Below, piece by piece: positions 1 through 64,000 of a stretch of 64,000 nucleotides of DNA. Under the pieces are notes generated by a model. That model had not been told where the DNA came from and searched no databases. It saw nothing but the letters and a program-made list of their open reading frames with translations. Position 1 is the first letter of the stretch. Each line of letters begins with the position of its first letter. A program made the position numbers and the translations under genes. The stretch spans positions 62,001-126,000 of the forward strand of contig NZ_PDEP01000010.1 in the NCBI RefSeq assembly GCF_002554705.1, read 5' to 3'. This DNA is from Longimonas halophila. Lineage in GTDB: Bacteria > Bacteroidota > Rhodothermia > Rhodothermales > Salinibacteraceae.

Positions 1-518
1 CCGGCATCCCTGCGCTCTTGCGGGATGCGTTTGCATTGCCGCTGTGGGAGGGGACCACCAACGTGATGTCGCTCATTGCCCTGCGTACGCTGCGCCGCGA
101 TGGGCGCCTGGAGGCGGTGCACAATGAAATCAAACGCTGTGCCGATGCGGTCGATACGCCCGCGCTTCAGCACGCCATGAAACAGGCGCAAGACGCATTT
201 AAGGCGGCGGTGCAGTGGCTTGCGGATACGCTTGAACATCGGGGCGAGAAGGCGCTGGAGGCCGGGGCCCGGCGCTTTGCGTACACCATTGCCCACGCGC
301 TGGAGGCCGCGCTGCTCATTCGCCATGCGCAGTGGGCCATTCAAGACGAGGGGCGCCGCCCCATTGCCGTAGCCGAGTACTTTACAGCAAAAGGCATCAA
401 TCACATTGCCCGCCGCGCGCACTACGACGGCTACATGCTGGCGAAAGACTTCAACCGGCAGTCGCTTTTCCAGAGCGAGGCCCCCATCGATACGGGATCG
501 CAGAAGGCGGCCCTCTGA
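1..518 (+). CDS. Acyl-CoA dehydrogenase, C-terminal part (5' end outside window)
   Basis: The reading frame is open from the first bases, so the start lies before the window. The visible 172 residues carry LPLWEGTTNV, the [IL]WEGTTNV signature near the flavin/substrate pocket of acyl-CoA dehydrogenases, followed by an alpha-helical C-terminal domain rich in Ala, Arg and Glu. The family oxidises acyl-CoA thioesters to enoyl-CoA and passes electrons to an electron-transfer flavoprotein. Which acyl chain is used cannot be told from this fragment. The next gene on the strand starts 163 bp later and looks unrelated. Confidence 0.85.
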   Translation, partial: GIPALLRDAFALPLWEGTTNVMSLIALRTLRRDGRLEAVHNEIKRCADAVDTPALQHAMKQAQDAFKAAVQWLADTLEHRGEKALEAGARRFAYTIAHALEAALLIRHAQWAIQDEGRRPIAVAEYFTAKGINHIARRAHYDGYMLAKDFNRQSLFQSEAPIDTGSQKAAL

Positions 519-681
519 TGCATTCGGGACATGCTGAATACAACAAATCACACGCAGCCTGGAGGGGCCTCCCGCCCTTTGGGCTGTTGTGTTTGAACTC
601 GCATAAGCTAATCTGCGGACACCGAAGCGCGCAGTCGCGTATGAATGCCTGTCGAACTGGATTCCCCGGCCCCACGCTGCT

Positions 682-1260
682 ATGCCGTCCTCGCAAACGC
701 TCGATGTTGCGACGCTACCCATTCCCGAGAAGGAGCGCTACACGTATGCCGACTATGCCGAGTTGCCGGAAAGTGCGCCCTACGAACTGATTGCTGGATC
801 CCTCGTCATGGCGCCTTTGCCCACATTTCAGCACCAGCAGGTATCGCTTCGTTTGTCCACCGCACTGTTTCGTTATGTCGAGGCCCACGGAAGTGGCACC
901 GTCGTTGCGGCTCCAATGGATGTAATGCTTGCAGAAGATACCACCGTACAGCCCGATCTGGTGTATATTTCCAGTGCGCAGCGTGAGATTATCGGCGAAC
1001 AGCGGATTGAAGGCGCTCCTGATCTCATTGCCGAGATCTTGTCACCATCCACCGCACACCGCGATGTGGGGATCAAGAAGCGGCTGTATGAGCAATACGG
1101 CGTACGCGAGTACTGGACGCTCGACCCGGAGTCGCAGGCGGTGGAGGTGCACACAAACACCGATGCCGGGTTCACGCAGCATGCGCGTGTGGTGAAGGCG
1201 GGGGCAGTAGCCTCTACCGTTATCAACGGCTTCGAGGTCGATGTGGCGAATCTTTTTTAG
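682..1260 (+). CDS. Uma2-family (DUF820) PD-(D/E)xK nuclease-like protein
   Basis: A 192-residue protein with the Uma2/DUF820 pattern: YELIAG near residue 35, VQPDLVYI with Asp92, GAPDLIAEILSPST with Asp114 and Glu118, then the Lys132-Lys133 pair and EYWTLDP. The Asp, Glu and Lys positions fit a restriction-endonuclease-like active site. The family is very abundant in cyanobacteria, Chloroflexi and some Bacteroidota, usually as scattered stand-alone genes of unknown biological role. No partner toxin, antitoxin or transposase lies beside it. The ATG at 682 gives the usual family length. The fold assignment is firm; nuclease activity is inferred. Confidence 0.85.
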   Translation: MPSSQTLDVATLPIPEKERYTYADYAELPESAPYELIAGSLVMAPLPTFQHQQVSLRLSTALFRYVEAHGSGTVVAAPMDVMLAEDTTVQPDLVYISSAQREIIGEQRIEGAPDLIAEILSPSTAHRDVGIKKRLYEQYGVREYWTLDPESQAVEVHTNTDAGFTQHARVVKAGAVASTVINGFEVDVANLF

Positions 1261-1327
1261 GGAGGCGGACCGTTCGCGGCATAGCAAGACGTGCGCGCAT
1301 CCAGCAAACAATAACGCAGAACCACTT

Positions 1328-2257
1328 ATGCGGCATTACTCAGAGCAGGAAATCCAGGCGATCTTTCGTCGCGCCACCGAGCGGCAGGAAGCAACAGATG
1401 CAACGTCCCCACGCCACGGGTTGACCCTGGACGAGTTGAAAGCCATTGGCAGTGAGTCAGGCATTGCACCGTCTCACATTGAAGCCGCCGCGCGCGATAT
1501 TGAGCAAGGCCGTGTGCCCCAGAAGCCGCCGACAGGGATCGAGCGGTTCTATGGCATGCCAGCGACGGTACATGCCGAGCGTGTGCTTCCTGGACGTATG
1601 GACGACACCACATGGGGCTATGCCATTGACACGCTGCGCTCCGTGTTCAACACACGCGGACAGGCCGAGACGATTGGGCCCATTCGCGAGTGGAAGGCGT
1701 TTACGTCGTCTGGCTTCGACTACCAGGCGTTGCTGGCCGATGACACGTGGTACACCATGCTTGAAGGACTGAACCTGACGGACAATAAAACGCGCAGTCC
1801 GGTACATGTCGAGGTCAAGCCCAAGGGGGATGATACGCGTATTTCCATGACGTACCAGATGCCCGCGTCGCGTCTGTGGGAGGGGCCCGGTGTGGGGGGC
1901 GCTTTTCTACTCGCTGCGATTGTGACAAGCGTGGTGTTTGCAGTCAACGGGCTCCCGCTGGCGCTCTTCCTGGTGCCCCTTGGGTTGTTGGTGGGAGGCG
2001 GAGGCGCTGTGGCGTACTCTTACCATGCGCATCGCAACGAGATTGAGACCACGAAGCAGCGCATCGATAAGGCGATGGAGCGTGTTGCGTACCTGCATGC
2101 GGAATCCGAACAAGACGAAGAAGAAGTGCATGAGGAGGTGCCGGAGGACGCCTCATTCACGGAGACATCTGCTGAGCTCGACTGGGGCGAACAAGACGAG
2201 TTAGATTCGTCTTCGTCATCAGCCCAGCCCCGAACGCATCGCCGAAAGCGTGCGTAG
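1328..2257 (+). CDS. Hypothetical protein with two membrane segments
   Basis: The open frame extends to 1241, but the ATG at 1328 (MRHYSEQEIQAIFRRA) looks right: the bases before it translate into unconserved-looking sequence and overlap the preceding gene. The 309-residue product has a charged, helical N-terminal part of about 90 residues, a soluble middle region, two hydrophobic segments at about 189-207 and 210-231, a short coiled-coil-like helix, and an acidic tail with Glu/Asp runs and five serines before a basic end. The YSEQEIxxIxxRAxE start resembles short regulatory modules seen in other Rhodothermia membrane proteins. Function unknown. Confidence 0.7.
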   Translation: MRHYSEQEIQAIFRRATERQEATDATSPRHGLTLDELKAIGSESGIAPSHIEAAARDIEQGRVPQKPPTGIERFYGMPATVHAERVLPGRMDDTTWGYAIDTLRSVFNTRGQAETIGPIREWKAFTSSGFDYQALLADDTWYTMLEGLNLTDNKTRSPVHVEVKPKGDDTRISMTYQMPASRLWEGPGVGGAFLLAAIVTSVVFAVNGLPLALFLVPLGLLVGGGGAVAYSYHAHRNEIETTKQRIDKAMERVAYLHAESEQDEEEVHEEVPEDASFTETSAELDWGEQDELDSSSSSAQPRTHRRKRA

Positions 2258-2313
2258 TTCGGGCTCGTTACCCGGTTCTCTTTTCCTATTTGGTTTCCTT
2301 CCTGTTTTCTGCT

Positions 2314-2811
2314 ATGGCTAATCCCTTTCCCGCCATTGCCCGCCGCTTTGCGCCGTGCCCCGACGACCTGCGCCCTGAGGGCCTCACGCAAGCCATTGGC
2401 GATGCGATTCCGTTTGTAGATACCGCCGGGCTGCGCATCCACACGTACACGCAAGAGGCGGTAACGGTGCAGTTGCAGGCTGAGCGGCGCGTGGCGAATC
2501 ACATCGGCACCATCCATGCGGCGGCGCTGGCATTGCTTGCGGAGACGGCGTCGGGGCTGGTGGTGGCGCTGAATATCTCGGACGAGAGTGTGCCCGTGGT
2601 GCGCACGCTAAATGTGGACTTCCAGCGCCCGGCTTCTGCATCCATTACAGCTACCGCTACGCTCGATACCGAGACGCGCTCACGCTTGCAGAATCGCCCC
2701 ATTGGACGGGTGGATGTGCCGATAGATCTTATGATGGACGACACTACGGTGGTGCAGGCCACTGCGCAGTGGGCCTGGCTGCCCGCCGAGCGGCTGGATC
2801 TGCCCATTTAA
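2314..2811 (+). CDS. Hotdog-fold thioesterase-like protein (DUF4442 type)
   Basis: A 165-residue protein whose NHIGTIHAAALALLAE stretch (around residues 62-77) is the DUF4442/PaaI-like hotdog helix region, followed by a beta-rich half ending in QATAQWAWL. Such proteins are small dimeric acyl-CoA thioesterases or their relatives. The substrate cannot be told. The ATG at 2314 is chosen over an upstream alternative start at 2290 because the family begins close to the MANPFPAIARR sequence. The gene points toward the convergent M15 peptidase gene, with a palindromic repeat between the two. Confidence 0.75.
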   Translation: MANPFPAIARRFAPCPDDLRPEGLTQAIGDAIPFVDTAGLRIHTYTQEAVTVQLQAERRVANHIGTIHAAALALLAETASGLVVALNISDESVPVVRTLNVDFQRPASASITATATLDTETRSRLQNRPIGRVDVPIDLMMDDTTVVQATAQWAWLPAERLDLPI

Positions 2812-2849
2812 CGTAGTGTGCGGGTTTTCCATTTTCCTTTCGGGGCGCG

Positions 2850-2928
2850 CATCCCCCTTTGTCGCTGCGCGACATTTCCCCCTTCGCGAAGGGGGAAACG
2901 CCCGAACAACGTGAGGGAATGGGGGATG
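2850..2928. repeat. Nested palindromic repeat, copy 1
   Basis: Outer arms CATCCCCC (2850-2857) and GGGGGATG (2921-2928) enclose a small GTCGC/GCGAC hairpin (2861-2873) and a perfect 24-nt palindrome at 2875-2898, whose left half is TTTCCCCCTTCG. A second element with the same nested C-run/G-run architecture but different bases lies at 16650-16715. It sits between two convergent genes and could act as a bidirectional terminator; the architecture also fits a dispersed palindromic repeat. Confidence 0.7.
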
Positions 2929-3007
2929 TCAGGGCCGCGTATTCTACCGAAAGGCGATTAACAAAGAAGGAAAGAAACCTGCACATGCCGTCATTTAGGA
3001 AGCCGCG

Positions 3008-3976
3008 TTACCAGCGAGCGCGCTGGCCCCGCAGATCCACATGCACAAATGGACCCCGGTGCGGTGCCGATCCATACACGCCCATGCCGCCCACGTACGC
3101 CTCGCCGTTTTCGGCTTTCACTGCATCTACGATATCAGCCAGGAGTTCAGCATCGGCCTCGGTGACGCGTCCGGTGCCGGTCAGGTCATCCATGCGGGCA
3201 TTGCCGGTGGCATCCACAAAGATATCGGCTGCATCGCCATACAGGTGGCGGCTGTAGGTGCTGGTGTTGCCAATGGCACGGTTGTAATGCGGGGTGCGAA
3301 ATCCGCTCATGATGTACAGCGTTGGGATGTCGTGGCCCCGTTCGCGCACGGTGGCGAGCACGTCCTCCAGAAGCTGCAACAGGCGGGTGTCAAGCAGCAC
3401 AAATTGCGGAAGGGCATCAGTCTGTTTGCACAGAAATTGCTCCAGGCGGAAGTGCGGAGCTACCTGTGTTGTGCGCGTCTCTTCGGTGACCCGAATGAAG
3501 CCCTCGGGCCGCTCATACGTCTCCAGTCCACGGCGCGGCTCCGATTCGTAGCGTCCGATGCGGTAGCCATCGAGGTGCGTACCGTCGTGGTCCCACGGCT
3601 CCAGCACAAACACCTGAAGTTGTATGGAGGCATCGTTGGCCCCATGCACGACAAGTGGATACAGGCCCGGGACATCGGGCGCGATGAACGACCACGGCGC
3701 ATCGCCAGGGCTCCATGTGGTGGTGTCGGCAGGTGTCTCAATGCGGTAGGAGGACGAGGCGTCGCGTCCTTCAACCGAAACAGGTACCGTGTCGCCAGGC
3801 ATAACAGTCACGGCCATGATGGAGGCGCTGATGGCGTGGTCGCCGAAGCGGACCGTGAAGGGGGATGCGGGATCAGTTGGTTGCACAACCGTTGGGGAAG
3901 CAGGGAGGGGCAATACGCCTCCAAAGACCCAGACAATCCCGACAAGAAAGATCCAAATGGAACGCGTCTGATGCAC
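3008..3976 (-). CDS. Secreted M15-family D,D-carboxypeptidase-like peptidase
   Basis: A 322-residue protein with an N-terminal hydrophobic export segment (IWIFLVGIVWVFGGV) and a beta-rich region to about residue 165. The C-terminal catalytic domain resembles peptidase M15_3: YIMSGFRTPHYN, SRHLYGDAADIFVD (His and Asp zinc ligands) and a final FVHVDLRG (third His). Relatives cut D-Ala containing crosslinks or stem peptides of peptidoglycan. It is divergent from an L,D-transpeptidase gene, so the two probably remodel the wall together. The front domain (about 45-165), mostly predicted beta strands, was not recognised. Confidence 0.85.
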   Translation of the reverse strand: MHQTRSIWIFLVGIVWVFGGVLPLPASPTVVQPTDPASPFTVRFGDHAISASIMAVTVMPGDTVPVSVEGRDASSSYRIETPADTTTWSPGDAPWSFIAPDVPGLYPLVVHGANDASIQLQVFVLEPWDHDGTHLDGYRIGRYESEPRRGLETYERPEGFIRVTEETRTTQVAPHFRLEQFLCKQTDALPQFVLLDTRLLQLLEDVLATVRERGHDIPTLYIMSGFRTPHYNRAIGNTSTYSRHLYGDAADIFVDATGNARMDDLTGTGRVTEADAELLADIVDAVKAENGEAYVGGMGVYGSAPHRGPFVHVDLRGQRARW

Positions 3977-4098
3977 CGTATTGCGGACAGATGAGTGAAA
4001 GAAGGGGGCTTCTGCTTCACCCCGTAGACATACCTTCGGTTCCGTTTACGTGCGCGACGCGATGGACACGAAAGCATGCTCGTTCGTATATTCAATAG

Positions 4099-4106
4099 TA
4101 CATTTG
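4099..4106 (+). promoter_or_regulatory. Candidate Bacteroidota-type -7 box (TACATTTG)
   Basis: TACATTTG matches the TAnnTTTG -7 consensus described for Bacteroidota and lies 26 bp before the ATG of the L,D-transpeptidase gene. No TTG sits at the expected -33 distance, so this is only a half match. Whether this lineage uses the consensus is not shown here. Confidence 0.3.
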
Positions 4107-4132
4107 CATCCCTCAATCGAGAAGTAAACAGT

Positions 4133-5896
4133 ATGCACACAGCGCGTTACATCATAGCGGTCGGAATTGTAGGGGGGTTTTTGGGATTGGCCCCGCTGGG
4201 CATAGGAGGGCTTCATGCCCAGCCGTCTGACGAGGCGGCTCCCTCCAACTTCCGCGATGCGCTTCGCGCTCGCACCGAGGTGCTTCAGCACAGTTCGGCC
4301 GCGCAACTCGACGCTGCAGAGGATCCCATCCACACAGCGGCTACGCTAACCGCGTACTATGCCAACCACGACTTTGTACCCGTGTGGGTCACCGAGCGCG
4401 GGCCGCGTATGCGGGTGCACAGCCTGCGGAATGCGCTTCGGCGTGCGGACCGGGAGGGGCTTTCGCCTGCTGACTACCACGTTGAAGCGCTGCAATCGAC
4501 GTTGGCTGAACTACGCACCGAAGAGGACGCGGACCGGCGACAGGCACTGCTCGTGGATCTGGAAATTCAGGCGACAGAGGCATTTCTGCTGTACGGCATG
4601 CACCTGCTAACGGGGCGGGTGGATCCGGAGGAGCTTGCGCCTTCCTGGAATATCCAGCCGCGCCGCGCCGATCTGGTTGCTGTGCTGGACGCCATTGCGA
4701 CCAAACAGCAGCGCGTGCACAGCGCACTCGACACGCTACGCCCGGACGATCCGGGATACAGTACATTGGTCGAGGCGCTGCGTACGTATCGCGGGTATGC
4801 GGAGGAGGGCGGCTGGACGCCTATCGACGCGGGACCAAGCCTGAAGCAGGAAGATCAGGGCGAGCGCGTAGCTCAGTTGCGCTCACGCTTGGCGATAACC
4901 GACGCTCCCGTTCCCGACACTACGAATCCCGACACTACGGATGCATATTTCGATGACCACCTGCATGAGGCCGTCGTGGTGTTTCAGGAGCGCCACGGAC
5001 TGACCCCCGATGGGGTGGTTGGGCCTGCTACCTTACGAGCCCTGAACGTATCAGCGGAGGCGCGCGCCGAGCAAGTACGCGTCAACCTGGAGCGCTGGCG
5101 GTGGCTGCCCACCGACCTGGGCGCGCGGCATGTACGCGTAAACATTGCAGCGTTTGAGCTGGAAGTGGTTGAAGATGACGAACCGGTGCTCAACATGCGA
5201 GTTGTGGTGGGCCGCCCGTATCGCCAAACGCCCGTCTTTTCGGATGCCATTTCATACCTGGTGCTGAGTCCATACTGGCACGTGCCGAACAGCATCGCCA
5301 CCCGTGACAAACTGCCCGAGTTTCAGCGCGATCCGTCGCTGGTTACGCGCCAAGGATTTCAGGTGTTCGACAGCTGGAGCGCACAGGCGCAGCCGCTCGA
5401 TCCGCTTGCTATTAACTGGGGTGAACTTTCGGAACGCACATTTCCGTACCGGCTGCGTCAGAATCCCAGCCCAGCCAATGCGTTGGGCCGCGTCAAGTTC
5501 ATGTTTCCAAACCCACATAATGTCTATCTGCACGACACCCCCACCCGCAGTACCTTTGCGCAGGCTGAGCGCGGATTTAGCTCGGGATGCATCCGCCTGG
5601 AGCATCCGTTGGAGCTGGCAGAGTACCTACTCAGTGACGTTCCGGGATGGGACCGCGCACGCATTGACCGCAATGCCCAGCGTACCGAGGAGGCGACCGT
5701 TGTGCTGCCCGAGCGGGTGCCGGTACATTTGCTCTACAGCACCGCCTGGGCCGACGCTGATGGCGTGGTGCACTTTCGCAACGATGTGTATGACCGGGAC
5801 AAAGCGGTTGGGCATGCGCTTGATAACGAAGGGGCATCGTCCTGGAGCTCGGTGAGCCGCTCAGAGCCCAGAGTAAGAAATCAAAACAGGCTCTGA
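4133..5896 (+). CDS. L,D-transpeptidase (YcbB/LdtD-like, YkuD catalytic domain)
   Basis: The 587-residue product starts at the ATG at 4133, which leads straight into a signal peptide (YIIAVGIVGGFLGLAPLGI, then HAQ). It follows the YcbB layout: an N-terminal scaffold region, a peptidoglycan-binding domain near residues 240-310 (AVVVFQERHGLTPDGVVGP), and a C-terminal YkuD domain with HDTP and SSGCIRLEHP, in which Cys486 is the nucleophile. It forms 3-3 crosslinks or attaches proteins in the periplasm. Its last 13 or more codons (RSEPRVRNQNRL) derive from a MITE-like repeat end, and the stop codon TGA is the repeat's apparent target duplication. Confidence 0.92.
   Translation: MHTARYIIAVGIVGGFLGLAPLGIGGLHAQPSDEAAPSNFRDALRARTEVLQHSSAAQLDAAEDPIHTAATLTAYYANHDFVPVWVTERGPRMRVHSLRNALRRADREGLSPADYHVEALQSTLAELRTEEDADRRQALLVDLEIQATEAFLLYGMHLLTGRVDPEELAPSWNIQPRRADLVAVLDAIATKQQRVHSALDTLRPDDPGYSTLVEALRTYRGYAEEGGWTPIDAGPSLKQEDQGERVAQLRSRLAITDAPVPDTTNPDTTDAYFDDHLHEAVVVFQERHGLTPDGVVGPATLRALNVSAEARAEQVRVNLERWRWLPTDLGARHVRVNIAAFELEVVEDDEPVLNMRVVVGRPYRQTPVFSDAISYLVLSPYWHVPNSIATRDKLPEFQRDPSLVTRQGFQVFDSWSAQAQPLDPLAINWGELSERTFPYRLRQNPSPANALGRVKFMFPNPHNVYLHDTPTRSTFAQAERGFSSGCIRLEHPLELAEYLLSDVPGWDRARIDRNAQRTEEATVVLPERVPVHLLYSTAWADADGVVHFRNDVYDRDKAVGHALDNEGASSWSSVSRSEPRVRNQNRL
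5829..5893 (+). mobile_element. Truncated end of the TNA-flanked MITE-like repeat (copy C)
   Basis: Bases 5855-5893 match the right end of the complete copy at 26659-26697 with few differences, ending AAATCAAAACAGG-CTC, followed by TGA. Weaker similarity (AGGGGCAT...) may extend left to about 5829. The left end of the element is missing. The copy lies inside the 3' end of the L,D-transpeptidase coding sequence and supplies its last codons. Confidence 0.65.
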
Positions 5897-6062
5897 ACAA
5901 CGAGGAGATGTTTCGACGCGCTTCGGGCCTTGTAGGCCCTTCACTTGCACTCTGAAAGCACTTCTTCCCTCCGGTCAGGGCGCCCAACATGACAGAAAAT
6001 GGGGGGTGAGATACTTCAGTGCGAAGTAACTCCACACCACAATATGCAGGTGTAACAGAGCA

Positions 6063-6653
6063 TTACACGACATCATCCTCGTTTTCGCTGTTCGCTACAT
6101 CATCCGTACTATCGTACTGATCGGGGCTCATCGCCACCATCATCTCGCGAAGGGGACGCATCTGGTTGAACGACAGGTTGATGTCGGTACTGCCGATCTG
6201 GATCGACATTCCACGGCTTCGTAGCAACTGGCGAAACTCGTCGATCGGCATGGTCAGGCGCATAAACTCGCCGATGCCCACAAGCTCCGGGTCCTCGCGT
6301 GTCGACACGTTATTCCACGTGCGGCTCCAGCTATCCGTGGAAATCGTGACGTTATCGTAGTCGAGCCAGCTTACGTTGCGGGTGGCGCTGGAGAGCAAAA
6401 TACGTACAGAATTGGGGGTACAGTTTTGCCCCTGGCACTCGGCTTGGCCCTTTATGTAGATAATTTGCTCGCCCGAAGAGCCAAGTCCGCTGCCGCCGCG
6501 CGTAATGCGAATGGGGTCGGTTTCGAAAAGTGTCTGGTTCTCGTTAGCATTATATGAGGTCGAGATGTCGCTGCTTGTGGCACAGCCTGCGAGCGGAATG
6601 AGCAGAGCAGGAAGCAGCAACCTAAGAGTCCATCTCTGTAGAAAGGAATACAT
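6063..6653 (-). CDS. Hypothetical lipoprotein
   Basis: The ATG at 6653 gives a 196-residue product with a lipoprotein signal: MYSFLQRW, a hydrophobic stretch, then LIPLAGC. Upstream codons in the open frame look unconserved. After the lipid-attached Cys comes a Ser/Thr/Asn-rich linker, a pair of cysteines (AECQGQNCTPNS) that could form a disulfide, a beta-rich domain and an acidic tail (SENEDDVV). It resembles no family I recognise. It lies just downstream of the degenerate NtrC-like gene on the same strand, 114 bp away, so co-transcription is possible. Confidence 0.6.
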   Translation of the reverse strand: MYSFLQRWTLRLLLPALLIPLAGCATSSDISTSYNANENQTLFETDPIRITRGGSGLGSSGEQIIYIKGQAECQGQNCTPNSVRILLSSATRNVSWLDYDNVTISTDSWSRTWNNVSTREDPELVGIGEFMRLTMPIDEFRQLLRSRGMSIQIGSTDINLSFNQMRPLREMMVAMSPDQYDSTDDVANSENEDDVV

Positions 6654-6767
6654 AGAAAACGAAGGAATGATGCACAAATCAATACGACTTGAAACCATAG
6701 TAGTTATCGCATTCCACAAAATCAACAGCCATCAATGCAGCAAAATGTGAGCAGAAGGCATCAGGAA

Positions 6768-8324
6768 TCAAGGCGGGGTGGTCCTATCTGAAGTCAGATG
6801 GCTGGCTACATGCGAAATGGTGGCAGGAGGAATGCCAAGTGCCCGAGCCGCCTGTTTAATGTCACCCTCACACACATCCAGCGCGTGCTCGATTGCAAGA
6901 ATTTGCAACTCTCCCATTGGTATGATCGCATCAGGTGCGCGAACGGCAACACGCTCAAGTGGGGTTTTGCGCCGCGTCTTGGGGGGAGTGTCAGGCGGTG
7001 GCGAATCGACTGCAGACACCGTGAGCGCCTGCAGATCGAACAGGGAACGTGAGGGGGCGTCGGAGGGCGCGTCGCTTTCGTGCTCCTTGTCTGTAGAAGA
7101 CATTGGAGGCTGTTTCTCTGACGGGGCGGAGTCCGTCGTAGGTGGCGTATGATCAGAAGCGCCTACAGGCATTGCAGGAGCATTCTCCGGTAGATTCTCG
7201 TCGTCCTCATGGGGGAAAAGGTCGGCTACGGTAAGTTCGAATCCGTGAGCGGTACGTAGTCCGCGATCAATGGCCGATTCGAGTTCGCGATAGTTACCCG
7301 GCCAGTCGTATTCCATAAGGTACTTCATCGCCGGAACGGAAAACGAGATAGGATCGCCCGGTGCCGAGCGGGTTTTGTCGCGCAGAAGCTGTTGGGCGAT
7401 CAGCAGCAGATCCTCGGTGCGGGTGCGCAGGGCAGGCAAAGAGATGACATGCTGTGCAATCAGATCGTAGAGATCCGTGGAAAATGAGGCGTTATTGGCC
7501 AGCTCCTTGGGGGAATGGAAGGTGCTAAACACGAGGCGAGCAGGAAACGGTGCTTCGGTACGTCCCGCATGGGCAGGGAGGATGCCCGTTTGGGCCAGGG
7601 TACAGAGCGTGCGCTGCACGTCAGGAGGCAGCAGGCTTACGTTATCGATAAACAGCGTGCCTGCTTCAGCACGAGTACAAGCGCCCGGCGTGTCGGCCGT
7701 ACCGAAGAGCGAATCAGAAACGGCCTGATCAGAGAGCACGGCCCCATCGAATGCAACAAAGGGGGCATTAGCACGAGGACTGCCTTCATGCAGGCGCCGG
7801 GCCCACGCCTCCGGCTCCAGTCCCGACTCGGCCCAAAACAGCACTGGGGTATCGGTTTGCTGGGCATGTCGGAGGTGGGAACGCGTACGCCGAATAGCAA
7901 GGCTATCACCGACAAGGGCAAGGCTGCTCGGGGGCGCTACCGGAGGCGCTACCGTCGTCGTATTGCTCCGCGACTGACCAATCCACCATTCCATACGGTC
8001 GAGGTCGGTACGGCCCGCCACCACGACATCGGTTGCCCCGTGCGCGAGGGCTTCGTGAGCGACTTCTGTTTCCTCTGGATGCACCATCAGTAGGATAGGC
8101 ACATCGTTCCAGCCTGCACGCATCGAGGCAATCAGCTGCAGGCCGTCACCGTCGGGCAGGGTGGGCGCCACTACTACGAGGGTAGTTGCTTTGTTGATGG
8201 CGCTGAGTGCTTCGCGTCCAGTATCAACCTGCTTGAGCTCGACCGAGAGCGTCGTTTCCAGCCGGTAGCGCAGCAGGGTGGTATAGGTGGTGTTCGTGCC
8301 AACAAGAAGCACATGGGAAAGCAT
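6768..8324 (-). CDS. NtrC-like regulator with degenerate receiver and AAA+ domains
   Basis: A 518-residue protein with the receiver / AAA+ / Fis-HTH order of sigma-54 activators but nearly every catalytic position lost. The phospho-acceptor Asp is Ala53 (VVVAPTLPDGDGL). The Walker A motif is AESGLEPE (165-172) instead of GESGTGKE, GAFTGA is absent, Walker B is GTLFIDNV, and FRxDLYYRL has become FSTDLYDLI. WPGNYREL (341-348) and the C-terminal HTH (ARALGIPPATISHVASHL) remain. It probably binds DNA without phosphorylation, ATP hydrolysis or sigma-54 remodelling. The ATG at 8324 starts exactly at the receiver fold; a GTG at 8354 is less likely. Confidence 0.85.
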   Translation of the reverse strand: MLSHVLLVGTNTTYTTLLRYRLETTLSVELKQVDTGREALSAINKATTLVVVAPTLPDGDGLQLIASMRAGWNDVPILLMVHPEETEVAHEALAHGATDVVVAGRTDLDRMEWWIGQSRSNTTTVAPPVAPPSSLALVGDSLAIRRTRSHLRHAQQTDTPVLFWAESGLEPEAWARRLHEGSPRANAPFVAFDGAVLSDQAVSDSLFGTADTPGACTRAEAGTLFIDNVSLLPPDVQRTLCTLAQTGILPAHAGRTEAPFPARLVFSTFHSPKELANNASFSTDLYDLIAQHVISLPALRTRTEDLLLIAQQLLRDKTRSAPGDPISFSVPAMKYLMEYDWPGNYRELESAIDRGLRTAHGFELTVADLFPHEDDENLPENAPAMPVGASDHTPPTTDSAPSEKQPPMSSTDKEHESDAPSDAPSRSLFDLQALTVSAVDSPPPDTPPKTRRKTPLERVAVRAPDAIIPMGELQILAIEHALDVCEGDIKQAARALGIPPATISHVASHLTSDRTTPP

Positions 8325-8481
8325 AGAAAGCAGTAAGTCTTGGAAGAACTGCACGGCACCCGGCGTCGGCCTGCAAACGTGGTGCAGTTAGCCTCGGTGT
8401 CGAATTTATTCAATACTAAGTATAAGCGATCAAAATATCAGATGCTTATCTATCTACCCCGTAAAATTTGCGAGATGTGTA

Positions 8482-8515
8482 AAAAGTTACCGCAATAGGT
8501 AAAAGTGTAACTTTT
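8482..8515. promoter_or_regulatory. Inverted repeat in AT-rich intergenic region
   Basis: AAAAGTTAC (8482-8490) and GTAACTTTT (8507-8515) form a perfect 9-bp inverted repeat with a 16-bp spacer, in the AT-rich gap between aroK and the degenerate NtrC-like gene, about 160 bp before the latter's start. It could be an operator for a dimeric regulator or a weak transcript-end hairpin for aroK. Confidence 0.4.
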
Positions 8516-8574
8516 AGGTATAGAAAGACAGGTGGCATACGGACGGAGGTGAGAGAGCACTTGACCAGACATGG

Positions 8575-9108
8575 TTAGCTGGCAAGCAGACGTCGAACGC
8601 GCTGCACAACGGCTTTAGGAGATGAGTCGGCATCAACGTGGAAGGGGGCCTGCTCGTAAGCGGCTCGGCGGCGGTTTAGCAGGCGGGCAATATGGTTGTG
8701 CAGTGCAGTTCCCTCAAGCGGTGTGCCATCGTTGCTCCATAGGAGCGGGCGGTGGGCGGCGTCGGGGGCCAGGCGGTGGTAGAGTGTCTCTGCATCTACG
8801 CATAGATATACGACCGTACCCAACTGCTGTGCATGCTGCATGCGGTCGGGGTCGACCAGCATACCGCCACCGGTGGCGACTACAGCGTGGCGATGGGTTG
8901 CTGTAGCAATTAGCGCATCGGCCTCTCGCTTCCGAAACGCCGCTTCGCCCTCCTGCGCAAAATACTGGGGGATGCGCATCCCAACCTGCTCCTCGATCCA
9001 GGCATCTGTATCCACAAAGGGCCATCCCAGATCGGTAGCAAGTAGCTTACCGATGGTCGACTTGCCGCTTCCCATAAAACCGGTAAGGTAGATGCGCATG
9101 ATGCTCAT
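8575..9108 (-). CDS. aroK: Shikimate kinase
   Basis: A 177-residue P-loop kinase: GFMGSGKSTIGKLLA (Walker A), DTDAWIEEQVG (the DTD shikimate-binding motif), FRKREADAL with the conserved Arg, VVATGGGMLVDP (the GGG substrate loop), and a C-terminal NRRRAAYEQAP matching the family's R..Y segment. It phosphorylates shikimate at the 3-OH in the pathway to chorismate and aromatic amino acids. Starts are possible at 9108 or 9099 (MRIYLTGFMG); both are ATG and differ by three residues. It is a single gene, not joined to other aro genes here. Confidence 0.95.
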   Translation of the reverse strand: MSIMRIYLTGFMGSGKSTIGKLLATDLGWPFVDTDAWIEEQVGMRIPQYFAQEGEAAFRKREADALIATATHRHAVVATGGGMLVDPDRMQHAQQLGTVVYLCVDAETLYHRLAPDAAHRPLLWSNDGTPLEGTALHNHIARLLNRRRAAYEQAPFHVDADSSPKAVVQRVRRLLAS

Positions 9109-9345
9109 ACCTGGGTGAGATAGAATAAAGCGAAGTGACGCCGCTCTTTACGGTGGGTTTGCTTCAGAGTTTAGGATACAGTTGGCGTAAGGGGGTTGTA
9201 GGCGTGTCGCATTTCTGAAAAGCAGTGGCTATGAAATACCTGTAGCGACTGCGTTCGTCTATATCGAGCGGTCTCCTCCCGTATTGTGGGCGCCTTTGCA
9301 GTGGCGTGACGCGTCGCTTTCGCACTCCGATACAATTCACAACAC

Positions 9346-9351
9346 GAGGAG
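9346..9351 (+). promoter_or_regulatory. Shine-Dalgarno-like GAGGAG before the peroxidase gene
   Basis: GAGGAG lies 6 nt before the ATG at 9358. Most genes in this window lack such a site, so this unusually good match supports the chosen start. Confidence 0.6.
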
Positions 9352-9357
9352 ATTGTT

Positions 9358-10836
9358 ATGCCGCATCATCATGGAATGACAAGCCTGAAAGGCATTCATG
9401 CATTTTGCCGCTACGGACACCAGGGCGCACGGGGCGATCGCTTCGGTCGGCTGTTTAACCTGCCCCCGCTGTACATGCGTCCCGATCAGTTGCAGCAGAT
9501 CGGGCGGCCCGGTGGGCCGATGGATGGCGGGAGCGCATCCGACCGCACCAACTCGGTACCGGTAGGAACGGTGTTCTTTGGCCAGTTCATCGACCACGAT
9601 ATCACGCTCGATGTAACGTCGAGCCTCGCCGAGGTGAACGACGAGGCCGAGACGCCCAATGTGCGCACGCCCACGCTCGATTTGGATTCGGTGTACGGGG
9701 GCGGCCCCGAGGCCAGCCCGCACCTGTACCACGGCTCGGGCGAGTTTGGCGGCGTGAAGCTTCTGACTGGAGCCGATGGCACGGCGGCGCAGGTCGACGG
9801 CGCACCGCAGCCCGATGATCTGGCCGCTGCCGATCTGTCGCGCACCGCGCACGGTACGGCGCTCATTGGCGACCCGCGTAACGACGAGAACCGCATCATC
9901 TCGCAGATGCATCTGGCCATGCTGCGGTTTCACAATCACGTCGTCGATACGCTACACGGGGGCGCCCAGAACGGCGAAGCGCTCACCGGACACGAACTCT
10001 ACGAAGCCGCCCGGCGCCTTACGACTTGGCACTACCAGTGGACGGTCGTCGAGGACTTTCTGCCTGCGATGTGCGGGCGTGCGGTGGTCGCTGACATTCT
10101 GGGCAACGGACGGCGGTTCTTCTGCTCCGACACCGACGTCCCGTTCATTCCCATCGAGTTTTCAGTAGCGGCGTACCGGTTTGGCCACTCGATGATACCC
10201 CAGCGCATCCACATTCAGCGCTCAAATCCCACGCACCACGTGTTTGGGCCCACACTGGGGCATGGGTTTAGTCCGCTCAGCAGCCCCGCTGCCGTGGTGG
10301 ACTGGTACGAGCTGGCAGCGACCTCGGCTGATCGTAATGTGCAGATGGCCGAGAAACTCGATAGCAAACTCGCGCCCGACTTGCTGGATCTTCCGTTCAT
10401 CCAGCCGCCGGCTGAGGCGTCGCTGGCCACGCGTAATCTGTTGCGCGGTCAAGCATTCTTGCTGCCCAGTGGCGAGCAGATAGCGCGCGCTATGGAGCGC
10501 CCCAGCGACGAGATCGACAATGTATCGACTGCCGCGCAGAACATGGCAGGGTCAGATATCGACCTGCGCTCGGGTACCCCGCTGTGGTTCTACCTGCTGG
10601 TGGAAGCAGAGCGCATTGGGCGAGAAACCGAGCCGGGACTGTTCGAGGAGCGCGAGGGCCTTGGCCCCGTTGGTGCCCGGATTGTCGCCGAGACGCTGAT
10701 TGGGCTCTTGGAGCTCGACGGGCGATCCTACCTGGCGCAAAACCGGAGCTGGCATCCCAGCGACGGGGTCGGCGTGGCCACGCTGGGCCAGATGCTGACG
10801 TACGAGGTGCCGCAGCCCGATCCGGCCATGGCATAG
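9358..10836 (+). CDS. Animal-type haem peroxidase (peroxidase-cyclooxygenase superfamily)
   Basis: A 492-residue protein with the superfamily's hallmarks: FFGQFIDHD with distal His80 and the adjacent Asp, LDSVYG near residue 110, GDPRNDEN (171-178) with the catalytic Arg174, and AYRFGHSMIP with proximal His277. No signal peptide or extra domain is seen, so it looks like a compact cytoplasmic bacterial form that uses haem b and hydrogen peroxide. The natural substrate is unknown. It is divergent from aroK, with a 249-bp gap in which no clear promoter was seen. The first 20 residues (MPHHHGMTSL) are His-rich. Confidence 0.9.
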   Translation: MPHHHGMTSLKGIHAFCRYGHQGARGDRFGRLFNLPPLYMRPDQLQQIGRPGGPMDGGSASDRTNSVPVGTVFFGQFIDHDITLDVTSSLAEVNDEAETPNVRTPTLDLDSVYGGGPEASPHLYHGSGEFGGVKLLTGADGTAAQVDGAPQPDDLAAADLSRTAHGTALIGDPRNDENRIISQMHLAMLRFHNHVVDTLHGGAQNGEALTGHELYEAARRLTTWHYQWTVVEDFLPAMCGRAVVADILGNGRRFFCSDTDVPFIPIEFSVAAYRFGHSMIPQRIHIQRSNPTHHVFGPTLGHGFSPLSSPAAVVDWYELAATSADRNVQMAEKLDSKLAPDLLDLPFIQPPAEASLATRNLLRGQAFLLPSGEQIARAMERPSDEIDNVSTAAQNMAGSDIDLRSGTPLWFYLLVEAERIGRETEPGLFEEREGLGPVGARIVAETLIGLLELDGRSYLAQNRSWHPSDGVGVATLGQMLTYEVPQPDPAMA

Positions 10837-10973
10837 CGCTGATGGGGAAGCACGGCGATAAGGCGTTGGATACGAAGAGGGGCCGCCATGGTGCGGAACG
10901 CCTGGGGGAATGAGGGCTACAGGCAGCATCCGATTGATTCTGCGTGATGGTCTCCGCACTTGTGTCCAACGCT

Positions 10974-11714
10974 ATGCCGCGCCTGCGCCTCTGCATCGAA
11001 TACGACGGTACCAACTTTCATGGGTGGCAGGTGCAGCCGGAGGTGCCCACGGTGCAGGGCGCACTGGAGGAGGCGCTCGATACAGTGCTCGATCCTGCGC
11101 CGCGCCTGACCGGCTCCGGTCGCACCGATGCCGGCGTCCACGCGCGCGGTCAGGTGGCCCATGTCGATGTGCCCGACGGCACCGATCCGTATCGCCTGCG
11201 CCGCAGCCTGAATGCGCTCACCCCGCCGGGCATTGCCGTGCGACAGGTGGAGCGTACGCACGCGGACTTCCATGCCCGCTACGATGCTCGCTGGCGACGC
11301 TACCACTACTATCTGTGCACGCAGCCGCGCGCGCTGGAGCGACACATCCGCACCCACGTGCGCCCGGTGCCCGACTTCGACGCCATACAGCAGGCTACGC
11401 CCGACCTGCTGGGTGAACAGCACTTCGGTGCGTTCTGCCTGGTGCAGTCGGAGACGGAGAACCGCGTGTGCACCATCCGGCACGCGCAGTGGGTGCCGGA
11501 GAGTGACCGTGGCGACTGGCGCTTTGAGATTGAGGGCTCGCGCTTCCTGCACGGCATGGTGCGCGCTATTGTAGGCACGCTGCTCGATATTGGGCAAGGG
11601 CGGCGTCCGGTCGATGATCTGCCGCGCGTGTTAGCAACCAAAGACCGCCGCGAAGCCGGACCCGCCATGCCGCCCGAGGGGCTGGTGCTGGAGCGGGTGG
11701 AGTACGAGGCATAA
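10974..11714 (+). CDS. truA: tRNA pseudouridine(38-40) synthase
   Basis: A 246-residue Tru[18 protein letters not shown] at the N-terminus, [10 protein letters not shown], and [14 protein letters not shown] containing the catalytic Asp. Further family blocks are [18 protein letters not shown] and [21 protein letters not shown]. It isomerises uridines 38-40 in the anticodon arm of many tRNAs. The ATG at 10974 is chosen because the conserved N-terminus begins there; GTG at 10944 and ATG at 10947 would add an unconserved leader. It converges on the M28 peptidase gene across a strong hairpin. Confidence 0.95.
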
Positions 11715-11720
11715 ACCGTA

Positions 11721-11776
11721 GTAGAGACGTCTCACTGGGTTGCAGCAGTAGAGACGCCCCAGTGGGACGTCTCTAC
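11721..11776. terminator. Long hairpin between convergent truA and M28 genes
   Basis: Arms GTAGAGACGTCTCACTGGG (11721-11739) and CCCAGTGGGACGTCTCTAC (11758-11776) pair over 19 positions with one G-T wobble, around an 18-nt loop. The loop repeats part of the arm (GTAGAGACG), as if an earlier copy were nested. The stop codon of the leftward M28 gene lies inside the right arm. It probably ends transcription from both sides. The GTAGAGACGT end suggests a member of a dispersed palindrome family. Confidence 0.7.
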
Positions 11777-13878
11777 TGCAATTGCGTCGTGACTGCGTCG
11801 ATGCGGTCGACCAGATCCGCAAACGCCTGTTCGTAGCGATCCAACCACGCGTTTAGGTCGGAGGCGTCGGTTTCCAGTTCGTAGCGCAGGCCCGGTAGCA
11901 TCCACGACGCGTATCCGCTGAAGGGATCGGGCGAGACGTAGAGCGAGCGGTGCAGTCCGCCCGATTGCAAGCCGTCGGCATCCATGAGGGCGCGGCTGAG
12001 CTGAAGCAGCGCCTGGTTGAGCTCGGGGGAGGCCGAACGTCCGGACTCTACGTACGCATCGCGCGCTTCCGTGAAGGCCGCGGCTGCAGCCGCCATCTCG
12101 TCGGCCAGGGTGCGGAGCGGGGCCGGGTCGAAATCGATGTCGCGTTCGGTGGCAATCTCTTCGAGGGCGTCGAGGTGGGCGTGCGTGTCCTGCGCGTAGC
12201 GCTCCACGTCGTAGGGCAGCACGTCGGCATTAGCAAAGCGCAGCGCCAGCAGGCCGTCGACCTGGGCGAGGGTGGCTCCGCTCTGAAACGAGGGATCACC
12301 GAAGCGCTCGTACCAGGCGAAGGAGTCGTAGTTGGAGTGGTAGATGGGTGTGTTGCCCGACATGGAGAGCGATGCCGACGGCACGCCGATGTGCGTCACG
12401 AAGCCCACGTGGTCGGAGCCGCCGCCCAGGTTGCCGAGGGCATCGTCGGCGGCGTCATGACGCGTAGCGAGGTGGTCGTACACCGTGTCGGCATCGTCGT
12501 TGGGATGCGGAACGGAGCGGGCGGCATTGAGGATCGGCTGCTTCATGAGCGGTGAGGCCGCCCCACTAAAGCGGAGCCCCGTCGCGGCACCATCCGCGTT
12601 GATGTAGGTGACGCCCCCGGCATCCAACTGCTCCTTGAGTTGACGCACCCACTCCAGCGAGCCCAGGATGCCGTACTCCTCGGCATCCCAGTGGGCAATC
12701 AGGATGCTGCGGCGTGGGGCGCAGTCGCTATCGAGCGATCCGAGCGCGTCGGCCAGGGTGAGCAGCGAGGCCGTGCCGCTATTCGGATCGGTGGCGCCAA
12801 AGGCCCAGGCGTCGAAGTGCGACCCGAGGATGATCCATTCGTCGGGATGCGTGGTGCCTTCGAGCACGCCCACGACGTTGGTGGCGCGGGTGATGTCTTT
12901 CGGCTGCTCCACCGACAGCTCTACGGTGAGCGCTGCGCCGCCAGTCACGCGGTAGGTGAACGGCAAGCCGCCCTGCCAGCCGCCGGGCACCGCATCGCCC
13001 TGCATGCGCGAGAGGATTTCGCGGGCGGAGCGGTACGAGAGCGGCGCTACGGGGATGCGGGGCAGGTCGGCCTCGGCGGGGTCAAGGCGCTCGGGACTGT
13101 TGGGGTCGTCGAGCGGGAGGGCGGGGCCATCGGGCGTGAGCGGGTCGCCGCCCAGCGGAGTCAGGATGGAGCCGCGCTGGATGCCGCTCTCGTGCACATA
13201 ACGTCCCTCGGGATAGGTGAGGCCCTGCGTGTAGCCGCTGTCTGCGGGATCGGTGTACATGATGAGTCCGGCTGCGCCATATTCTTCGGCGTACTTGGCT
13301 TTGTAGCCGCGAAAGTTGCCACCGTAGCGCGCAATCACGATTTTGCCCGACAGGTCGATGCCCATCTCATCGAGCTGCTGAAAGTCCGCACGCCGCCCGT
13401 AGTTGGCGTAGACGATCTCGGCGGTGACGGTGCCCGAGGCCGCGTACGCGTTCCATCCGGGGCCAAGGGCGGGGTGATCCGAAAAGCGGTCATCCTCCAG
13501 AATGTCTTCCTGAATACCCAACGGCATGCGCTGCGGCGTAACGAGTGCGACAGAGGCAGAAGCCTCCTCGGGATTGGGCATGTAGAGATCGTACGGGTAG
13601 CGGTCCACCTGGAACCCGGCGGCCTCCATCTGCCGACCGATGTACATGCCGACCTCGTCGTTGGCCTCGGTACCGGCGGGGTGCGGATCGGCGGTGAGGG
13701 CTTCGAGGTGGGCGCGGAAGCCGTCGGACGAGGGCGCATCGAGGAATTGGGCTTCACACTGTTGCTGCGTGGCGGCACGGTCGGGGGTAAAGCCGGTCAG
13801 TGCCTGTCCGGAGACCGGATGGGGCTCGGCAGCGAGCAGGAGCACGGCACAAACGAGACAGAGAATCCAGGAACGCAT
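11773..13878 (-). CDS. M28-family metallopeptidase, glutamate carboxypeptidase II-like
   Basis: The ATG at 13878 gives 701 residues starting with a signal peptide (MRSWILCLVCAVLLLAAEP). The order is that of PSMA/glutamate carboxypeptidase II: an N-terminal segment, a protease-associated domain (KIVIARYGGNFRGYKAKYAEEYGAAG region), the M28 catalytic domain and a C-terminal helical dimerisation domain. Zinc ligands and catalytic residues are visible in LGSHFDAWAFGATDPNSGTA, HWDAEEYGILGS (catalytic Glu) and IYHSNYDSF. It is expected to be exported and to cut C-terminal acidic residues or dipeptides from peptides. The open frame upstream to 14067 is not thought to be translated. Confidence 0.9.
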   Translation of the reverse strand: MRSWILCLVCAVLLLAAEPHPVSGQALTGFTPDRAATQQQCEAQFLDAPSSDGFRAHLEALTADPHPAGTEANDEVGMYIGRQMEAAGFQVDRYPYDLYMPNPEEASASVALVTPQRMPLGIQEDILEDDRFSDHPALGPGWNAYAASGTVTAEIVYANYGRRADFQQLDEMGIDLSGKIVIARYGGNFRGYKAKYAEEYGAAGLIMYTDPADSGYTQGLTYPEGRYVHESGIQRGSILTPLGGDPLTPDGPALPLDDPNSPERLDPAEADLPRIPVAPLSYRSAREILSRMQGDAVPGGWQGGLPFTYRVTGGAALTVELSVEQPKDITRATNVVGVLEGTTHPDEWIILGSHFDAWAFGATDPNSGTASLLTLADALGSLDSDCAPRRSILIAHWDAEEYGILGSLEWVRQLKEQLDAGGVTYINADGAATGLRFSGAASPLMKQPILNAARSVPHPNDDADTVYDHLATRHDAADDALGNLGGGSDHVGFVTHIGVPSASLSMSGNTPIYHSNYDSFAWYERFGDPSFQSGATLAQVDGLLALRFANADVLPYDVERYAQDTHAHLDALEEIATERDIDFDPAPLRTLADEMAAAAAAFTEARDAYVESGRSASPELNQALLQLSRALMDADGLQSGGLHRSLYVSPDPFSGYASWMLPGLRYELETDASDLNAWLDRYEQAFADLVDRIDAVTTQLQ

Positions 13879-14072
13879 AGGCAAGAGGGCAAGAGACAGA
13901 GCGGGTGGCGGATGTGCAGTATCGCTTTCGTTTCCATCAAACTCAAATAGAGCACGGCTAACCTTTGCGTGCGCTGGTTCGTATGGTGTATGCAGGCGCG
14001 TTGCGCACGAAACCGCATAGATGCAAAGCGCTTCCATCACGCCCGTTTTTCGATTAATAGGTACCATGTTTT

Positions 14073-15350
14073 ATGCCCGATACCGTCGCTCCGCCGCGTC
14101 CTGAGTCGGCCACCTTCCAGGTCGATACCGAATCGATGCCGCTCGAACAGGTACTGGTGCACACGCCGGGCCACGAGATGGAACTGGTGGCGCCGGACAA
14201 TCGCCTGGACCTGCTCTTCGACGACATTCTGTTTCTGGGCAATGCCCGCGATGAGCACTTGCTCATGTGCACGCTCTTCGAGAAGGTGGTGGATGCGCCG
14301 GGGGCGGTCTTGCAGGTGAGCGAGCTGCTGCTGGATGTATTTCAGCAGGAGGATGCGCGGGCGGATTTCATCGACCGGCTCTGTCGTGTGATGCCGGAGA
14401 CGAACATCCAGGCGGTGCGGCATGAGCTGAAGCAGCTGGCTCCGAGCGAACTGCATAGCCTGGCGCTCACCGGAGAGTCGCCACTGCCGCTGCGGCTGCC
14501 ACCGCTGCCGAACCTTATGTTTACGCGCGACTTGGCGGCGGTGGTGCACGACCGCATTGTGATTAGCCATGCCGCCACGGCAGCGCGCTCGCGCGAGAGT
14601 ATCATCATGCAGGTGCTGCTGCACCACCACCGGTTCTTTAACGATGTGAAAGACCGCGTCATCACATTGCCGGAGGGCGTCACGTTCGAGGGCGGCGACC
14701 TGCTCATGGCCGCGCCCGATGTGCTGCTCATTGGGCACTCCGAGCGTACGTCGTTTGGCGCGATCATGGCGATTGCGCATCAGGTGTTTGAGCACACGCC
14801 CATTGAGCACGTGCTGGCGGTGGATCTGCCGAAGCGCCGCTCCACCATGCATCTGGATACGGTGTTTACGTTTGCCTCGCCAAACGAGTGCGTGGCCTTC
14901 CCGCCACTGGTCGACGACCCGAGCTACGGCTACGCGGTGCATCTTACCGAGGGCAGCGAGCCGGGCCAGTTCATCACCGATATGCGTCCGAACCTGTGTG
15001 ACGTGCTGAACGACTTAATCGACCGCGACCTCACGTTCATTCCGTGCGGGGGGCCGGATCGCATCAACCAGGAGCGCGAGCAGTGGACCGACGGCGCGAA
15101 TGTGTTTGCGGTAGCGCCGGGCGTTATTGTGGGATATGAACGCAACCGCCGCACGTTCGAGGAGCTGCGCAACCACGGATACCGCGTGGTGTCCGCCGAG
15201 AACTTCCTGTCATACTACCAGGACAGCACGTTCACACCGGGGGATGAGAAGCTGGCCATTCAACTGGCCGGCACCGAACTCTCACGCGGACGCGGCGGCC
15301 CCCGCTGCATGACGCTGCCCCTGGCCCGCACGTCGATTCATGATATGTAG
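14073..15350 (+). CDS. arcA: Arginine deiminase
   Basis: A 425-residue guanidino-group hydrolase: NLMFTRDLAAVV, TFEGGDLLMAAPDVLLIG, STMHLDTVFTF (catalytic His), DGANVFAVAPG and SRGRGGPRCMTLPL with the nucleophilic Cys. It converts arginine to citrulline and ammonia. The ornithine carbamoyltransferase and carbamate kinase of the fermentative ADI pathway are not beside it, so the enzyme may serve nitrogen release or acid/osmotic protection, or the partners lie elsewhere. It is divergent from the M28 peptidase gene, whose product could supply peptides; that link is only positional. Confidence 0.95.
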   Translation: MPDTVAPPRPESATFQVDTESMPLEQVLVHTPGHEMELVAPDNRLDLLFDDILFLGNARDEHLLMCTLFEKVVDAPGAVLQVSELLLDVFQQEDARADFIDRLCRVMPETNIQAVRHELKQLAPSELHSLALTGESPLPLRLPPLPNLMFTRDLAAVVHDRIVISHAATAARSRESIIMQVLLHHHRFFNDVKDRVITLPEGVTFEGGDLLMAAPDVLLIGHSERTSFGAIMAIAHQVFEHTPIEHVLAVDLPKRRSTMHLDTVFTFASPNECVAFPPLVDDPSYGYAVHLTEGSEPGQFITDMRPNLCDVLNDLIDRDLTFIPCGGPDRINQEREQWTDGANVFAVAPGVIVGYERNRRTFEELRNHGYRVVSAENFLSYYQDSTFTPGDEKLAIQLAGTELSRGRGGPRCMTLPLARTSIHDM

Positions 15351-15363
15351 AGGGTAAGGTTGA

Positions 15364-15750
15364 GAGCCTGTTTTGATTTCCAAAAAAGTTGGTCCCAAAC
15401 CCTCGTCTTTCAGACGAGCCGCTTTCAGCATCGCTTTTCGGGAAAGGCGGTCTTGCGTAGAGACCGCCTTTCTCCAGGCACTACGGAGTTGGCAAATTGC
15501 CTGAGCAAAAGAGTGCGGGGTGGGCAGTTTGGTTCGAGAATAAGCTTCAGCCGACTTTCAGTCGGCCATCAAACCCACCGACTTTCAGTCGGTGGTGGTT
15601 TAGTTTTTACTTTGGGCTGCGAGCGGCTTCAATGGGCTGCAAATTGCCCCCGATCTCGACCCGTAGCCCCGGCTACGAACCTCCATCGCGGTCCAATTTT
15701 CGCCACATTGCTGCTCGCTCTCGCCTGCAAACCCAAACCCAAACAGACTC
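15364..15750 (+). mobile_element. MITE-like repeat with TNA target duplication, enlarged copy A
   Basis: Bounded by TGA on both sides (15361-15363 and 15751-15753). The ends are imperfect inverted repeats: GAGCCTGTTTTGATTTC on the left, and on the right the complement of GAGTCTGTTTGGGTTTG. Bases about 15604-15750 match copy B (26513-26697) in inverse orientation, including the conserved hairpin CGTAGCCCCGGCTACG. Compared with B, about 220 bp carrying several small hairpins sits between the left end and the shared core. No transposase is encoded. Confidence 0.75.
15402..15595. repeat. Cluster of small hairpins inside copy A
   Basis: Three hairpins share a TTC loop flanked by CT and AG but have different stems: CTCGTCT-TTC-AGACGAG (15402-15418), GCCGACT-TTC-AGTCGGC (15550-15566), and a 9-bp stem CCACCGACT-TTC-AGTCGGTGG (15575-15595). 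A fourth, at 15442-15472, has a 12-bp stem GAAAGGCGGTCT with a 7-nt loop. Stem bases change while pairing is kept. Confidence 0.75.
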
Positions 15751-15879
15751 TGAAGCTGTGGGATGCGAAAGGCTCTGTGTACAAACGGAAATCATCGCAG
15801 CATTCTGTCGTCTTGAGCGGAGGACGAACCATGTCGTCGGATGCCAGGCGATTGCTCTCGGAATAGAAACTTCGCAGCA

Positions 15880-15899
15880 TCCAACGGTCCCCCGTTGGA
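15880..15899. repeat. Hairpin with CGGTCCCCCG core, copy 1
   Basis: TCCAACGG-TCCC-CCGTTGGA, an 8-bp stem with a 4-nt loop, 46 bp before the tadA start. Its core recurs inverted at 16546-16567, after tadA, on a different stem. Confidence 0.6.
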
Positions 15900-15944
15900 C
15901 GTTTGCATTGTCGGCACGCCGTATCGAATAAAGCACGCATCCCC

Positions 15945-16415
15945 ATGGCCCTGTCTTCGCTCCTTGACGCCGACCGCACGTGGATGCAGAAGGCCTTTCG
16001 CGAGGCCGAGCGCGCCTTCGACGCCGACGAGGTGCCCGTGGGCGCGGTGATCGTCCACGACGGGCGCGTGGTGGGGCGCGGGCACAACCTGGTCGAGCAA
16101 CTGGGCGACCCCACGGCGCACGCTGAGATCATGGCGGTGACGGCGGCCTGCGACACGCTCGGACGCAAATTTCTGCACGACTGCACGCTGTACGTCACCC
16201 TCGAACCCTGCCCGATGTGCGCCGGGGCGCTGGTGCATGCCCGTCTGAAGCGTCTGGTGTTCGGCGCCTACGACGAAAAAGCGGGCGCGGTGGATACGCT
16301 CTTCCGCATCGGGCAAGATGAGCGCCTGAATCACCAGATTGAGGTTGTTGGCGGACTCGAATCCGACCGCGCCTCCAGCATGCTACGGGCGTTTTTCCGC
16401 GCGAAACGGGGGTAG
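15945..16415 (+). CDS. tadA: tRNA-specific adenosine deaminase
   Basis: A 156-residue member of the cytidine/deoxycytidylate deaminase fold: VPVGAVIV, DPTAHAEIMAV (His zinc ligand and catalytic Glu) and VTLEPCPMCAGALVHARL (two Cys zinc ligands), followed by VFGAYDEKAGAV typical of TadA. It converts A34 to inosine in the wobble position of tRNA-Arg(ACG). The ATG at 15945 is chosen; the frame upstream runs into the palindromic repeat region. Hairpins with the same core lie on both sides of the gene. Confidence 0.93.
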   Translation: MALSSLLDADRTWMQKAFREAERAFDADEVPVGAVIVHDGRVVGRGHNLVEQLGDPTAHAEIMAVTAACDTLGRKFLHDCTLYVTLEPCPMCAGALVHARLKRLVFGAYDEKAGAVDTLFRIGQDERLNHQIEVVGGLESDRASSMLRAFFRAKRG

Positions 16416-16447
16416 ATGTGGTGAAATGGAGGGATGGAAGGGTGGAG

Positions 16448-16511
16448 GGATGGCGGTCTGCGTCTGGGCGTGCTGCCATTCCGTAGGGACATGGCGCGCC
16501 CGTGCCCCTAC
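16448..16511 (+). repeat. Dispersed repeat with GTAGGGACA palindrome, copy left of cyclase gene
   Basis: About 64 bp starting GGATGGCGGTCTGCG and ending in an imperfect palindrome (16483-16511; left part GTAGGGACATGGCGCGCC). It matches 17755-17819 in the same orientation with several differences, so the two copies bracket the cyclase-family gene. A short palindrome-only copy lies at 26024-26051. Confidence 0.7.
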
Positions 16512-16545
16512 GCGGGTCGGACGCAGGAGCGTCTTCCGCCCCATG

Positions 16546-16567
16546 CACCGACGGGGGACCGTCGGTG
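16546..16567. repeat. Hairpin with CGGTCCCCCG core (inverted), copy 2
   Basis: CACCGACGG-GGGA-CCGTCGGTG, a 9-bp stem with a 4-nt loop. The complement reads CGGTCCCCCG in the centre, as in the hairpin at 15880-15899, on a different stem. Confidence 0.6.
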
Positions 16568-16649
16568 ACAGGTCCTGGGATTAATCTCAAAGGTAGTGGG
16601 TAGACGCTAAGTGATAAAGCTAAGGGACACCGAACTCTCGTTTTGTTCG

Positions 16650-16715
16650 AACCCCCTCTCCCTTCGGGTTTCTCCCCCTTTTCCAAGGGGGAGATGTCGG
16701 CAGACAGAGGGGGTT
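16650..16715. repeat. Nested palindromic repeat, copy 2
   Basis: Outer arms AACCCCCTCT (16650-16659) and AGAGGGGGTT (16706-16715) enclose an inner hairpin TCTCCCCCTT-TTCC-AAGGGGGAGA (16671-16694). This is the same architecture as 2850-2928. The stretch 16416-16801 holds this element, the hairpin at 16546 and the repeat at 16448, and no gene that I can support. Confidence 0.65.
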
Positions 16716-16801
16716 GGGACAGACTACGATGATGTAGCCTACATGACAATCACTTATCATTGAACCGCTGCCATCTCAAAAAGTCACACGCTGTGCTCCT
16801 A

Positions 16802-17665
16802 CTACGGCAGCACCGCCACGGCCCGAAGCGGCGCGCCGCCCGCGCCTTCAATCTTCATGGGCAGCGCCATGAGGTGCGCACCCGTAGCAGGCAGGTCGTT
16901 CAGGTTGGTGAGGTTCTCGAAGACGGCAATGTTCTCCGGAAAGAGAATCCGGTGCGCGGCAAAGTCCTCCGACGGCCCGTAGTCGATGCTGGGTGTATCC
17001 AGCCCAATGGCCTGAATGGATCGGTTCGCGACCAGCCACTCCGCAGCATTGGGATGCAAGCCCGGAAACTCCAGGTCGGGCAGGGCCTCCTCGCCGCGTT
17101 CGTCGGTGCCCATGTACGCCTCGCGGTCGGGGTAGAACTGCGCCGAGCCCGTATTCAAGAGCACCATGGCGCCGTCGGGAATGCGACCGTGCTCGGCCTC
17201 CCATGCCTCGAAATCGGCCACCTGCACTTGATAGAGGCGGTCGTTGGTAGCCTGCTCGCGCACATCGATTACGACAGCCGGACCGATAAGCCGATCTACG
17301 GGGATCTCCTCGACGGTGAACTGCTCCTCGGCGGCCTCGGCGCTTTCAGCGAAGTGAAACGGCGCGTCCATGTGCGTGCCGCCGTGCTCAGCGCCGGTAA
17401 AGACGTACGAACTGTAAAAGTAGCCGTTGGTCTCGCCCACGAACTCTTCCGTCAGCTCAAACTCCTGGGTCGCGGTGGGCCAGTAGATGCTTTCGGCGTT
17501 AAAGGAATGCGAGAGGTCGACCAGTTCGCCATCGGGGAAGGCAACAGCGGTCGTGTCGGAATCAGACGCTTCGGGTGCATCGGCGTTGGGCGACGGGGCC
17601 TTGCATGCTGTGAGTGTGATCAGCAGTACGGAAGCGAGAACAACGGAGGGGAGCAAGCGCGGCAT
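16802..17665 (-). CDS. Cyclase-family lipoprotein (kynurenine formamidase-like fold)
   Basis: The 287-residue product has a lipoprotein signal (LASVLLITLTAC) and an acidic Ser/Asp linker. The domain that follows is of the putative-cyclase family (PF04199): DLSHSFNAESIYWP, then GTHMDAPFHF (the HxGTHxDxPxHF metal motif), IDVREQAT and a C-terminal GAHLMALPMKIEGAGGAPLRAVAVLP. Relatives include arylformamidase KynB and isatin hydrolase; the substrate here is unknown. The lipid anchor places it outside the cytoplasm, unlike KynB. ATG at 17665 is preferred over GTG at 17680. Two direct repeats bracket the gene. Confidence 0.85.
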   Translation of the reverse strand: MPRLLPSVVLASVLLITLTACKAPSPNADAPEASDSDTTAVAFPDGELVDLSHSFNAESIYWPTATQEFELTEEFVGETNGYFYSSYVFTGAEHGGTHMDAPFHFAESAEAAEEQFTVEEIPVDRLIGPAVVIDVREQATNDRLYQVQVADFEAWEAEHGRIPDGAMVLLNTGSAQFYPDREAYMGTDERGEEALPDLEFPGLHPNAAEWLVANRSIQAIGLDTPSIDYGPSEDFAAHRILFPENIAVFENLTNLNDLPATGAHLMALPMKIEGAGGAPLRAVAVLP

Positions 17666-17754
17666 GGTAAAGCGCAACACGTGTGTAGTGAAATCTGTGG
17701 CAGTGAAGCCAAGATGAACAACGCGGCGGTGGATTGCAAGCAGGAAGGAAGGAA

Positions 17755-17819
17755 GGATGGCGATCTGCGCTTGGGCATGCTGCCAATCTCCGTAGGGACA
17801 CGGCGCGCCGTGTCCCTAC
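17755..17819 (+). repeat. Dispersed repeat with GTAGGGACA palindrome, copy right of cyclase gene
   Basis: About 65 bp starting GGATGGCGATCTGCG and ending in a perfect 28-nt palindrome at 17792-17819 (left half GTAGGGACACGGCG). It is the direct-repeat partner of 16448-16511. Confidence 0.75.
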
Positions 17820-17828
17820 ACCGCCCAA

Positions 17829-17863
17829 CAAAAAAACGCCCCGACCCTGCATGGATCGAGGCG
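17829..17863 (-). terminator. Rho-independent terminator of the Old Yellow Enzyme gene
   Basis: Read leftward: CGCCTCGATCC, a short loop, GGGTCGGGGCG, then seven or more T. The 11-bp stem (G-T wobbles allowed) and T-run lie 46 bp after the stop codon of the leftward gene. Confidence 0.8.
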
Positions 17864-17908
17864 CGTTGTGCTGTTCAGCGTGTGCTGGCAGAGCCAAACC
17901 GAAGCGTG

Positions 17909-19000
17909 TTACGCCGCGGCTTTCTGTTCCTCGACTTGGTCCAGCGTCGGGTAGTCGATGTAGCCTTCGGCATCGCCGCCGTAGAAGGTGCTTTCGTCCC
18001 ATTCGTTGAGCGGGGCATCCTGAGCGAAGCGCTCCGGCAGATCCGGGTTCGCCAGGAAGAGGCGCGCATACGCAATCAGGTCGGCGCGGTCGGCTTGCAG
18101 AGCCTCTTCACCGGATTCGCGCTCGTAGCCGCCGCAGATGATGTGCGTGCCGTCGTAGGCTTCGCGCATCAGGGCCGAGGCGGTCTCGCCGGTAGGCAGT
18201 TCCGTCTCTACCGTGTGCAGGTAGGCCAGGTCGTACTCGCTCAGCACCTCGCCCGCGCGGCCAAACGTCTGGATCGTGTCGTCGTCGTGCATGTCGTTGA
18301 AGGTGCCGCCAGGCGAAAGGCGCACGCCCACGCGGTCGGCATCCCACACCTGCAAGACGGCCTCGGTCACCTCGCGCAGAAAGCGCAGGCGGTCGGCGAG
18401 CGTGCCGCCGTAGCGGTCGGTGCGCTTGTTGGTGCCGCTCTGAATGAACTGATCAATCAGGTAGCCATTGGCGGCGTGGATCTCTACCCCGTCGAAGCCG
18501 GCTTCTTTGGCCGAGGCCGCGCCGTGGCGGTACTGCTGCACCACCTCACGGACCTCATCGGTCGAGAGGGCGCGCGGGGTGGGGAACGGCTCCATCTCGA
18601 ACGAGGCCGTCATCGCCTCGCCGTCTGCTGCAATCGCTGAGGGGGCCACCGGCTTGGCGCCGTCGTGGTACGACCCGTGCGAGATGCGGCCCACATGCCA
18701 CAGCTGACTGAAGATGCGTCCGTCGGACTCGTGCACCGCGTCGGTGATGTGCCGCCAGGCTGCAATCTGCTCCTCGCTGTGGATGCCCGGCGTGTTCGGA
18801 TAGCCCTGTCCGAGCGGCGTGACCTGCGTGGCTTCGGTGATGATAAGCCCCGCCGAGGCGCGCTGCGTATAATAGGTCGCCATCATATCGGTGGGCACCG
18901 TGCCCGAATCACCGGCGGCGCGGTTGCGCGTCATGGGCGCCATAATCACGCGGTTGGGCAGCGCCAGCGGGCCCAGGTCGTACGAGGAAAGAAGCTTCAT
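17909..19000 (-). CDS. Old Yellow Enzyme family alkene reductase (NADH:flavin oxidoreductase)
   Basis: A 363-residue FMN-dependent TIM-barrel enzyme. It shows NRVIMAPMTRNRA at the N-terminus, IITEATQV, QLWHVGRISH (His/active-site region), GFDGVEIHAANGYLIDQFIQSGTN (HxxN pair that binds substrate), RTDRYGG, VGVRLSPGGTF and a C-terminal DLIAYARLFLANPDLPERF. This matches the NemA/xenobiotic reductase subgroup, which reduces activated alkenes with NAD(P)H. The ATG at 19000 gives the family start (MKLLSSYDLGPLALPNRV). It is transcribed leftward, divergent from ypdA; the 289-bp gap holds AT-rich sequence but no firm promoter. Confidence 0.92.
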   Translation of the reverse strand: MKLLSSYDLGPLALPNRVIMAPMTRNRAAGDSGTVPTDMMATYYTQRASAGLIITEATQVTPLGQGYPNTPGIHSEEQIAAWRHITDAVHESDGRIFSQLWHVGRISHGSYHDGAKPVAPSAIAADGEAMTASFEMEPFPTPRALSTDEVREVVQQYRHGAASAKEAGFDGVEIHAANGYLIDQFIQSGTNKRTDRYGGTLADRLRFLREVTEAVLQVWDADRVGVRLSPGGTFNDMHDDDTIQTFGRAGEVLSEYDLAYLHTVETELPTGETASALMREAYDGTHIICGGYERESGEEALQADRADLIAYARLFLANPDLPERFAQDAPLNEWDESTFYGGDAEGYIDYPTLDQVEEQKAAA

Positions 19001-19289
19001 AGCTGCGATGGGCGTTGGTGAGAAGATAAACCTACAAATCAACCGCACGAACCGGCACCGATAGGCAGAAGTGCCACGCTTGCGTACCCGTTTCAACAAT
19101 CTTACAGCCTGTCGTATTCCCCTGAAAACAGTGTTGAATTACAAAACTCTGTGTTTAAACATATTCTTTTGGGGGGATACGCAGCATAGTGCCCGATCGC
19201 AACGAAGTCTGCAAGCGTGAAACTGCACGCTCACCCGTGGGCTTTAACCTCATCGGTACAGGTTGTTGTCAAGGTGCTCATTTATACGC

Positions 19290-20276
19290 ATGTCCGATAT
19301 GCAGGATGTAGTGATTATTGGCGCGGGTCCGGTGGGACTGGCGTGCGGAATCGAAGCGAAGCGGCGCGGCCTTTCGGCGCGCATCATTGACAAAGGGGCG
19401 CTCTGCAACTCGTTTATTGGCTACCCCACGCGCATGGAGTTCTTCTCCACGCCGCGTCCGCTGGAGATTGGCGGCTACCCCTTTGCCACGCGCGACTACA
19501 AGCCTCGCCGCGAGGATGCGCTCGATTACTACCGGCGCGTAGCGGTAGCCGAGGAGCTGGACATTCGCCTGTACGAGCGCGTCACCGATCTGGAGGGCAC
19601 GCCGCAGGACTACACGGTCGTTACCGAACAGGGCACGCACCGCACGCGCAACGTGGTGGTGGCCACCGGGTTTTACGACATCCCCAACCGGCTGGGCGTG
19701 CCGGGCGAGGAGCTCGACAAAGTGAGCCACTACTTCAAGGAGCCGTACCCGTACGCGCTGCAAGACGTGGCGATTGTGGGCGCAGGCAACTCCGCCGCCA
19801 AAGCCGCGCTGGCCTGCCACCGCAGCGACGCCAACGTGACGATGATCATCCGCGACGATGCCATCGACGAGGGCGTAAAGTACTGGATTAAGCCCGACCT
19901 GGAGAATCGCATCAAAGAAGGCTCGATCACGGCGTACTTTGAGAGTGAGGTGACGGCCATCACCGACGACACGGTCGAGATGGATACGCCTGAGGGGCCG
20001 GTGACCATCGCCAACGACTTTGTGCTTCCGCTGATTGGCTACAAGCCGAACTACGCGCTCCTGGAGACGATGGGCGTGGCGATCCGCAACGACGCGGCCC
20101 GCACGCCGGTGCACGACGAAGAGGGCGAGACGTTCGAGACGAATCGCGAGGGGCTCTACCTGGCGGGCACCATCTGCGGCGGCTGCGACACGAGCCGCTG
20201 GTTCATCGAAAACGGACGCTTCCACGCCGAGAAGGTGATGGACCACATCGCTGAGCGGCTGGCGGTGGCGGCGTGA
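19290..20276 (+). CDS. ypdA: YpdA-family bacillithiol disulfide reductase-like flavoprotein
   Basis: A 328-residue two-dinucleotide-binding flavoprotein: VVIIGAGPVGLACGIEAKRRG (FAD site), FSTPRPLEIGG, VVVATGFYDIPNRLGVPGE, VAIVGAGNSAAKAALACHR (NADPH site) and GLYLAGTICGGCDTSRWFIENGR at the C-terminal FAD contact. It lacks the CxxC of thioredoxin reductase, as in YpdA, which uses NADPH to keep bacillithiol reduced. Bacillithiol synthesis genes are not in the window, so the link is by family. The ATG at 19290 starts just before the FAD motif. Confidence 0.88.
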   Translation: MSDMQDVVIIGAGPVGLACGIEAKRRGLSARIIDKGALCNSFIGYPTRMEFFSTPRPLEIGGYPFATRDYKPRREDALDYYRRVAVAEELDIRLYERVTDLEGTPQDYTVVTEQGTHRTRNVVVATGFYDIPNRLGVPGEELDKVSHYFKEPYPYALQDVAIVGAGNSAAKAALACHRSDANVTMIIRDDAIDEGVKYWIKPDLENRIKEGSITAYFESEVTAITDDTVEMDTPEGPVTIANDFVLPLIGYKPNYALLETMGVAIRNDAARTPVHDEEGETFETNREGLYLAGTICGGCDTSRWFIENGRFHAEKVMDHIAERLAVAA

Positions 20277-20315
20277 AGGATACGCCAGTTGTGACCTGTC
20301 GACGGAGGGCCTTCC

Positions 20316-20996
20316 CTACCAATGCACACCCAGACTCAGTCCGGGGCGCACCAGGCCCTGTCGCGGTCCGGCGAGGGCGACGGAGAGCGTGGGCGCCAGT
20401 ACCAGTCGGGTGGAGGAGCCAGTGGAAGTCATGAGTCCGGGAGCGGCTTCGAGCCACAGGTGGTCGTGCGTGCTACCGCGGTGCAGCCACTGCGCCTCAG
20501 CATCCAGACGAATGCGCTGAAGCCAGTCCGCGCCGCCTGAGGTCCAGGTGTGCACGGGCGAGCGGAGGCCGACGGTCGTTTCCAAAAATACGCGTTCGGT
20601 GCGGAGCGCAGGGTCGGGCTGAGCGAGCTGTTGCGAGCGGATGCCCACCGCTGCATACGGAAAGACCGCCGGACCTGCGCCCGAGTCGTAGCGCAGGGTG
20701 CGTCCCACACGCAGGCTCAGCGCGGCGGCCGATCCGCCGGCGGCCGCGATGCGTACATCCGAAAAGAGCGCGTTGAAGGCGGGGGCAAACACAGCATAGA
20801 GCGCCGCGCCCACGATACAGCCCGCTATACTGTCGGCACACTCATGGTCGTTGCCATCCGGCGGTGGCGGGTAGTTCGTCGTGTCGGCTACGGATGGGGG
20901 CGCGCTGCGGGACGATACGGGAGAAGCTGCAGCAGTCGTGTATCCAACAAGCAGCAGCCCGGCCACAACGCACATCCAGAAACAAGAAGAACGCAT
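20316..20996 (-). CDS. Hypothetical exported protein, possible outer-membrane barrel
   Basis: The ATG at 20996 gives 226 residues with an N-terminal signal-like segment (MRSSCFWMCVVAGLLLVG). A Pro/Ser-rich linker, two cysteines (HECADSIAGC), a short hydrophobic stretch and a C-terminal half of alternating beta-strand pattern follow (LRVGRTLRYD, VFLETTVGLRS, LVLAPTLSVALA, LVRPGLSLGVHW). The closing aromatic Trp and strand pattern suggest a small outer-membrane beta-barrel, but I do not recognise a family. It runs toward ypdA and ends 39 bp from it. Confidence 0.6.
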   Translation of the reverse strand: MRSSCFWMCVVAGLLLVGYTTAAASPVSSRSAPPSVADTTNYPPPPDGNDHECADSIAGCIVGAALYAVFAPAFNALFSDVRIAAAGGSAAALSLRVGRTLRYDSGAGPAVFPYAAVGIRSQQLAQPDPALRTERVFLETTVGLRSPVHTWTSGGADWLQRIRLDAEAQWLHRGSTHDHLWLEAAPGLMTSTGSSTRLVLAPTLSVALAGPRQGLVRPGLSLGVHW

Positions 20997-21276
20997 ATCG
21001 GGAGAGCAACTTGGTGCGGTTGGTGCGAGCGTATCGGGGACAACGTATTGCAAATCGGTCGGGCAGAGCAAGAAGGACATCCCCAGGGGTTCACATAGCC
21101 GCCTGCACGGCCCGGGTCGTCACATTGGGTGTTGCGCACGCCGATCGTAACACAAGCGCTACGCAGAAGCAATCCTGAGGTAACATTGCGCCCTTACGTT
21201 ATGCGATGCATCAGAACAGGGCTGCCACGCGCAGCCATGATGCATTCTTGCTTTACCTCGTAAGTCCCGATGTACT

Positions 21277-24084
21277 GTGCGGTATCTGGTTACAACGCTC
21301 GCTGTAACGTTTGCACTTCTTGGAGGCGCAGGGATGCCCATTGCATCCGCCCAAACCGGTACCATTGCTGGCGTGGTGGTGGATGCTGAGCAGGGCGATC
21401 CCCTGATTGGAGCTACAGTCGCTATTGTGGGCACGACGCAGGGCACGGCGGCCGATCTGGAAGGCCGCTATCGCCTCGCCAACCTGGATCCAGGCGAATA
21501 CGACGTACGATTCTCCTACACCGGCTATCAGGCAAAAATCGTTGAAGGCGTTTCGGTGGAGGCCCGAGAGACGACCCGCCTCGACATTGATCTCACCTCC
21601 GAAACCAGTACGCTCAACGAAGTGACTGTGACCGCCCAGGCGGCGCGTGACTCCGAGGCGGGGCTGCTGCGCCAGCGCCAGCGTGCCTCGGGCGTGAGCG
21701 ATGCCATCAGCGCCGAGGCCATTGGCCGCTCGGGCGCGGGCAATGCTGCCGATGCCATGAGCAAGGTGACGGGCGCATCGGTGCTCGAAGGCAAGTACGT
21801 AAACATGCGCGGGCTGCAAGGGCGCTACGTAGATACGCAACTCAATGGCACGGACCTGCCCAGTTCCGATCCGGATGGAAACAGCGTAGCGCTGGATCTC
21901 TTCCCGTCGAACATCATCGACAACATCGTCGCTACAAAAACCTTCACCCCTGACCGGGCGGGTAACTTTACGGGCGGATCGATTGATATTGCGACGAAAG
22001 CGCTGCCCGACCAGTTTTTCTTCAGTGCTTCCATCTCGTCCTCTTTCAACACTGAAGTCGGGCTTGGCGGCGATGTGATGCGTCCGACCGGAGGGCTCAA
22101 CTCGGTGCCCGATGCTGCACAGGGCGATCTGCCCTCGACCCTGGGCCAAGCGTTTAACGACGACGCTGCAGCAGACCGACTCAACGCAGCCACGCGTGCG
22201 TTTGCCACTCCCATTGTACCAGCCGAAGAATCTGTTGTCGGGAACCAAAGCATCGAAATTGCCGCCGGCAATCAATTCGAGGTGCTCAACGGGCGGGCGC
22301 TGGGCGTCATTGGCTCATTCTCGTACGATCGCTCGTTCGACGGCTTTTCGGGCGGCACCACTGCGCGGTTTCAGCAGGTGGGTGTGGCCTCCGAGACTCT
22401 GAACCCAACGGCCGACTTTACCACACAGAAAGGCGTAGAAGAGACGCTCTGGAGCGGATTTGTAGCAGCCGCGTTTCAGATCACTCCGCAGCATGAGATC
22501 GGGGCACGCTTGCTGTACAACACCGGAACCGAAGAGGAGGCGCGCATTGAGTCTGGGGCACTGCCCCGCGACCTGAGCGGCGATCAGGTGTTTCAGACGC
22601 GTGCGCTGCGCACGACCGAGCGTTCGGTGCGGTCGGGCCAACTGCGGGGGACGCATCAGTTTGGCGATGAGGGACTGCGGGCCGAGTGGTCGGCGTCCCT
22701 TGCTGAAACCACGCGCGACGAGCCCGACTACCGCTTCTTCTCCAATCAATTCTCGACTGCCGGGGCTGATACCACCTTTGGCATCTCCCGCTCTATCTAC
22801 CGCGCTCCCACACGTTTCTTCCGCGACCTGACCGAAGACAATCAGTCGGCCAAGCTCACGCTTACGCTTCCTGTCGGCGAGGCGCAGATCAAGTCGGGCG
22901 GCCAACTCACGCTTCGTTCGCGCACGTTTCGTGAACAACGGTTCGAGCATCTGAGTGACGAAGCACGCTTTCGAGGCAATCCCAATGCCTACATCAACGA
23001 ACAGGCCGGTCTCATTGGCAGAGACGAACGGGGACGCAACCAATTTGGAACCTACGTACTCAACCGTACGCAGCCAACGGGCAATTACGATGGCGAGCAG
23101 GACGTGTATGCCGGGTTCGCGATGGCCGAGGTGCCGGTGCCGGGTGTTGAAACCCTGGAGTTCATCGGCGGGGTGCGCGTGGAGCACACAGACATGTCTA
23201 TCGCGACGGTGGACAACAGCCGAACGGGCGAGTTTCAGACGACAGATCTGCTCCCCTCTGCCAATCTCGTGTGGGAAGTGCAGCCCGATATGAACCTAAG
23301 GGCGGCCTACGGACGCACCCTGGCGCGCCCGTCGTTCCGCGAGTTCGCGCCCTTTAACTCGTTCAACTTTGTCGGCGATTACGTCGAAATAGGCAATCCC
23401 GATCTCACTCGCACGCGCATTCACAATCTGGATCTGCGGTGGGAGTGGTTCATGCGCGGCGGCGAACTGCTCTCCGTGGGCGGATTCTACAAGTCGTTTA
23501 CCGATCCCATCGAGCGTACGGTCGATCCGCTGGCAGCTGGGTCGGATGTGGTAGTGGAGTACCTGAATAAGTCGAGCGCCACGGTGTACGGCCTCGAAGT
23601 AGAAGCGCGCACCCAGCTCGATCGCCTGGCCTCGTGGCTGCGATACGTGCAAGTGGGCGCCAACGTGTCGCTCATCCAGTCACAGGTCGACCGCAGCGAA
23701 GAAGAGCTCGACGCAATCCGCGCCTTCGACGACAACCCCAGCACCACGCGCCAGCTGCAGGGCCAGTCGCCGTATCTCGTCAACCTGAACGTAAGCTACG
23801 AAAATCCCGACAGCGGAACGAGCCTGAATGTCCTCTACAACCGGTTTGGCGAGCGCCTTGATACGGTAACGCGCAACGGCCTCGACATCTTCGAAGAGGC
23901 CCGCGGCACGCTCGACGTGACGGCCTCGCAGGCGCTCATGCACGGCATCACACTGAAGGCATCTGTCAAAAACGTACTGGATGCTGAGTACGTCACGTCG
24001 CAATCCTTCCGTGGCACCACCTTTGTCAACGACCGCAATCCACTGGGGCGCACCGTGTCGGTCGGCGTGTCATACGGACTCTGA
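21277..24084 (+). CDS. TonB-dependent outer-membrane receptor with CarboxypepD_reg domain
   Basis: The 935-residue product starts at a GTG that leads into a signal peptide (VTFALLGGAGMPIASAQ). Residues about 27-110 form a carboxypeptidase-regulatory-like beta domain (GTIAGVVVDAEQGDPLIGATV), typical of Bacteroidota receptors. A plug domain follows to about 230 (VNMRGLQGRYVDTQLNG), then a beta-barrel ending in NPLGRTVSVGVSYGL. It should import a ligand with TonB/ExbBD energy. The gene for an acidic lipoprotein follows at 189 bp, as in receptor/surface-lipoprotein pairs; this is not a classic SusD. The ligand is unknown. Confidence 0.9.
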   Translation: MRYLVTTLAVTFALLGGAGMPIASAQTGTIAGVVVDAEQGDPLIGATVAIVGTTQGTAADLEGRYRLANLDPGEYDVRFSYTGYQAKIVEGVSVEARETTRLDIDLTSETSTLNEVTVTAQAARDSEAGLLRQRQRASGVSDAISAEAIGRSGAGNAADAMSKVTGASVLEGKYVNMRGLQGRYVDTQLNGTDLPSSDPDGNSVALDLFPSNIIDNIVATKTFTPDRAGNFTGGSIDIATKALPDQFFFSASISSSFNTEVGLGGDVMRPTGGLNSVPDAAQGDLPSTLGQAFNDDAAADRLNAATRAFATPIVPAEESVVGNQSIEIAAGNQFEVLNGRALGVIGSFSYDRSFDGFSGGTTARFQQVGVASETLNPTADFTTQKGVEETLWSGFVAAAFQITPQHEIGARLLYNTGTEEEARIESGALPRDLSGDQVFQTRALRTTERSVRSGQLRGTHQFGDEGLRAEWSASLAETTRDEPDYRFFSNQFSTAGADTTFGISRSIYRAPTRFFRDLTEDNQSAKLTLTLPVGEAQIKSGGQLTLRSRTFREQRFEHLSDEARFRGNPNAYINEQAGLIGRDERGRNQFGTYVLNRTQPTGNYDGEQDVYAGFAMAEVPVPGVETLEFIGGVRVEHTDMSIATVDNSRTGEFQTTDLLPSANLVWEVQPDMNLRAAYGRTLARPSFREFAPFNSFNFVGDYVEIGNPDLTRTRIHNLDLRWEWFMRGGELLSVGGFYKSFTDPIERTVDPLAAGSDVVVEYLNKSSATVYGLEVEARTQLDRLASWLRYVQVGANVSLIQSQVDRSEEELDAIRAFDDNPSTTRQLQGQSPYLVNLNVSYENPDSGTSLNVLYNRFGERLDTVTRNGLDIFEEARGTLDVTASQALMHGITLKASVKNVLDAEYVTSQSFRGTTFVNDRNPLGRTVSVGVSYGL

Positions 24085-24158
24085 CATGCGCTCTCCTGTA
24101 CCTCGTACCTGGCGGGTGCGCTACGATGCATGCGCCAGGCCATAAGCATCCACCTAAT

Positions 24159-24190
24159 GAAGGGACGCAGCCATTGCGGCGCGTCCCTTC
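24159..24190 (+). terminator. Hairpin after the TonB receptor gene
   Basis: GAAGGGACGC (24159-24168) pairs with GCGTCCCTTC (24181-24190) around a 12-nt loop. There is no strong T-run, so it may attenuate rather than stop transcription into the lipoprotein gene. Confidence 0.55.
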
Positions 24191-24272
24191 GGTGGTTCAA
24201 GGCGGTATGTTACCAAAACAAAAACAGACCGCCTCCTCATAGTTCTGCGTATTCATTCCGAAGTCTGCACCT

Positions 24273-25910
24273 ATGACCTTATTCTCAACAACATCGAAAC
24301 AGCCGTCCCAGACCGGGCAGACGGCGTGGTACCGAATCTTGAGCGTGACTGCACTGGTCTTCATGCTCGTGCTTGCCGGATGCGATGACGATGATGACGA
24401 CGGGGTTGTAACGCCTCCTGGCGAAGATCCTGAGCCGTTCACCGTAGCCACCTACGACACCACCGAAACGAACGGCGTTACCGAAATCACGGTATCAGAT
24501 GACGAAGACGATCTCGGCATTGGATACGTCAACGAAGACGGCGACGAGGTCAACGAAGTGACGTGGACGAATGACAACGTCTACAAGCTTGACAACTTTG
24601 TCTTCGTGCTCGAAAACCAGACGCTTAACATTGAGCCCGGCACAATCATCAAAGGCGTAGCTGGATCGGGCGAGAACGCAGCGGCGCTCATTGTGACGCG
24701 GGACGCGCAGATTTTTGCGGATGGCAATCCCGGAAGTGACGATCCGGCCCAGGCCGATCCGATCATCTTCACTGCCGAAGCTGACCCTGTAACCCCGAAC
24801 ACGGCTCCAGCCGACGATATCGGCCTTGGGCGTGACACCCGTGGCGAGTGGGGCGGTGTGATTCTGCTGGGCGATGCCGGGCTGAACTCGACACCGGGCG
24901 AAACCAATATTGAGGGCGTACCGGGCGATGAGCGCACGCTTTATGGCGGAGACAACGACGACCATGACATTGGCGTCTTCCGCTTCGTGTCCATTCGCCA
25001 CACCGGCACGCAGCTTGGCAACGGCGACGAGATTCAGGGCCTTACGCTCGGCGGCGTGGGTAACGGCTCAACCATCGAATATGTCGAGTCCTACGCCAGC
25101 GACGACGACGGCTTTGAGTGGTTCGGCGGAACCGTGAACCAGCGTCACATGATTGCGGCCTGGGCCTCCGATGACTCCTTCGACATGGACGAAGGCTACC
25201 GCGGGAGCAACCAGTTCTGGCTCGCGGTACAAGCGGGCGACGAAGCCGGTCGTATTGCCGAGCAAGACGGTGGCACCGATCCCGAAGCCGGCACCCCCTT
25301 CGCCGATGTGCGTGTGGCCAATGCGACGTATATTGGCATTGGCCCCGAGCTTGCGGATGCAGACGTTGCAGGCGACGGAAACGATCCCTTCATCATCCAC
25401 CGCGATAACAACGCCACGTCGTACTTCGGATCCGTATTCATGGACGGACGCTTGAACGCGGGGCTGCAGATTGAAGACTTAGCCTCAGGTGAGGATAGCC
25501 GCGAGCGCTGGTCAGACGGTGATCTCCGCTACGAAAGCAATCTGTGGTGGAATATCGGCCCGGACTTCGATCCGGAAGCCACCACCTTCGAAGACATCAT
25601 CCAGCTTACGGGCGATGGCGACGGTGGCGAAGACTTCCGTACCAATCTGGCTGATTACCTACGCGAGGAAGGCAACCTGTTCGGCACCGAACTGCCGATC
25701 ACGAGCATCAACCGTGACAGCGGGGGGCTCATCCAATCGTTTAACCCGCTTGCTGCGGGCGAAGCCACGACCGCCCCGGCAGAACCCAGCGAGTTTGACC
25801 GACCCGGCGTAAACGGGACCTACCAGTCAGTTGATTACCACGGCGCCTTTGGCACCACCAACTGGGCCGACGGCTGGACGCTCCTGAGCCGCACTGGCGA
25901 ACTGGAGTAG
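24273..25910 (+). CDS. Acidic beta-rich lipoprotein partnered with TonB receptor
   Basis: A 545-residue lipoprotein: MTLFSTTSKQPSQ, a hydrophobic core, then VLAGCDDDDDDG. Six Asp directly after the lipid-bearing Cys resemble the acidic export signals of surface-exposed Bacteroidota lipoproteins. The rest is Asp/Gly-rich with turns such as SVRHTG/SIRHTGTQLGNG, IEYVESYASDDDGFEWFGGTVN and SFDMDEGYRGSNQFW, suggestive of a right-handed beta-helix. It ends in a WADGWTLLSRTGEL segment. It likely binds the ligand for the neighbouring receptor. The acidity also suits a halophile. No enzymatic motif was recognised. Confidence 0.75.
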   Translation: MTLFSTTSKQPSQTGQTAWYRILSVTALVFMLVLAGCDDDDDDGVVTPPGEDPEPFTVATYDTTETNGVTEITVSDDEDDLGIGYVNEDGDEVNEVTWTNDNVYKLDNFVFVLENQTLNIEPGTIIKGVAGSGENAAALIVTRDAQIFADGNPGSDDPAQADPIIFTAEADPVTPNTAPADDIGLGRDTRGEWGGVILLGDAGLNSTPGETNIEGVPGDERTLYGGDNDDHDIGVFRFVSIRHTGTQLGNGDEIQGLTLGGVGNGSTIEYVESYASDDDGFEWFGGTVNQRHMIAAWASDDSFDMDEGYRGSNQFWLAVQAGDEAGRIAEQDGGTDPEAGTPFADVRVANATYIGIGPELADADVAGDGNDPFIIHRDNNATSYFGSVFMDGRLNAGLQIEDLASGEDSRERWSDGDLRYESNLWWNIGPDFDPEATTFEDIIQLTGDGDGGEDFRTNLADYLREEGNLFGTELPITSINRDSGGLIQSFNPLAAGEATTAPAEPSEFDRPGVNGTYQSVDYHGAFGTTNWADGWTLLSRTGELE

Positions 25911-25960
25911 TGCCCACACACTGCGGCGAGTGAACAACGCGCTGCGGTGTTGAACAAGTC

Positions 25961-25998
25961 TGCCCGCTGTGCCACGACCCGGCGCAGCGGGCATTTTT
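25961..25998 (+). terminator. Rho-independent terminator after the lipoprotein gene
   Basis: TGCCCGCTGTGCC (25961-25973), a 7-nt loop, GGCGCAGCGGGCA (25981-25993), then TTTTT. The 13-bp stem has one G-T wobble. Confidence 0.85.
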
Positions 25999-26023
25999 GT
26001 TGTTGGGGGAGCCACACCCACCC

Positions 26024-26051
26024 GTAGGGATACGGCGCGCCGTGTCCCTAC
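26024..26051. repeat. GTAGGGATA palindrome, third copy
   Basis: A 28-nt palindrome (left half GTAGGGATACGGCG) with one wobble position, nearly identical to 17792-17819, without the 36-bp upstream part found in the other two copies. Confidence 0.7.
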
Positions 26052-26108
26052 ATCCAACACAGAGCCACTCGCGAATATTGAACCGGGTACAGGGACAATG
26101 CCCCAGAA

Positions 26109-26200
26109 TCAGTACCACAGCGGCGCAATGCGCTCCAGGGCGCGTTTGCTGACCTGCCGGTTCTGCGCCTCGATCGAATCGCGGCGCTCGATGTCGAAGG
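26109..26200 (-). pseudogene. Orphan 3' end of the acuC-like deacetylase gene (92-bp direct repeat)
   Basis: These 92 bp match 27142-27233, the last 30 codons plus stop of the deacetylase gene, in the same orientation with three differences. All three are third-position changes that keep the amino acid (Tyr TAC/TAT, Ala GCC/GCT, Ile ATC/ATT; C here, T in the intact gene). The stop codon is kept. Similarity ends sharply at 26200. The two copies bound 941 bp that contain two small genes and a MITE. Confidence 0.85.
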
Positions 26201-26269
26201 AGTTGGTTCAGGGAAACATAGAAGCCCACAGAAGATTTCTTTCACCTCTCAATTGCATACTCAATCTAC

Positions 26270-26512
26270 ATGCTGGCAAAATATTACACTATGAGAGATA
26301 CTGTAGAGCACAGCACAGATCAGGCAGAGATACAAACATTTTCCGTACGTCGTGAACGCCTCCGCCCAGAAGAGTTCATCACACTGGCTCAAGAAAAGGC
26401 CGAAGTTATCCGCTCGTCAACGTTTGTTCCACCTCAACTTGATGATAATCACTTTGGGTACGTCGAAGTAGAGTACGAGCGGCCCCAATTCCGTCCCAAG
26501 CAGATATCCTAA
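26270..26512 (+). CDS. Small hypothetical protein in repeat-bounded island
   Basis: An 80-residue charged protein with no membrane segment or signal peptide and no recognised motif; the middle is Glu/Arg/Lys-rich (RRERLRPEEFITLAQEKAE). A second ATG at 26291 would give 73 residues. Base composition is lower in GC than the neighbouring core genes. Its stop codon TAA is also the left target duplication of the MITE copy B, so the element inserted exactly at the end of the gene. It lies between the two 92-bp repeats, upstream of another unknown gene. Confidence 0.5.
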   Translation: MLAKYYTMRDTVEHSTDQAEIQTFSVRRERLRPEEFITLAQEKAEVIRSSTFVPPQLDDNHFGYVEVEYERPQFRPKQIS

Positions 26513-26697
26513 GGACCTGTTTGGGTTTTGGTTTGACGGCGAGAGCGAGGGCCGCTGAGGCGAAAATTGGACTCCAACCGAGGTTCGTAGCCGGGGCTAC
26601 GGGCCGAGATTAGGGGCAATTTGCACCAGGGGCATGACCTTCGGCCCCAGCCCAGCGAAGCCGCTCGGAGCCCAAAATAAGAAATCAAAACAGGTTC
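26513..26697 (+). mobile_element. MITE-like repeat with TNA target duplication, complete copy B
   Basis: A 185-bp element flanked by TAA on both sides (26510-26512 and 26698-26700). The left end is GGACCTGTTTGGGTTTT, and the right end is the complement of GAACCTGTTTTGATTTC. It contains an internal hairpin GTAGCCGGGGCTAC and a GGGGC/GCCCC hairpin. Its core matches copy A (15364-15750) in inverse orientation and its right end matches copy C (5855-5893). TNA duplications and GRRCCTGTTT ends recall IS5-family (IS427-type) elements, from memory. No protein is encoded, so it would need a transposase acting in trans. Confidence 0.8.
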
Positions 26698-26724
26698 TAA
26701 GCATCCACATATCGCATTATAGGC

Positions 26725-27135
26725 ATGGAAGACGCATCCTCACCGGCAGATGAGAATAGTGATGAACAGTCTACATCACTCAATGAAGAAACCGTTCAGG
26801 CTATTATTGCCTCTCAACGTGAACAAACCGAAGTCCAGCGTAAAGAGTTAGATGTTCGAGAGAAAGAAATTGAGTTCAATAAGGAGCAGGCAACCGCTTC
26901 CATACAAGCTCAAATCAAAGATCGCGAAAACCAAAGAAGCCATCAGCGAGCGCTTCACACGCAGAACCAACGATACGGCACTGGACTCGCTGTGGTCGTT
27001 CTCATATTTTTAGGCCTACTCGTGTGGATGGGCGAGCGAGACATTGCGCTTGAGCTCATCCGCATAGCGGTCTATGCGGGCGGTGGGTACTACGCTGGGA
27101 AAGCCGTTGGCGAGAGCGGATCGGACGAAACGTAG
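26725..27135 (+). CDS. Hypothetical coiled-coil membrane protein in repeat-bounded island
   Basis: A 136-residue protein with an acidic, Ser/Asn-rich N-terminus and a long charged coiled-coil-like helix (about 25-82, with VQRKELDVREKEIEF). One hydrophobic segment near residues 85-105 (GLAVVVLIFLGLLVWMG) and a Gly/Ala-rich second weak segment (VYAGGGYYAGKAVGE) follow. The layout is like DUF2335-type small membrane proteins of mobile regions, but I do not claim that family. GC is below the window average. It ends 6 bp before the deacetylase gene's stop on the other strand. Confidence 0.6.
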   Translation: MEDASSPADENSDEQSTSLNEETVQAIIASQREQTEVQRKELDVREKEIEFNKEQATASIQAQIKDRENQRSHQRALHTQNQRYGTGLAVVVLIFLGLLVWMGERDIALELIRIAVYAGGGYYAGKAVGESGSDET

Positions 27136-27141
27136 TTCTGC

Positions 27142-28278
27142 TCAATACCACAGCGGCGCAATGCGCTCCAGAGCGCGTTTGCTGACCTGCCGGTTCTGCG
27201 CCTCAATCGAATCGCGGCGCTCGATGTCGAAGGTGCGGGGTTCGTCGTGCAGGGTGGGCGTAAGGGCGGCCTCGCCCTCGTCGGACCAGCGGTCGAGCCA
27301 GTCGGCAGGGAGGTCGGTCGGACGCTCCGCCTCCAGCACATGATGGGCCAGCAGCGTCCAGATACGCACGGTCGCGTCGGGCTGGTAGCCGCCGCCGAGC
27401 GTAAAGAGCGCGCGCCCCTCGGTGTGTGCCTCCGCCAGGTCCAGAAGCTGCGTGAACATTGCGTCGTAGGCGTGGGTGGTGAGGAGCAAGTCGGCGAGCG
27501 GATCGCTAAAATGCGCATCGGCGCCGCACTGCACCACCAGCACATCCGGTGCGTAGCGCTCGATAGCAAACGGCACCACGCGCTCAAACGTCTCCAGGTA
27601 GCTGTCGTCCTCCGTAAACGGCTCCAGGGGGATGTTCAGCGTGCTGCCCTCCCCCGCGCCCTTTCCTATTTCGTGGACGTGTCCCGTGCCCGGAAAGAGG
27701 TAGCGCCCCGACTCGTGCAGACTCAGCGTGAGCACGCCCGGATCGGTTTCGTGGATGTGCTGCACGCCATCGCCATGATGCACGTCAATGTCGATGTACG
27801 CCACGCGCATCCCTTCATCACGCAGCGCCCGGATGGCCATCGATAGGTCGTTGTAGACGCAGAAGCCCGAGGCTTTGCGCCGGTGGGCGTGGTGTAGCCC
27901 GCCGCCCAGTTGCAGCACGCGGTCGGCTGTGCCCTGCGCAATCAGGCGCGCGCCGTGCAGCGTGCCGCCACAGAGCGCCCGAGCCGCCGCGTCCATGTCG
28001 TCGAAGGTGGGCACGTCAGCGGTGTTGAGGCCGAAGTCGCGCACGTTTGCGGGCAGGTCGCCGGTGGAGCAGCGGGCCACTGCATCCACAAACGCCGCGT
28101 CATGCACGGTGCACACATCCTGGCGGGTGGCGGCTGGAGGCGCAGTGAACTCGGCTGTTAGTGGAAGCGCCTCCAGCAGGCTGCACAGCATGCGTTGCCG
28201 TACGGGGCTAAAGGGATGCTCCGGGCCAAAGAAGTACGACAGGTAGGCGTCGTCGAAGAGAAGGGGCGGGGTAGACAT
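27142..28278 (-). CDS. acuC: Histone-deacetylase superfamily protein, AcuC-like
   Basis: A 378-residue member of the arginase/deacetylase fold: GGGLHHAHR (paired active-site His), AYIDIDVHHGDGVQ (DxH zinc ligands), LSLHESGRYLFPGTG, VVQCGADAHFSDPLADL and LGGGYQPD. AcuC removes acetyl groups from lysine, in Bacillus from acetyl-CoA synthetase. It is the last gene of a leftward run after acuB (52-bp gap), supporting the acu assignment. Its last 30 codons (27142-27233) are duplicated at 26109-26200, which suggests that the present 3' end came in with the inserted segment. Confidence 0.85.
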   Translation of the reverse strand: MSTPPLLFDDAYLSYFFGPEHPFSPVRQRMLCSLLEALPLTAEFTAPPAATRQDVCTVHDAAFVDAVARCSTGDLPANVRDFGLNTADVPTFDDMDAAARALCGGTLHGARLIAQGTADRVLQLGGGLHHAHRRKASGFCVYNDLSMAIRALRDEGMRVAYIDIDVHHGDGVQHIHETDPGVLTLSLHESGRYLFPGTGHVHEIGKGAGEGSTLNIPLEPFTEDDSYLETFERVVPFAIERYAPDVLVVQCGADAHFSDPLADLLLTTHAYDAMFTQLLDLAEAHTEGRALFTLGGGYQPDATVRIWTLLAHHVLEAERPTDLPADWLDRWSDEGEAALTPTLHDEPRTFDIERRDSIEAQNRQVSKRALERIAPLWY

Positions 28279-28330
28279 GCGCAGCGCGGGTGGGATGCGG
28301 AGGGATGGCGGCAGGGCACGCAGGGCACAG

Positions 28331-28981
28331 TCACGTGCCCGTGGGCTTGTCGAGCGGCCACCGCACCTGAAAGCCCTCCTCGCGCAGGGCCGCAGCCAAC
28401 GGACGCACGTTCATCGTGTCGATGCGCAGAATGACGTTCAGATGCGATGCCGGTTTGTCTCCCTCTGAGGGTTCGTAGTAGCTGAGCACCGAGTGGATGT
28501 CGAGCCCTTCGTCGGCCACGCGGGCGGTGAGCGCGGCGAGCTGCCCCGGCTCATCGGGCAAGGCCACCGCCAGGCGGCTGCCCGGCTTCTCCAATCCGGT
28601 CAGGCGCAGCACCGCATCCAGCAGATCGGTGCCGGTGATGATGCCCACCAGCGCATCCCCCTCAACCACCGGAAGCGCCCCGATGCGTTCCTGCCGAAGC
28701 GTACGGGCGGCATCTTCTACCGGATCGCGTGGCCCTGCCGTGATGGGCGGCTTGGACATGACGGTGTGTACGGCGTCGTTGCGTGCCACGGGCTTGTCGG
28801 TGAGCGCGCTCGTGGCATACCGAATGTCGCGATCGGTCACGATGCCCACGAGCGTATCCTTGGCATCGACCACGGGCAGATGCCGGATTGTGTGCTCGTG
28901 CATCTGCGCAAACGCCTCGTGAACCGGCGCCGTGGCCTGAATGGTAACCACCGGGTGGTGCATGATGTCTTGAATGAGCAT
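28331..28981 (-). CDS. acuB: AcuB-like CBS-ACT protein
   Basis: The ATG at 28981 gives 216 residues: two CBS modules at about 7-58 (VTDRDIRYATSAL) and 74-125 (GIITGTDLLDAVLRLTG) that should bind an adenine nucleotide, then an ACT-like domain at about 136-210 (LAVALPDEPGQLAALTARVADEG). This CBS-CBS-ACT order is that of AcuB of the acetoin-utilisation/acetyl-CoA synthetase control operon. It lies directly upstream of acuC with a 52-bp gap. It probably senses energy charge and tunes the deacetylase or its target; that role is inferred. Confidence 0.85.
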   Translation of the reverse strand: MLIQDIMHHPVVTIQATAPVHEAFAQMHEHTIRHLPVVDAKDTLVGIVTDRDIRYATSALTDKPVARNDAVHTVMSKPPITAGPRDPVEDAARTLRQERIGALPVVEGDALVGIITGTDLLDAVLRLTGLEKPGSRLAVALPDEPGQLAALTARVADEGLDIHSVLSYYEPSEGDKPASHLNVILRIDTMNVRPLAAALREEGFQVRWPLDKPTGT

Positions 28982-29033
28982 AGCAGCGGTTGGGGATGCG
29001 TGAGCAAGAAGCAAGGAAGAAAGCGACCCCAGA

Positions 29034-29939
29034 CTACAACAGCTCCAGCCCCATCGACAGATCCAGCGCCGTAACTGAGTGGGTGAGCGCGCCGGAGGAG
29101 ATCGCATCAACGCCGGTGGCGGCGATGGGGGTCACGGTGCGGAGGGTGACGTTGCCGGAGGCTTCGGTGCGGCACTGTCCGTCCACGCGGTCGACGGCGG
29201 TCTGGAGCATTGAGACGTCAACGGTGCCGTCGCTCATGACGTGGGTCATGTTGTCGAGCAGCAGGATGTCGGGGCCACCGTGGGCCAGGGCCGCGTCGAG
29301 TTCGTCGAGGGTGCGCACCTCCAGTTCGATGCCGAGATCGGTGTTGTGCGTGTCGCGGTAGCGCTGGGCGGCATCGAGCGCTTCGGCAATGCCTCCGGCC
29401 GCAGCGATGTGATTGTCTTTAATCAGAAACAGGTCGTAGAGTCCGATACGGTGATTCGTGCCGCCGCCCAGGTGTACGGCCCACTTGTCGAGGGCGCGGA
29501 GTCCGGGCGCGGTTTTGCGGGTGTCGAGAATGTCGGGCGCGTGCGGACGTGCGGCCTCGACCATACGGGCCGTGGCAGTGGCAATGCCGCTCATGCGCTG
29601 CATCAGGTTGAGGGCGAGGCGCTCGGCGGTGAGCAGCGCAGCGGCGTTGCCTCGCAGGGTGCCGACGGTCGTGCCGGGCTCTACGCGGGTGCCGTCGGAA
29701 ACGTGCCAGCGGATGGAGGTGGGAGCGCCGGCATGCCGAAAGACGTGAGCCGCCACGTAGAGTCCGGCCACCACGCCAGATGCTTTGGCCGTGATGGTGG
29801 CCTGGCCCTGGGTTTGAGCAGGCACGGTGGCGGCGGTGGTGATGTCGCCACGGCCGATGTCTTCGGTCCAGGCGCGGGCGAGGAGCGCGTCGAGGTCGGC
29901 CTCGGAGAGGTAGGGCGGCAGCGTGGACATGGCGGACAT
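29034..29939 (-). CDS. nadC: Nicotinate-nucleotide pyrophosphorylase (carboxylating)
   Basis: A 301-residue quinolinate phosphoribosyltransferase: EDIGRGDITTAATVPA at the N-terminus, AERLALNLMQRMSGIAT, ILDTRKTAPGLRALDKWAV, HRIGLYDLFLIKDNHI (Lys and His at the PRPP/quinolinate site), IELEVRTLDEL, ILLLDNM and a final ISSGALTHSVTALDLSM. It makes nicotinate mononucleotide from quinolinate and PRPP in de novo NAD synthesis. Starts at 29939 and 29930 are both ATG. It lies within the accA-to-acuC run, 41 bp after the thioesterase gene; nadA and nadB are not here. Confidence 0.95.
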   Translation of the reverse strand: MSAMSTLPPYLSEADLDALLARAWTEDIGRGDITTAATVPAQTQGQATITAKASGVVAGLYVAAHVFRHAGAPTSIRWHVSDGTRVEPGTTVGTLRGNAAALLTAERLALNLMQRMSGIATATARMVEAARPHAPDILDTRKTAPGLRALDKWAVHLGGGTNHRIGLYDLFLIKDNHIAAAGGIAEALDAAQRYRDTHNTDLGIELEVRTLDELDAALAHGGPDILLLDNMTHVMSDGTVDVSMLQTAVDRVDGQCRTEASGNVTLRTVTPIAATGVDAISSGALTHSVTALDLSMGLELL

Positions 29940-29979
29940 CGCGTAGGTTGGAGGAACGGGCGAAGAGCCGCACCGCTGG

Positions 29980-30405
29980 TTAAGAAGCCAGCACCGGGGC
30001 AAATGCCTCGCGGACCCGCTCCGGCAGCCGAATGGGGCGCCGCTCCTTCGCATCCATAAAACAAAGCGTGGTGTGCCCGGTGGCGATGCGTGTGTCATCG
30101 GACGGGCGCCGCACTACGTAGTCAATGGGGATGCGTACGGTGGGCATCTGGCCGAAGCGGGCGTCAATGGCGAGCAGGTTGTCGTAGTAGGCGGGGGCGT
30201 GATACTGTACCGACACCTTAATGACGGGCATGATGATGCCGTCGTCTTCGAGGGTGCGGTAGGCCAGTCCCAGATCGCGCATGGCCTCGGTACGGGCCAT
30301 CTCGAAGTAGTCGAGGTAGTGCGTGTGGTAGACCACACTCATGGGGTCGCACTCGCGGTAACGCACGCGATGCGCGTGGGAATACGTGTAGGCCGGAGTC
30401 TCCAT
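29980..30405 (-). CDS. YbgC/4HBT-type acyl-CoA thioesterase
   Basis: A 141-residue hotdog protein: VRYRECDPMSVVYHTHYLDYFEMARTE is the 4-hydroxybenzoyl-CoA thioesterase signature, with the catalytic Asp in ECDPM followed by VYHTHYL. It hydrolyses short or medium acyl-CoAs. It sits between accA (43 bp upstream) and nadC (40 bp downstream) on one strand, consistent with acyl-CoA metabolism in the same transcript. The ATG at 30405 is preferred over an alternative start at 30426. Confidence 0.88.
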   Translation of the reverse strand: METPAYTYSHAHRVRYRECDPMSVVYHTHYLDYFEMARTEAMRDLGLAYRTLEDDGIIMPVIKVSVQYHAPAYYDNLLAIDARFGQMPTVRIPIDYVVRRPSDDTRIATGHTTLCFMDAKERRPIRLPERVREAFAPVLAS

Positions 30406-30448
30406 AACAAGATGTGCAGGGGACAATGCAGCGGGTACGAGAGATCCG

Positions 30449-31462
30449 TTATGAGCCTACAGGCGACTCGGCTGCGGTGCGCTGGTCGTATGCGCCGATG
30501 CGGTCGAAGCGCGCCAAGCGGTCATCGAGCAAGGTGTCGGTGGGCCGGTCGCTGAGCGTGTTGAGCGCGGCCCCGATGGCATTGCCGACGGCGTTGAAGG
30601 TGGCCTTTGGGTCGCGATGGGCTCCACCGACGGGTTCGGGGACGATTTCGTCGATCACGTTTACATCGACGAGGTCGGTGGCGGTGAGCTTAAGGGCGCG
30701 GGCGGCGTCTTCTTTATAGTCCCACGAGCGCCACAGAATCTGCGAGCAGCTTTCGGGAGCGATGACCGAGTACCAGGCATTTTCGAGCATGAGCACGCGG
30801 TCGCCCACACCGAGTCCGAGTGCGCCGCCGGAGGCGCCTTCGCCAATCACAACGACGATGATGGGCACGGGCAGGCGTGCCATCTCGAAGAGATTGCGGG
30901 CAATGGCCTCGGCCTGGCCGCGTTCTTCGGCCTCCATGCCGGGGTAGGCGCCGGGCGTGTCGAGCAGGGTAACGACCGGCTTGTTGAACTTGGCGGCCAT
31001 CTTCATGAGGCGTTCGGCCTTGCGATAGCCCTCGGGGTTGGGCATGCCGAAGCGGCGAAACTTGCGCTCTTTGGTGTCGCGCCCCTTCTGGTGGCCCATA
31101 ATCATGACCGTGCGGTCGCGATGGCCGTACTGCGCGCCCTGAAACTGTGCAAACCCGCCTACAATGGCGCGGTCGTCGCCAAAGCGGCGGTCGCCATGCA
31201 GCTCCACGAAGTTTTCGGTCAGCGCTTCGATGTGGTCAAGTGTGTACGGGCGCTGCGGATGGCGGGCAATCTGCACCCGTTGCCAGCGCGTAAGGTTGCG
31301 GTAGATCGAGACGCGCAACTGCTCGACGCGCTCCTCCAGCGCCTCGATTTCGGCAGAAAGGTCTTCGGCGTGATCCTGATTGAGGGTCCGCATCTCATCG
31401 AGCTTCTGCTCCAGCTCATACAGCGGCTTCTCAAAATCGAGGAGGTAGGTGTCGTCGGCCAT
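30449..31462 (-). CDS. accA: Acetyl-CoA carboxylase, carboxyltransferase subunit alpha
   Basis: A 337-residue AccA: an N-terminal helical segment ([18 protein letters not shown]), [81 protein letters not shown] and [18 protein letters not shown]. It transfers the carboxyl group from biotin carboxyl carrier to acetyl-CoA to give malonyl-CoA, with AccD. It is the first gene of the leftward run ending in acuC. The 262-bp divergent gap to the MATE gene should hold its promoter, but no convincing box was found. Confidence 0.97.
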
Positions 31463-31724
31463 GGCGGGGCGAGTTTGTCAGCAACAACGGATGCAGAAGT
31501 AGCAGTGCAGCATTGCAACATGCGGGTTGGATGCGTAAAAGGCAACGGGCCGGTGCGGTTCGTAGCACGGATTGGTGCGATGTAGCTGTAATTTGGCTGT
31601 ATTTTGGCGGATTCGAGGCTGTGCTTCCGGTCCCATGGGTGGTCCTGGTGCATCTTGCCGAACGAGGCGTCGTACCAAAAAGCCGTATTTGCATCCTACG
31701 CTCTAATGCTACCGCCCGCTGCCC

Positions 31725-33119
31725 ATGCCCGGTTGGACGACCTTTCGAGACGTGCGCCCCACCCTCAAACTCGCGGGTCCGGTCGTCGCCGCGCAGATGG
31801 CACTTGCCTCGCTGGGCTTTGTGGATACCGTGATGGTGGGCCGCCTGGGCGCGGAGGAACTCGCAGCGGTGGCGCTGGGCAACTCGGTGTTTTTCTTTCT
31901 ATTCATTGTCACCTCGGGGGTGTTGCAGGCCGTAAACCCGATGGTGGCGCAGGCCCATGGTGCCGGGGAGCGCATGCCCATTGTGCGCAGCGTGCGGCAG
32001 GCGCTCTGGCTGGGCACGGTGCTGGGGGCGGTGGCGATGGTGGTGCTGTGGACTGTAGAACCCGCGCTGCTGTGGGCCGGGCAAGAGCCCGCTACCGTGC
32101 GTGCGGCCATGACGTATCTGCACGTCATGCTGTGGGGCATCGTGCCTGCCCTCTGGTTTGTGGGGATGCGCGGGTTTGTGGAAGCGCTCGGGCATCCGTT
32201 TCCGGTCACCGTCATTGCCTTCTGCGGTGTGGTTGTGAACATTGTAGCGAACGGACTGCTCATGTACGGCTGGGGGCCGTTGCCTGCGCTCGGCATTGTG
32301 GGCACCGGATGGGCCAGCGTAGCGGTGTTCTGGTCGATCTTCGGGCTACTGGCCCTCTTTGTGTACCGTGTGCCGCCGTTTTCGGAGTATGCAATCTTTG
32401 CTGCGCTGCGTACGCCCGATCAGGCCTACTTTAAGGAGCTGCTGTATATTGGTGGACCCATCGGCATTGCGCGCGGGGTGGAGGCGGGGCTCTTTACCAT
32501 GACTGCGCTCATGGCGGGCGTGCTGGGGAGTGAGGTGCTGGCGGCGCATCAGATTGCGCTGCAGTGTGCCTCGCTTGCGTTCATGGTGCCGCTGGGCATC
32601 GGCATTGCCGGGTCGGTGCGCGTGGGACAGGCCGCCGGACGCAACGATGCGGCGGGGGCGCGCCGGGCAGGATTTACCGCGATGGGCTGCGCCACGGCCA
32701 CCATGACGGTGTCAGCCACGCTCTTCTGGCTCTTTCCGGATGCCATCGTCGCGTTCTTTATCGATCCTACTCTGCCGGAAAACCAGGCTGTAGCCCCGCT
32801 TGCGGCCTCGTTGCTGCTCATCGCGGCGGTCTTTCAGGTGTTCGACGGCGTGCAGGTGGCCGCCGGCAGCGCGCTGCACGGACTCAAAGACACGCGCATC
32901 CCCATGGTCATTGCATTTCTGACGTATTGGGGGATTGGTCTTACCAGCGGCTACGTGTTTGGCGTTCAGGGGGATGCGGGGGCGCATGGGCTGTGGTGGG
33001 GGCTGGTGCTGGGCCTGGTGGCCGCCTCCATCTGGCTGACGCTGCGCTTCCACCAGAACGTAGAGCACGCTGTAAAGACGCGCGACATCGCGGCTCCCAC
33101 CGCGCCGCCTTCGGCATAG
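31725..33119 (+). CDS. MATE-family efflux transporter
   Basis: A 464-residue integral membrane protein with about twelve hydrophobic segments in two similar halves. The N-terminal LAGPVVAAQMALASLGFVDTVMVGRLGAEELAA is the MATE signature, and ALGNSVFFFLF, VNPMVAQAHGAGE and the second-half VLGSEVLAAHQIALQCASL repeat the pattern. It most resembles the NorM branch, which uses Na+ or H+ to export cationic drugs or metabolites. It is divergent from accA and is alone on its strand until the T9SS-tail gene. Confidence 0.93.
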   Translation: MPGWTTFRDVRPTLKLAGPVVAAQMALASLGFVDTVMVGRLGAEELAAVALGNSVFFFLFIVTSGVLQAVNPMVAQAHGAGERMPIVRSVRQALWLGTVLGAVAMVVLWTVEPALLWAGQEPATVRAAMTYLHVMLWGIVPALWFVGMRGFVEALGHPFPVTVIAFCGVVVNIVANGLLMYGWGPLPALGIVGTGWASVAVFWSIFGLLALFVYRVPPFSEYAIFAALRTPDQAYFKELLYIGGPIGIARGVEAGLFTMTALMAGVLGSEVLAAHQIALQCASLAFMVPLGIGIAGSVRVGQAAGRNDAAGARRAGFTAMGCATATMTVSATLFWLFPDAIVAFFIDPTLPENQAVAPLAASLLLIAAVFQVFDGVQVAAGSALHGLKDTRIPMVIAFLTYWGIGLTSGYVFGVQGDAGAHGLWWGLVLGLVAASIWLTLRFHQNVEHAVKTRDIAAPTAPPSA

Positions 33120-33298
33120 CTTTCGGGAAAGAGACGGCTTCTACGTAGTCCGTCGATTCGCAGTAAAACGAATCAGTTATTGCGTTCCATCTGGAAAAAG
33201 CGTACCCTGGGGCATTCATTGTCCGTTTTTGCCTCCCGTCAAGGCTCTGCCTATGCGCTCCCTGATACCACCCCCCTCGCCTGCTGCCTTTGCCCAGC

Positions 33299-34477
33299 AT
33301 GAAGGCACTGCGTTTCGTCTTCCCACAGCCAACGACGCTGCGCTCACTCTTTTTTGCGGATACGAATGCGTTTCAGTACGTTGAGCGCACCGACTTGGGG
33401 ATTGCGCTCCTCAGCGGACGCGGGGCTGCTTCAGGCGGCAGCGACTACACGCCTCCGGTTCCAGTACCTGGTACCGTCGACAATCCGATTGGACGCTTCT
33501 CGCTCTCCACCCTCTCCTCAGCCAACGGCGCACTGCTCAGCGCCCTCACGCTTGGGTTCGATGCGGTAGATGCTGAAGGCATCACCGGTGTAACGCTGTG
33601 GACGGCCTCCACCGATGTGTTTGATGCAGGAACTGCCACGGCTGTCGCATCCACCAACACATTTGCGCCTTCGATTTTGTTTGATGCATTAGATCTGCCT
33701 CTTGCTAACAGTCCCACCACGTTTTTCGTAACCGCCTCGCTTAGCCCCGATGCCGCGGGCGACGTAGCCGTTTTCATTGACCGCGCCGAGGATCTGGGCC
33801 TCACCCGGGCCGCGCTGGCACAGGTTGACGGCGTAGCGCAGTCGACGCTGCCAACCCCGGCGTTCCTTTCGGCCACCGCACAGGCGCTACCGGTGGAGAT
33901 GACCTCGTTTACCGCGACGCAGCAGAACAGCTGTGTGTATCTGGCGTGGACCACCGCCACCGAAACCAACAACAGTGGATTCGAAGTGCAGCATGCGCCG
34001 CCCGAGCCTACTCAGATGGGCACCCCGCCGCCTCCCAACTGGCACGCCATTGATATGGTACCGGGAGTTGGCACAACCAGCGCACCGCAATCCTATCGCT
34101 TTCAGACTGAACCGCTCGGGGTCGGGCGCCACGCCTTCCGTCTCCGCCAGATTGATGCCGATGGCGGAGCTACGCTTTCCAGCCCGGTTGAGGTGGTCGT
34201 ATCCGTTGAAGGAGCATACGCTCTTGACGCCCCCGCCCCGAACCCGACGCAGGGCCTCCTTGCCACACGCCTCTCCGTTGCCACCTCGCAAACGGTGCGC
34301 GTGGTGCTCTACGACGTCACCGGCCGTCGGCTTGAGCAGGTGTTTGAGGGACGCCTTCGCTCCAATACGCCGGTGCCCATCCGCGTAGATGCCAGTCGGC
34401 GGCCCAGTGGGGTGTACTTCTTGCGCGTTAAGGGGGATACGTTCACGGCTACGTGTCGTGTCGTCGTCGTACGGTAG
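33299..34477 (+). CDS. Protein with type IX secretion C-terminal tail, possibly frameshifted at 5' end
   Basis: The C-terminal 85 residues (APNPTQGLLATRLSVATSQ ... RRPSGVYFLRVKGD) match the type A T9SS sorting domain, and ALPVEMTSFTATQQ with TATETNNSGFEVQ is the usual beta domain before it. Yet the frame has no signal peptide, which T9SS cargo needs. Another frame from an ATG at 33253 reads SPAAFAQHEGTAFRLPTANDAALTLF and joins this one at a run of six T (about 33350). A slip there would give a better N-terminus. Upstream sequence still lacks a clear signal peptide, so the gene may be a remnant. Confidence 0.7.
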   Translation: MKALRFVFPQPTTLRSLFFADTNAFQYVERTDLGIALLSGRGAASGGSDYTPPVPVPGTVDNPIGRFSLSTLSSANGALLSALTLGFDAVDAEGITGVTLWTASTDVFDAGTATAVASTNTFAPSILFDALDLPLANSPTTFFVTASLSPDAAGDVAVFIDRAEDLGLTRAALAQVDGVAQSTLPTPAFLSATAQALPVEMTSFTATQQNSCVYLAWTTATETNNSGFEVQHAPPEPTQMGTPPPPNWHAIDMVPGVGTTSAPQSYRFQTEPLGVGRHAFRLRQIDADGGATLSSPVEVVVSVEGAYALDAPAPNPTQGLLATRLSVATSQTVRVVLYDVTGRRLEQVFEGRLRSNTPVPIRVDASRRPSGVYFLRVKGDTFTATCRVVVVR

Positions 34478-34609
34478 CAGGCTCCCGTCCCCTTGATTCG
34501 CCGCAGTTTGCTTCTTGGCACCGCTTCCGTATCTTACATGACGCGCAGACCGTGCCCTCTCTGGCATGTGTCTGTTTCAGGTGACCCTTGCCTCTGAATC
34601 CAACGGCCT

Positions 34610-35773
34610 ATGGCCTTTCGACTTACCCTTACGGTTCGAGACGAGCCGCCAGTGCGCATGCTCTTTGATCAAGACCACGTAACCGTGGGCCGAGCGCCCT
34701 CGAACGATGTGGTGGTGCGCGACCCGAAAGTAAGCAAAGCCCATGCAGTAATCGAGCAGATGCCGACAGGTCACCATCAACTCCACGACCGCGATAGCAA
34801 AAACGCTACGTTTGTGGAGGACGAGCAGGTAGGGCCCGAAGCACCTGTCGTTCTATCTCCAGGGGCTTCAGTGCACATGGGCGACAGCATGCTCTCGTAC
34901 ATGCCGCTGATTCCTGTCACCGCTGCCACCCGCAATACCGAGGCGGCGCCGCACTCTGATGCAGAAGATGCCAGTGCAACAGAACGCCTACCTGACGATC
35001 CTAAGGCTCTCTTCGACGTGATTGAGCGAAGCCTGGTACGCCTTGCGTCGCACATCTCGTCTGGCAACAGCGGCAATCGTGACACGAGCCACGACAGGCA
35101 CGACGAGATCAAAAAGCGCATAGCAACTTTCCCCGAGTCCGCCACAGACGCGCTGGTTACGCTGGCCCGGCTGTCGGAAGATGGAATGCCCGAAATAGAT
35201 AACGTCTCCAGCAGGTCGGAGGCGTGGGGTGCACTTCCGGCAACCTTGCGCGACATACTGGCGCTACCTGCGGCCTTGTGGGTTCACCTTGACGAAGTGC
35301 CTCCCGCTGCCGAGCGCCCCCTGCTCGAGGAGCCCACTACTGCGGAGGTGGAAGCCGCTCTGCAGGCCAACGATGAGTCCGCATCGCTGGACCGGCTCTG
35401 TACGGCGCTGCAGCATGTCGTTGCTCATCATAGAGCCATGCTGCAAAGCTATCAGTCAAGTATCAAAACGGGCGGAAAGGCCCTGCTGCGTCACATCAGC
35501 CCACATGAATCCTTGCCCGACCCAAGCAAAACAGGTGTATTTACGCGTGTCTTTGGTGGGGGCGATACAGGGGTTAGCTGGGAGCGGTTGGAGCGACGGT
35601 GGCGCAAGCTCTACCACAGCGACTGGGAAGACATCGAGGCCAAACTCTTCCGCCCCGCCTTGCTGGAGGCGTATCAGGAGCACATGCATGCATCAGTCCC
35701 AGCACGCCTTATGCCTGAAGCTGCGGAGCAGGCAGATCACTCCATACCGAGACCAGGAGAGCCAACCTCGTAG
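34610..35773 (+). CDS. FHA-domain protein with TagH-like C-terminal region
   Basis: A 387-residue protein. Residues 1-95 form an FHA domain (VTVGRAPSNDVVVRDPKVSKAH, then LHDRDSKNATFV), which binds phosphothreonine. After an acidic Ser/Thr linker, the C-terminal part (about 230-365) contains WERLERRWRKLYHSDWEDIEAKLFRPALLEAYQEHM, resembling the T6SS-associated FHA (TagH/ImpI) C-terminal domain. No other type VI secretion gene is in the window, nor a kinase or phosphatase partner. It might be an orphan adaptor. The FHA call is firm; the TagH link is from memory of the pattern. Confidence 0.75.
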   Translation: MAFRLTLTVRDEPPVRMLFDQDHVTVGRAPSNDVVVRDPKVSKAHAVIEQMPTGHHQLHDRDSKNATFVEDEQVGPEAPVVLSPGASVHMGDSMLSYMPLIPVTAATRNTEAAPHSDAEDASATERLPDDPKALFDVIERSLVRLASHISSGNSGNRDTSHDRHDEIKKRIATFPESATDALVTLARLSEDGMPEIDNVSSRSEAWGALPATLRDILALPAALWVHLDEVPPAAERPLLEEPTTAEVEAALQANDESASLDRLCTALQHVVAHHRAMLQSYQSSIKTGGKALLRHISPHESLPDPSKTGVFTRVFGGGDTGVSWERLERRWRKLYHSDWEDIEAKLFRPALLEAYQEHMHASVPARLMPEAAEQADHSIPRPGEPTS

Positions 35774-36222
35774 CATACAGCAACGAAAAGACGTGCAAAG
35801 GCAAGGGGCATCTCAGCGCGGATGGTTCCAGCGGCTATGGACGTATCCCACGTACTGCCAAACCGAGGCCAGAATGAATCGTGGCGCAATGATCATTAGG
35901 CAGAGATGGCTGTATCAAGCATAGAAGCGACGTATAACACTTGCATGCAGCTTATTTTGAATCCCACCCGAAATCGGGTTAAGTTTGGTGAAAGTTCAAC
36001 AGGGGGGTTGGCGTGCGGATAAGTTAAGCTGTATGTTGGAGATCCATTTGGCGCACACGGCTCGGCTCTTTCCCATCCGCAAAGAGCACCTCGTTGTTGT
36101 ATCGTCAAACTGCATACGTACAATCGGCATGTGCTCGCTTCTCGTGTTTTTGTGAGATTGAGACAACGAAGGAGAAAGCACACACCGTAGCGCTCCGGTA
36201 GTCCTTTGCTTATACCGTAGTT
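35774..36222. other. 449-bp intergenic region before the act operon
   Basis: No gene could be supported here. It contains a candidate promoter at 35957-35987 and otherwise unremarkable, comparatively AT-rich sequence; it probably carries the 5' leader of the act-cox transcript. Confidence 0.5.
35957..35987 (+). promoter_or_regulatory. Candidate Bacteroidota-type promoter for the act-cox operon
   Basis: TTG at 35957-35959, a 20-bp spacer, then TAAGTTTG at 35980-35987. This fits the TTG/TAnnTTTG arrangement described for Bacteroidota. Transcription would begin about 230 bp before the actA start. The spacer contains a CCCGAAATCGGG palindrome that could bind a regulator. Confidence 0.45.
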
Positions 36223-36870
36223 ATGGCACAGATATTTCCAAAAAAAGCGAATCTACTTCCCTTGCTCACGCTGGGGGCATCAGCTTTTGGGTTCGTGATT
36301 GCAGTGTTCTTAGTGTGGTACTACTTTTCGCCCGAGTTTACGGACGTGGGGTACCGCCCTGAGCAGCCGGTTGAGTTCAGCCACGAGTTTCATGCCGGGC
36401 AACTGGACATGGACTGCCGCTATTGCCACAACTGGGTGGAAGAGGCGTCGCACTCCAACGTGCCCGCCACGCAGACGTGTATGAACTGCCACAATCAGAT
36501 CAAGACCGAATCCCCGAAGCTGGCGCCCGTGCGCGAGAGCTGGGCCGACGATGTCCCCATCCAGTGGGTGAAAGTGCATCATCTGCCCGACTATGCCCGC
36601 TTCAGCCACGCCTCGCATGTTGATGCAGGAGTCGGCTGCGAGACGTGTCATGGTCGCATCGATCAAATGGAAGTCGTGGCGCAGTCTGAGCCGCTCTCGA
36701 TGGGCTGGTGCCTCGAATGCCACCGGCAGCCCGAGTTGTACCTGCGTCCCACCGACGAGGTGACCACCATGGGCTATGTGCAGCCTGCCGATTTTGTGGA
36801 TCGCAACCTTGAGAAGGTGCGCCGTGAAGGCATTCGTCCGCCCACGAACTGTTCGGCCTGCCACTACTAA
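36223..36870 (+). CDS. actA: Alternative complex III subunit A (pentahaem cytochrome c)
   Basis: A 215-residue protein with an N-terminal membrane anchor (LLTLGASAFGFVIAVFLVWYY) and five CxxCH haem sites: CRYCH, CMNCH, CETCH, CLECH and CSACH, the last at the extreme C-terminus. This matches the pentahaem ActA of Rhodothermus. It is a membrane-anchored electron carrier on the outer face of the inner membrane, passing electrons from the ActB/ActC core toward cytochrome c or the oxidase. It is the first gene of the respiratory locus, with a long leader. Confidence 0.93.
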   Translation: MAQIFPKKANLLPLLTLGASAFGFVIAVFLVWYYFSPEFTDVGYRPEQPVEFSHEFHAGQLDMDCRYCHNWVEEASHSNVPATQTCMNCHNQIKTESPKLAPVRESWADDVPIQWVKVHHLPDYARFSHASHVDAGVGCETCHGRIDQMEVVAQSEPLSMGWCLECHRQPELYLRPTDEVTTMGYVQPADFVDRNLEKVRREGIRPPTNCSACHY

Positions 36871-36955
36871 GGAGCAGCAGTGCGCACTGTGGTGCACCGC
36901 GCTGCGCACTCAGGCTACCCTCTGTGTTTACAAATGGTTTGACCCATCGATTTTC

Positions 36956-39900
36956 ATGATCGAGCTTGACGTTATAAACGATTCTGAAGACCTGTCTGGC
37001 GACGGAGCGTCGGGGCCGCACTTCTGGCGGAGCCCAGCGCAGATGGAGGCGCCTGCAGGCACGTCGACTGAAGACGAGTTTCAGGATGGCACCAGCCAGC
37101 CGCCCAGTGGAGCCTCGCGGCGTCAGTTCCTGCAGTTGATGGGCGCGGCTATGGCCATGGGCGGGCTGACCGCATGCCGCCGCCCAGTCGAAAAGATTTT
37201 GCCCTATGCGCGCAATCCCGAAGAGGTTATTCCGGGCGTACCGCACGAATATGCCACGGCCATGCCCTTCCGGGGGCTGGTGCGTCCACTGCTGGTGAAA
37301 AGCAACGATGGGCGCCCGACCAAAGCCGAGGGCAACTCTGAGCATCCGTACAGCGGAGGCGGGGTGAGCCCGTACGAGCCCGCCTCGGTGCTGAACCTGT
37401 ATGACCCCGACCGCTCCAGCCGGGTGCGCCAAGATGGAAGTGCTGCGTCGTGGGGTGACTTCATGCGTTTCTGTCAGTCGCTTGGCGATGACGCTGAAGG
37501 ACAGTCCGTTGCTGTGATGGCCCCGCCAACGTCGTCGCCGACCATGCAGGCGATGCGCGAGCGCCTCGAAAGCCGTTTTGCAGACGTACAATGGATCTCC
37601 TATGCTGCAGAGGGCGACGACCCCGTCGCGCAAGGCATGCAGCAAGCCTTTGGCACCGCGCTGCGCCCGGCCTATGACTTTGGCGCCGCGGATGTCATCG
37701 TGAGCCTGGATGCTGACTTCCTTGACGGCACCGCCCCCAACTTCTTGCACAACACGGCCACGTTTGCAGAGCACCGCACTGTAAGCGATCCGAGCGACGA
37801 CATGAGCCGGTTGTATGCTGTTGAGAGTTCGTACACCACGACGGGTGGCATTGCCGATAACCGGCTTCGCATGCAGGCGCGCCGCATTTCGCATCTGGCC
37901 ACTGCCCTTGCATCGGCTCTTGGCGTTGACGTGGCGCCCACTGGCACGCTTTCCCAGCAGGAACAGACGTATGTTGATGCAATTGCCGAGGACCTCCAGA
38001 ATGCGGGTCCGCAGAGTGTGGTGCTGGCAGGCGAAACGCAGCCACCGGCTGTGCACGCGCTGGCCATGGCCATCAATGAGCAGTTGGGCAGCCTCGGCGA
38101 GGTGGTGACATTCTTCGATACCGAAAACGAGGCCCCCTCGCTCCAGAGCGAAGCGCTGTCCGACTTGGTTGAGGCGATGAGCAGCCGCAGTGTCGACATG
38201 CTCCTTATGCTCGACGTAAACCCGGTGTACAGCGCACCTGCCGAACTCGGCTTTGAAGAGGCAATGCGCCAGGTGCCCACCACGGTGCACGTAAGCCAGC
38301 ATGTCGACGAAACCGCTCGTGCGGCGAATTGGCACGTGCCAGAGGCCCATTACCTGGAGGCATGGGGCGACGGACGTACGTACGATGGCACGCTGTCGAT
38401 CATCCAGCCGCTCATCGACCCGCTGTACGAAGACGCCCATTCACTCCCTGAGGTTGTCAACGCACTTGCCACCGGCACCGACACCGCCGGGTACGACCTG
38501 GTGCGCGAGGTGTGGCGGGGGCAGATCGATCAGAACTTTGAAGACACGTGGCGCCGCACGCTGCACGACGGCTATCTTGCCGACAGCCAGTATGCTACGA
38601 CCACCCCCGAATCCGTTTCGCTCCCCGAATCCATCGACACGTACAGCGAAGATGGGTACGAGGTCGTGACGCGCCTGGACCCAACCCTGCTTGATGGGCG
38701 CTTTTCGAACAACGCCTGGATGCAAGAGCTGCCGGACCCCATCACCAAGATTGTGTGGGATAACGTGGCGCTCATGAGCCCGGCAACAGCCGAGGAGCTC
38801 GGCGTAGAGGTGACCTATGACGCAGGCGTCTTCCGTGCGGACGAGGTAGAGATTGCGGCCAACGGCACCTCCGTGACGCTTCCCGCATGGATTCAGCCCG
38901 GTTTCCCCGATGGCTCTATTGGGCTGACAATGGGATACGGACGGGCGCTCGTAACCCGCCGATCCAGGCGCCAAACGCCGTTCTGGAATACCGACGACTA
39001 TACCGACATCTACGGCGATGGGCCGCTTGCGGGGGGAATCGAAGACGACGGAACGCCCTACGAGCCTGTAGGCACCAATGTGGCCCCCCTTCGCTCCAAC
39101 AACGGGCGCATTACCACTGGGGCGTCTGTGACACGAGTAGGAAGCGGCTACAAGATTGTGTCTACTCAGGAGCATGGCTCCATGGAAGGACGTCCACTGG
39201 CCCGCTGGTCAACGTTAGACGAGTTTCGCGAAGAGCCCGGCGAAATCAAGGAGATGGGGCAGCCCGTTCCGGGGCCCGAAGACTCGTATGAAGATTACCC
39301 CGAGCTGTGGGAGGATAACCACCCCTCTGAGCAGCCCGCGATGAAAGACAGCCCGTACTATGACAACCAGTGGGGCATGGTCATCGACCTAAACACGTGC
39401 ATGGGCTGCAACGCCTGTGTGGTGGCCTGCACGAGCGAAAACAACGTGCAGGTGGTGGGTAAAGAAGAGGTCGGCAATGGCCGGCACATGTACTGGATGC
39501 GGATGGATCGCTACTACGTGAGTGAGGATCCAGACGATGAGAGTCCAGACATGGTCACGCAGCCGGTTACGTGCCATCACTGCGAGAATGCACCCTGCGA
39601 ATCGGTCTGCCCGGTTGCCGCAACCGTGCACTCGCCCGATGGCACCAACCAGATGGTCTACAACCGCTGCATCGGCACGCGCTACTGCTCGAACAACTGC
39701 CCGTACAAAGTGCGGCGCTTCAACTACTACAACTGGGTGGGCACGCTGCCCGACCAGGTGCAGATGGCGCAGAACCCCAACGTGACAGTACGCTCGCGCG
39801 GCGTCATGGAGAAGTGCACGTTCTGCATCCACCGTGTGCGCGGATCACAGCGCCAGGCGCGCAACGAAGACCGTCCGCTGCAAACCGACGAAGTGCAGAC

Positions 39901-40108
39901 GGCCTGCCAGCAAGCCTGCCCGACCAACGCGATCACCTTTGGCGATCTGAACGATCCTGAAAGCGAACTGGTGGCGAAGCGCGAAAACCCGCGTCGCTAC
40001 GAGATGCTCGACTACCTGAACACGAAACCGCGTCTGTCCTACCTTGGGCGCGTCCGGAATCCGAATCCGCGTCTGGAATCGGCTGAAGCATCCGCCGACG
40101 CGGCGTAG
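36956..40108 (+). CDS. actB: Alternative complex III subunit B (molybdopterin-like plus iron-sulfur fusion)
   Basis: A 1050-residue fusion. After a twin-arginine segment (SRRQFLQLMGAAMAMGG, Arg55-Arg56) and an LTAC site comes a long molybdopterin-oxidoreductase-like domain, which in the known Act complexes holds no molybdenum. Residues about 808-985 form a ferredoxin-like domain with four cluster motifs: CMGCNACVVAC, CHHCENAPCESVCP, CIGTRYCSNNCP and CTFCIHRVRG...CQQACP. It belongs to the peripheral arm that takes electrons from menaquinol oxidised at ActC. The ATG at 36956 is chosen because upstream codons overlap actA. Confidence 0.93.
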   Translation: MIELDVINDSEDLSGDGASGPHFWRSPAQMEAPAGTSTEDEFQDGTSQPPSGASRRQFLQLMGAAMAMGGLTACRRPVEKILPYARNPEEVIPGVPHEYATAMPFRGLVRPLLVKSNDGRPTKAEGNSEHPYSGGGVSPYEPASVLNLYDPDRSSRVRQDGSAASWGDFMRFCQSLGDDAEGQSVAVMAPPTSSPTMQAMRERLESRFADVQWISYAAEGDDPVAQGMQQAFGTALRPAYDFGAADVIVSLDADFLDGTAPNFLHNTATFAEHRTVSDPSDDMSRLYAVESSYTTTGGIADNRLRMQARRISHLATALASALGVDVAPTGTLSQQEQTYVDAIAEDLQNAGPQSVVLAGETQPPAVHALAMAINEQLGSLGEVVTFFDTENEAPSLQSEALSDLVEAMSSRSVDMLLMLDVNPVYSAPAELGFEEAMRQVPTTVHVSQHVDETARAANWHVPEAHYLEAWGDGRTYDGTLSIIQPLIDPLYEDAHSLPEVVNALATGTDTAGYDLVREVWRGQIDQNFEDTWRRTLHDGYLADSQYATTTPESVSLPESIDTYSEDGYEVVTRLDPTLLDGRFSNNAWMQELPDPITKIVWDNVALMSPATAEELGVEVTYDAGVFRADEVEIAANGTSVTLPAWIQPGFPDGSIGLTMGYGRALVTRRSRRQTPFWNTDDYTDIYGDGPLAGGIEDDGTPYEPVGTNVAPLRSNNGRITTGASVTRVGSGYKIVSTQEHGSMEGRPLARWSTLDEFREEPGEIKEMGQPVPGPEDSYEDYPELWEDNHPSEQPAMKDSPYYDNQWGMVIDLNTCMGCNACVVACTSENNVQVVGKEEVGNGRHMYWMRMDRYYVSEDPDDESPDMVTQPVTCHHCENAPCESVCPVAATVHSPDGTNQMVYNRCIGTRYCSNNCPYKVRRFNYYNWVGTLPDQVQMAQNPNVTVRSRGVMEKCTFCIHRVRGSQRQARNEDRPLQTDEVQTACQQACPTNAITFGDLNDPESELVAKRENPRRYEMLDYLNTKPRLSYLGRVRNPNPRLESAEASADAA

Positions 40109-40154
40109 CCTCCGGCCTCCACGCTCACCCTGTTGAATCAAGCGTAGAAACCCC

Positions 40155-41684
40155 GTGGACAATCGTACCGAACATAGCGAGGGGCCCAACGGCCACGACA
40201 ACTTCCACGAGCGGCCCCGGCTCGTGAAGGGCGGGCTCACGTTCAACGACATCACTGAACTGGTGTCGTACCATGCTGAGCGCAAGACACCCAAAGCATG
40301 GTTCGCCGCATTTGCCGTCGCATCCAGCGGCGCGGTGCTGCTGCTGGCTATGCTGGCGTATCAGGTGTACAACGGCGTGGGTGTGTGGGGCAATAACCAA
40401 CCCGTGGCCTGGGGCTGGCCGATTGTAAACTTTGTGTTCTGGGTGGGGATTGGCCACGCCGGAACGCTGATTTCAGCCATTCTCTTCCTCTTCCGGCAGC
40501 AGTGGCGCACCTCCATCAACCGCGCAGCGGAGGCGATGACCATCTTCGCTGTGATCTGTGCACTCATCTTTCCTACATTCCATGTGGGACGCGTATGGGC
40601 GATCTACTGGACCCTGCCCATCCCAAACCAGATGGAAATGTGGCCGCAGTTTAAGAGTCCGCTGTTGTGGGACGTATTCGCGGTGTCGAGCTATTTCCTC
40701 GTATCGCTCATCTTCTGGTACGTGGGCATGGTGCCCGATCTGGCTACCTTCCGCGACCGCGCTAAAGGCTTCTTCCGTAAGCGGATTCTGGGCTTCCTTT
40801 CGCTTGGATGGACCGGCGCAAACCGCCACTGGCGTAATTACGAAAAAGCATACTTGCTGCTTGCCGGACTTGCTACCCCGCTTGTCCTCTCCGTGCACTC
40901 CGTGGTCTCGTTCGACTTTGCAGTCTCTATCTTGCCCGGCTGGCATACTACGATCTTCCCTCCGTATTTTGTGGCGGGAGCCATCTTCTCAGGCTTTGCG
41001 ATGGTAGTCACGCTGCTCGTCATTACGCGTAAGATCTACAGCCTGGAGAATCTGATCACGATCGACCACCTTGAGAAAATGAATGTCATCATTCTGGTGA
41101 CAGGCACGATCGTGGGCTTTGCCTACATCACGGAGTTCTTCATGGCCTGGTATTCGGGGCTGGAGTACGAGCAGTACGCCTTCCTGAATCGTGCCTTTGG
41201 TCCGTATGCATGGGCCTACTGGATTATGATGACCTGTAACCTGGTGACTCCCCAGCTCTTCTGGTTTAAAAAGCTGCGCCGGTCGATTCCGGTTATGTTC
41301 ACGCTCTCCATCTTTGTGAACATCGGAATGTGGTTTGAGCGCTTCGTGATTACGATCACGTCGCTGCACCGCGACTTCCTGCCCAGCTCCTGGGGGTACT
41401 ACACACCCACCATGGTTGACGTGCTCACATTCGTCGGTACGTTCGGGCTCTTCTTTACGCTCTTCCTCCTGTTCCTCCGCTTCATTCCCATCGTAGCGAT
41501 GGCCGAGGTGAAGACCGCACTCCCCGAGTCCGACCCGCATCACTACGAGGGCGACGGGCAGGTTGCTTCCACGCGTGGTCGGGATGTGCCCTACATCAAG
41601 CCCTCGCAAGGGTATCAGAGCTACCGGGGCGGAAGCCAAAGCACGCCGCTCTCCGACGACGATGAGAACAGCAGCGCCGCATAA
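40155..41684 (+). CDS. actC: Alternative complex III subunit C (NrfD-like quinol-binding membrane subunit)
   Basis: A 509-residue integral membrane protein with about ten hydrophobic helices, of the NrfD/PsrC family. It starts at a GTG, 46 bp after actB. NrfD-type features are visible in [59 protein letters not shown] and [22 protein letters not shown]. In the known structures ActC binds the quinol and contacts the ActB clusters. The Ser/Gly-rich charged C-terminal tail after residue 450 is cytoplasmic or disordered. Confidence 0.93.
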
Positions 41685-41732
41685 CCGCGCACAGAGGCCT
41701 CCTGCTCTACTGACAACGAACTCTTGCAGACC

Positions 41733-42332
41733 ATGACACTGATTCAGGAAATTAAGGCGTCGATGGGCATCTTCGAAGGGGCCAGTGATGGGGCCTACGG
41801 AATGCTCGCCGAGTTTCCGCATCCCGGTGCGCTCCTCCATGCCGCCGAAGAAACACGCGAAGCCGGATACCGCCAGTTCGACACCCACTCCCCGTTTCCC
41901 GTGCACGGCATGGATGAAGCGATGGGGCTGGGCAATTCCAAGGTCGGCTTCTTCACCTTTGCAGGGGGGCTGACCGGATGCCTGGGCGGGGCGCTCATGA
42001 TGTGGTGGATGGGCGCGGTCGACTACCCGATCAACATCAGCGGGAAGCCATTCTTCTCGATTGAGCCGTCTGTGCCCATCATGTTCGAGCTCACCATTGT
42101 CGTAGCTGCGCTGGCTACGGTAGGCTCTATGCTGGCACTGAACGGGCTGCCGCGTCCGTACAACCCGCTGTTCTATTCCGAGCGCTTTAGCCGCGCCACC
42201 GACGACAGCTTCTTTATCCACATTGCCGCTGGTGATGCGCAGTTCGACCGCGAAGAGACTGCTGCGTTCTTGCGTGACCTGGGCGCTGAGCATGTCGAAC
42301 TTATCTATGAGGACGAAGCAGTCGATGCGTAA
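41733..42332 (+). CDS. actD: Alternative complex III subunit D (DUF3341)
   Basis: A 199-residue protein with a soluble N-terminal domain (GMLAEFPHPGALLHAAEETREAGYRQFDTHSPFPVHGMDEAMG) and two membrane helices (VGFFTFAGGLTGCLGGALMMWWMG and IMFELTIVVAALATVGSMLAL). A C-terminal domain ending in the FLRDLGAEHVELIYE segment characteristic of DUF3341 follows. ActD is a structural membrane subunit of alternative complex III. The ATG at 41733 is used in place of a TTG three codons earlier. Confidence 0.92.
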   Translation: MTLIQEIKASMGIFEGASDGAYGMLAEFPHPGALLHAAEETREAGYRQFDTHSPFPVHGMDEAMGLGNSKVGFFTFAGGLTGCLGGALMMWWMGAVDYPINISGKPFFSIEPSVPIMFELTIVVAALATVGSMLALNGLPRPYNPLFYSERFSRATDDSFFIHIAAGDAQFDREETAAFLRDLGAEHVELIYEDEAVDA

Positions 42333-42378
42333 CTCCTTGCGTCCCACCCTCACGGCTGATCCTAATTTGCACAGTAGC

Positions 42379-43017
42379 ATGCGTTACCTACTACTTACCT
42401 TCGCCGCCCTGGCCCTGGTGCTTACCGGATGCCGAGGCATGGAGTCGGAGGACCCGCCGGTCCACCTCAATCAAGATATGGACTTTCAGGAGCGGTATGA
42501 TGCGCAAGAAGAAAATCCCTTCTTTGCCGACAATGCGGCCATGCGTAAGCCGGTCTCGGGCACGGTGGCACGCGGACTGCTTCGTGAGAACAACGCGCTC
42601 TACACCGGCCGCACCGATGACGGAGTGCTGGTTGAAACCACTCCCATTAGCGTTTCAGAGGCGGTTGTACAGCGTGGCAAAGAACGATACGATATCTACT
42701 GTTCGGTCTGTCATGGACTTGCAGGCGACGGGCAGGGCATCATCATGACCGGTGACTATGGTTATACGCCAGCACCTACCTTCCATGCCGACCGTCTGCG
42801 CAATGAGGAGCCCGATGGGCACTTCTACGATGTGATTACCAATGGCATTCGCAGCATGCCGGGCTACGCCTCACAAATTGCCGTACGCGACCGCTGGGCC
42901 ATCGTGACGTACATTCGGGCCCTGCAGCGGAGCCAAAACGCCAGCGAGGGCGACCTGCCGGAAAGCGCCCTCGTCGAGATTGAACAAGGCCAAAGCGCCA
43001 ACATCACGGTTGAGTGA
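42379..43017 (+). CDS. actE: Alternative complex III subunit E (monohaem cytochrome c lipoprotein)
   Basis: A 212-residue lipoprotein (MRYLLLTFAALALVLTGC) with one haem site, YDIYCSVCHGLAGDGQG, and a distal Met in IRSMPGYASQI as sixth ligand. The N-terminal region MDFQERYDAQEENPFFADNAAMRKPVSGTVARG is the Act-specific extension. It is lipid-anchored on the outer face and is thought to pass electrons from ActA to the oxidase or to soluble carriers. The open frame extends upstream into actD; the lipoprotein signal fixes the start at 42379. Confidence 0.93.
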   Translation: MRYLLLTFAALALVLTGCRGMESEDPPVHLNQDMDFQERYDAQEENPFFADNAAMRKPVSGTVARGLLRENNALYTGRTDDGVLVETTPISVSEAVVQRGKERYDIYCSVCHGLAGDGQGIIMTGDYGYTPAPTFHADRLRNEEPDGHFYDVITNGIRSMPGYASQIAVRDRWAIVTYIRALQRSQNASEGDLPESALVEIEQGQSANITVE

Positions 43018-43080
43018 GCGCCTGGCTCGCCGTTTCGCATAGATCGCGGCTTCTCCCGCTGAACCTTCGACTGTTACGCT

Positions 43081-44343
43081 ATGTCTGATACCGAATCGCG
43101 CTCCTCTTCTCTACTTACGTGGCTGATTGACCCGCTGCGGCCTACCGCGGATTCGGCGCCTGACGCCTTTACGTTTACGGGCGACCGGCGCAGTTGGCTC
43201 GTTCCTGTGGCGCTTGGGCTGGCCCTCTTGGCTATTAGCGCACTGGGCTGGCTCGTAGACCCGTCGCGCTTCTACGTCTCGTACCTCATCGGGTGGACGT
43301 TCTGTCTCACCATCAGCATCGGGGCGCTCTTCTTCCTGTTCTTTAATCATTTAACAAAGGCGGGGTGGAGTATTGTCGTAAACAGGATCAACGAGTCGTT
43401 ACTGTGGGGCTTCCCGATGCTTGCGGTGCTATTTATCCCCGTGCTTTTCGGGATGGATGATCTCTACAAATGGACGAATCCTGAACTCTACATCGAGGGG
43501 GGCCCCAAGTATGATGTGCTCATCGCAGGCAAAGCGCCCTACCTGAATACGCCGTTCTGGGGGATTCGGATGGGGCTCTACTTCGTGATCTGGTCGGTGC
43601 TCTCCTATCGGCTCTACACGCTCTCGGTAACACAAGACGTGACCGGCGATCCAGAAATCATGTCGAAGCTGCGCTCCACCAGCGCCTGGGGGCTCCCCCT
43701 GACCGCAATCACGGTGGCGTTCGCGAGCTACGATATCATCATGTCGACCGATGCGCACTGGTACTCCACCATCTTTGGCATCTACCTGTTTGCAGGAGCC
43801 ATGCTTGCGCTCCTTGCAACGATGGTGATCATTGGCACCAGTCTGCAACGTAGCGGAATGCTCACCGACACCATCACGCCCGAGCATTACCACGACCTGG
43901 GCAAATACCTGTTCGGGTTCACGGTCTTCTGGGCGTACATTGCTTTCAGCCAGTACCTGCTCATCTGGTACGCAGGGATCCCCGAAGTCACGATTTTCTA
44001 TCGCCATCGCTTAGAGCATGCGTGGGAGTGGCACAGTGCTATGCTTATCCTCTTTCACTTTGCCGTACCGTTTTTGCTGCTGCTTCCACAGATTACGAAG
44101 CGCATCCCTGTTGTGCTTGGCATCCTTGCCGTGTGGCTCTTTGGGATGCACTGGTTCGACCTGCATTGGAACGTAATGCCTAACCTCTTTACGGATGGCG
44201 GCTTCCACTGGGTTGACTTTACAACGTGGCTGGGTCTGCTCGGTCTGTTCATGGGCGCCGCGATCTACCGGTTGAGTCGCCACGCACTCGTCCCCCATCG
44301 GCACCCGTACCTGCAAGAGTCGATGCACTTTGAAAACGTGTAG
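43081..44343 (+). CDS. actF: Alternative complex III subunit F (second NrfD-like membrane subunit)
   Basis: A 420-residue membrane protein with about ten hydrophobic helices, homologous in type to ActC. The N-terminal cytoplasmic segment (SSSLLTWLIDPLRP) is followed by helices; LRSTSAWGLPLTAITVAFASYDIIMSTDAHWYST and FAVPFLLLLPQITKR are family-like blocks. In the known complex ActF pairs with ActC and is thought to form part of a proton path, without the key quinol site. It lies 63 bp after actE. Confidence 0.92.
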   Translation: MSDTESRSSSLLTWLIDPLRPTADSAPDAFTFTGDRRSWLVPVALGLALLAISALGWLVDPSRFYVSYLIGWTFCLTISIGALFFLFFNHLTKAGWSIVVNRINESLLWGFPMLAVLFIPVLFGMDDLYKWTNPELYIEGGPKYDVLIAGKAPYLNTPFWGIRMGLYFVIWSVLSYRLYTLSVTQDVTGDPEIMSKLRSTSAWGLPLTAITVAFASYDIIMSTDAHWYSTIFGIYLFAGAMLALLATMVIIGTSLQRSGMLTDTITPEHYHDLGKYLFGFTVFWAYIAFSQYLLIWYAGIPEVTIFYRHRLEHAWEWHSAMLILFHFAVPFLLLLPQITKRIPVVLGILAVWLFGMHWFDLHWNVMPNLFTDGGFHWVDFTTWLGLLGLFMGAAIYRLSRHALVPHRHPYLQESMHFENV

Positions 44344-44397
44344 CGACCCCACGCACAGGGTACTTTCCTATTATTCCAGCTGATTCGTTTTCTTACT

Positions 44398-45171
44398 ATG
44401 AGTGAGTCGTCGTCTGATCTTCGTTCACCTACGTTGCTCGCTCCGTGCGAAGCCGACGTTGTCGACGGCACGGAGGTCCAGTTCTCCTGGGAGCCGGTCG
44501 ACGAGGCCGAGCGCTACATCCTGCAGGTGGCCGAGTCGGCACGCTTCGATACGATCGTGCTGGAAGAAGACGTCGATACGCATACCTCGGTGCGCGTTGC
44601 GGATTTTTTCCCAACGGACGAGCAGACGTTCTTCTGGCGCGTGCTCTCGGTATCGGGAGAGCGCGTAAGCGAAACCCAGCGCGTGGAGAGTTTCGTTGCG
44701 GCCGATGCCGAGGCTGCCGAAGCATATGGAGGGCTCCCTGAACAGAAAGAAGACATGGGGCCTGCGTTTGAGTTGGTGCGCGCAGCTAAAGATGATGTGC
44801 CCGCCCGGATGGTGGCGCCCGATGCTCGCTTTGAGCGAGAGAAGGAGGTCGGCGTTGCCGAAGAAGGAATTGCAACTGGGCAGATTGCAGGAATTGCAAT
44901 CTCGATTATTGTGGTTATCAGTGTAGCAGTGGTCGTACTCTTTGCCTGGACTAACGTAACGCAGCAAGAGGTTCGCGACAGAGCCGTTAGTGCGCAAGAA
45001 CCCGTTGCTGCAGAAACCAATGCAGAAGGCCAACGCCAGATTTCGGAATACGAGGCGGTGGATCCAGAAAGTGGAACCTATCGCATCCCCATCGACCGTG
45101 CTATAGATCTGGTTGTTGAAGAATATAACGCACAGGAAGCGGGAGATTCCTCCGAAGAAAACGGGCAGTAG
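44398..45171 (+). CDS. Membrane protein with FN3-like domain, unknown, inside the act-cox locus
   Basis: A 257-residue protein with no signal peptide. Residues 10-100 look like a fibronectin-III-type beta sandwich (VQFSWEPVDEAERYILQVAES, FFWRVLSVSGERV). An acidic linker, one membrane helix at 163-184 (IAGIAISIIVVISVAVVVLFAW) and a short outer domain follow. That domain carries ISEYEAVDPESGTYRIPIDRA, near the RIPIDxAxxLVxE pattern I recall from small proteins in other act/SCO operons. With no signal peptide, the FN3-like part should be cytoplasmic, which is unusual. It lies 54 bp after actF and 164 bp before the SCO gene; a role in assembly of complex III or the oxidase is inferred from position. 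Confidence 0.75.
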   Translation: MSESSSDLRSPTLLAPCEADVVDGTEVQFSWEPVDEAERYILQVAESARFDTIVLEEDVDTHTSVRVADFFPTDEQTFFWRVLSVSGERVSETQRVESFVAADAEAAEAYGGLPEQKEDMGPAFELVRAAKDDVPARMVAPDARFEREKEVGVAEEGIATGQIAGIAISIIVVISVAVVVLFAWTNVTQQEVRDRAVSAQEPVAAETNAEGQRQISEYEAVDPESGTYRIPIDRAIDLVVEEYNAQEAGDSSEENGQ

Positions 45172-45335
45172 CTCGGAGCATTGCGTTCAGTAATAAGCTG
45201 TTAGAACACCGGGAGCGAGAGAGTGCGAAGGCGGGCTATGATACTGTAGTGAAGCTGATTTGGGCTGTGCAACCTGGGCGTAACGGGCTCGTATGTGTGC
45301 CTCCAACAGTCTATTTGCACTGCACCTAAACTGCC

Positions 45336-46205
45336 ATGCTCATGCCTATGCGTCGCTCTGTGCTGTTCGGCGTGTTGGTAGCCCTTTTATTCGTGAGCGG
45401 TGCCTTAGACACAGCGCATGCCCAGCGCACGGGTCAGCATCGCGATGAGTACGAAGGCGTGGGAATTGATCGCAAGCACGGCGACACCGTACCGCACGAC
45501 CTTACCTTCACCGACCACACCGGTCAAGAGGTCACGCTCGGCCAATACTTTGACGGCGAGCGTCCAGTGCTGCTGAACCTTGTGTATCACGACTGTCCCA
45601 TGCTGTGTGGGCTGCTGCTGAACGGCGTTACGAAGACAATTGGCAGCCTGGAGTGGACGCCCGGTGACGAGTACACGGTGCTTACGATCAGCTTCAACCC
45701 GCGCGAGTCGTTTGAGCAAGCAGCGGCCCAGCGCGAGCGCTACCTGGACCAGTTGGGGCGTCCCAACGCTGCCGACGGCTGGCATTTTTTGACAGGTGAT
45801 GCTGAGAACATTGATGCATTAACAGATGCCGTCGGGTTTAACCTGCGATGGATCGAGTCGAAGCAAGAGTTTGCGCATCCCACGACCTACGTGTTCTTGA
45901 GTGGAGACGGCATGGTGTCGCAGTATATCCACGGGATGCAAATGCCCCAGAGCGATACGCGTCAGGCGCTTGTTGAGGCGTCCGACGGTCAAGTAGGCTC
46001 GCCCGTTGACTTGGTGATGTTGTACTGCTTTCAGTTTGATCCTGACGCCAATACTTACACGGCGGACGCGTTCAACCTGATGAAAGCGGCTTCGGTGCTT
46101 ACAGTGCTTGTGCTTGGTGGCATGTTGTATGTATTCTGGCGCCGCGAAAATGAGCATGTAGACGACCAATTAGAAGGGCGGTTTTCGATGCCGTCTGAGA
46201 CGTAG
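45336..46205 (+). CDS. SCO1/SenC-family copper chaperone for cytochrome oxidase
   Basis: A 289-residue protein with a signal peptide (VLFGVLVALLFVSGALDTAHA) and a thioredoxin-like SCO domain: LVYHDCPMLCGLLLNG (the CxxxC copper site), LTISFNPRESFEQA and SQYIHGMQ with the third copper-binding His. It also has a C-terminal membrane helix (ASVLTVLVLGGMLYVFW), so it is anchored at the C-terminus, not by the N-terminus as in many SCO proteins. It should help load the CuA site of the coxB product, whose gene follows 112 bp later. Confidence 0.92.
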   Translation: MLMPMRRSVLFGVLVALLFVSGALDTAHAQRTGQHRDEYEGVGIDRKHGDTVPHDLTFTDHTGQEVTLGQYFDGERPVLLNLVYHDCPMLCGLLLNGVTKTIGSLEWTPGDEYTVLTISFNPRESFEQAAAQRERYLDQLGRPNAADGWHFLTGDAENIDALTDAVGFNLRWIESKQEFAHPTTYVFLSGDGMVSQYIHGMQMPQSDTRQALVEASDGQVGSPVDLVMLYCFQFDPDANTYTADAFNLMKAASVLTVLVLGGMLYVFWRRENEHVDDQLEGRFSMPSET

Positions 46206-46317
46206 CCTGTGTGTTTCCACAACGAATACGAAGCGCATGCTACAAGGTCCTGGTGTCTCGGGCATCGAGACAGCCAGGGCATACCTTCCCTCTTATGCAA
46301 TCAGTGTCTTTCCAATC

Positions 46318-47265
46318 ATGAATGACTCCGGCACATTCTGGCTTCCCGAAGCTGCCTCGACGGTAGCTGCCGAGGTCGATGGCCTTTTCTACTTCGTATA
46401 CTGGGCCAGCGCCATTATTTTCGTTGGCGTGGTCGCTGCAATGATCTACTTGGCTTACAAGTATCGCCGCCGCGATCCCAACGACCGTCCCGAACCCGTG
46501 GAAGAAAGCCGCCTCCTGGAAATTTCCTGGATCGTGGTGCCAACCATTCTGGTGCTGCTGGTCTTTACGTGGGGATTTCAGACCTTCGTGACGCTACAGA
46601 CGGCCCCGCCGAATGCGTATGAGATTCAGGGGCAAGCCTACTCATATGGATGGAACTTTGAGTATCCAGAAGGGGCGCAGACGACCGATGAGCTCTATCT
46701 ACCTGCGGACCGCCCGGTGCAAATTCGTCTCAGCAGCCGCGAAGGCGATGTGCTGCACAGCTTCTTTCTGCCGCAGTTTCGGGTAAAGCAAGACGTGCTG
46801 CCCAACCGCTACACCTCGGTCTGGTTTGAGGCTACCGAGCCGGGCACATATGAGCTCTTTTGCACCGAGTATTGTGGTGTTGGGCACTCCCAAATGTTAG
46901 GAGAAGTCAATGTGCTCCCTGCAGACGAGTTTGACGAGTGGGTCGCTGAAGCAGGCATCAACGAAGATGATCTCTCACTTGTTGAATTGGGCGAACTGCA
47001 GTATCAGCGCAACGGATGCCAGGGGTGCCACAGCCTCGACGGATCGGCGATGGCAGGTCCCACGTTTCAGGGGCTATACGAGAGCGAGCGCGCGTTTGCC
47101 GATGCGGGCTCCGTTGAAGCGGATGACAACTACCTCCGTGAATCTATCATCGAACCCGATGCCAAAGTTGTTGAAGGCTATGGCTCGGGCATCATGCCGT
47201 CGTTTGCTCATCTCTCTGAGCGCGACGTAACAGCGCTTGTTGAGTTCATCAAGGAGCAGGAATAG
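46318..47265 (+). CDS. coxB: Cytochrome c oxidase subunit II with C-terminal cytochrome c domain (caa3)
   Basis: A 315-residue subunit. Two membrane helices (IIFVGVVAAMIYLAYKY and ISWIVVPTILVLLVFTWGF) are followed by the cupredoxin with the CuA ligands in CTEYCGVGHSQM (Cys, Glu, Cys, His, Met) and by a cytochrome c domain with NGCQGCHSLDG and a Met in GIMPSFAHL. The fusion defines a caa3 oxidase, which takes electrons directly or from the Act complex. The ATG at 46318 is chosen; the open frame back to 46237 is unconserved. Confidence 0.95.
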   Translation: MNDSGTFWLPEAASTVAAEVDGLFYFVYWASAIIFVGVVAAMIYLAYKYRRRDPNDRPEPVEESRLLEISWIVVPTILVLLVFTWGFQTFVTLQTAPPNAYEIQGQAYSYGWNFEYPEGAQTTDELYLPADRPVQIRLSSREGDVLHSFFLPQFRVKQDVLPNRYTSVWFEATEPGTYELFCTEYCGVGHSQMLGEVNVLPADEFDEWVAEAGINEDDLSLVELGELQYQRNGCQGCHSLDGSAMAGPTFQGLYESERAFADAGSVEADDNYLRESIIEPDAKVVEGYGSGIMPSFAHLSERDVTALVEFIKEQE

Positions 47266-47362
47266 GTGATAGTGGCATTCCAAGTGCTTCGATGCGTAAT
47301 CCCCGGTGCTTTACACGGCGCCGTTCCGGATCCCCCTTTACATCGACGAACATGACCTAATT

Positions 47363-49102
47363 ATGGAAGCGGCAGCTCACGCAGCATCACAAACCGACGC
47401 CGAACCGCGTACGTACCTGAACCACGAAACCAGCCTCTGGGAGTGGCTCACGACCAAAGACCACAAGAAGATCGGGATTATGTACCTGATCTCGCTTGCG
47501 GTCGTCTTCCTGGTGGCTGGACTGTTGGCTATGGCGGTGCGCCTGGAGCTGATGTCGCCTGACTTCAGCATTATGTCGGCCAGTCAGTACAACCAGACCT
47601 TCACGATGCACGGCATCATGATGGTCTTTCTGTTCATTGTGCCGTCGATCCCGGCCATTCTGGGTAACTTCGTGCTCCCACTGCAGATTGGAGCGAAGGA
47701 TGTAGCCTTTCCTCGGCTTAACCTGGCCAGCTGGTATGTATACATGGCGGGGGGCGTGCTCACCGTCACGGCCCTGCTTGTCGGCGAGTTGTCGACGGGG
47801 TGGACGTTCTATACGCCGTATTCGTCCCAGCAGGGCACTGCGGTGATCTTTATGACGGGGGCCATTTTTGTCTCGGGATTTGCATCCATATTTACCGGGC
47901 TGAACTTCATCGTCACGATCCACAAGATGCGGGCACCCGGCATGACGTGGAACCGCCTGCCGCTGTTTGTGTGGGGGCTCTACGCCACAAGCATCGTGCA
48001 GGTGCTGGCTACACCGGTTGTTGGTATTACGATGCTGCTGCTAATCTTGGAGCAGACGTTGCAGATCGGTATCTTTGACCCGGCGCTTGGGGGCGATCCG
48101 ATTCTGTTCCAACACTTCTTCTGGTTCTACTCGCACCCGGCGGTGTACATCATGATTCTGCCGGCTTTTGGCATCTTGAGTGAGCTGATTGCTACGTTTA
48201 GTCGCCAGCGCATCTTTGGGTACCGCGCCATTGCGCTGTCATCGGTCGCCATTGCGATGCTCGGCTTCCTGGTCTGGGGCCACCACATGTTCGTATCCGG
48301 CCAGTCGGCGATCTCCTCGATCGTGTTCTCGCTGATTACGTATCTGATTGGCATCCCGTCAGGCATCAAGATCTTCAACTGGATTGCCACCATGTACAAA
48401 GGCTCAGTGTGGCTTCAAACACCGATGCTCTACGCCTTGAGCTTCCTGTTCTTGTTCACTATTGGTGGACTCACAGGTATCATGGTGGGGGTGCTCGGCG
48501 TGGATGTGCATCTGCACGATACCTACTTCGTGGTGGGGCACTTCCACTACGTGATGATGGGTGGTTCGGTGATTGCTTTGCTCGGGGGGATGCACTACTG
48601 GTGGCCTAAGATTACAGGCCGCATGTACAACGAGACACTCGGCAAAATTGCCGCAGGCCTGGTCTTTGTCGGCTTCAATGTGACATTCTTCACGCAGTTG
48701 GTCCTCGGTAGTCAGGGAATGCCGCGCCGCTACTACGAGTACGTAGATCGCTTTGCTGAACTGCACATGATCTCAACCATCGGCTCCTTTATCTTGGCAT
48801 CCGGACTCTTCCTGGTGCTCGGGTACGCGTTGCATTCGCTCTTTTATGGCAAGAAGGCGCCCCAAAACCCGTGGGCGGCTGCTACGCTGGAGTGGACGAA
48901 TGTGGCTGCGATCCCTGATCCGCATAACTTCACGAGCACGCCCCTCGTTACACGGGGACCATACGACTTCCACAAGGCCGACGAAGTGTTTGGGGGAAGC
49001 GGCGACGGTCAGGCCCGTGGCGATGGCGCTGGTAGTGATGCAAGTCGCCTCACACCGCCCGAAGCTGCGCCTTCGGCACCAAAGGAAGATGCCTCCGCGT
49101 AA
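47363..49102 (+). CDS. coxA: Cytochrome c oxidase subunit I, A2 type
   Basis: A 579-residue haem-copper oxidase core with twelve predicted helices. The haem a His is in [14 protein letters not shown], the CuB His in [14 protein letters not shown], the CuB His pair in [10 protein letters not shown], and the haem a3/a His residues in [12 protein letters not shown]. The YSHPAV sequence in place of HPEV is the A2-type marker, in which Tyr-Ser replaces the glutamate of the K/D-channel-linked A1 enzymes, as in Rhodothermus caa3. It reduces O2 to water and pumps protons. The ATG at 47363 lies 97 bp after coxB. Confidence 0.96.
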
Positions 49103-49180
49103 TGCCTCTGCACCCCTGCAAGCTGGGAGCGTCTGTGCGCTCTCGGCTTCCCTGTTTTCCCGATTTACGTAGCTGTCCTC

Positions 49181-49882
49181 ATGTCGACTGAAACCGCCCC
49201 GGCCACGACCGAATCGGTCGAAACCGAACACGACCATCACCCATCGCATCTGCAGCACCACTTTGTCTCGTCAGAGCAGCAGTTTGACTCGGCAAAGCTG
49301 GGGATGTGGTTGTTTCTGATTACCGAGATTCTGCTGTTCTCTGCGCTGTTTGTGGCGTATGCGGTGTACCGCAACTGGAATCCGGTAGCGTTTGCTGAAG
49401 CAAGTAGCACACTCGACTGGGTCCTGGGCTCGGTAAATACGATTGTGCTGCTTACGTCTTCACTGACGGTGGCGCTGTCAATCCACTTCATCCAGAAAAA
49501 TGACAGGAAGAAGACGGTCATCAGTCTGCTGGCAACACTGGCACTGGCGGGGGGCTTTTTGGTGATCAAGTACTTCGAGTACATGGCCAAGTTTGAGCAT
49601 GGGATCTATCCCGGCGAAGCCTTCGCGCCCACCGGGAGCGGATATGAGTATCTGGCTGCCATACCGTACGTGCCGCAGTTCTTCAGCATCTATTTTGTGA
49701 TGACGGGGATTCACGGCGTACACGTCGTTATTGGGATGGGACTCATTAGCTGGATGGCCTGGCGCGCCCACCGGGGCGACTTCAGCGACGAGTGGTACAC
49801 GCCTGTGGAGCTTACAGGGCTCTATTGGCACATCGTTGACATCATCTGGATTTTCCTCTTTCCGCTGCTCTACCTTGTGTAG
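49181..49882 (+). CDS. coxC: Cytochrome c oxidase subunit III
   Basis: A 233-residue membrane protein with a His-rich N-terminus (HDHHPSHLQHHF) and five predicted helices. SSEQQFDSAKLGMWLFLITEILLFSALFVAYAVYR is the usual subunit III opening, and YFVMTGIHGVHVVIGM and VELTGLYWHIVDIIWIFLFPLLYLV are conserved closing blocks. It stabilises the oxidase core and the proton uptake path. It lies 78 bp after coxA and is shorter than mitochondrial subunit III, lacking the first two helices. Confidence 0.95.
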   Translation: MSTETAPATTESVETEHDHHPSHLQHHFVSSEQQFDSAKLGMWLFLITEILLFSALFVAYAVYRNWNPVAFAEASSTLDWVLGSVNTIVLLTSSLTVALSIHFIQKNDRKKTVISLLATLALAGGFLVIKYFEYMAKFEHGIYPGEAFAPTGSGYEYLAAIPYVPQFFSIYFVMTGIHGVHVVIGMGLISWMAWRAHRGDFSDEWYTPVELTGLYWHIVDIIWIFLFPLLYLV

Positions 49883-49976
49883 GCGCAATTGCGCACCGTT
49901 TTGCGTCGCACACTGGGTCGATTGGGCCCTGTGTGCTCCCTGTTAACTCTTGCAGATTCACAGATCGAACAACGCC

Positions 49977-50399
49977 ATGGCCCACGCCACCGACGACCAC
50001 GCCGCTCACGGCCACCACATCATTCCCATCCCCACACTGCTAAAGGTCTTTGGTGCGTTGGTCGCACTCACAGCGATTACCGTAGGACTTTCGCCCTTCG
50101 ACTTGGGTATGTTCGAAATTCCGGTGGCGCTTGGGCTGGCAAGCGCGAAGGCGACGCTTGTTGTGATGATCTTTATGGCCTTGAAGTACGACAACCCCGT
50201 CAACATGCTTACCTTTAGCGTGGGCGTGCTCTTCGTAGCCATATTCCTGGTCTTTACGTTGCTTGACACGGCCTTTCGAGGTGATATGGACAATGTGGAT
50301 CGCCTGACGATTGAAGAGCGCGAACGGCTGAACGAGCAGCTACAAGAGTCGGATGTAGATGCTGAAGACCTTCAGGTTGCGCCAAGCGATATGCAGTAG
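49977..50399 (+). CDS. coxD: Cytochrome c oxidase subunit IV-like protein
   Basis: A 140-residue protein. A His-rich start (DDHAAHGHHIIPI) and three membrane helices (LLKVFGALVALTAITVGLSPFD, VALGLASAKATLVVMIFMAL and MLTFSVGVLFVAIFLVFTLLD) are followed by an acidic tail (QESDVDAEDLQ). KATLVVMIFMALKYDNP is the pattern of prokaryotic cytochrome oxidase subunit IV (caa3-type). It likely caps the oxidase. It is the last gene of the operon; a compact pseudoknot begins 75 bp after its stop. Confidence 0.9.
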   Translation: MAHATDDHAAHGHHIIPIPTLLKVFGALVALTAITVGLSPFDLGMFEIPVALGLASAKATLVVMIFMALKYDNPVNMLTFSVGVLFVAIFLVFTLLDTAFRGDMDNVDRLTIEERERLNEQLQESDVDAEDLQVAPSDMQ

Positions 50400-50473
50400 T
50401 GAGGCATACCCTTCATGCAGAGCCGGAATGGGGAATGTGTACGGGTAGATACGGAGCGGTAACCTCCCACCAT

Positions 50474-50517
50474 ACATCGTGCTGCGCCAAACGCAACGAT
50501 GTTGATGTAGCGTTTGG
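50474..50517 (+). ncRNA. H-type pseudoknot in the 3' untranslated region of the cox operon
   Basis: Stem 1 pairs ACATCGT (50474-50480) with ACGATGT (50496-50502). Stem 2 pairs CCAAACGC (50487-50494) with GCGTTTGG (50510-50517). Loops are 6, 1 and 7 nt, which is sterically possible. All 15 pairs are Watson-Crick. It could be a 3' stability element, a terminator part or a small-molecule sensor; the sequence does not match the riboswitch consensus patterns I remember. The wider stretch 50400-50868 holds no supported gene. Confidence 0.55.
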
Positions 50518-50595
50518 ATTGTGGAAGACCCTGCCGGTTTGCGTCGAATCTTCACGCCCCTATGTCCGTCTATAGTAGTGTGGTTTGTAAAGCAC

Positions 50596-50740
50596 AAAGT
50601 CAGTAGCATAGACTGAGGGCAGACAAGCCAAGTTGAGGGTCAATCCCGACGAGCAGATGGGTAGTCTGTGGTGAAGCATGGGCGATCGCCCAATGGGCGG
50701 TTTGCTTACTCTTACCCGGTCTAACAGGCGAACTGACTTT
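50596..50740. ncRNA. Candidate structured RNA region
   Basis: A closing helix AAAGTCAGT (50596-50604) / ACTGACTTT (50732-50740) surrounds further possible pairs: AGAC/GTCT (50610/50719), CAGAC/GTCTG (50620/50664), GGGTA/TACCC (50659/50713), AAGCA/TGCTT (50674/50703) and the palindrome GGGCGATCGCCC (50680-50691). Some of these exclude each other or would form a pseudoknot. No known RNA family was recognised, and the transcribed strand is unclear. Confidence 0.4.
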
Positions 50741-50868
50741 CCGTCCGCAGGTGCTGCGCGCTTGTAGGCCACGCCTGTGCTACTTGCGTTCCCAAACCAT
50801 GTATCCAGCCCCCACGAACGTAGGCGTTCGTAAACGAACCGTTGTGCTCAGCCGATCTCGCCGTTGCC

Positions 50869-51174
50869 ATGCATGTGCTCTTTATCACCCTCGTCGGTCC
50901 GGTTCTCTTCTTCTTGCTGACATGGGTTGTGGCGACTGCGTACCGCCTATATTTTCCAGAACAGCCTGTTGCGTTTGATCGGGACCCTGTTGTACTGCGT
51001 GAACAGCGCCTCCGCAAAGAGAAAAGCGTGCCCGTGGGCGTGCGCGAGATACGTGAGGACCAGCGCCGTAGCCAGTACCTTGGCAAGTCTTCCCCCGACT
51101 ACCGATATGCATGGGGCAGTTCCGATGGGTTTCCTGACACGTGGCGCGAAAACGTGTGGCTGCGTCGTAACTGA
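50869..51174 (+). CDS. Small membrane-anchored hypothetical protein
   Basis: A 101-residue protein: one N-terminal membrane helix (MHVLFITLVGPVLFFLLTWVVATAYRLYF) followed by a basic, charged cytoplasmic or periplasmic part (DRDPVVLREQRLRKEKSVPVG, REDQRRSQYLGKSS) and an aromatic end (YRYAWGSSDGFPDTWRENVWLRRN). No family recognised. Its position between the cox operon and metF, after a candidate RNA region, does not show a role. Coding is supported by the coherent helix, composition and ATG at 50869. Confidence 0.6.
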   Translation: MHVLFITLVGPVLFFLLTWVVATAYRLYFPEQPVAFDRDPVVLREQRLRKEKSVPVGVREIREDQRRSQYLGKSSPDYRYAWGSSDGFPDTWRENVWLRRN

Positions 51175-51353
51175 TGTGATGTTTACGCGATCCCTGACTG
51201 AGGGCGCGTTAAAACGCGTCGAGATACTCTCCGCTTTTCTTTTTACTTCGACTACGCAGCAACCGTGTACACCAGGTCCGCAGGCTGTCCGTGCTCTATG
51301 GGCTCTGCACACGACCGACTTGCCTCCGCCTTTTTGCAAACCATACCGCTTGC

Positions 51354-52313
51354 ATGAAAGTCACTGAACATCTCGACCGGGCATCCAATCCACTTATCTC
51401 CTATGAAATTATACCGCCTAAGCGAGGCGGATCGGCAGAGCAGATGCTCGGGGTGGTGGAAGAACTTATGCCCTATGAGCCTCCGTTTATTGACGTGACA
51501 AGCCACTCGGCAGAGGTCTCCTACAAACCCATGCCCGACGGCACATGGAAGCGATGCGTAAAGCGCAAGCGTCCCGGTACGCTGGGATTGTGTGCGGCTA
51601 TCGAAGCGCGATACGGCATCGACACGGTGCCGCATATTCTGTGTAAGGGGTTCACACGCGAGGAGACCGAAGATGCGCTCATCGAGCTGAACTACCTGGG
51701 GATCGATAACGTCCTCGCTATCCGGGGCGATGACAAGGGCGTTGAGAAAGATCTTTCGCCCGACCGCTCGCGCAACGAGTATGCGGTCGACCTCGTCAGC
51801 CAGATTACGGATATGAACCAGGGGGCGTATCTGGAGGACTTAATGGATGCGCAGCCTACGAACTTCTGCATTGGGGTTGGGGGCTACCCGGAAAAACACT
51901 TTCAGGCGCCGAACATGGCGTGGGACATTATGCGGCTCAAGCAGAAGATTGAAGCAGGGGCCGACTACGTGGTCACGCAGATGTTTTTTGACAACGCGTA
52001 CTACTTCGAGTTTGTGGAGCAGTGCCGGAGCGTTGGTATCGACGTTCCCATTATTCCGGGCATCAAAATCATCACGCGCAAGCGGCATCTGCAGTCCCTT
52101 CCCGCTCACTTTCACACCGACATCCCCGAGGCGCTGGCAGCCGAAATCGCAGCCGCGGACTCGGACGAAGAGGTGAAGCACCTGGGTATCGAATGGGCGT
52201 TGCAGCAGTCAGAAGAGCTACTCTCGGCCAATGTGCCTTGCCTGCACTTTTACATCATGTCGAGTGCTACAACGGTGAAAGAGGTGGTCGAACCGCTCCG
52301 CGAGATGGCATAG
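51354..52313 (+). CDS. metF: 5,10-methylenetetrahydrofolate reductase
   Basis: A 319-residue FAD enzyme of the MTHFR family: ISYEIIPPKRGGSAEQ at the N-terminus, VPHILCKGFTREETEDALIELNYLGIDNVLAIRGDD (folate/FAD region), GVGGYPEKHFQAPNM, IEAGADYVVTQMFFD and VPIIPGIKIITRKR. It makes 5-methyl-THF for methionine synthesis. The length fits the bacterial type without a regulatory domain. ATG at 51354 fits the family start. No riboswitch was recognised in the 179 bp upstream. Two hairpins follow the gene. Confidence 0.95.
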   Translation: MKVTEHLDRASNPLISYEIIPPKRGGSAEQMLGVVEELMPYEPPFIDVTSHSAEVSYKPMPDGTWKRCVKRKRPGTLGLCAAIEARYGIDTVPHILCKGFTREETEDALIELNYLGIDNVLAIRGDDKGVEKDLSPDRSRNEYAVDLVSQITDMNQGAYLEDLMDAQPTNFCIGVGGYPEKHFQAPNMAWDIMRLKQKIEAGADYVVTQMFFDNAYYFEFVEQCRSVGIDVPIIPGIKIITRKRHLQSLPAHFHTDIPEALAAEIAAADSDEEVKHLGIEWALQQSEELLSANVPCLHFYIMSSATTVKEVVEPLREMA

Positions 52314-52342
52314 CGCTACACACGATCATGCGTTACGCTTTC

Positions 52343-52370
52343 GGAGACAAGCAGGGATCTGCTTGTCTCC
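52343..52370. terminator. Hairpin after metF, first of two
   Basis: GGAGACAAGCAG (52343-52354) pairs with CTGCTTGTCTCC (52359-52370) around a 4-nt loop GGAT: a 12-bp perfect stem. It lies between convergent metF and hpf. Confidence 0.7.
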
Positions 52371-52391
52371 TCAACATGGTTGCAACGAAGA

Positions 52392-52425
52392 AAGCGCCCG
52401 AGCAGAAACTGCTGCTCGGGCGCTT
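52392..52425. terminator. Hairpin between metF and hpf, second of two
   Basis: AAGCGCCCGAGCAG (52392-52405) pairs with CTGCTCGGGCGCTT (52412-52425) around a 6-nt loop: a 14-bp perfect, GC-rich stem suited to stopping transcription from both sides. Confidence 0.8.
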
Positions 52426-52465
52426 CGGCATGGGTTGGATACGTGCACAAACCTATCGATGAAAC

Positions 52466-52780
52466 CTACCGATGGGCATCTTTATCCTTGCGGCGCAGTT
52501 GCGCTTTATACTTCTCTAACTGCCGACGCAGCTGATCGGCGCAGTTCTTGGCGGCATCCTCATGCGTGCTGGCTTCGCCGGTTGCTGTTAAGCGCTTCTG
52601 ATAGACATCGAGGCGCGCCTCAACGGTTTTCTCTTCTGCCGGGCTGTTGTTCTTACTCAGAATAACCTCGGCATTGATAATGCCGTCGTAGTAGCGTTCA
52701 AGCTTTTGCAGGCGCTCCTCGACGCGAGACTGCACCTGGGGCGATACCGTAACGTGGCGGGTGGTCAGTTGGAGATTCAT
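52466..52780 (-). CDS. hpf: Ribosome hibernation promoting factor (short HPF/RaiA type)
   Basis: A 104-residue protein of the HPF/YfiA family: LQLTTRHVTVSPQVQSRVEERLQKLERYYDGIINAEVILSKN gives the beta-alpha start, and EARLDVYQKRLTATGEAST matches the ARLDV...A.GE pattern. It binds the decoding centre of the 30S subunit in stationary phase or stress. The length is that of short HPF, which makes 100S dimers together with RMF in some bacteria or acts alone. The ATG at 52780 fits the family start. The leftward promoter is not identified. Confidence 0.92.
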   Translation of the reverse strand: MNLQLTTRHVTVSPQVQSRVEERLQKLERYYDGIINAEVILSKNNSPAEEKTVEARLDVYQKRLTATGEASTHEDAAKNCADQLRRQLEKYKAQLRRKDKDAHR

Positions 52781-53178
52781 AAGGCACAACGCAGCTGTGG
52801 AATCAAACAGACGAATGCAGGTACGCCTCTCGGGCCCAGAAGCGAAAAGCCCCAAGGCGCCTCTGCCAAGGCTATTACGCTCTACGTAGCACGCTGTATT
52901 TTAGGCGCCTATCGCTTCTTAGATGAGGAGCCAAACAGGCAGAGACTGTGCGTATCGGACACGCGCAGTTCGTGAAAGTGTTGCACAGCATAGAATGCCA
53001 TCCACCAGTCAAACAAAGCGCAGTGCGAGATCTGCCGAGTGTAAGGCTCTGACCTACAGGTCACTTCGAGCGGGGGGAGAGCACGTCTCAATCTGGCAGG
53101 ATGAGCGCGCCAAAAGATCGTAGCGAGTTGGGCCTTGAGGAAGGCACGGAGCCTCTCTCGCAGCCCCCTGCTCCAGAA
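52781..53178. other. 398-bp gap between hpf and ybeY
   Basis: No gene could be supported. It holds a few small palindromes (TTAGGCGCCTAT near 52902, GACCTACAGGTC near 53051) and presumably the promoter of hpf, but no clear box was found. Confidence 0.4.
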
Positions 53179-53637
53179 TCAGGCAGGCGTATCGGCTGCG
53201 TTGGTAAAGACCTGTACGTACTGGTCCTCTAAGCGTCGCATTTCCGCTTGGCCGTCCTCCGTTTTATCGGTATGACCAAGCAGGTGCAAGACGCCGTGCA
53301 CCGCGTATCGTGCGATTTCGGCACTCACTGAAGTATCGAACTCATCATGACGCTCGCGTGCTGTCTCAACATCTACATACACTTCGCCCTCAAGCGCTTT
53401 GGGCGTTTCGCTCAGGTTGAACGCGAGCACATCGGTGTTGTAGTCGTGGTCGAGATACTGCACGTTTAGGGACCGAATAAGCGTGTGCGTACCGAAGACC
53501 ACGTTCAGAGCTTCGACGGATTGCTCCGACTGCTCTGCAATGACTTGGGTAAGCAGGCGGTCTATCGCATCGATGGGGACTGGGAGCGTATCGAGTTCTG
53601 GGGCAAGCTCGATGGAAATCATGTGGGGGACAGACAT
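53179..53637 (-). CDS. ybeY: Endoribonuclease YbeY (rRNA maturation factor)
   Basis: A 152-residue metalloprotein of the UPF0054 family with the zinc motif HGVLHLLGHTD (HxxxHxxxxxH) and the preceding NVQYLDHDYNTDVLAFNLSE block. It takes part in 16S rRNA 3'-end processing and ribosome quality control. The ATG at 53637 is preceded, at 32 bp, by the cold-shock gene on the same strand, so the two may be transcribed together. This would tie ribosome processing to cold response, an inference from position. Confidence 0.93.
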   Translation of the reverse strand: MSVPHMISIELAPELDTLPVPIDAIDRLLTQVIAEQSEQSVEALNVVFGTHTLIRSLNVQYLDHDYNTDVLAFNLSETPKALEGEVYVDVETARERHDEFDTSVSAEIARYAVHGVLHLLGHTDKTEDGQAEMRRLEDQYVQVFTNAADTPA

Positions 53638-53669
53638 AGAGGAGGAGCGCGAAATGCCAGCGTACTTGG

Positions 53670-54023
53670 CTACAGCGCTGACTCTGCAGGCGTTGAGGCG
53701 TCGTGCGGAATCGAGACGCTGCTTGAGGCAGGCGGGGAGGCCGCTTCGCCATCGCCAGATACTGAGTCCTCAGGTACGGGCGGTGCGTCGTCGTGCTCCG
53801 CTGCATCGCTCTCAGGGTGCACGGAGACAGCATGCAAGCCCTTAGGGCCGTCGTTCAATTCGAAACGAACGGACTGTCCGGTGTGTAGCGTTTTGAAATC
53901 GTCGTCAGATTGAATTTGTGAGTAGTGAACAAATACGTCATCGCCGCCATCCGGATGGTTAATAAACCCATATCCCTTTTTGGCGTCGAACCATTTCACA
54001 GTGCTTTGCTCCATATTATCCAT
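53670..54023 (-). CDS. Cold-shock protein (CspA family) with acidic tail
   Basis: A 117-residue protein. Residues about 4-68 form a cold-shock domain: STVKWFDAKKGYGFI (RNP1 KGYGFI) and DVFVHYSQI (RNP2), then SVRFELNDGPKGLHAVSV. A tail of about 50 acidic, Pro/Ser-rich residues (SDAAEHDDAPPVPEDS) follows, unlike the usual 67-residue Csp. The tail may tune RNA binding or solubility at high salt. Starts at 54023 and 54014 are both ATG. The 330-bp leader contains palindromes. Confidence 0.92.
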   Translation of the reverse strand: MDNMEQSTVKWFDAKKGYGFINHPDGGDDVFVHYSQIQSDDDFKTLHTGQSVRFELNDGPKGLHAVSVHPESDAAEHDDAPPVPEDSVSGDGEAASPPASSSVSIPHDASTPAESAL

Positions 54024-54353
54024 AATTACGCAGCGGTCCGTCGTAAGACACATATAGTGGAGTGTGCCAAAGTATGCTGCAGATTTCTGCAGAGCGTTTA
54101 CACGGCTCCGCAGAACGCAGCAATACAACAAATATGCACACGCTGCGAATATAGAGCTTAGATATACATTCTGTCAAGTCTGGCGTGAAATGAGACGGAG
54201 GGGCCGTGTCATGAATGGCCCGTGTGCCGACATATACGGCACACGATTCGTTCAATGCAGGTTGTACTCGCGCAAGAGTCCCCAGCATCCCCTTGAACGG
54301 CCTGTATGTTGAAGCAAAGGCCGTAAGCGGGGCCCCCAGGCGTGAATAAGCCG
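54024..54353 (-). promoter_or_regulatory. Long leader and promoter region of the cold-shock gene
   Basis: The 330 bp between the stop of the DUF2723 gene and the cold-shock gene hold no supported gene. They contain a perfect inverted repeat CTGCAGA-TT-TCTGCAG (54077-54092) and a 9-bp-stem hairpin (54221-54245). Long structured leaders are known for cspA-type genes; here that is inference. Confidence 0.4.
54221..54245 (-). terminator. Hairpin downstream of the DUF2723 gene
   Basis: CGTGTGCCG (54221-54229) and CGGCACACG (54237-54245) form a perfect 9-bp stem with a 7-nt loop. An adjacent GGGCC/GGCCC stem lies at 54201-54221. No T-run follows, so termination is likely but not certain. Confidence 0.55.
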
Positions 54354-57287
54354 TTAGGGCTGTGGAGGGCCGCCTGCTGGGGGAACGGCAGGGGCCGACG
54401 CAGAGTCGCCGCCGGTGCCCGGAAGCAGCCCCTCGGGATCGGGCGATGCCGAGTCGGTGAGGCCGTAGTCGCGCAGGATGTCGACGGGAATGTCGTACGG
54501 AAGCGTGCGGCGCAGCTCCTCAAATCGCGTATCGAACTGTTCTACGCGATCGGGGCGGTCGGCTTCCTGGTAGCTCATGCGCACCGAGCCCGCAAACCGG
54601 AGGGCAAAGAGGAAGTCTTGCGTGCTGCTGGCCTGCTGCAGCTCCTGGAAGACCATGGGCTCCATATCGGTCATGATTTCAGCCACGCGGTCGGTGGCAC
54701 CCATAGATTCATATGCCTGCGCCGTAAGCACGTAGCTCTGCAGGTTTCCGGCAATGGTACCAAAGGGAACCTGCTCTACAAAGTCGTCGAGAAAGGCGCG
54801 GGCCTCCTCTTCGTGTCCGCTGGAAGCCCATTGCTCGGCGGCATGTGTCACGAACAGGCGATAGCCATCGGCCATGCGGCGGGCATTTTCGTCGTAGTAC
54901 ACATCGGGATCGGCAAGGCCGCGGAAGCGGAAGTCCTGCATCCGGTCGATGGTGATGTCGGGCACCACGCGCCCAAAGCGCTGGTCGTGTTGCACAGGAA
55001 CGATGCGATAGGCCTGGCCCTCAAGTTGCAGGTAATCGTCCAGGTTAAGTCGCCCGCTCTGCGCCACCGTCACGGCAAAGTAGACAGGGCGTGACCAGTC
55101 GTTCTCGGCGTTGCTACGAATGAGGTCGAAGACTGCGAGGTCGGCAATCTGCAGCATATTGCTGCGCTCATCGAAGGGGCGTCCCTCCAGTTGCCACTGT
55201 AGCGGACGGGATACGCGTGCCGAGTCGGAGTCGGCGACCGTACCGTTTTCGATGACAGCTTCCGAATCTACTGGAATCGAAACCGGCTGGGCCCGCCAGG
55301 CGCGAGGGCGAAGCTCTTCGATCTGTTCGTCCGAAAACGAAAACGGAAGCGGCTCCGATTCGTGAGCCTGCTGGTTTTTGAGCTGCTTGATGTACCACGG
55401 CGTGTTCAGAAGCGAGAGGTTGACCACGCGCACATCGCGGCGCACGCCTTCGACCTCTTGCAGGTACCACAGCGGGAAGGTATCGTTGTCGCCGTTGGTA
55501 AACAGGATGGCATTGGGGGCTACGCTGTTAAGCATGTTGTAGGCATAGTCGCTGGGCAGGTAGCGCCCCGACCGGTCGTGACTGTCATAGTTTTGGTAGA
55601 GCATCCAGCCCGGCACGGTAGCCAGTAGGAGTGCGCCTGCTGCGGCCAGCCCAAGCCATCGCTTCGATTTGGACCAGGTGCTGAAGAGGCTGTCTTTGAG
55701 CAGATGGAGCAGGCCGGTGGCCCCGAGTCCGACCCATATGCTGAAGGCAAAGAAGCTGCCCGCGTACGAGTAGTCGCGCTCGCGGGGCTGCATGGGCGTC
55801 TGGTTCAGGTAGATGATGATCCCAATGCCCGTAATGAAGAACAGGAATGCCACGGCTGTGGCGCGACGCCAGTCCCACGTAAAGTGGTAAAAGGCACCAA
55901 AGAGCCCCAGGAGGAGCGGAAGCGCAAAGTAGACGCTGCGTCCGGCGCGCTCGCTGGGTGTGGCTTCCTCAACCGTGGCCTCGTTAGCAATGTCGGGATC
56001 GAGGAAGGAAATGCCTGTGGCGGCAGGAGCGTCTTGCGTATCGGCAGCCCGCCCGGCAAAGTTCCACAAGAAGTACCGGGTGTACATGTGCCCAATCTGG
56101 TACCGCAGAAAGAAGTCCAGATCGGAGTTGTAGCGGTCGTAGACCTGCGTGTGGCGTGGGTTGGGCGACCAGCGGCGGGGGAACAGCGCCTCCGCATCGC
56201 GCTCCACGCGTCCGGTTTCATCGTTGTAGGTCGACCCGCTGAGCAACGGGCGGTCGCCGTACTGCTCGCGCGACATGTAGGAGACAAAGTTCTCCAGCGA
56301 TGAGGGGTTGTTCTGGTCAATGGGCGGGTTGATCGAGCTGCGAATGGGGATGAGGAAGTAGGAGGAGTACCCAATGAGCCCGAGTACTACATAGAGCACG
56401 AGCAGGTTGGCAACGCGCATCCGTTTGGTATGGGTGATGTAGAGCCCATAGACCAGCAGCGAGGCCATGATTGTAAGCACGAGGAACGGGGCCTGGGTGG
56501 CTTCCAGCACCGTCGGCAGGCCCTGAATAATGCCTGGATACAGCAGAAAGAAGATGCCCGATGCGATGCCTCCAGCCAGCGCCAGATACTGAAACCGCGT
56601 GCCTGCGCTCCAATCGGGATTATCGTAGCGCTGGAAAAACACGATAAGCGCCACAAAGAAGAGCGAGAGCAGGCTAAGCAGGTGGATGCCAATAGCGAGC
56701 CCGTACAGGTAGGCAACCACCAGCAGCCACCGCTCCGACGAGGAGCCCAGGACGTGCTTTACGCCGCGTGCCAGGTCACGGTCTTCGGCTTGCGCGTACT
56801 CGCTCCACTTTAGCGTAAGCCAGACGCAGAGCGTGGTGAAAAAGGTCGACAACGCATACGTTTCGGCCTCCACCGCGTTAAACCAGAACGAGTCCGACAC
56901 TGCGAGCGTGAGCGCGCCCACGAGGCCACCCACATAGGCGGTGACGCGCACACTGGGCGTCCATGTTGACTTCGGGCCGCGCCACTCGCGTATGAGCTGC
57001 AGTACGATGAGGTACGTCAGTGTCACCGCAGCGGCACTGGCAAGCACCGAGATCATGTTCATGGAGAGCGCCACATATGAGGCGGGCACGAACATCGAAA
57101 AGAGACGGCCCACCAGCATGTAGAAGGGCGCCCCGGGCGGGTGGGGAATCTGAAGCGTGCTCGACACAGCGATCCGTTCGCCCGGATCCCAGAACGAGAC
57201 CGTGGGGGCTACGGTGAGCGCATACAGGATCAGCGCAAAGGCGAAAAGAGCAGCCGGAAGATACCGGTCGAGGTGCGACCAATTCAT
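54354..57287 (-). CDS. DUF2723 integral membrane protein (GT-C-like)
   Basis: A 977-residue protein with about twelve membrane helices in the first 550 residues and a long soluble C-terminal part. The opening FWDPGERIAVSSTLQIPHPPGAPFYMLVGR matches DUF2723 (W-D-x-GE...HPPGxP...), with acidic Asp/Glu in the first outer loop like the catalytic residue of GT-C glycosyltransferases. EAETYALSTFF and PMQPRERDYSYAGSFFAFSIW are further family blocks. The family is common in Bacteroidota and is proposed to act in protein O-mannosylation or lipid-linked glycan transfer. The C-terminal region is helical with repeat-like segments. Confidence 0.88.
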   Translation of the reverse strand: MNWSHLDRYLPAALFAFALILYALTVAPTVSFWDPGERIAVSSTLQIPHPPGAPFYMLVGRLFSMFVPASYVALSMNMISVLASAAAVTLTYLIVLQLIREWRGPKSTWTPSVRVTAYVGGLVGALTLAVSDSFWFNAVEAETYALSTFFTTLCVWLTLKWSEYAQAEDRDLARGVKHVLGSSSERWLLVVAYLYGLAIGIHLLSLLSLFFVALIVFFQRYDNPDWSAGTRFQYLALAGGIASGIFFLLYPGIIQGLPTVLEATQAPFLVLTIMASLLVYGLYITHTKRMRVANLLVLYVVLGLIGYSSYFLIPIRSSINPPIDQNNPSSLENFVSYMSREQYGDRPLLSGSTYNDETGRVERDAEALFPRRWSPNPRHTQVYDRYNSDLDFFLRYQIGHMYTRYFLWNFAGRAADTQDAPAATGISFLDPDIANEATVEEATPSERAGRSVYFALPLLLGLFGAFYHFTWDWRRATAVAFLFFITGIGIIIYLNQTPMQPRERDYSYAGSFFAFSIWVGLGATGLLHLLKDSLFSTWSKSKRWLGLAAAGALLLATVPGWMLYQNYDSHDRSGRYLPSDYAYNMLNSVAPNAILFTNGDNDTFPLWYLQEVEGVRRDVRVVNLSLLNTPWYIKQLKNQQAHESEPLPFSFSDEQIEELRPRAWRAQPVSIPVDSEAVIENGTVADSDSARVSRPLQWQLEGRPFDERSNMLQIADLAVFDLIRSNAENDWSRPVYFAVTVAQSGRLNLDDYLQLEGQAYRIVPVQHDQRFGRVVPDITIDRMQDFRFRGLADPDVYYDENARRMADGYRLFVTHAAEQWASSGHEEEARAFLDDFVEQVPFGTIAGNLQSYVLTAQAYESMGATDRVAEIMTDMEPMVFQELQQASSTQDFLFALRFAGSVRMSYQEADRPDRVEQFDTRFEELRRTLPYDIPVDILRDYGLTDSASPDPEGLLPGTGGDSASAPAVPPAGGPPQP

Positions 57288-57467
57288 GCAGGAGGGCAGC
57301 AGCTACGAAATCAGAACAAAGCGGAGGCCGCTCCAGAGCGATGCAAGAGCGGAAGTGCAACATGCACGTCAATGCAGCCAACAGGCCACGGATCCAACAA
57401 ACGAACAGATGCGCGAGAATCGGATGCGTAGGTTATGCAAATCGGGCAAAGATTGCGGCAGATCTCG

Positions 57468-58136
57468 TTAGGCCGCGCCGTCGACGATGACGACGCACTC
57501 GCCTCGCACCTTCGATTCGCTCTCATAGTAGGAGCGCAGCTCCGTTAGGGAGCCACGGCGCAGCTCTTCGTGCATTTTGGTGATCTCGCGCGCCACAGCG
57601 GCCTGGCGGTCGGTGCCCAGGGCCGTGGCCAGGTCGCCAAGTGTGCGCACCAGCCGGTACGGCGACTCATAAAGAACGAGGGTGCGCGGCTCGGTCGACA
57701 GCGTTTCCAAACGCGTCTGGCGGCCCTTTTTACGGGGCAAAAACCCTTCAAACACAAAGCGATCGGAGGGTAGTCCGCTTGCGGTAAGAGCCGGTACAAA
57801 GGCGGTTGCTCCCGGAAGCGCCGACACGGGCACGCTTGCTTCGTGGCAGGCACGAGCCAGGTAGAAGCCCGGGTCGGAGATGCCCGGCGTGCCCGCATCG
57901 GTAATGAGGGCAATGTCGTGCCCTACGCGCATTCGCTTTACCAGATGCGGCGTTTTGTCGTGTTCGTTATGGGCGTGGAAGCTGGTGGTGGGCGTATCGA
58001 TGGCGTAGTGATTCAGCAATACGCCCGAGGTGCGCGTATCCTCACAGGCAATAAGGTCAACCTGTTTCAACGTATCGACCGCCCGGTACGTCATGTCGTC
58101 GAGGTTGCCGATAGGAGTAGGCACAAGGTACAGCAT
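57468..58136 (-). CDS. rsmI: 16S rRNA (cytidine(1402)-2'-O)-methyltransferase
   Basis: A 222-residue SAM-dependent methyltransferase of the RsmI family: YLVPTPIGNLDDMTYRAVDTLKQVDLIACEDTRTSGVLL, FHAHNEHDKTP, ALITDAGTPGISDPGF, VSALPGATAFVPALTASGL, FEGFLPRKKGRQ and VLYESPYRLVRTL. It lacks the extra C-terminal domain of some longer RsmI proteins. It methylates the ribose of C1402 in 16S rRNA. The ATG at 58136 begins exactly at the conserved fold; the open frame upstream overlaps the next gene. Confidence 0.94.
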   Translation of the reverse strand: MLYLVPTPIGNLDDMTYRAVDTLKQVDLIACEDTRTSGVLLNHYAIDTPTTSFHAHNEHDKTPHLVKRMRVGHDIALITDAGTPGISDPGFYLARACHEASVPVSALPGATAFVPALTASGLPSDRFVFEGFLPRKKGRQTRLETLSTEPRTLVLYESPYRLVRTLGDLATALGTDRQAAVAREITKMHEELRRGSLTELRSYYESESKVRGECVVIVDGAA

Positions 58137-58221
58137 GCAGGACAGACAAAGCGTAAGGGATGCGAAGAGGCCAGCGGTCCAGCGGAAACTGGAGTATCGG
58201 CTTTGAGGCTGCTGTTCGGAG

Positions 58222-58719
58222 CTACCATTCGGAGCCCGTGCGCGATGGTGGGTCGGGGGGCGTGGGCAGGTCATCGCTATCGTCGGCCCCAAAGAGCGAA
58301 GCTCCCACTGCGCCTCCGATGGCCCCGAACACGGCAAGCAAGACCGCCCCCATAATCATCGACACGATCAGCAGGCCCGTACTGGGCTCTTGCATCATTT
58401 GGCCCTGTTGTTCCTGCACCATCTGCTGCATGTCGACCCCCATGAGGGATTGGAGGACCGATTCGCCATCCAGATTCAACGGCTGCAAGATCCAGTCGAA
58501 GAGCGTGCTAAGCAGCGAGCCAACGAGGCCAGCGCCGGCCCCAAGAGTCGCGCCCTCGACCGGGTCGATGGAGCGGTCGGCTGTGGTGATGTAGTGCCAG
58601 GCGGCTGTGCCTCCACCGAGCATCACACCCAGGCAACACAGCACATTGATCAGCGAAAGGTACGACGTGCTGAGCACGCCTGCAACGATGCCGCCAATAA
58701 ATACAGATTGTAGGCGCAT
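58222..58719 (-). CDS. Hypothetical small membrane protein
   Basis: A 165-residue protein with about four hydrophobic segments (FIGGIVAGVLSTSYLSLINVLCCLGVMLGGG, ATLGAGAGLVGSLLSTLF, LLIVSMIMGAVLLAVFGAIGGAVGASLFG), a Gln/Met-rich central stretch (GVDMQQMVQEQQGQMMQ) and an acidic Pro-rich tail. The Gly-rich repeats of GxxxG resemble small oligomeric membrane proteins of the DUF4199/DUF5518 kind, but a family is not claimed. It lies 85 bp upstream of rsmI on the same strand, so the two are likely co-transcribed. Confidence 0.6.
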   Translation of the reverse strand: MRLQSVFIGGIVAGVLSTSYLSLINVLCCLGVMLGGGTAAWHYITTADRSIDPVEGATLGAGAGLVGSLLSTLFDWILQPLNLDGESVLQSLMGVDMQQMVQEQQGQMMQEPSTGLLIVSMIMGAVLLAVFGAIGGAVGASLFGADDSDDLPTPPDPPSRTGSEW

Positions 58720-58883
58720 AGACAAAAGAAGGAGGCCAGTCTAAACAAGCGAACAGGGGTAACCTACGAATCAAAACAATGAACCGAAACTGCAGAGCGT
58801 TTCGATAAGTCCAGGGCGTTCGGAACAGTAGCGCGCAGGTCAGGATGCCATGCAGGGTGCACGCTCATTAACCCCTACATGGT

Positions 58884-59462
58884 ATGACTTCGTTGGACTG
58901 GCACCGCGTGGCGTATGTTGAATTTGCGTTTGCCACCGTCACGCTCATTATCTTTCCCCTGGCATTGTTGGTGGCCTCGGTGCGCGTACCGGCGGTGCGC
59001 ATGCGCATGCTGGCCTACTGGCGGGCTGCCGCGCTGTTGGGCATCACCGTATATCTGTGGATTGCCGAAATGACCATGGGGTTTATGACGAGTGTAGCGG
59101 CACGCGTCATTGTGCCGTTGGTGCTGTGGCGGGGCGATATTGGCGCCACCTGGAAGCATCCGCTCCCGGAGCCTACGTCATGGCAGGCGCGCGTGTACCG
59201 TGTGTGGTGGTACTTTGTGGTGGTGTATTCCGTCGCGGGTGCTGTGTCTATGATTCCGATGGTTGGCTGTGCTATTACTGGGGACGCCCCAGCGTCGTGC
59301 CAGGCCTGGTACGGCCCGCCACAAGCCTACGCGTCGCTCTTTCACGAAGGGGCCGACTGGTGGATGCTGGGGCGCTGGGCCTGGGTGGCGCTTAGCGCAT
59401 ACAGCCTGTATCTCATGGCTACGATGTATCGGCTGCGCCAGCGGACATCGGAGCGTGCGTGA
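58884..59462 (+). CDS. Hypothetical membrane protein upstream of ccmF
   Basis: A 192-residue protein with four or five hydrophobic segments (VAYVEFAFATVTLIIFPLALLVASV, AALLGITVYLWIAEMTMGFMTSVAARVIVPLVLW, WWYFVVVYSVAGAVSMIPMVGC, WAWVALSAYSLYLMATMYRL). It has two cysteines on one side (GCAITGDAPASC) that could pair outside the membrane. It resembles DUF3177-type cyanobacterial membrane proteins by layout only. It precedes the ccmF gene on the same strand with a 212-bp gap; a link to cytochrome c assembly is possible but unproven. Confidence 0.6.
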   Translation: MTSLDWHRVAYVEFAFATVTLIIFPLALLVASVRVPAVRMRMLAYWRAAALLGITVYLWIAEMTMGFMTSVAARVIVPLVLWRGDIGATWKHPLPEPTSWQARVYRVWWYFVVVYSVAGAVSMIPMVGCAITGDAPASCQAWYGPPQAYASLFHEGADWWMLGRWAWVALSAYSLYLMATMYRLRQRTSERA

Positions 59463-59674
59463 AGCCATAGATAAACGGGCAGGGCCTCTCAATTCGAGGG
59501 GCGCCTACGCATCTGTCGTGCACCGTACCGGTCTGCTTGCAGTGACCTGCGCGCAAATTAACATGAATCAGGACCGGGAGCTTCGGTCCAGTGTGGTGTA
59601 GCAGGAACCGAAAGGCGTGCTGCACCTTGGATCACCCAAGCCGAGCCTCCCCCTTTCTCGATGGTCGTCTACTC

Positions 59675-62140
59675 ATGCTTGGTACCGTTGGAGAGCTGTT
59701 TATCATCAGCGCCTTTGTAGTGTGTGCATTGTCCGGAATCATGTTTTTCTGGGCGGCTCAATCTACTTCTGCAGGCGAACGTCGTCTTTGGACACGCGCT
59801 GGACGCTGGTCGTGGGGCGCTATGTCGGCAGGGGTGCTTGTAGCCTCTGGCATCCTCTGGTACCTGCTGCTGAATCACCAGTACCAGTACGCCTACGTGT
59901 ATCAGCAGACCTCGAACGACCTGCCACTTCGTTACCTGATCTCGGCGTTCTGGGCCGGTCAGGAAGGCTCGTTCCTGCTCTGGGCGCTCATGATGTGTGG
60001 CACCGGCGGACTGCTGATTAGCTACGTGAAGCGCCGGTACGAAGCGCCTGTAATGGCTGTCGTAGCCCTCTGTCAGGCCGCGCTTCTCTCTATGCTCGTG
60101 GGCCTGCAGCTGGGCGACTTGCCTATCGGCGCTTCGCCGTTCATGACGCTGGGCGAGAAGTTTCCGACCGCGCCCATCTTTCAGGACAATCCCGGCTTCA
60201 TCCCGGCCGACGGGCAGGGACTCAACGATCTGCTGCAAAATCCCTGGATGACCATCCACCCGCCGGTGCTGTTCTCGGGCTTTTCCACAATGGTGGTACC
60301 GTTTGCCTTTGCCATTGCGGCGCTGTGGAAACGCAAGTACACGCAGTGGGTGCGCCCGGCGATGCCGTGGACGATCTTTGCCATTCTCATGCTGGGCATT
60401 GGCATTGCCATGGGCGGCTACTGGGCATACGTCACGCTCTCGTTTGGCGGATACTGGGCCTGGGATCCGGTCGAAAACTCGTCGCTGGTGCCGTGGCTCA
60501 TCGGCGTGGCGGCGCTGCATACCATGCTCGTGCAGAAGAAGAGCGGATCGAGCCACAAGGCCGCGCTTATCCTTAGCATTCTGGCCTACGTCTTTGTGGT
60601 ATACTCTACGTTTCTAACACGTAGTGGCATCTTAGGTGACGTGTCGGTGCACTCGTTTGTGGATCTGGGGCTCTACAACCAGCTTCTCATTTGGATCGTG
60701 GGCATGACGGTGCTGGGCCTGGGACTCTTTGCCTGGCGATACAACGAACTGCCCGAGCCGGAGAACGCCCCGCGTATCGTGTCGCGCGAGTTCATGATCT
60801 TCTCGGGCGCCATGGTGCTCGCTGCCATCAGTGCCGTCGTCATTCTGGGAACCAGCACGCCCATCATTGGGCGCATCTTCCAGTCGCAGCCCTCCACCGT
60901 ACCCCTTGAGTTCTACAATCGGTGGACGCTCCCGCTGGCGCTTGGACTGGTGTTCTTGGCCGGCGTCGGGCAGCTTATGTGGTGGAATAAGATGGGCGTG
61001 CAGCATCTGAACCGCGTCATCCTGAAACCTCTGAGCGCCGCTGCGGTGGCGACGATTGCGGTGCTCATGCTTACGCCGTTTGCACAGCAGACGGTCATTC
61101 TGCCCACCGACACCCCGGTGCAAGAGTTTGCCAGTGCGGGCTTCACCGAGGGGCTCGGGGTATTTTGGGATACCTATGGCTATGCCCTCTTGCTGCTGAT
61201 GCTGGTCTTCGGATCGTTCTTCTCGCTCTTTGGCAACGGCATGGTGCTGTGGCGCATTGGCCGCGGCAATCCGCGGATGGCAGGTGGCGCCGTTACGCAC
61301 ATCGGATTTGCCATCATGATGCTGGGCATTGTCGCCTCCAGCTCGTTCGACCGCGCCCTGCCTATGCTCGGCGAAATCCGGACGACCGCTGACATCGAAG
61401 ATGCCTCCCGCGAAAACTTTGTGCTGGCGCGCGGGGAGACGCGTGACGTGAATGGATACGAGATTACCTACCGCGACCGCACCACCAACGACTACGGACG
61501 CGACGAGTACATCCTCGACGTCACCGACCGCCAAAACCGCAGCTATACGGTGCGCCCCGAAGCCTACGAGTCCGACGACGGACAGTGGTTCATGCATCCT
61601 GGGGTGAAGAAGTTCTTCGAGCAAGATCTGTTCGTGTCCGTCACGCCGCGTGCCGCAACGGGCATCGAAGAGGAAGCCTCGGGCGGCGAGTTTCAGCTGG
61701 CACGGGGCGACTCAACGGTCATTGGCAACGATGCGTATGCCATTGCCTTCAAGGGATTCGACATGGAGCTGCCCAACGCCGATGTGGCCGATGATGTGCA
61801 GCTCTCGGTGGGAGCCATTATTGAGATGACGGATCTGGAGACGAATGAGACGCGCCGCCTCACGCCGGTGTACATGATTACCAACCAGCGCACTGAGCGC
61901 TACATCGAGGCGCAGATCGAAGACTGGGGGATCCGGCTGGCCTTTACCAAGATGGATGTGGACTCGGGCCGCGCCAACTTTGCCATTGACGGCGTCGACG
62001 TGATGCCCGACGACTGGGTCGTGGTGCAGGCGCAGGTGAAGCCGCTCATCAGTCTGGTGTGGATCGGCTTCATCATGCTGTCGATGGGCTTCGTGGTGGC
62101 GCTGGTGCGGCGCGTGCAAGACATCCGCCACCGTGCATAG
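59675..62140 (+). CDS. ccmF: Cytochrome c biogenesis protein CcmF/NrfE-like (haem lyase)
   Basis: An 821-residue membrane protein with about fifteen hydrophobic segments. It carries the WWD-type haem-handling motif (FGGYWAWDPVENSSLVPWL), His residues in the flanking outer loops (NPWMTIHPPVLFSGFSTM), and a soluble beta-rich domain near the C-terminus before the last helix (SLVWIGFIMLSMGFVVALV). It joins haem to CxxCH apocytochromes, here presumably ActA, ActE and CoxB. The ATG at 59675 (MLGTVGELFIISAFVV) starts at the first helix; the frame upstream is unlikely. Confidence 0.94.
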   Translation: MLGTVGELFIISAFVVCALSGIMFFWAAQSTSAGERRLWTRAGRWSWGAMSAGVLVASGILWYLLLNHQYQYAYVYQQTSNDLPLRYLISAFWAGQEGSFLLWALMMCGTGGLLISYVKRRYEAPVMAVVALCQAALLSMLVGLQLGDLPIGASPFMTLGEKFPTAPIFQDNPGFIPADGQGLNDLLQNPWMTIHPPVLFSGFSTMVVPFAFAIAALWKRKYTQWVRPAMPWTIFAILMLGIGIAMGGYWAYVTLSFGGYWAWDPVENSSLVPWLIGVAALHTMLVQKKSGSSHKAALILSILAYVFVVYSTFLTRSGILGDVSVHSFVDLGLYNQLLIWIVGMTVLGLGLFAWRYNELPEPENAPRIVSREFMIFSGAMVLAAISAVVILGTSTPIIGRIFQSQPSTVPLEFYNRWTLPLALGLVFLAGVGQLMWWNKMGVQHLNRVILKPLSAAAVATIAVLMLTPFAQQTVILPTDTPVQEFASAGFTEGLGVFWDTYGYALLLLMLVFGSFFSLFGNGMVLWRIGRGNPRMAGGAVTHIGFAIMMLGIVASSSFDRALPMLGEIRTTADIEDASRENFVLARGETRDVNGYEITYRDRTTNDYGRDEYILDVTDRQNRSYTVRPEAYESDDGQWFMHPGVKKFFEQDLFVSVTPRAATGIEEEASGGEFQLARGDSTVIGNDAYAIAFKGFDMELPNADVADDVQLSVGAIIEMTDLETNETRRLTPVYMITNQRTERYIEAQIEDWGIRLAFTKMDVDSGRANFAIDGVDVMPDDWVVVQAQVKPLISLVWIGFIMLSMGFVVALVRRVQDIRHRA

Positions 62141-62150
62141 CTCGCGCCGG

Positions 62151-63293
62151 TTACGAGTCCGCCAAGGGCTCCTGCGCAAAGCCCCGCCGGATCACGTCTT
62201 CGGCGGGCTTGCCTTGCGGGGTAAAGCTCTGCGGACGGTCGGCGTTGCGGGCCGGGTGCCACTTCCATAGCACGATACCTGCAAACCAGGGCACCTCGCT
62301 AAACCGCGTAAACAGCGCCTCGTAGAGCCGGGCCTGCAGTTCGGGCGCATGGCTGCTGGGATCGTCGGCATGGCGGTCGGGCCAGACCCACGGCTTGGCG
62401 GCGGCGGTGCGTACGCTTCGGTATCCGGCCTCGGTGAACAGCACCGGACGCTCGGCGCGCGCGGCCACTTCTTGGAGCGCGTCGACATGCGCATCCCACC
62501 CGCGAATCAGGGCTTCGGTAGAGGGCTCGTTGGCATCAGAGAGCGGAAAGTACGCCTGTACGCCGATGTAGTCGAGCGCATTCCAAAATGGAATGGTCTC
62601 GTACTCGTCGTACCAGTTGGCGGCGTAGGTCAGATCGCCACGGTAGACGCTACGCACCTCTGTGATGAGCGCGCGCCAGAAGTCGGGGCGCTCGTGGGCG
62701 GCGCGGGCCAGTTCGGTGCCTACCACCAGCACATCGGCTGCTACGTCGCGGGCCAGGCGGGCGTAATGCATCAGGAAGCGCGTGTAGGCGGCCTCCCACT
62801 CGGTCCACTCGGCTTCGGTCTCAAACCCGATAGCGTTGCGTTCTTGGCCGTCGGTGTTGTAGCTGCCAAGCCAGAGATGCGGTTTGAGGATGAGGCCCAT
62901 ACCGCGGTCGTCCGCCATCTGAGCCAGCGTGCGGATGCCCTGATCGCTTTCGCTGTACCATCCGGCATCGGTATTCAGGCGGATGCGGGGCGTATTGGCG
63001 GTGCGCTGGAAGCCAAACGGGATGAGCGTGAGGTGCGTGGTGCCAAGGGCCGCCAGGCGGTCCAGGTCGGCGTCGGTGGGCGGCTCTCGGGCATCGAGCG
63101 TGACGGCCCAGAGGCGGGCGCTATCGGGCACGGCGACTGATGGTTCTGCGACGGATGACGGAGCGGGCGCGTCCTCAACCTTCGACGACCCCGATGGCGT
63201 ACAGGCGCTCCCCCCAATTCCAGTCAGCAGAAGCCCCCCAATCAGCGCGGCAACCCCACGTATCCTCCAGCATGAAACGGATAAAGCGAGCAA
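62151..63293 (-). CDS. Lipoprotein with GH113-like TIM-barrel glycosidase domain
   Basis: A 380-residue product. The frame has no ATG near its N-terminus; the TTG at 63293 is the only start that keeps the lipoprotein signal (GGLLLTGIGGSAC) and lies 9 bp after the stop of the upstream gene, suggesting translational coupling. The domain resembles GH113: LDRLAALGTTHLTLIPFGFQRT, LKPHLWLGSYN, VLVVGTELARAA (acid/base Glu), DYIGVQAYFPLSD, VLFTEAGYRS (nucleophile Glu) and IVLWKWHP. Relatives cut beta-mannan. Substrate not proven. Anchoring outside the cytoplasm fits polymer use. Confidence 0.8.
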   Translation of the reverse strand: MLALSVSCWRIRGVAALIGGLLLTGIGGSACTPSGSSKVEDAPAPSSVAEPSVAVPDSARLWAVTLDAREPPTDADLDRLAALGTTHLTLIPFGFQRTANTPRIRLNTDAGWYSESDQGIRTLAQMADDRGMGLILKPHLWLGSYNTDGQERNAIGFETEAEWTEWEAAYTRFLMHYARLARDVAADVLVVGTELARAAHERPDFWRALITEVRSVYRGDLTYAANWYDEYETIPFWNALDYIGVQAYFPLSDANEPSTEALIRGWDAHVDALQEVAARAERPVLFTEAGYRSVRTAAAKPWVWPDRHADDPSSHAPELQARLYEALFTRFSEVPWFAGIVLWKWHPARNADRPQSFTPQGKPAEDVIRRGFAQEPLADS

Positions 63294-63302
63294 ACCGGTG
63301 GG

Positions 63303-63728
63303 TTAAGCACGGGTAGAGAGAGCAGGCGCGGGGTCGTCGAAGGGCGAGCCGGTGTCGGCGGCGTGGCGTGCGCGGACGGCCTCGGCCCAGGCGGCCGTGA
63401 GCAGATCGTAGTCGTGGGCATCCATGTCGGCATCGCCGGTGTCGGCCGCCTGAAAGCCATAGGCGACGGGCGAGAGGCTGGCGCGGGGCCCGGAGCCCAT
63501 GTTGAGCAGATGCGCACGGCCCAGCCCCAGGCGGTAGTCGCCGTGCATCTGGCCGAGTACGCAGTGCGACCCGTCGGAGAGCTCCAGCGTAACGGGATCG
63601 ACGCTGCGGTACCAGTGCGGATCGACGCCATCGAGATAGGCCGCACCGCGTTCAACACGTTTTCGGGCCGAGGCGGGCGATACGTCGGGGATGCCAGCGC
63701 TGGTAAGGGAGTGAATCCAGGACCACAT
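63303..63728 (-). CDS. Small hypothetical protein
   Basis: A 141-residue protein. It reads RVERGAAYLDGVDPHWYRSVDP, TLELSDGSHCVLGQMHGDYRLGLGRAH and an acidic C-terminal part (AADTGDADMDAHDYDLLTAAWAEA). The YLDxxxPGWxxxID...L.D...CVLGQLFGDY pattern is common in short hypothetical proteins of actinobacteria and their phages; no function is known. The ATG at 63728 is preferred over the open frame back to 63845. Its stop lies 9 bp before the GH113-like start. Confidence 0.65.
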   Translation of the reverse strand: MWSWIHSLTSAGIPDVSPASARKRVERGAAYLDGVDPHWYRSVDPVTLELSDGSHCVLGQMHGDYRLGLGRAHLLNMGSGPRASLSPVAYGFQAADTGDADMDAHDYDLLTAAWAEAVRARHAADTGSPFDDPAPALSTRA

Positions 63729-63857
63729 AAGCACAGCAGAAAAAGTAAGCAGGATTCGGGGGATGGGCGTTTGGTTTGCACATCCTTCATGGTGCGTAAC
63801 GGCGTACGCAGCATGCAGTTGCACCGGGGCGCGTTGTGCGTTCAACGATGTGGGGAA

Positions 63858-64000
63858 TCATGACGCAGACGCGTCGTGATCGTCAAGCGTAGCCCGGGCC
63901 TCCTGAACCATCTGCACGAGGCGCGTGTGGGCGTCATCGGCGCTCTCAAGGGGCGGGTCAAAGGGGATGCGCACGGTCGTATCGGACGATGCGAGGTGGA
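63858..64000 (-). CDS. C-terminal part of an unidentified leftward gene (5' end outside window)
   Basis: On the minus strand one frame is open from the window edge to TGA at 63858-63860, ending LVQMVQEARATLDDHDASAS. The 46 visible residues show a mixed segment (TVRIPFDPPLESADDAH) and a helical tail. The family cannot be told. Same strand as the following small hypothetical gene, 129 bp away. Confidence 0.5.
   Translation of the reverse strand, partial: HLASSDTTVRIPFDPPLESADDAHTRLVQMVQEARATLDDHDASAS

Follow-up and report, generated by a model that had tools for sequence, protein, structure and literature searches.

A solitary phage-family gene pair inserted between two acuC 3' ends in Longimonas halophila

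An insertion at the 3' end of the acuC-like gene

A pair of genes from two phage protein families was found inserted between two copies of the 3' end of an acuC-like deacetylase gene in the 64,000-nucleotide stretch of the Longimonas halophila genome analyzed here (the window), and the identity of this pair, together with its solitary occurrence in other genomes, is the most useful addition of the present study. The acuC locus appears to hold an insertion of exceptionally small size and without an integrase (Table 1). The last 92 bp of the gene are present twice in the same orientation, with 89 of 92 positions identical, a start-to-start distance of 1033 and 941 bp between the copies (best BLAST E value for the repeat in the window, 4e-37). 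A comparable flanking repeat appeared at the acuC locus in 0 of 300 Markov-resampled sequences, and the 92-mer does not recur elsewhere in the 3.73-Mb genome, the target being single-copy. The three differences, at positions 29, 62, and 89 in the coding orientation, are all synonymous third-position C/T changes, the intact gene having T and the orphan C at each. The TGA stop codon is retained in both copies, which encode the same last 30 residues. On one side the identity runs precisely to the stop codon; on the other it breaks off at CCTTCGAC. The repeat with its spacing, synonymous differences, and conserved stops, as well as the distribution of T and C at all three sites, had been described in an earlier note on this DNA and was reproduced in full.

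Table 1 Features of the acuC locus (positions in the window)
Feature	Position	Strand	Evidence or remark
Repeat copy 2, orphan acuC 3' end with stop codon	26109..26200	-	9 differences from the congener end
Inserted segment, not in the congener	26201..27141		Empty site in L038; GC 50.3%
Small ORF, 80 aa, phrog_2711 family	26270..26512	+	PHROG E 2.5e-7
TAA target duplication of the MITE, equal to the small ORF stop codon	26510..26512		Second copy 26698-26700
MITE-like repeat, 185-bp, ends (A/G)GAACCTGTTT...AAACAGGTTC	26513..26697		Further copies in the genome and the congener
Large ORF, 136 aa, phrog_2720 family	26725..27135	+	PHROG E 5.7e-22
Repeat copy 1, 3' end of intact acuC	27142..27233	-	10 differences from the congener end
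acuC-like deacetylase gene (Hist_deacetyl), intact, 378 aa	27142..28278	-	PF00850 E 6.5e-85

The congener used for comparison, represented by one genome (G001, an uncultured Rhodothermaceae MAG, on the same contig as locus L038), encodes a 93% identical acuC-like protein at the same place, with a single acuC end and without the pair. Its sequence aligns unbroken from upstream of acuC to the stop codon and then straight into the left flank of the window (TTCTGG...), continuing, as in the window, into a lipoprotein-like gene and then a TonB-receptor-type gene; the outer flank of the orphan copy corresponds to the congener sequence right after acuC. The empty site with only one 3' end, which the earlier note had predicted, was therefore found, and its flanks are conserved; such a site in a relative is expected for a gene-end-restoring island. 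Since the congener has the empty site, the acuC segment is an insertion, and about 1,033 bp (941 + 92) were probably gained in this lineage; loss in the congener lineage appears less likely. The lower GC content noted between the repeats was also borne out, as that of the insert lies below those of the window (60.2%) and acuC (66.2%).

As separate observations, a near-identical 31-bp palindromic intergenic repeat (GGCGCGCC core) was present at 17790-17820 and 26022-26052, as well as after acuC in the congener (L038 ~3091-3120), and a direct repeat of ~78 bp (83% identical, 1.3 kb apart) was present at 16436-16511 and 17743-17819.

The inserted gene pair and its phage relatives

The insert holds two ORFs, neither of which is a recombinase, and beyond the pair it adds only 69 bp before and 6 bp after. 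Of the previous description as two unknown genes with no integrase, the lack of an integrase stood, whereas the ORFs matched PHROG 2711 and PHROG 2720, both phage families without assigned function. Searches of Pfam, NCBIfam, PADLOC, and the PDB found no function for the pair. The small protein was modeled with a beta-alpha-beta-beta core at moderate confidence (pLDDT ~77-87 over residues 31-70); this fold had no PDB match at an E value below 0.001, and its best viral match was a phage protein without assigned function. For the large protein, the model and hydropathy predicted a long helix, a hydrophobic stretch at residues ~81-112, and a second helix, suggesting a membrane-anchored coiled coil. 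As a guess, the putative role of the pair may be membrane-anchored exclusion or conversion.

In Klebsiella phage ST512-KPC3phi13.3, as well as in viral contigs near-identical to it, both genes are present, and in the phage they adjoin an anti-repressor gene. In Moraxella phage Mcat13 (KR093637; L200 3474-4087), the pair occupies a region with no annotated features. These phage pairs combine both families in the same order and strand as in the window, a few bases apart, and the adjacency, order, and strand are shared among the window and loci L201, L200, L134, L135, and L136. In genome G289, the pair adjoins a tape-measure-like gene. Unlike the phage pairs, the pair in the window stands outside any phage genes and is split by a nested MITE. 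By its low GC content, patchy presence, and phage families, the cargo is foreign.

The MITE has at least eight further copies in this genome (~85-98% identical) and others in the congener. Its target duplication is of the TAA/TTA type, and the insertion fell on the stop codon of the small gene, which was regenerated by the duplication; the two genes would be ~24 bp apart without the MITE. Its arrival between the two genes was a later event, after the insertion of the pair. MITE-like elements of this family, with AGAACCTGTTT ends and a TNA target duplication, were observed in the window at 26513-26697, 15604-15746, and 5855-5894, together with further partial copies. A multi-copy 185-bp repeat in the middle of the insert might also suggest that the arrangement reflects mis-assembly or coincidence across the MITE. 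This is highly improbable, given that the acuC copies differ at three sites and that the two ORFs separated by the MITE are direct neighbors in other genomes and in phages.

Solitary pairs in other genomes

The presence of the pair is patchy. Among the 114 genomes of the order, 3 match the large protein (one of these matches being weak and partial), and the small protein is carried by 7 of 396 sampled genomes of the phylum. In G017, G089, G276/G373, and G331, the pair is located between ordinary genes without adjoining phage genes. The G276/G373 insertion (L136/L137) consists of 661 bp, leader plus pair, placed exactly at the pheS stop codon, and two other species of the same genus (G132 and G327; L215/L216) have the empty site, pheS-TAA|ATG-next gene. 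Only TAA(A) is repeated there, indicating that the pair can be inserted without duplicating a gene end. The earlier note had named relatives with the same two genes but without a duplicated end as a refutation of its reading, and this applies in part, as such pairs do exist elsewhere, including the one at pheS established against an empty site. The limits of the unit are alike in the two insertions, with a leader of 60-bp in G276/G373 versus 69-bp in the window and an end 0 or 6 bp past the stop codon of the large gene.

In G017 (L134), a Salinibacter-type relative and the nearest other carrier, the pair is flanked by 25-bp direct repeats (23/25 identical) at L134 7834-7858 and 8745-8769, which lie 911 bp apart and had no chance equivalent in 300 trials (0/300). 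Flanking repeats around the pair were absent in G089, G276, G331, and G289; they are thus present in the two family members (the window and G017) and absent in the distant carriers. An 8-mer, CAGCGGCG, is common to the acuC repeat and the G017 repeats, oriented alike relative to the pair, and may be regarded as only a lead. No core site could be defined, and no relative with both flanks of the G017 pair was found to provide its empty site. A Uma2-like 3' fragment next to the G017 pair was considered as a second gene end and rejected, being a decayed gene and not a copy of an intact one.

The pair itself could be a minimal mobile unit (~0.65-0.85 kb, comprising a 60-70-bp leader and two genes, with the second stop codon as its limit) that depends on mobilization in trans and settles at gene ends, sometimes replacing or duplicating the 3' end of its target, but we regard this as unlikely.

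Search for an acuC-targeting element and a helper integrase

Two sets of acuC loci (24 + 28, possibly overlapping, a few with too little downstream sequence to count) left about 45 usable loci besides that of the window, and none had a duplicated acuC end downstream beyond short chance matches. The expectation that acuC is a recurrent island target, with related islands to be found there, failed in these loci. Another carrier of the acuC end was sought with an exact 26-mer and the acuC protein in viral contigs, with the acuC C-terminus in phages, and with the whole 1.1-kb unit in phages and plasmids, and nothing useful emerged; the single plasmid match was 37 bp in purB (E 0.007).

The genome encodes three tyrosine recombinases, of which one is an integron integrase and the other two are Xer-like. 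The earlier note had suggested looking elsewhere for an integrase that acts in trans, and none of the three could be tied to an element like the acuC insert. An integron gene cassette seems doubtful: although the genome encodes an integron integrase, no attC (R'/R'' boxes) was seen at either insert border when read by eye. The integron integrase itself (TIGR02249, E 8e-135) is located at ~7300-8940 of L158 (G000 contig C2), with a GIY-YIG-like small gene beside it and two 80-bp repeats (84%) adjoining it.

Origin of the duplicated gene end

After the split from the sister species, this lineage gained ~1.03 kb at the acuC 3' end. The incoming DNA would have comprised the phrog_2711 and phrog_2720 pair together with an acuC 3' end of its own; recombination between the two acuC ends would have completed the resident gene with the incoming end, which would explain why acuC was kept intact, and the resident end would have been pushed out beyond the pair. 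We infer, in other words, that the orphan is the displaced resident end and that the end now in the gene is the incoming one.

The reading that we tentatively place first, at a little short of an even chance, is site-specific integration by a recombinase that is now lost or acted in trans, the insert being a remnant or passenger of an element such as a phage satellite. The recombinase would be the agent in this case, as suggested by the empty site with one acuC end and conserved flanking genes in the congener, the end of the identity at the stop codon (expected if the end is kept to restore the gene), the synonymous nature of all three differences (only 23% of all possible single changes in the 92-mer, and 34% of the transitions, are synonymous), the phage-type cargo, its patchy presence, and the 25-bp repeats in G017. 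The insert, however, has no integrase and nothing left but the pair with its short margins, which would be unusual for an island in decay; the pheS, G089, and G331 pairs lack flanking repeats, no second acuC element was found, and no core site could be defined. The synonymous pattern is also a weak argument for a foreign end, since two of the three changes fall in the selected copy and a transition at random in the 92-mer has a 34% chance of being synonymous. Compared with the congener, the intact gene carries the derived state at positions 29 and 62 and the orphan carries it at position 89, a polarity that points both ways.

The same polarity bears on whether the repeat arose in place. In that case the insertion event would itself have duplicated the 92-bp acuC end, through a staggered or replication-based duplication of great length, with the three differences accumulating later. 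With the changes at 29 and 62 lying in the copy in which selection keeps changes synonymous, and only that at 89 in the orphan, the purely synonymous pattern speaks only weakly against drift. The repeat border at the exact stop codon would then be chance, however, and only TAA is repeated at pheS. To our knowledge, no transposase makes 92-bp duplications, and duplication of the target in place is accordingly rated as rather improbable. The orphan as a tandem duplication within this strain, which the earlier note had named as a possible refutation, also appears less likely, but it retains some probability because two of the three changes polarize to the intact copy, where selection would favor synonymous ones.

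Homology-driven capture without an integrase is a close rival to the first reading, though somewhat less probable. DNA of another strain would have been joined by RecA on one side and illegitimately on the other, with either an acuC end plus pair as the incoming DNA or a pair already at the acuC stop codon receiving a pair-less fragment; both variants give an acuC end on each side. No recombinase is needed, in keeping with the absence of one, and the synonymous differences would represent the divergence between the acuC genes of two strains. The bare, exact stop-codon insertion of the pair at pheS and the lack of any other acuC island also fit. Homology-facilitated illegitimate recombination has been measured and is rare (PMC3240628), and it has been proposed as the source of the orphaned 3' ends of T6SS/Rhs loci (PMC5361080). 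As in those loci, a displaced gene 3' end follows an inserted module without a recombinase at acuC, but the T6SS/Rhs 3' end has a function in toxin/immunity, whereas the acuC orphan is a 92-bp piece derived from a housekeeping gene. In addition to being a rare process, capture requires a donor with the pair abutting acuC, which was not found, and leaves the 25-bp repeats around the G017 pair unexplained.

Relation to known elements and significance

Protein-gene islands that restore their target exist, such as e14 in icd; we know of no integrase for acuC, and this protein gene is not known to us as an integration site. Under site-specific integration, the closest counterparts of the acuC insert are CIMEs, in which direct repeats holding the target gene end flank a cargo without integration or transfer genes (PMC5704250), and decayed prophages or islands with attL/attR. 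The acuC insert is like them in carrying its cargo between gene-end repeats, with two ORFs only and no integration or transfer genes, and its 92-bp repeats may be candidate attL/attR, compared with 8-60 bp for CIME-type att repeats. Unlike CIMEs, it contains <1 kb of unique DNA, the gene pair only, and no trace of a parent element; none was found at the same site in the about 45 usable acuC loci or in phages, plasmids, and viral contigs. The acuC insert also resembles Islander-type islands that restore a split tRNA/tmRNA target, in which the regenerated target and the displaced fragment mark the two ends (PMC4383910), although it has no integrase of its own and is not recurrent. Of the integrative element targeting a gene end that was originally envisaged, the insertion, the foreign cargo, and the missing integrase have held, whereas neither the recurrent use of acuC nor an acuC end on a phage, plasmid, or viral contig has been borne out. 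On the sequence comparisons made here, the island reading of the acuC insert seems plausible.

In summary, one phage gene pair without visible recombination genes accounts for two insertions with empty sites, one at acuC and the other at pheS in another genus. Two hypothetical ORFs have become members of a conserved pair, one partner of which is predicted to be a membrane-anchored coiled coil. Two questions are thereby made testable, namely by which route accessory genes of phages turn into solitary genes on chromosomes, and whether a gene end is duplicated in an att-type reaction or by ordinary recombination.
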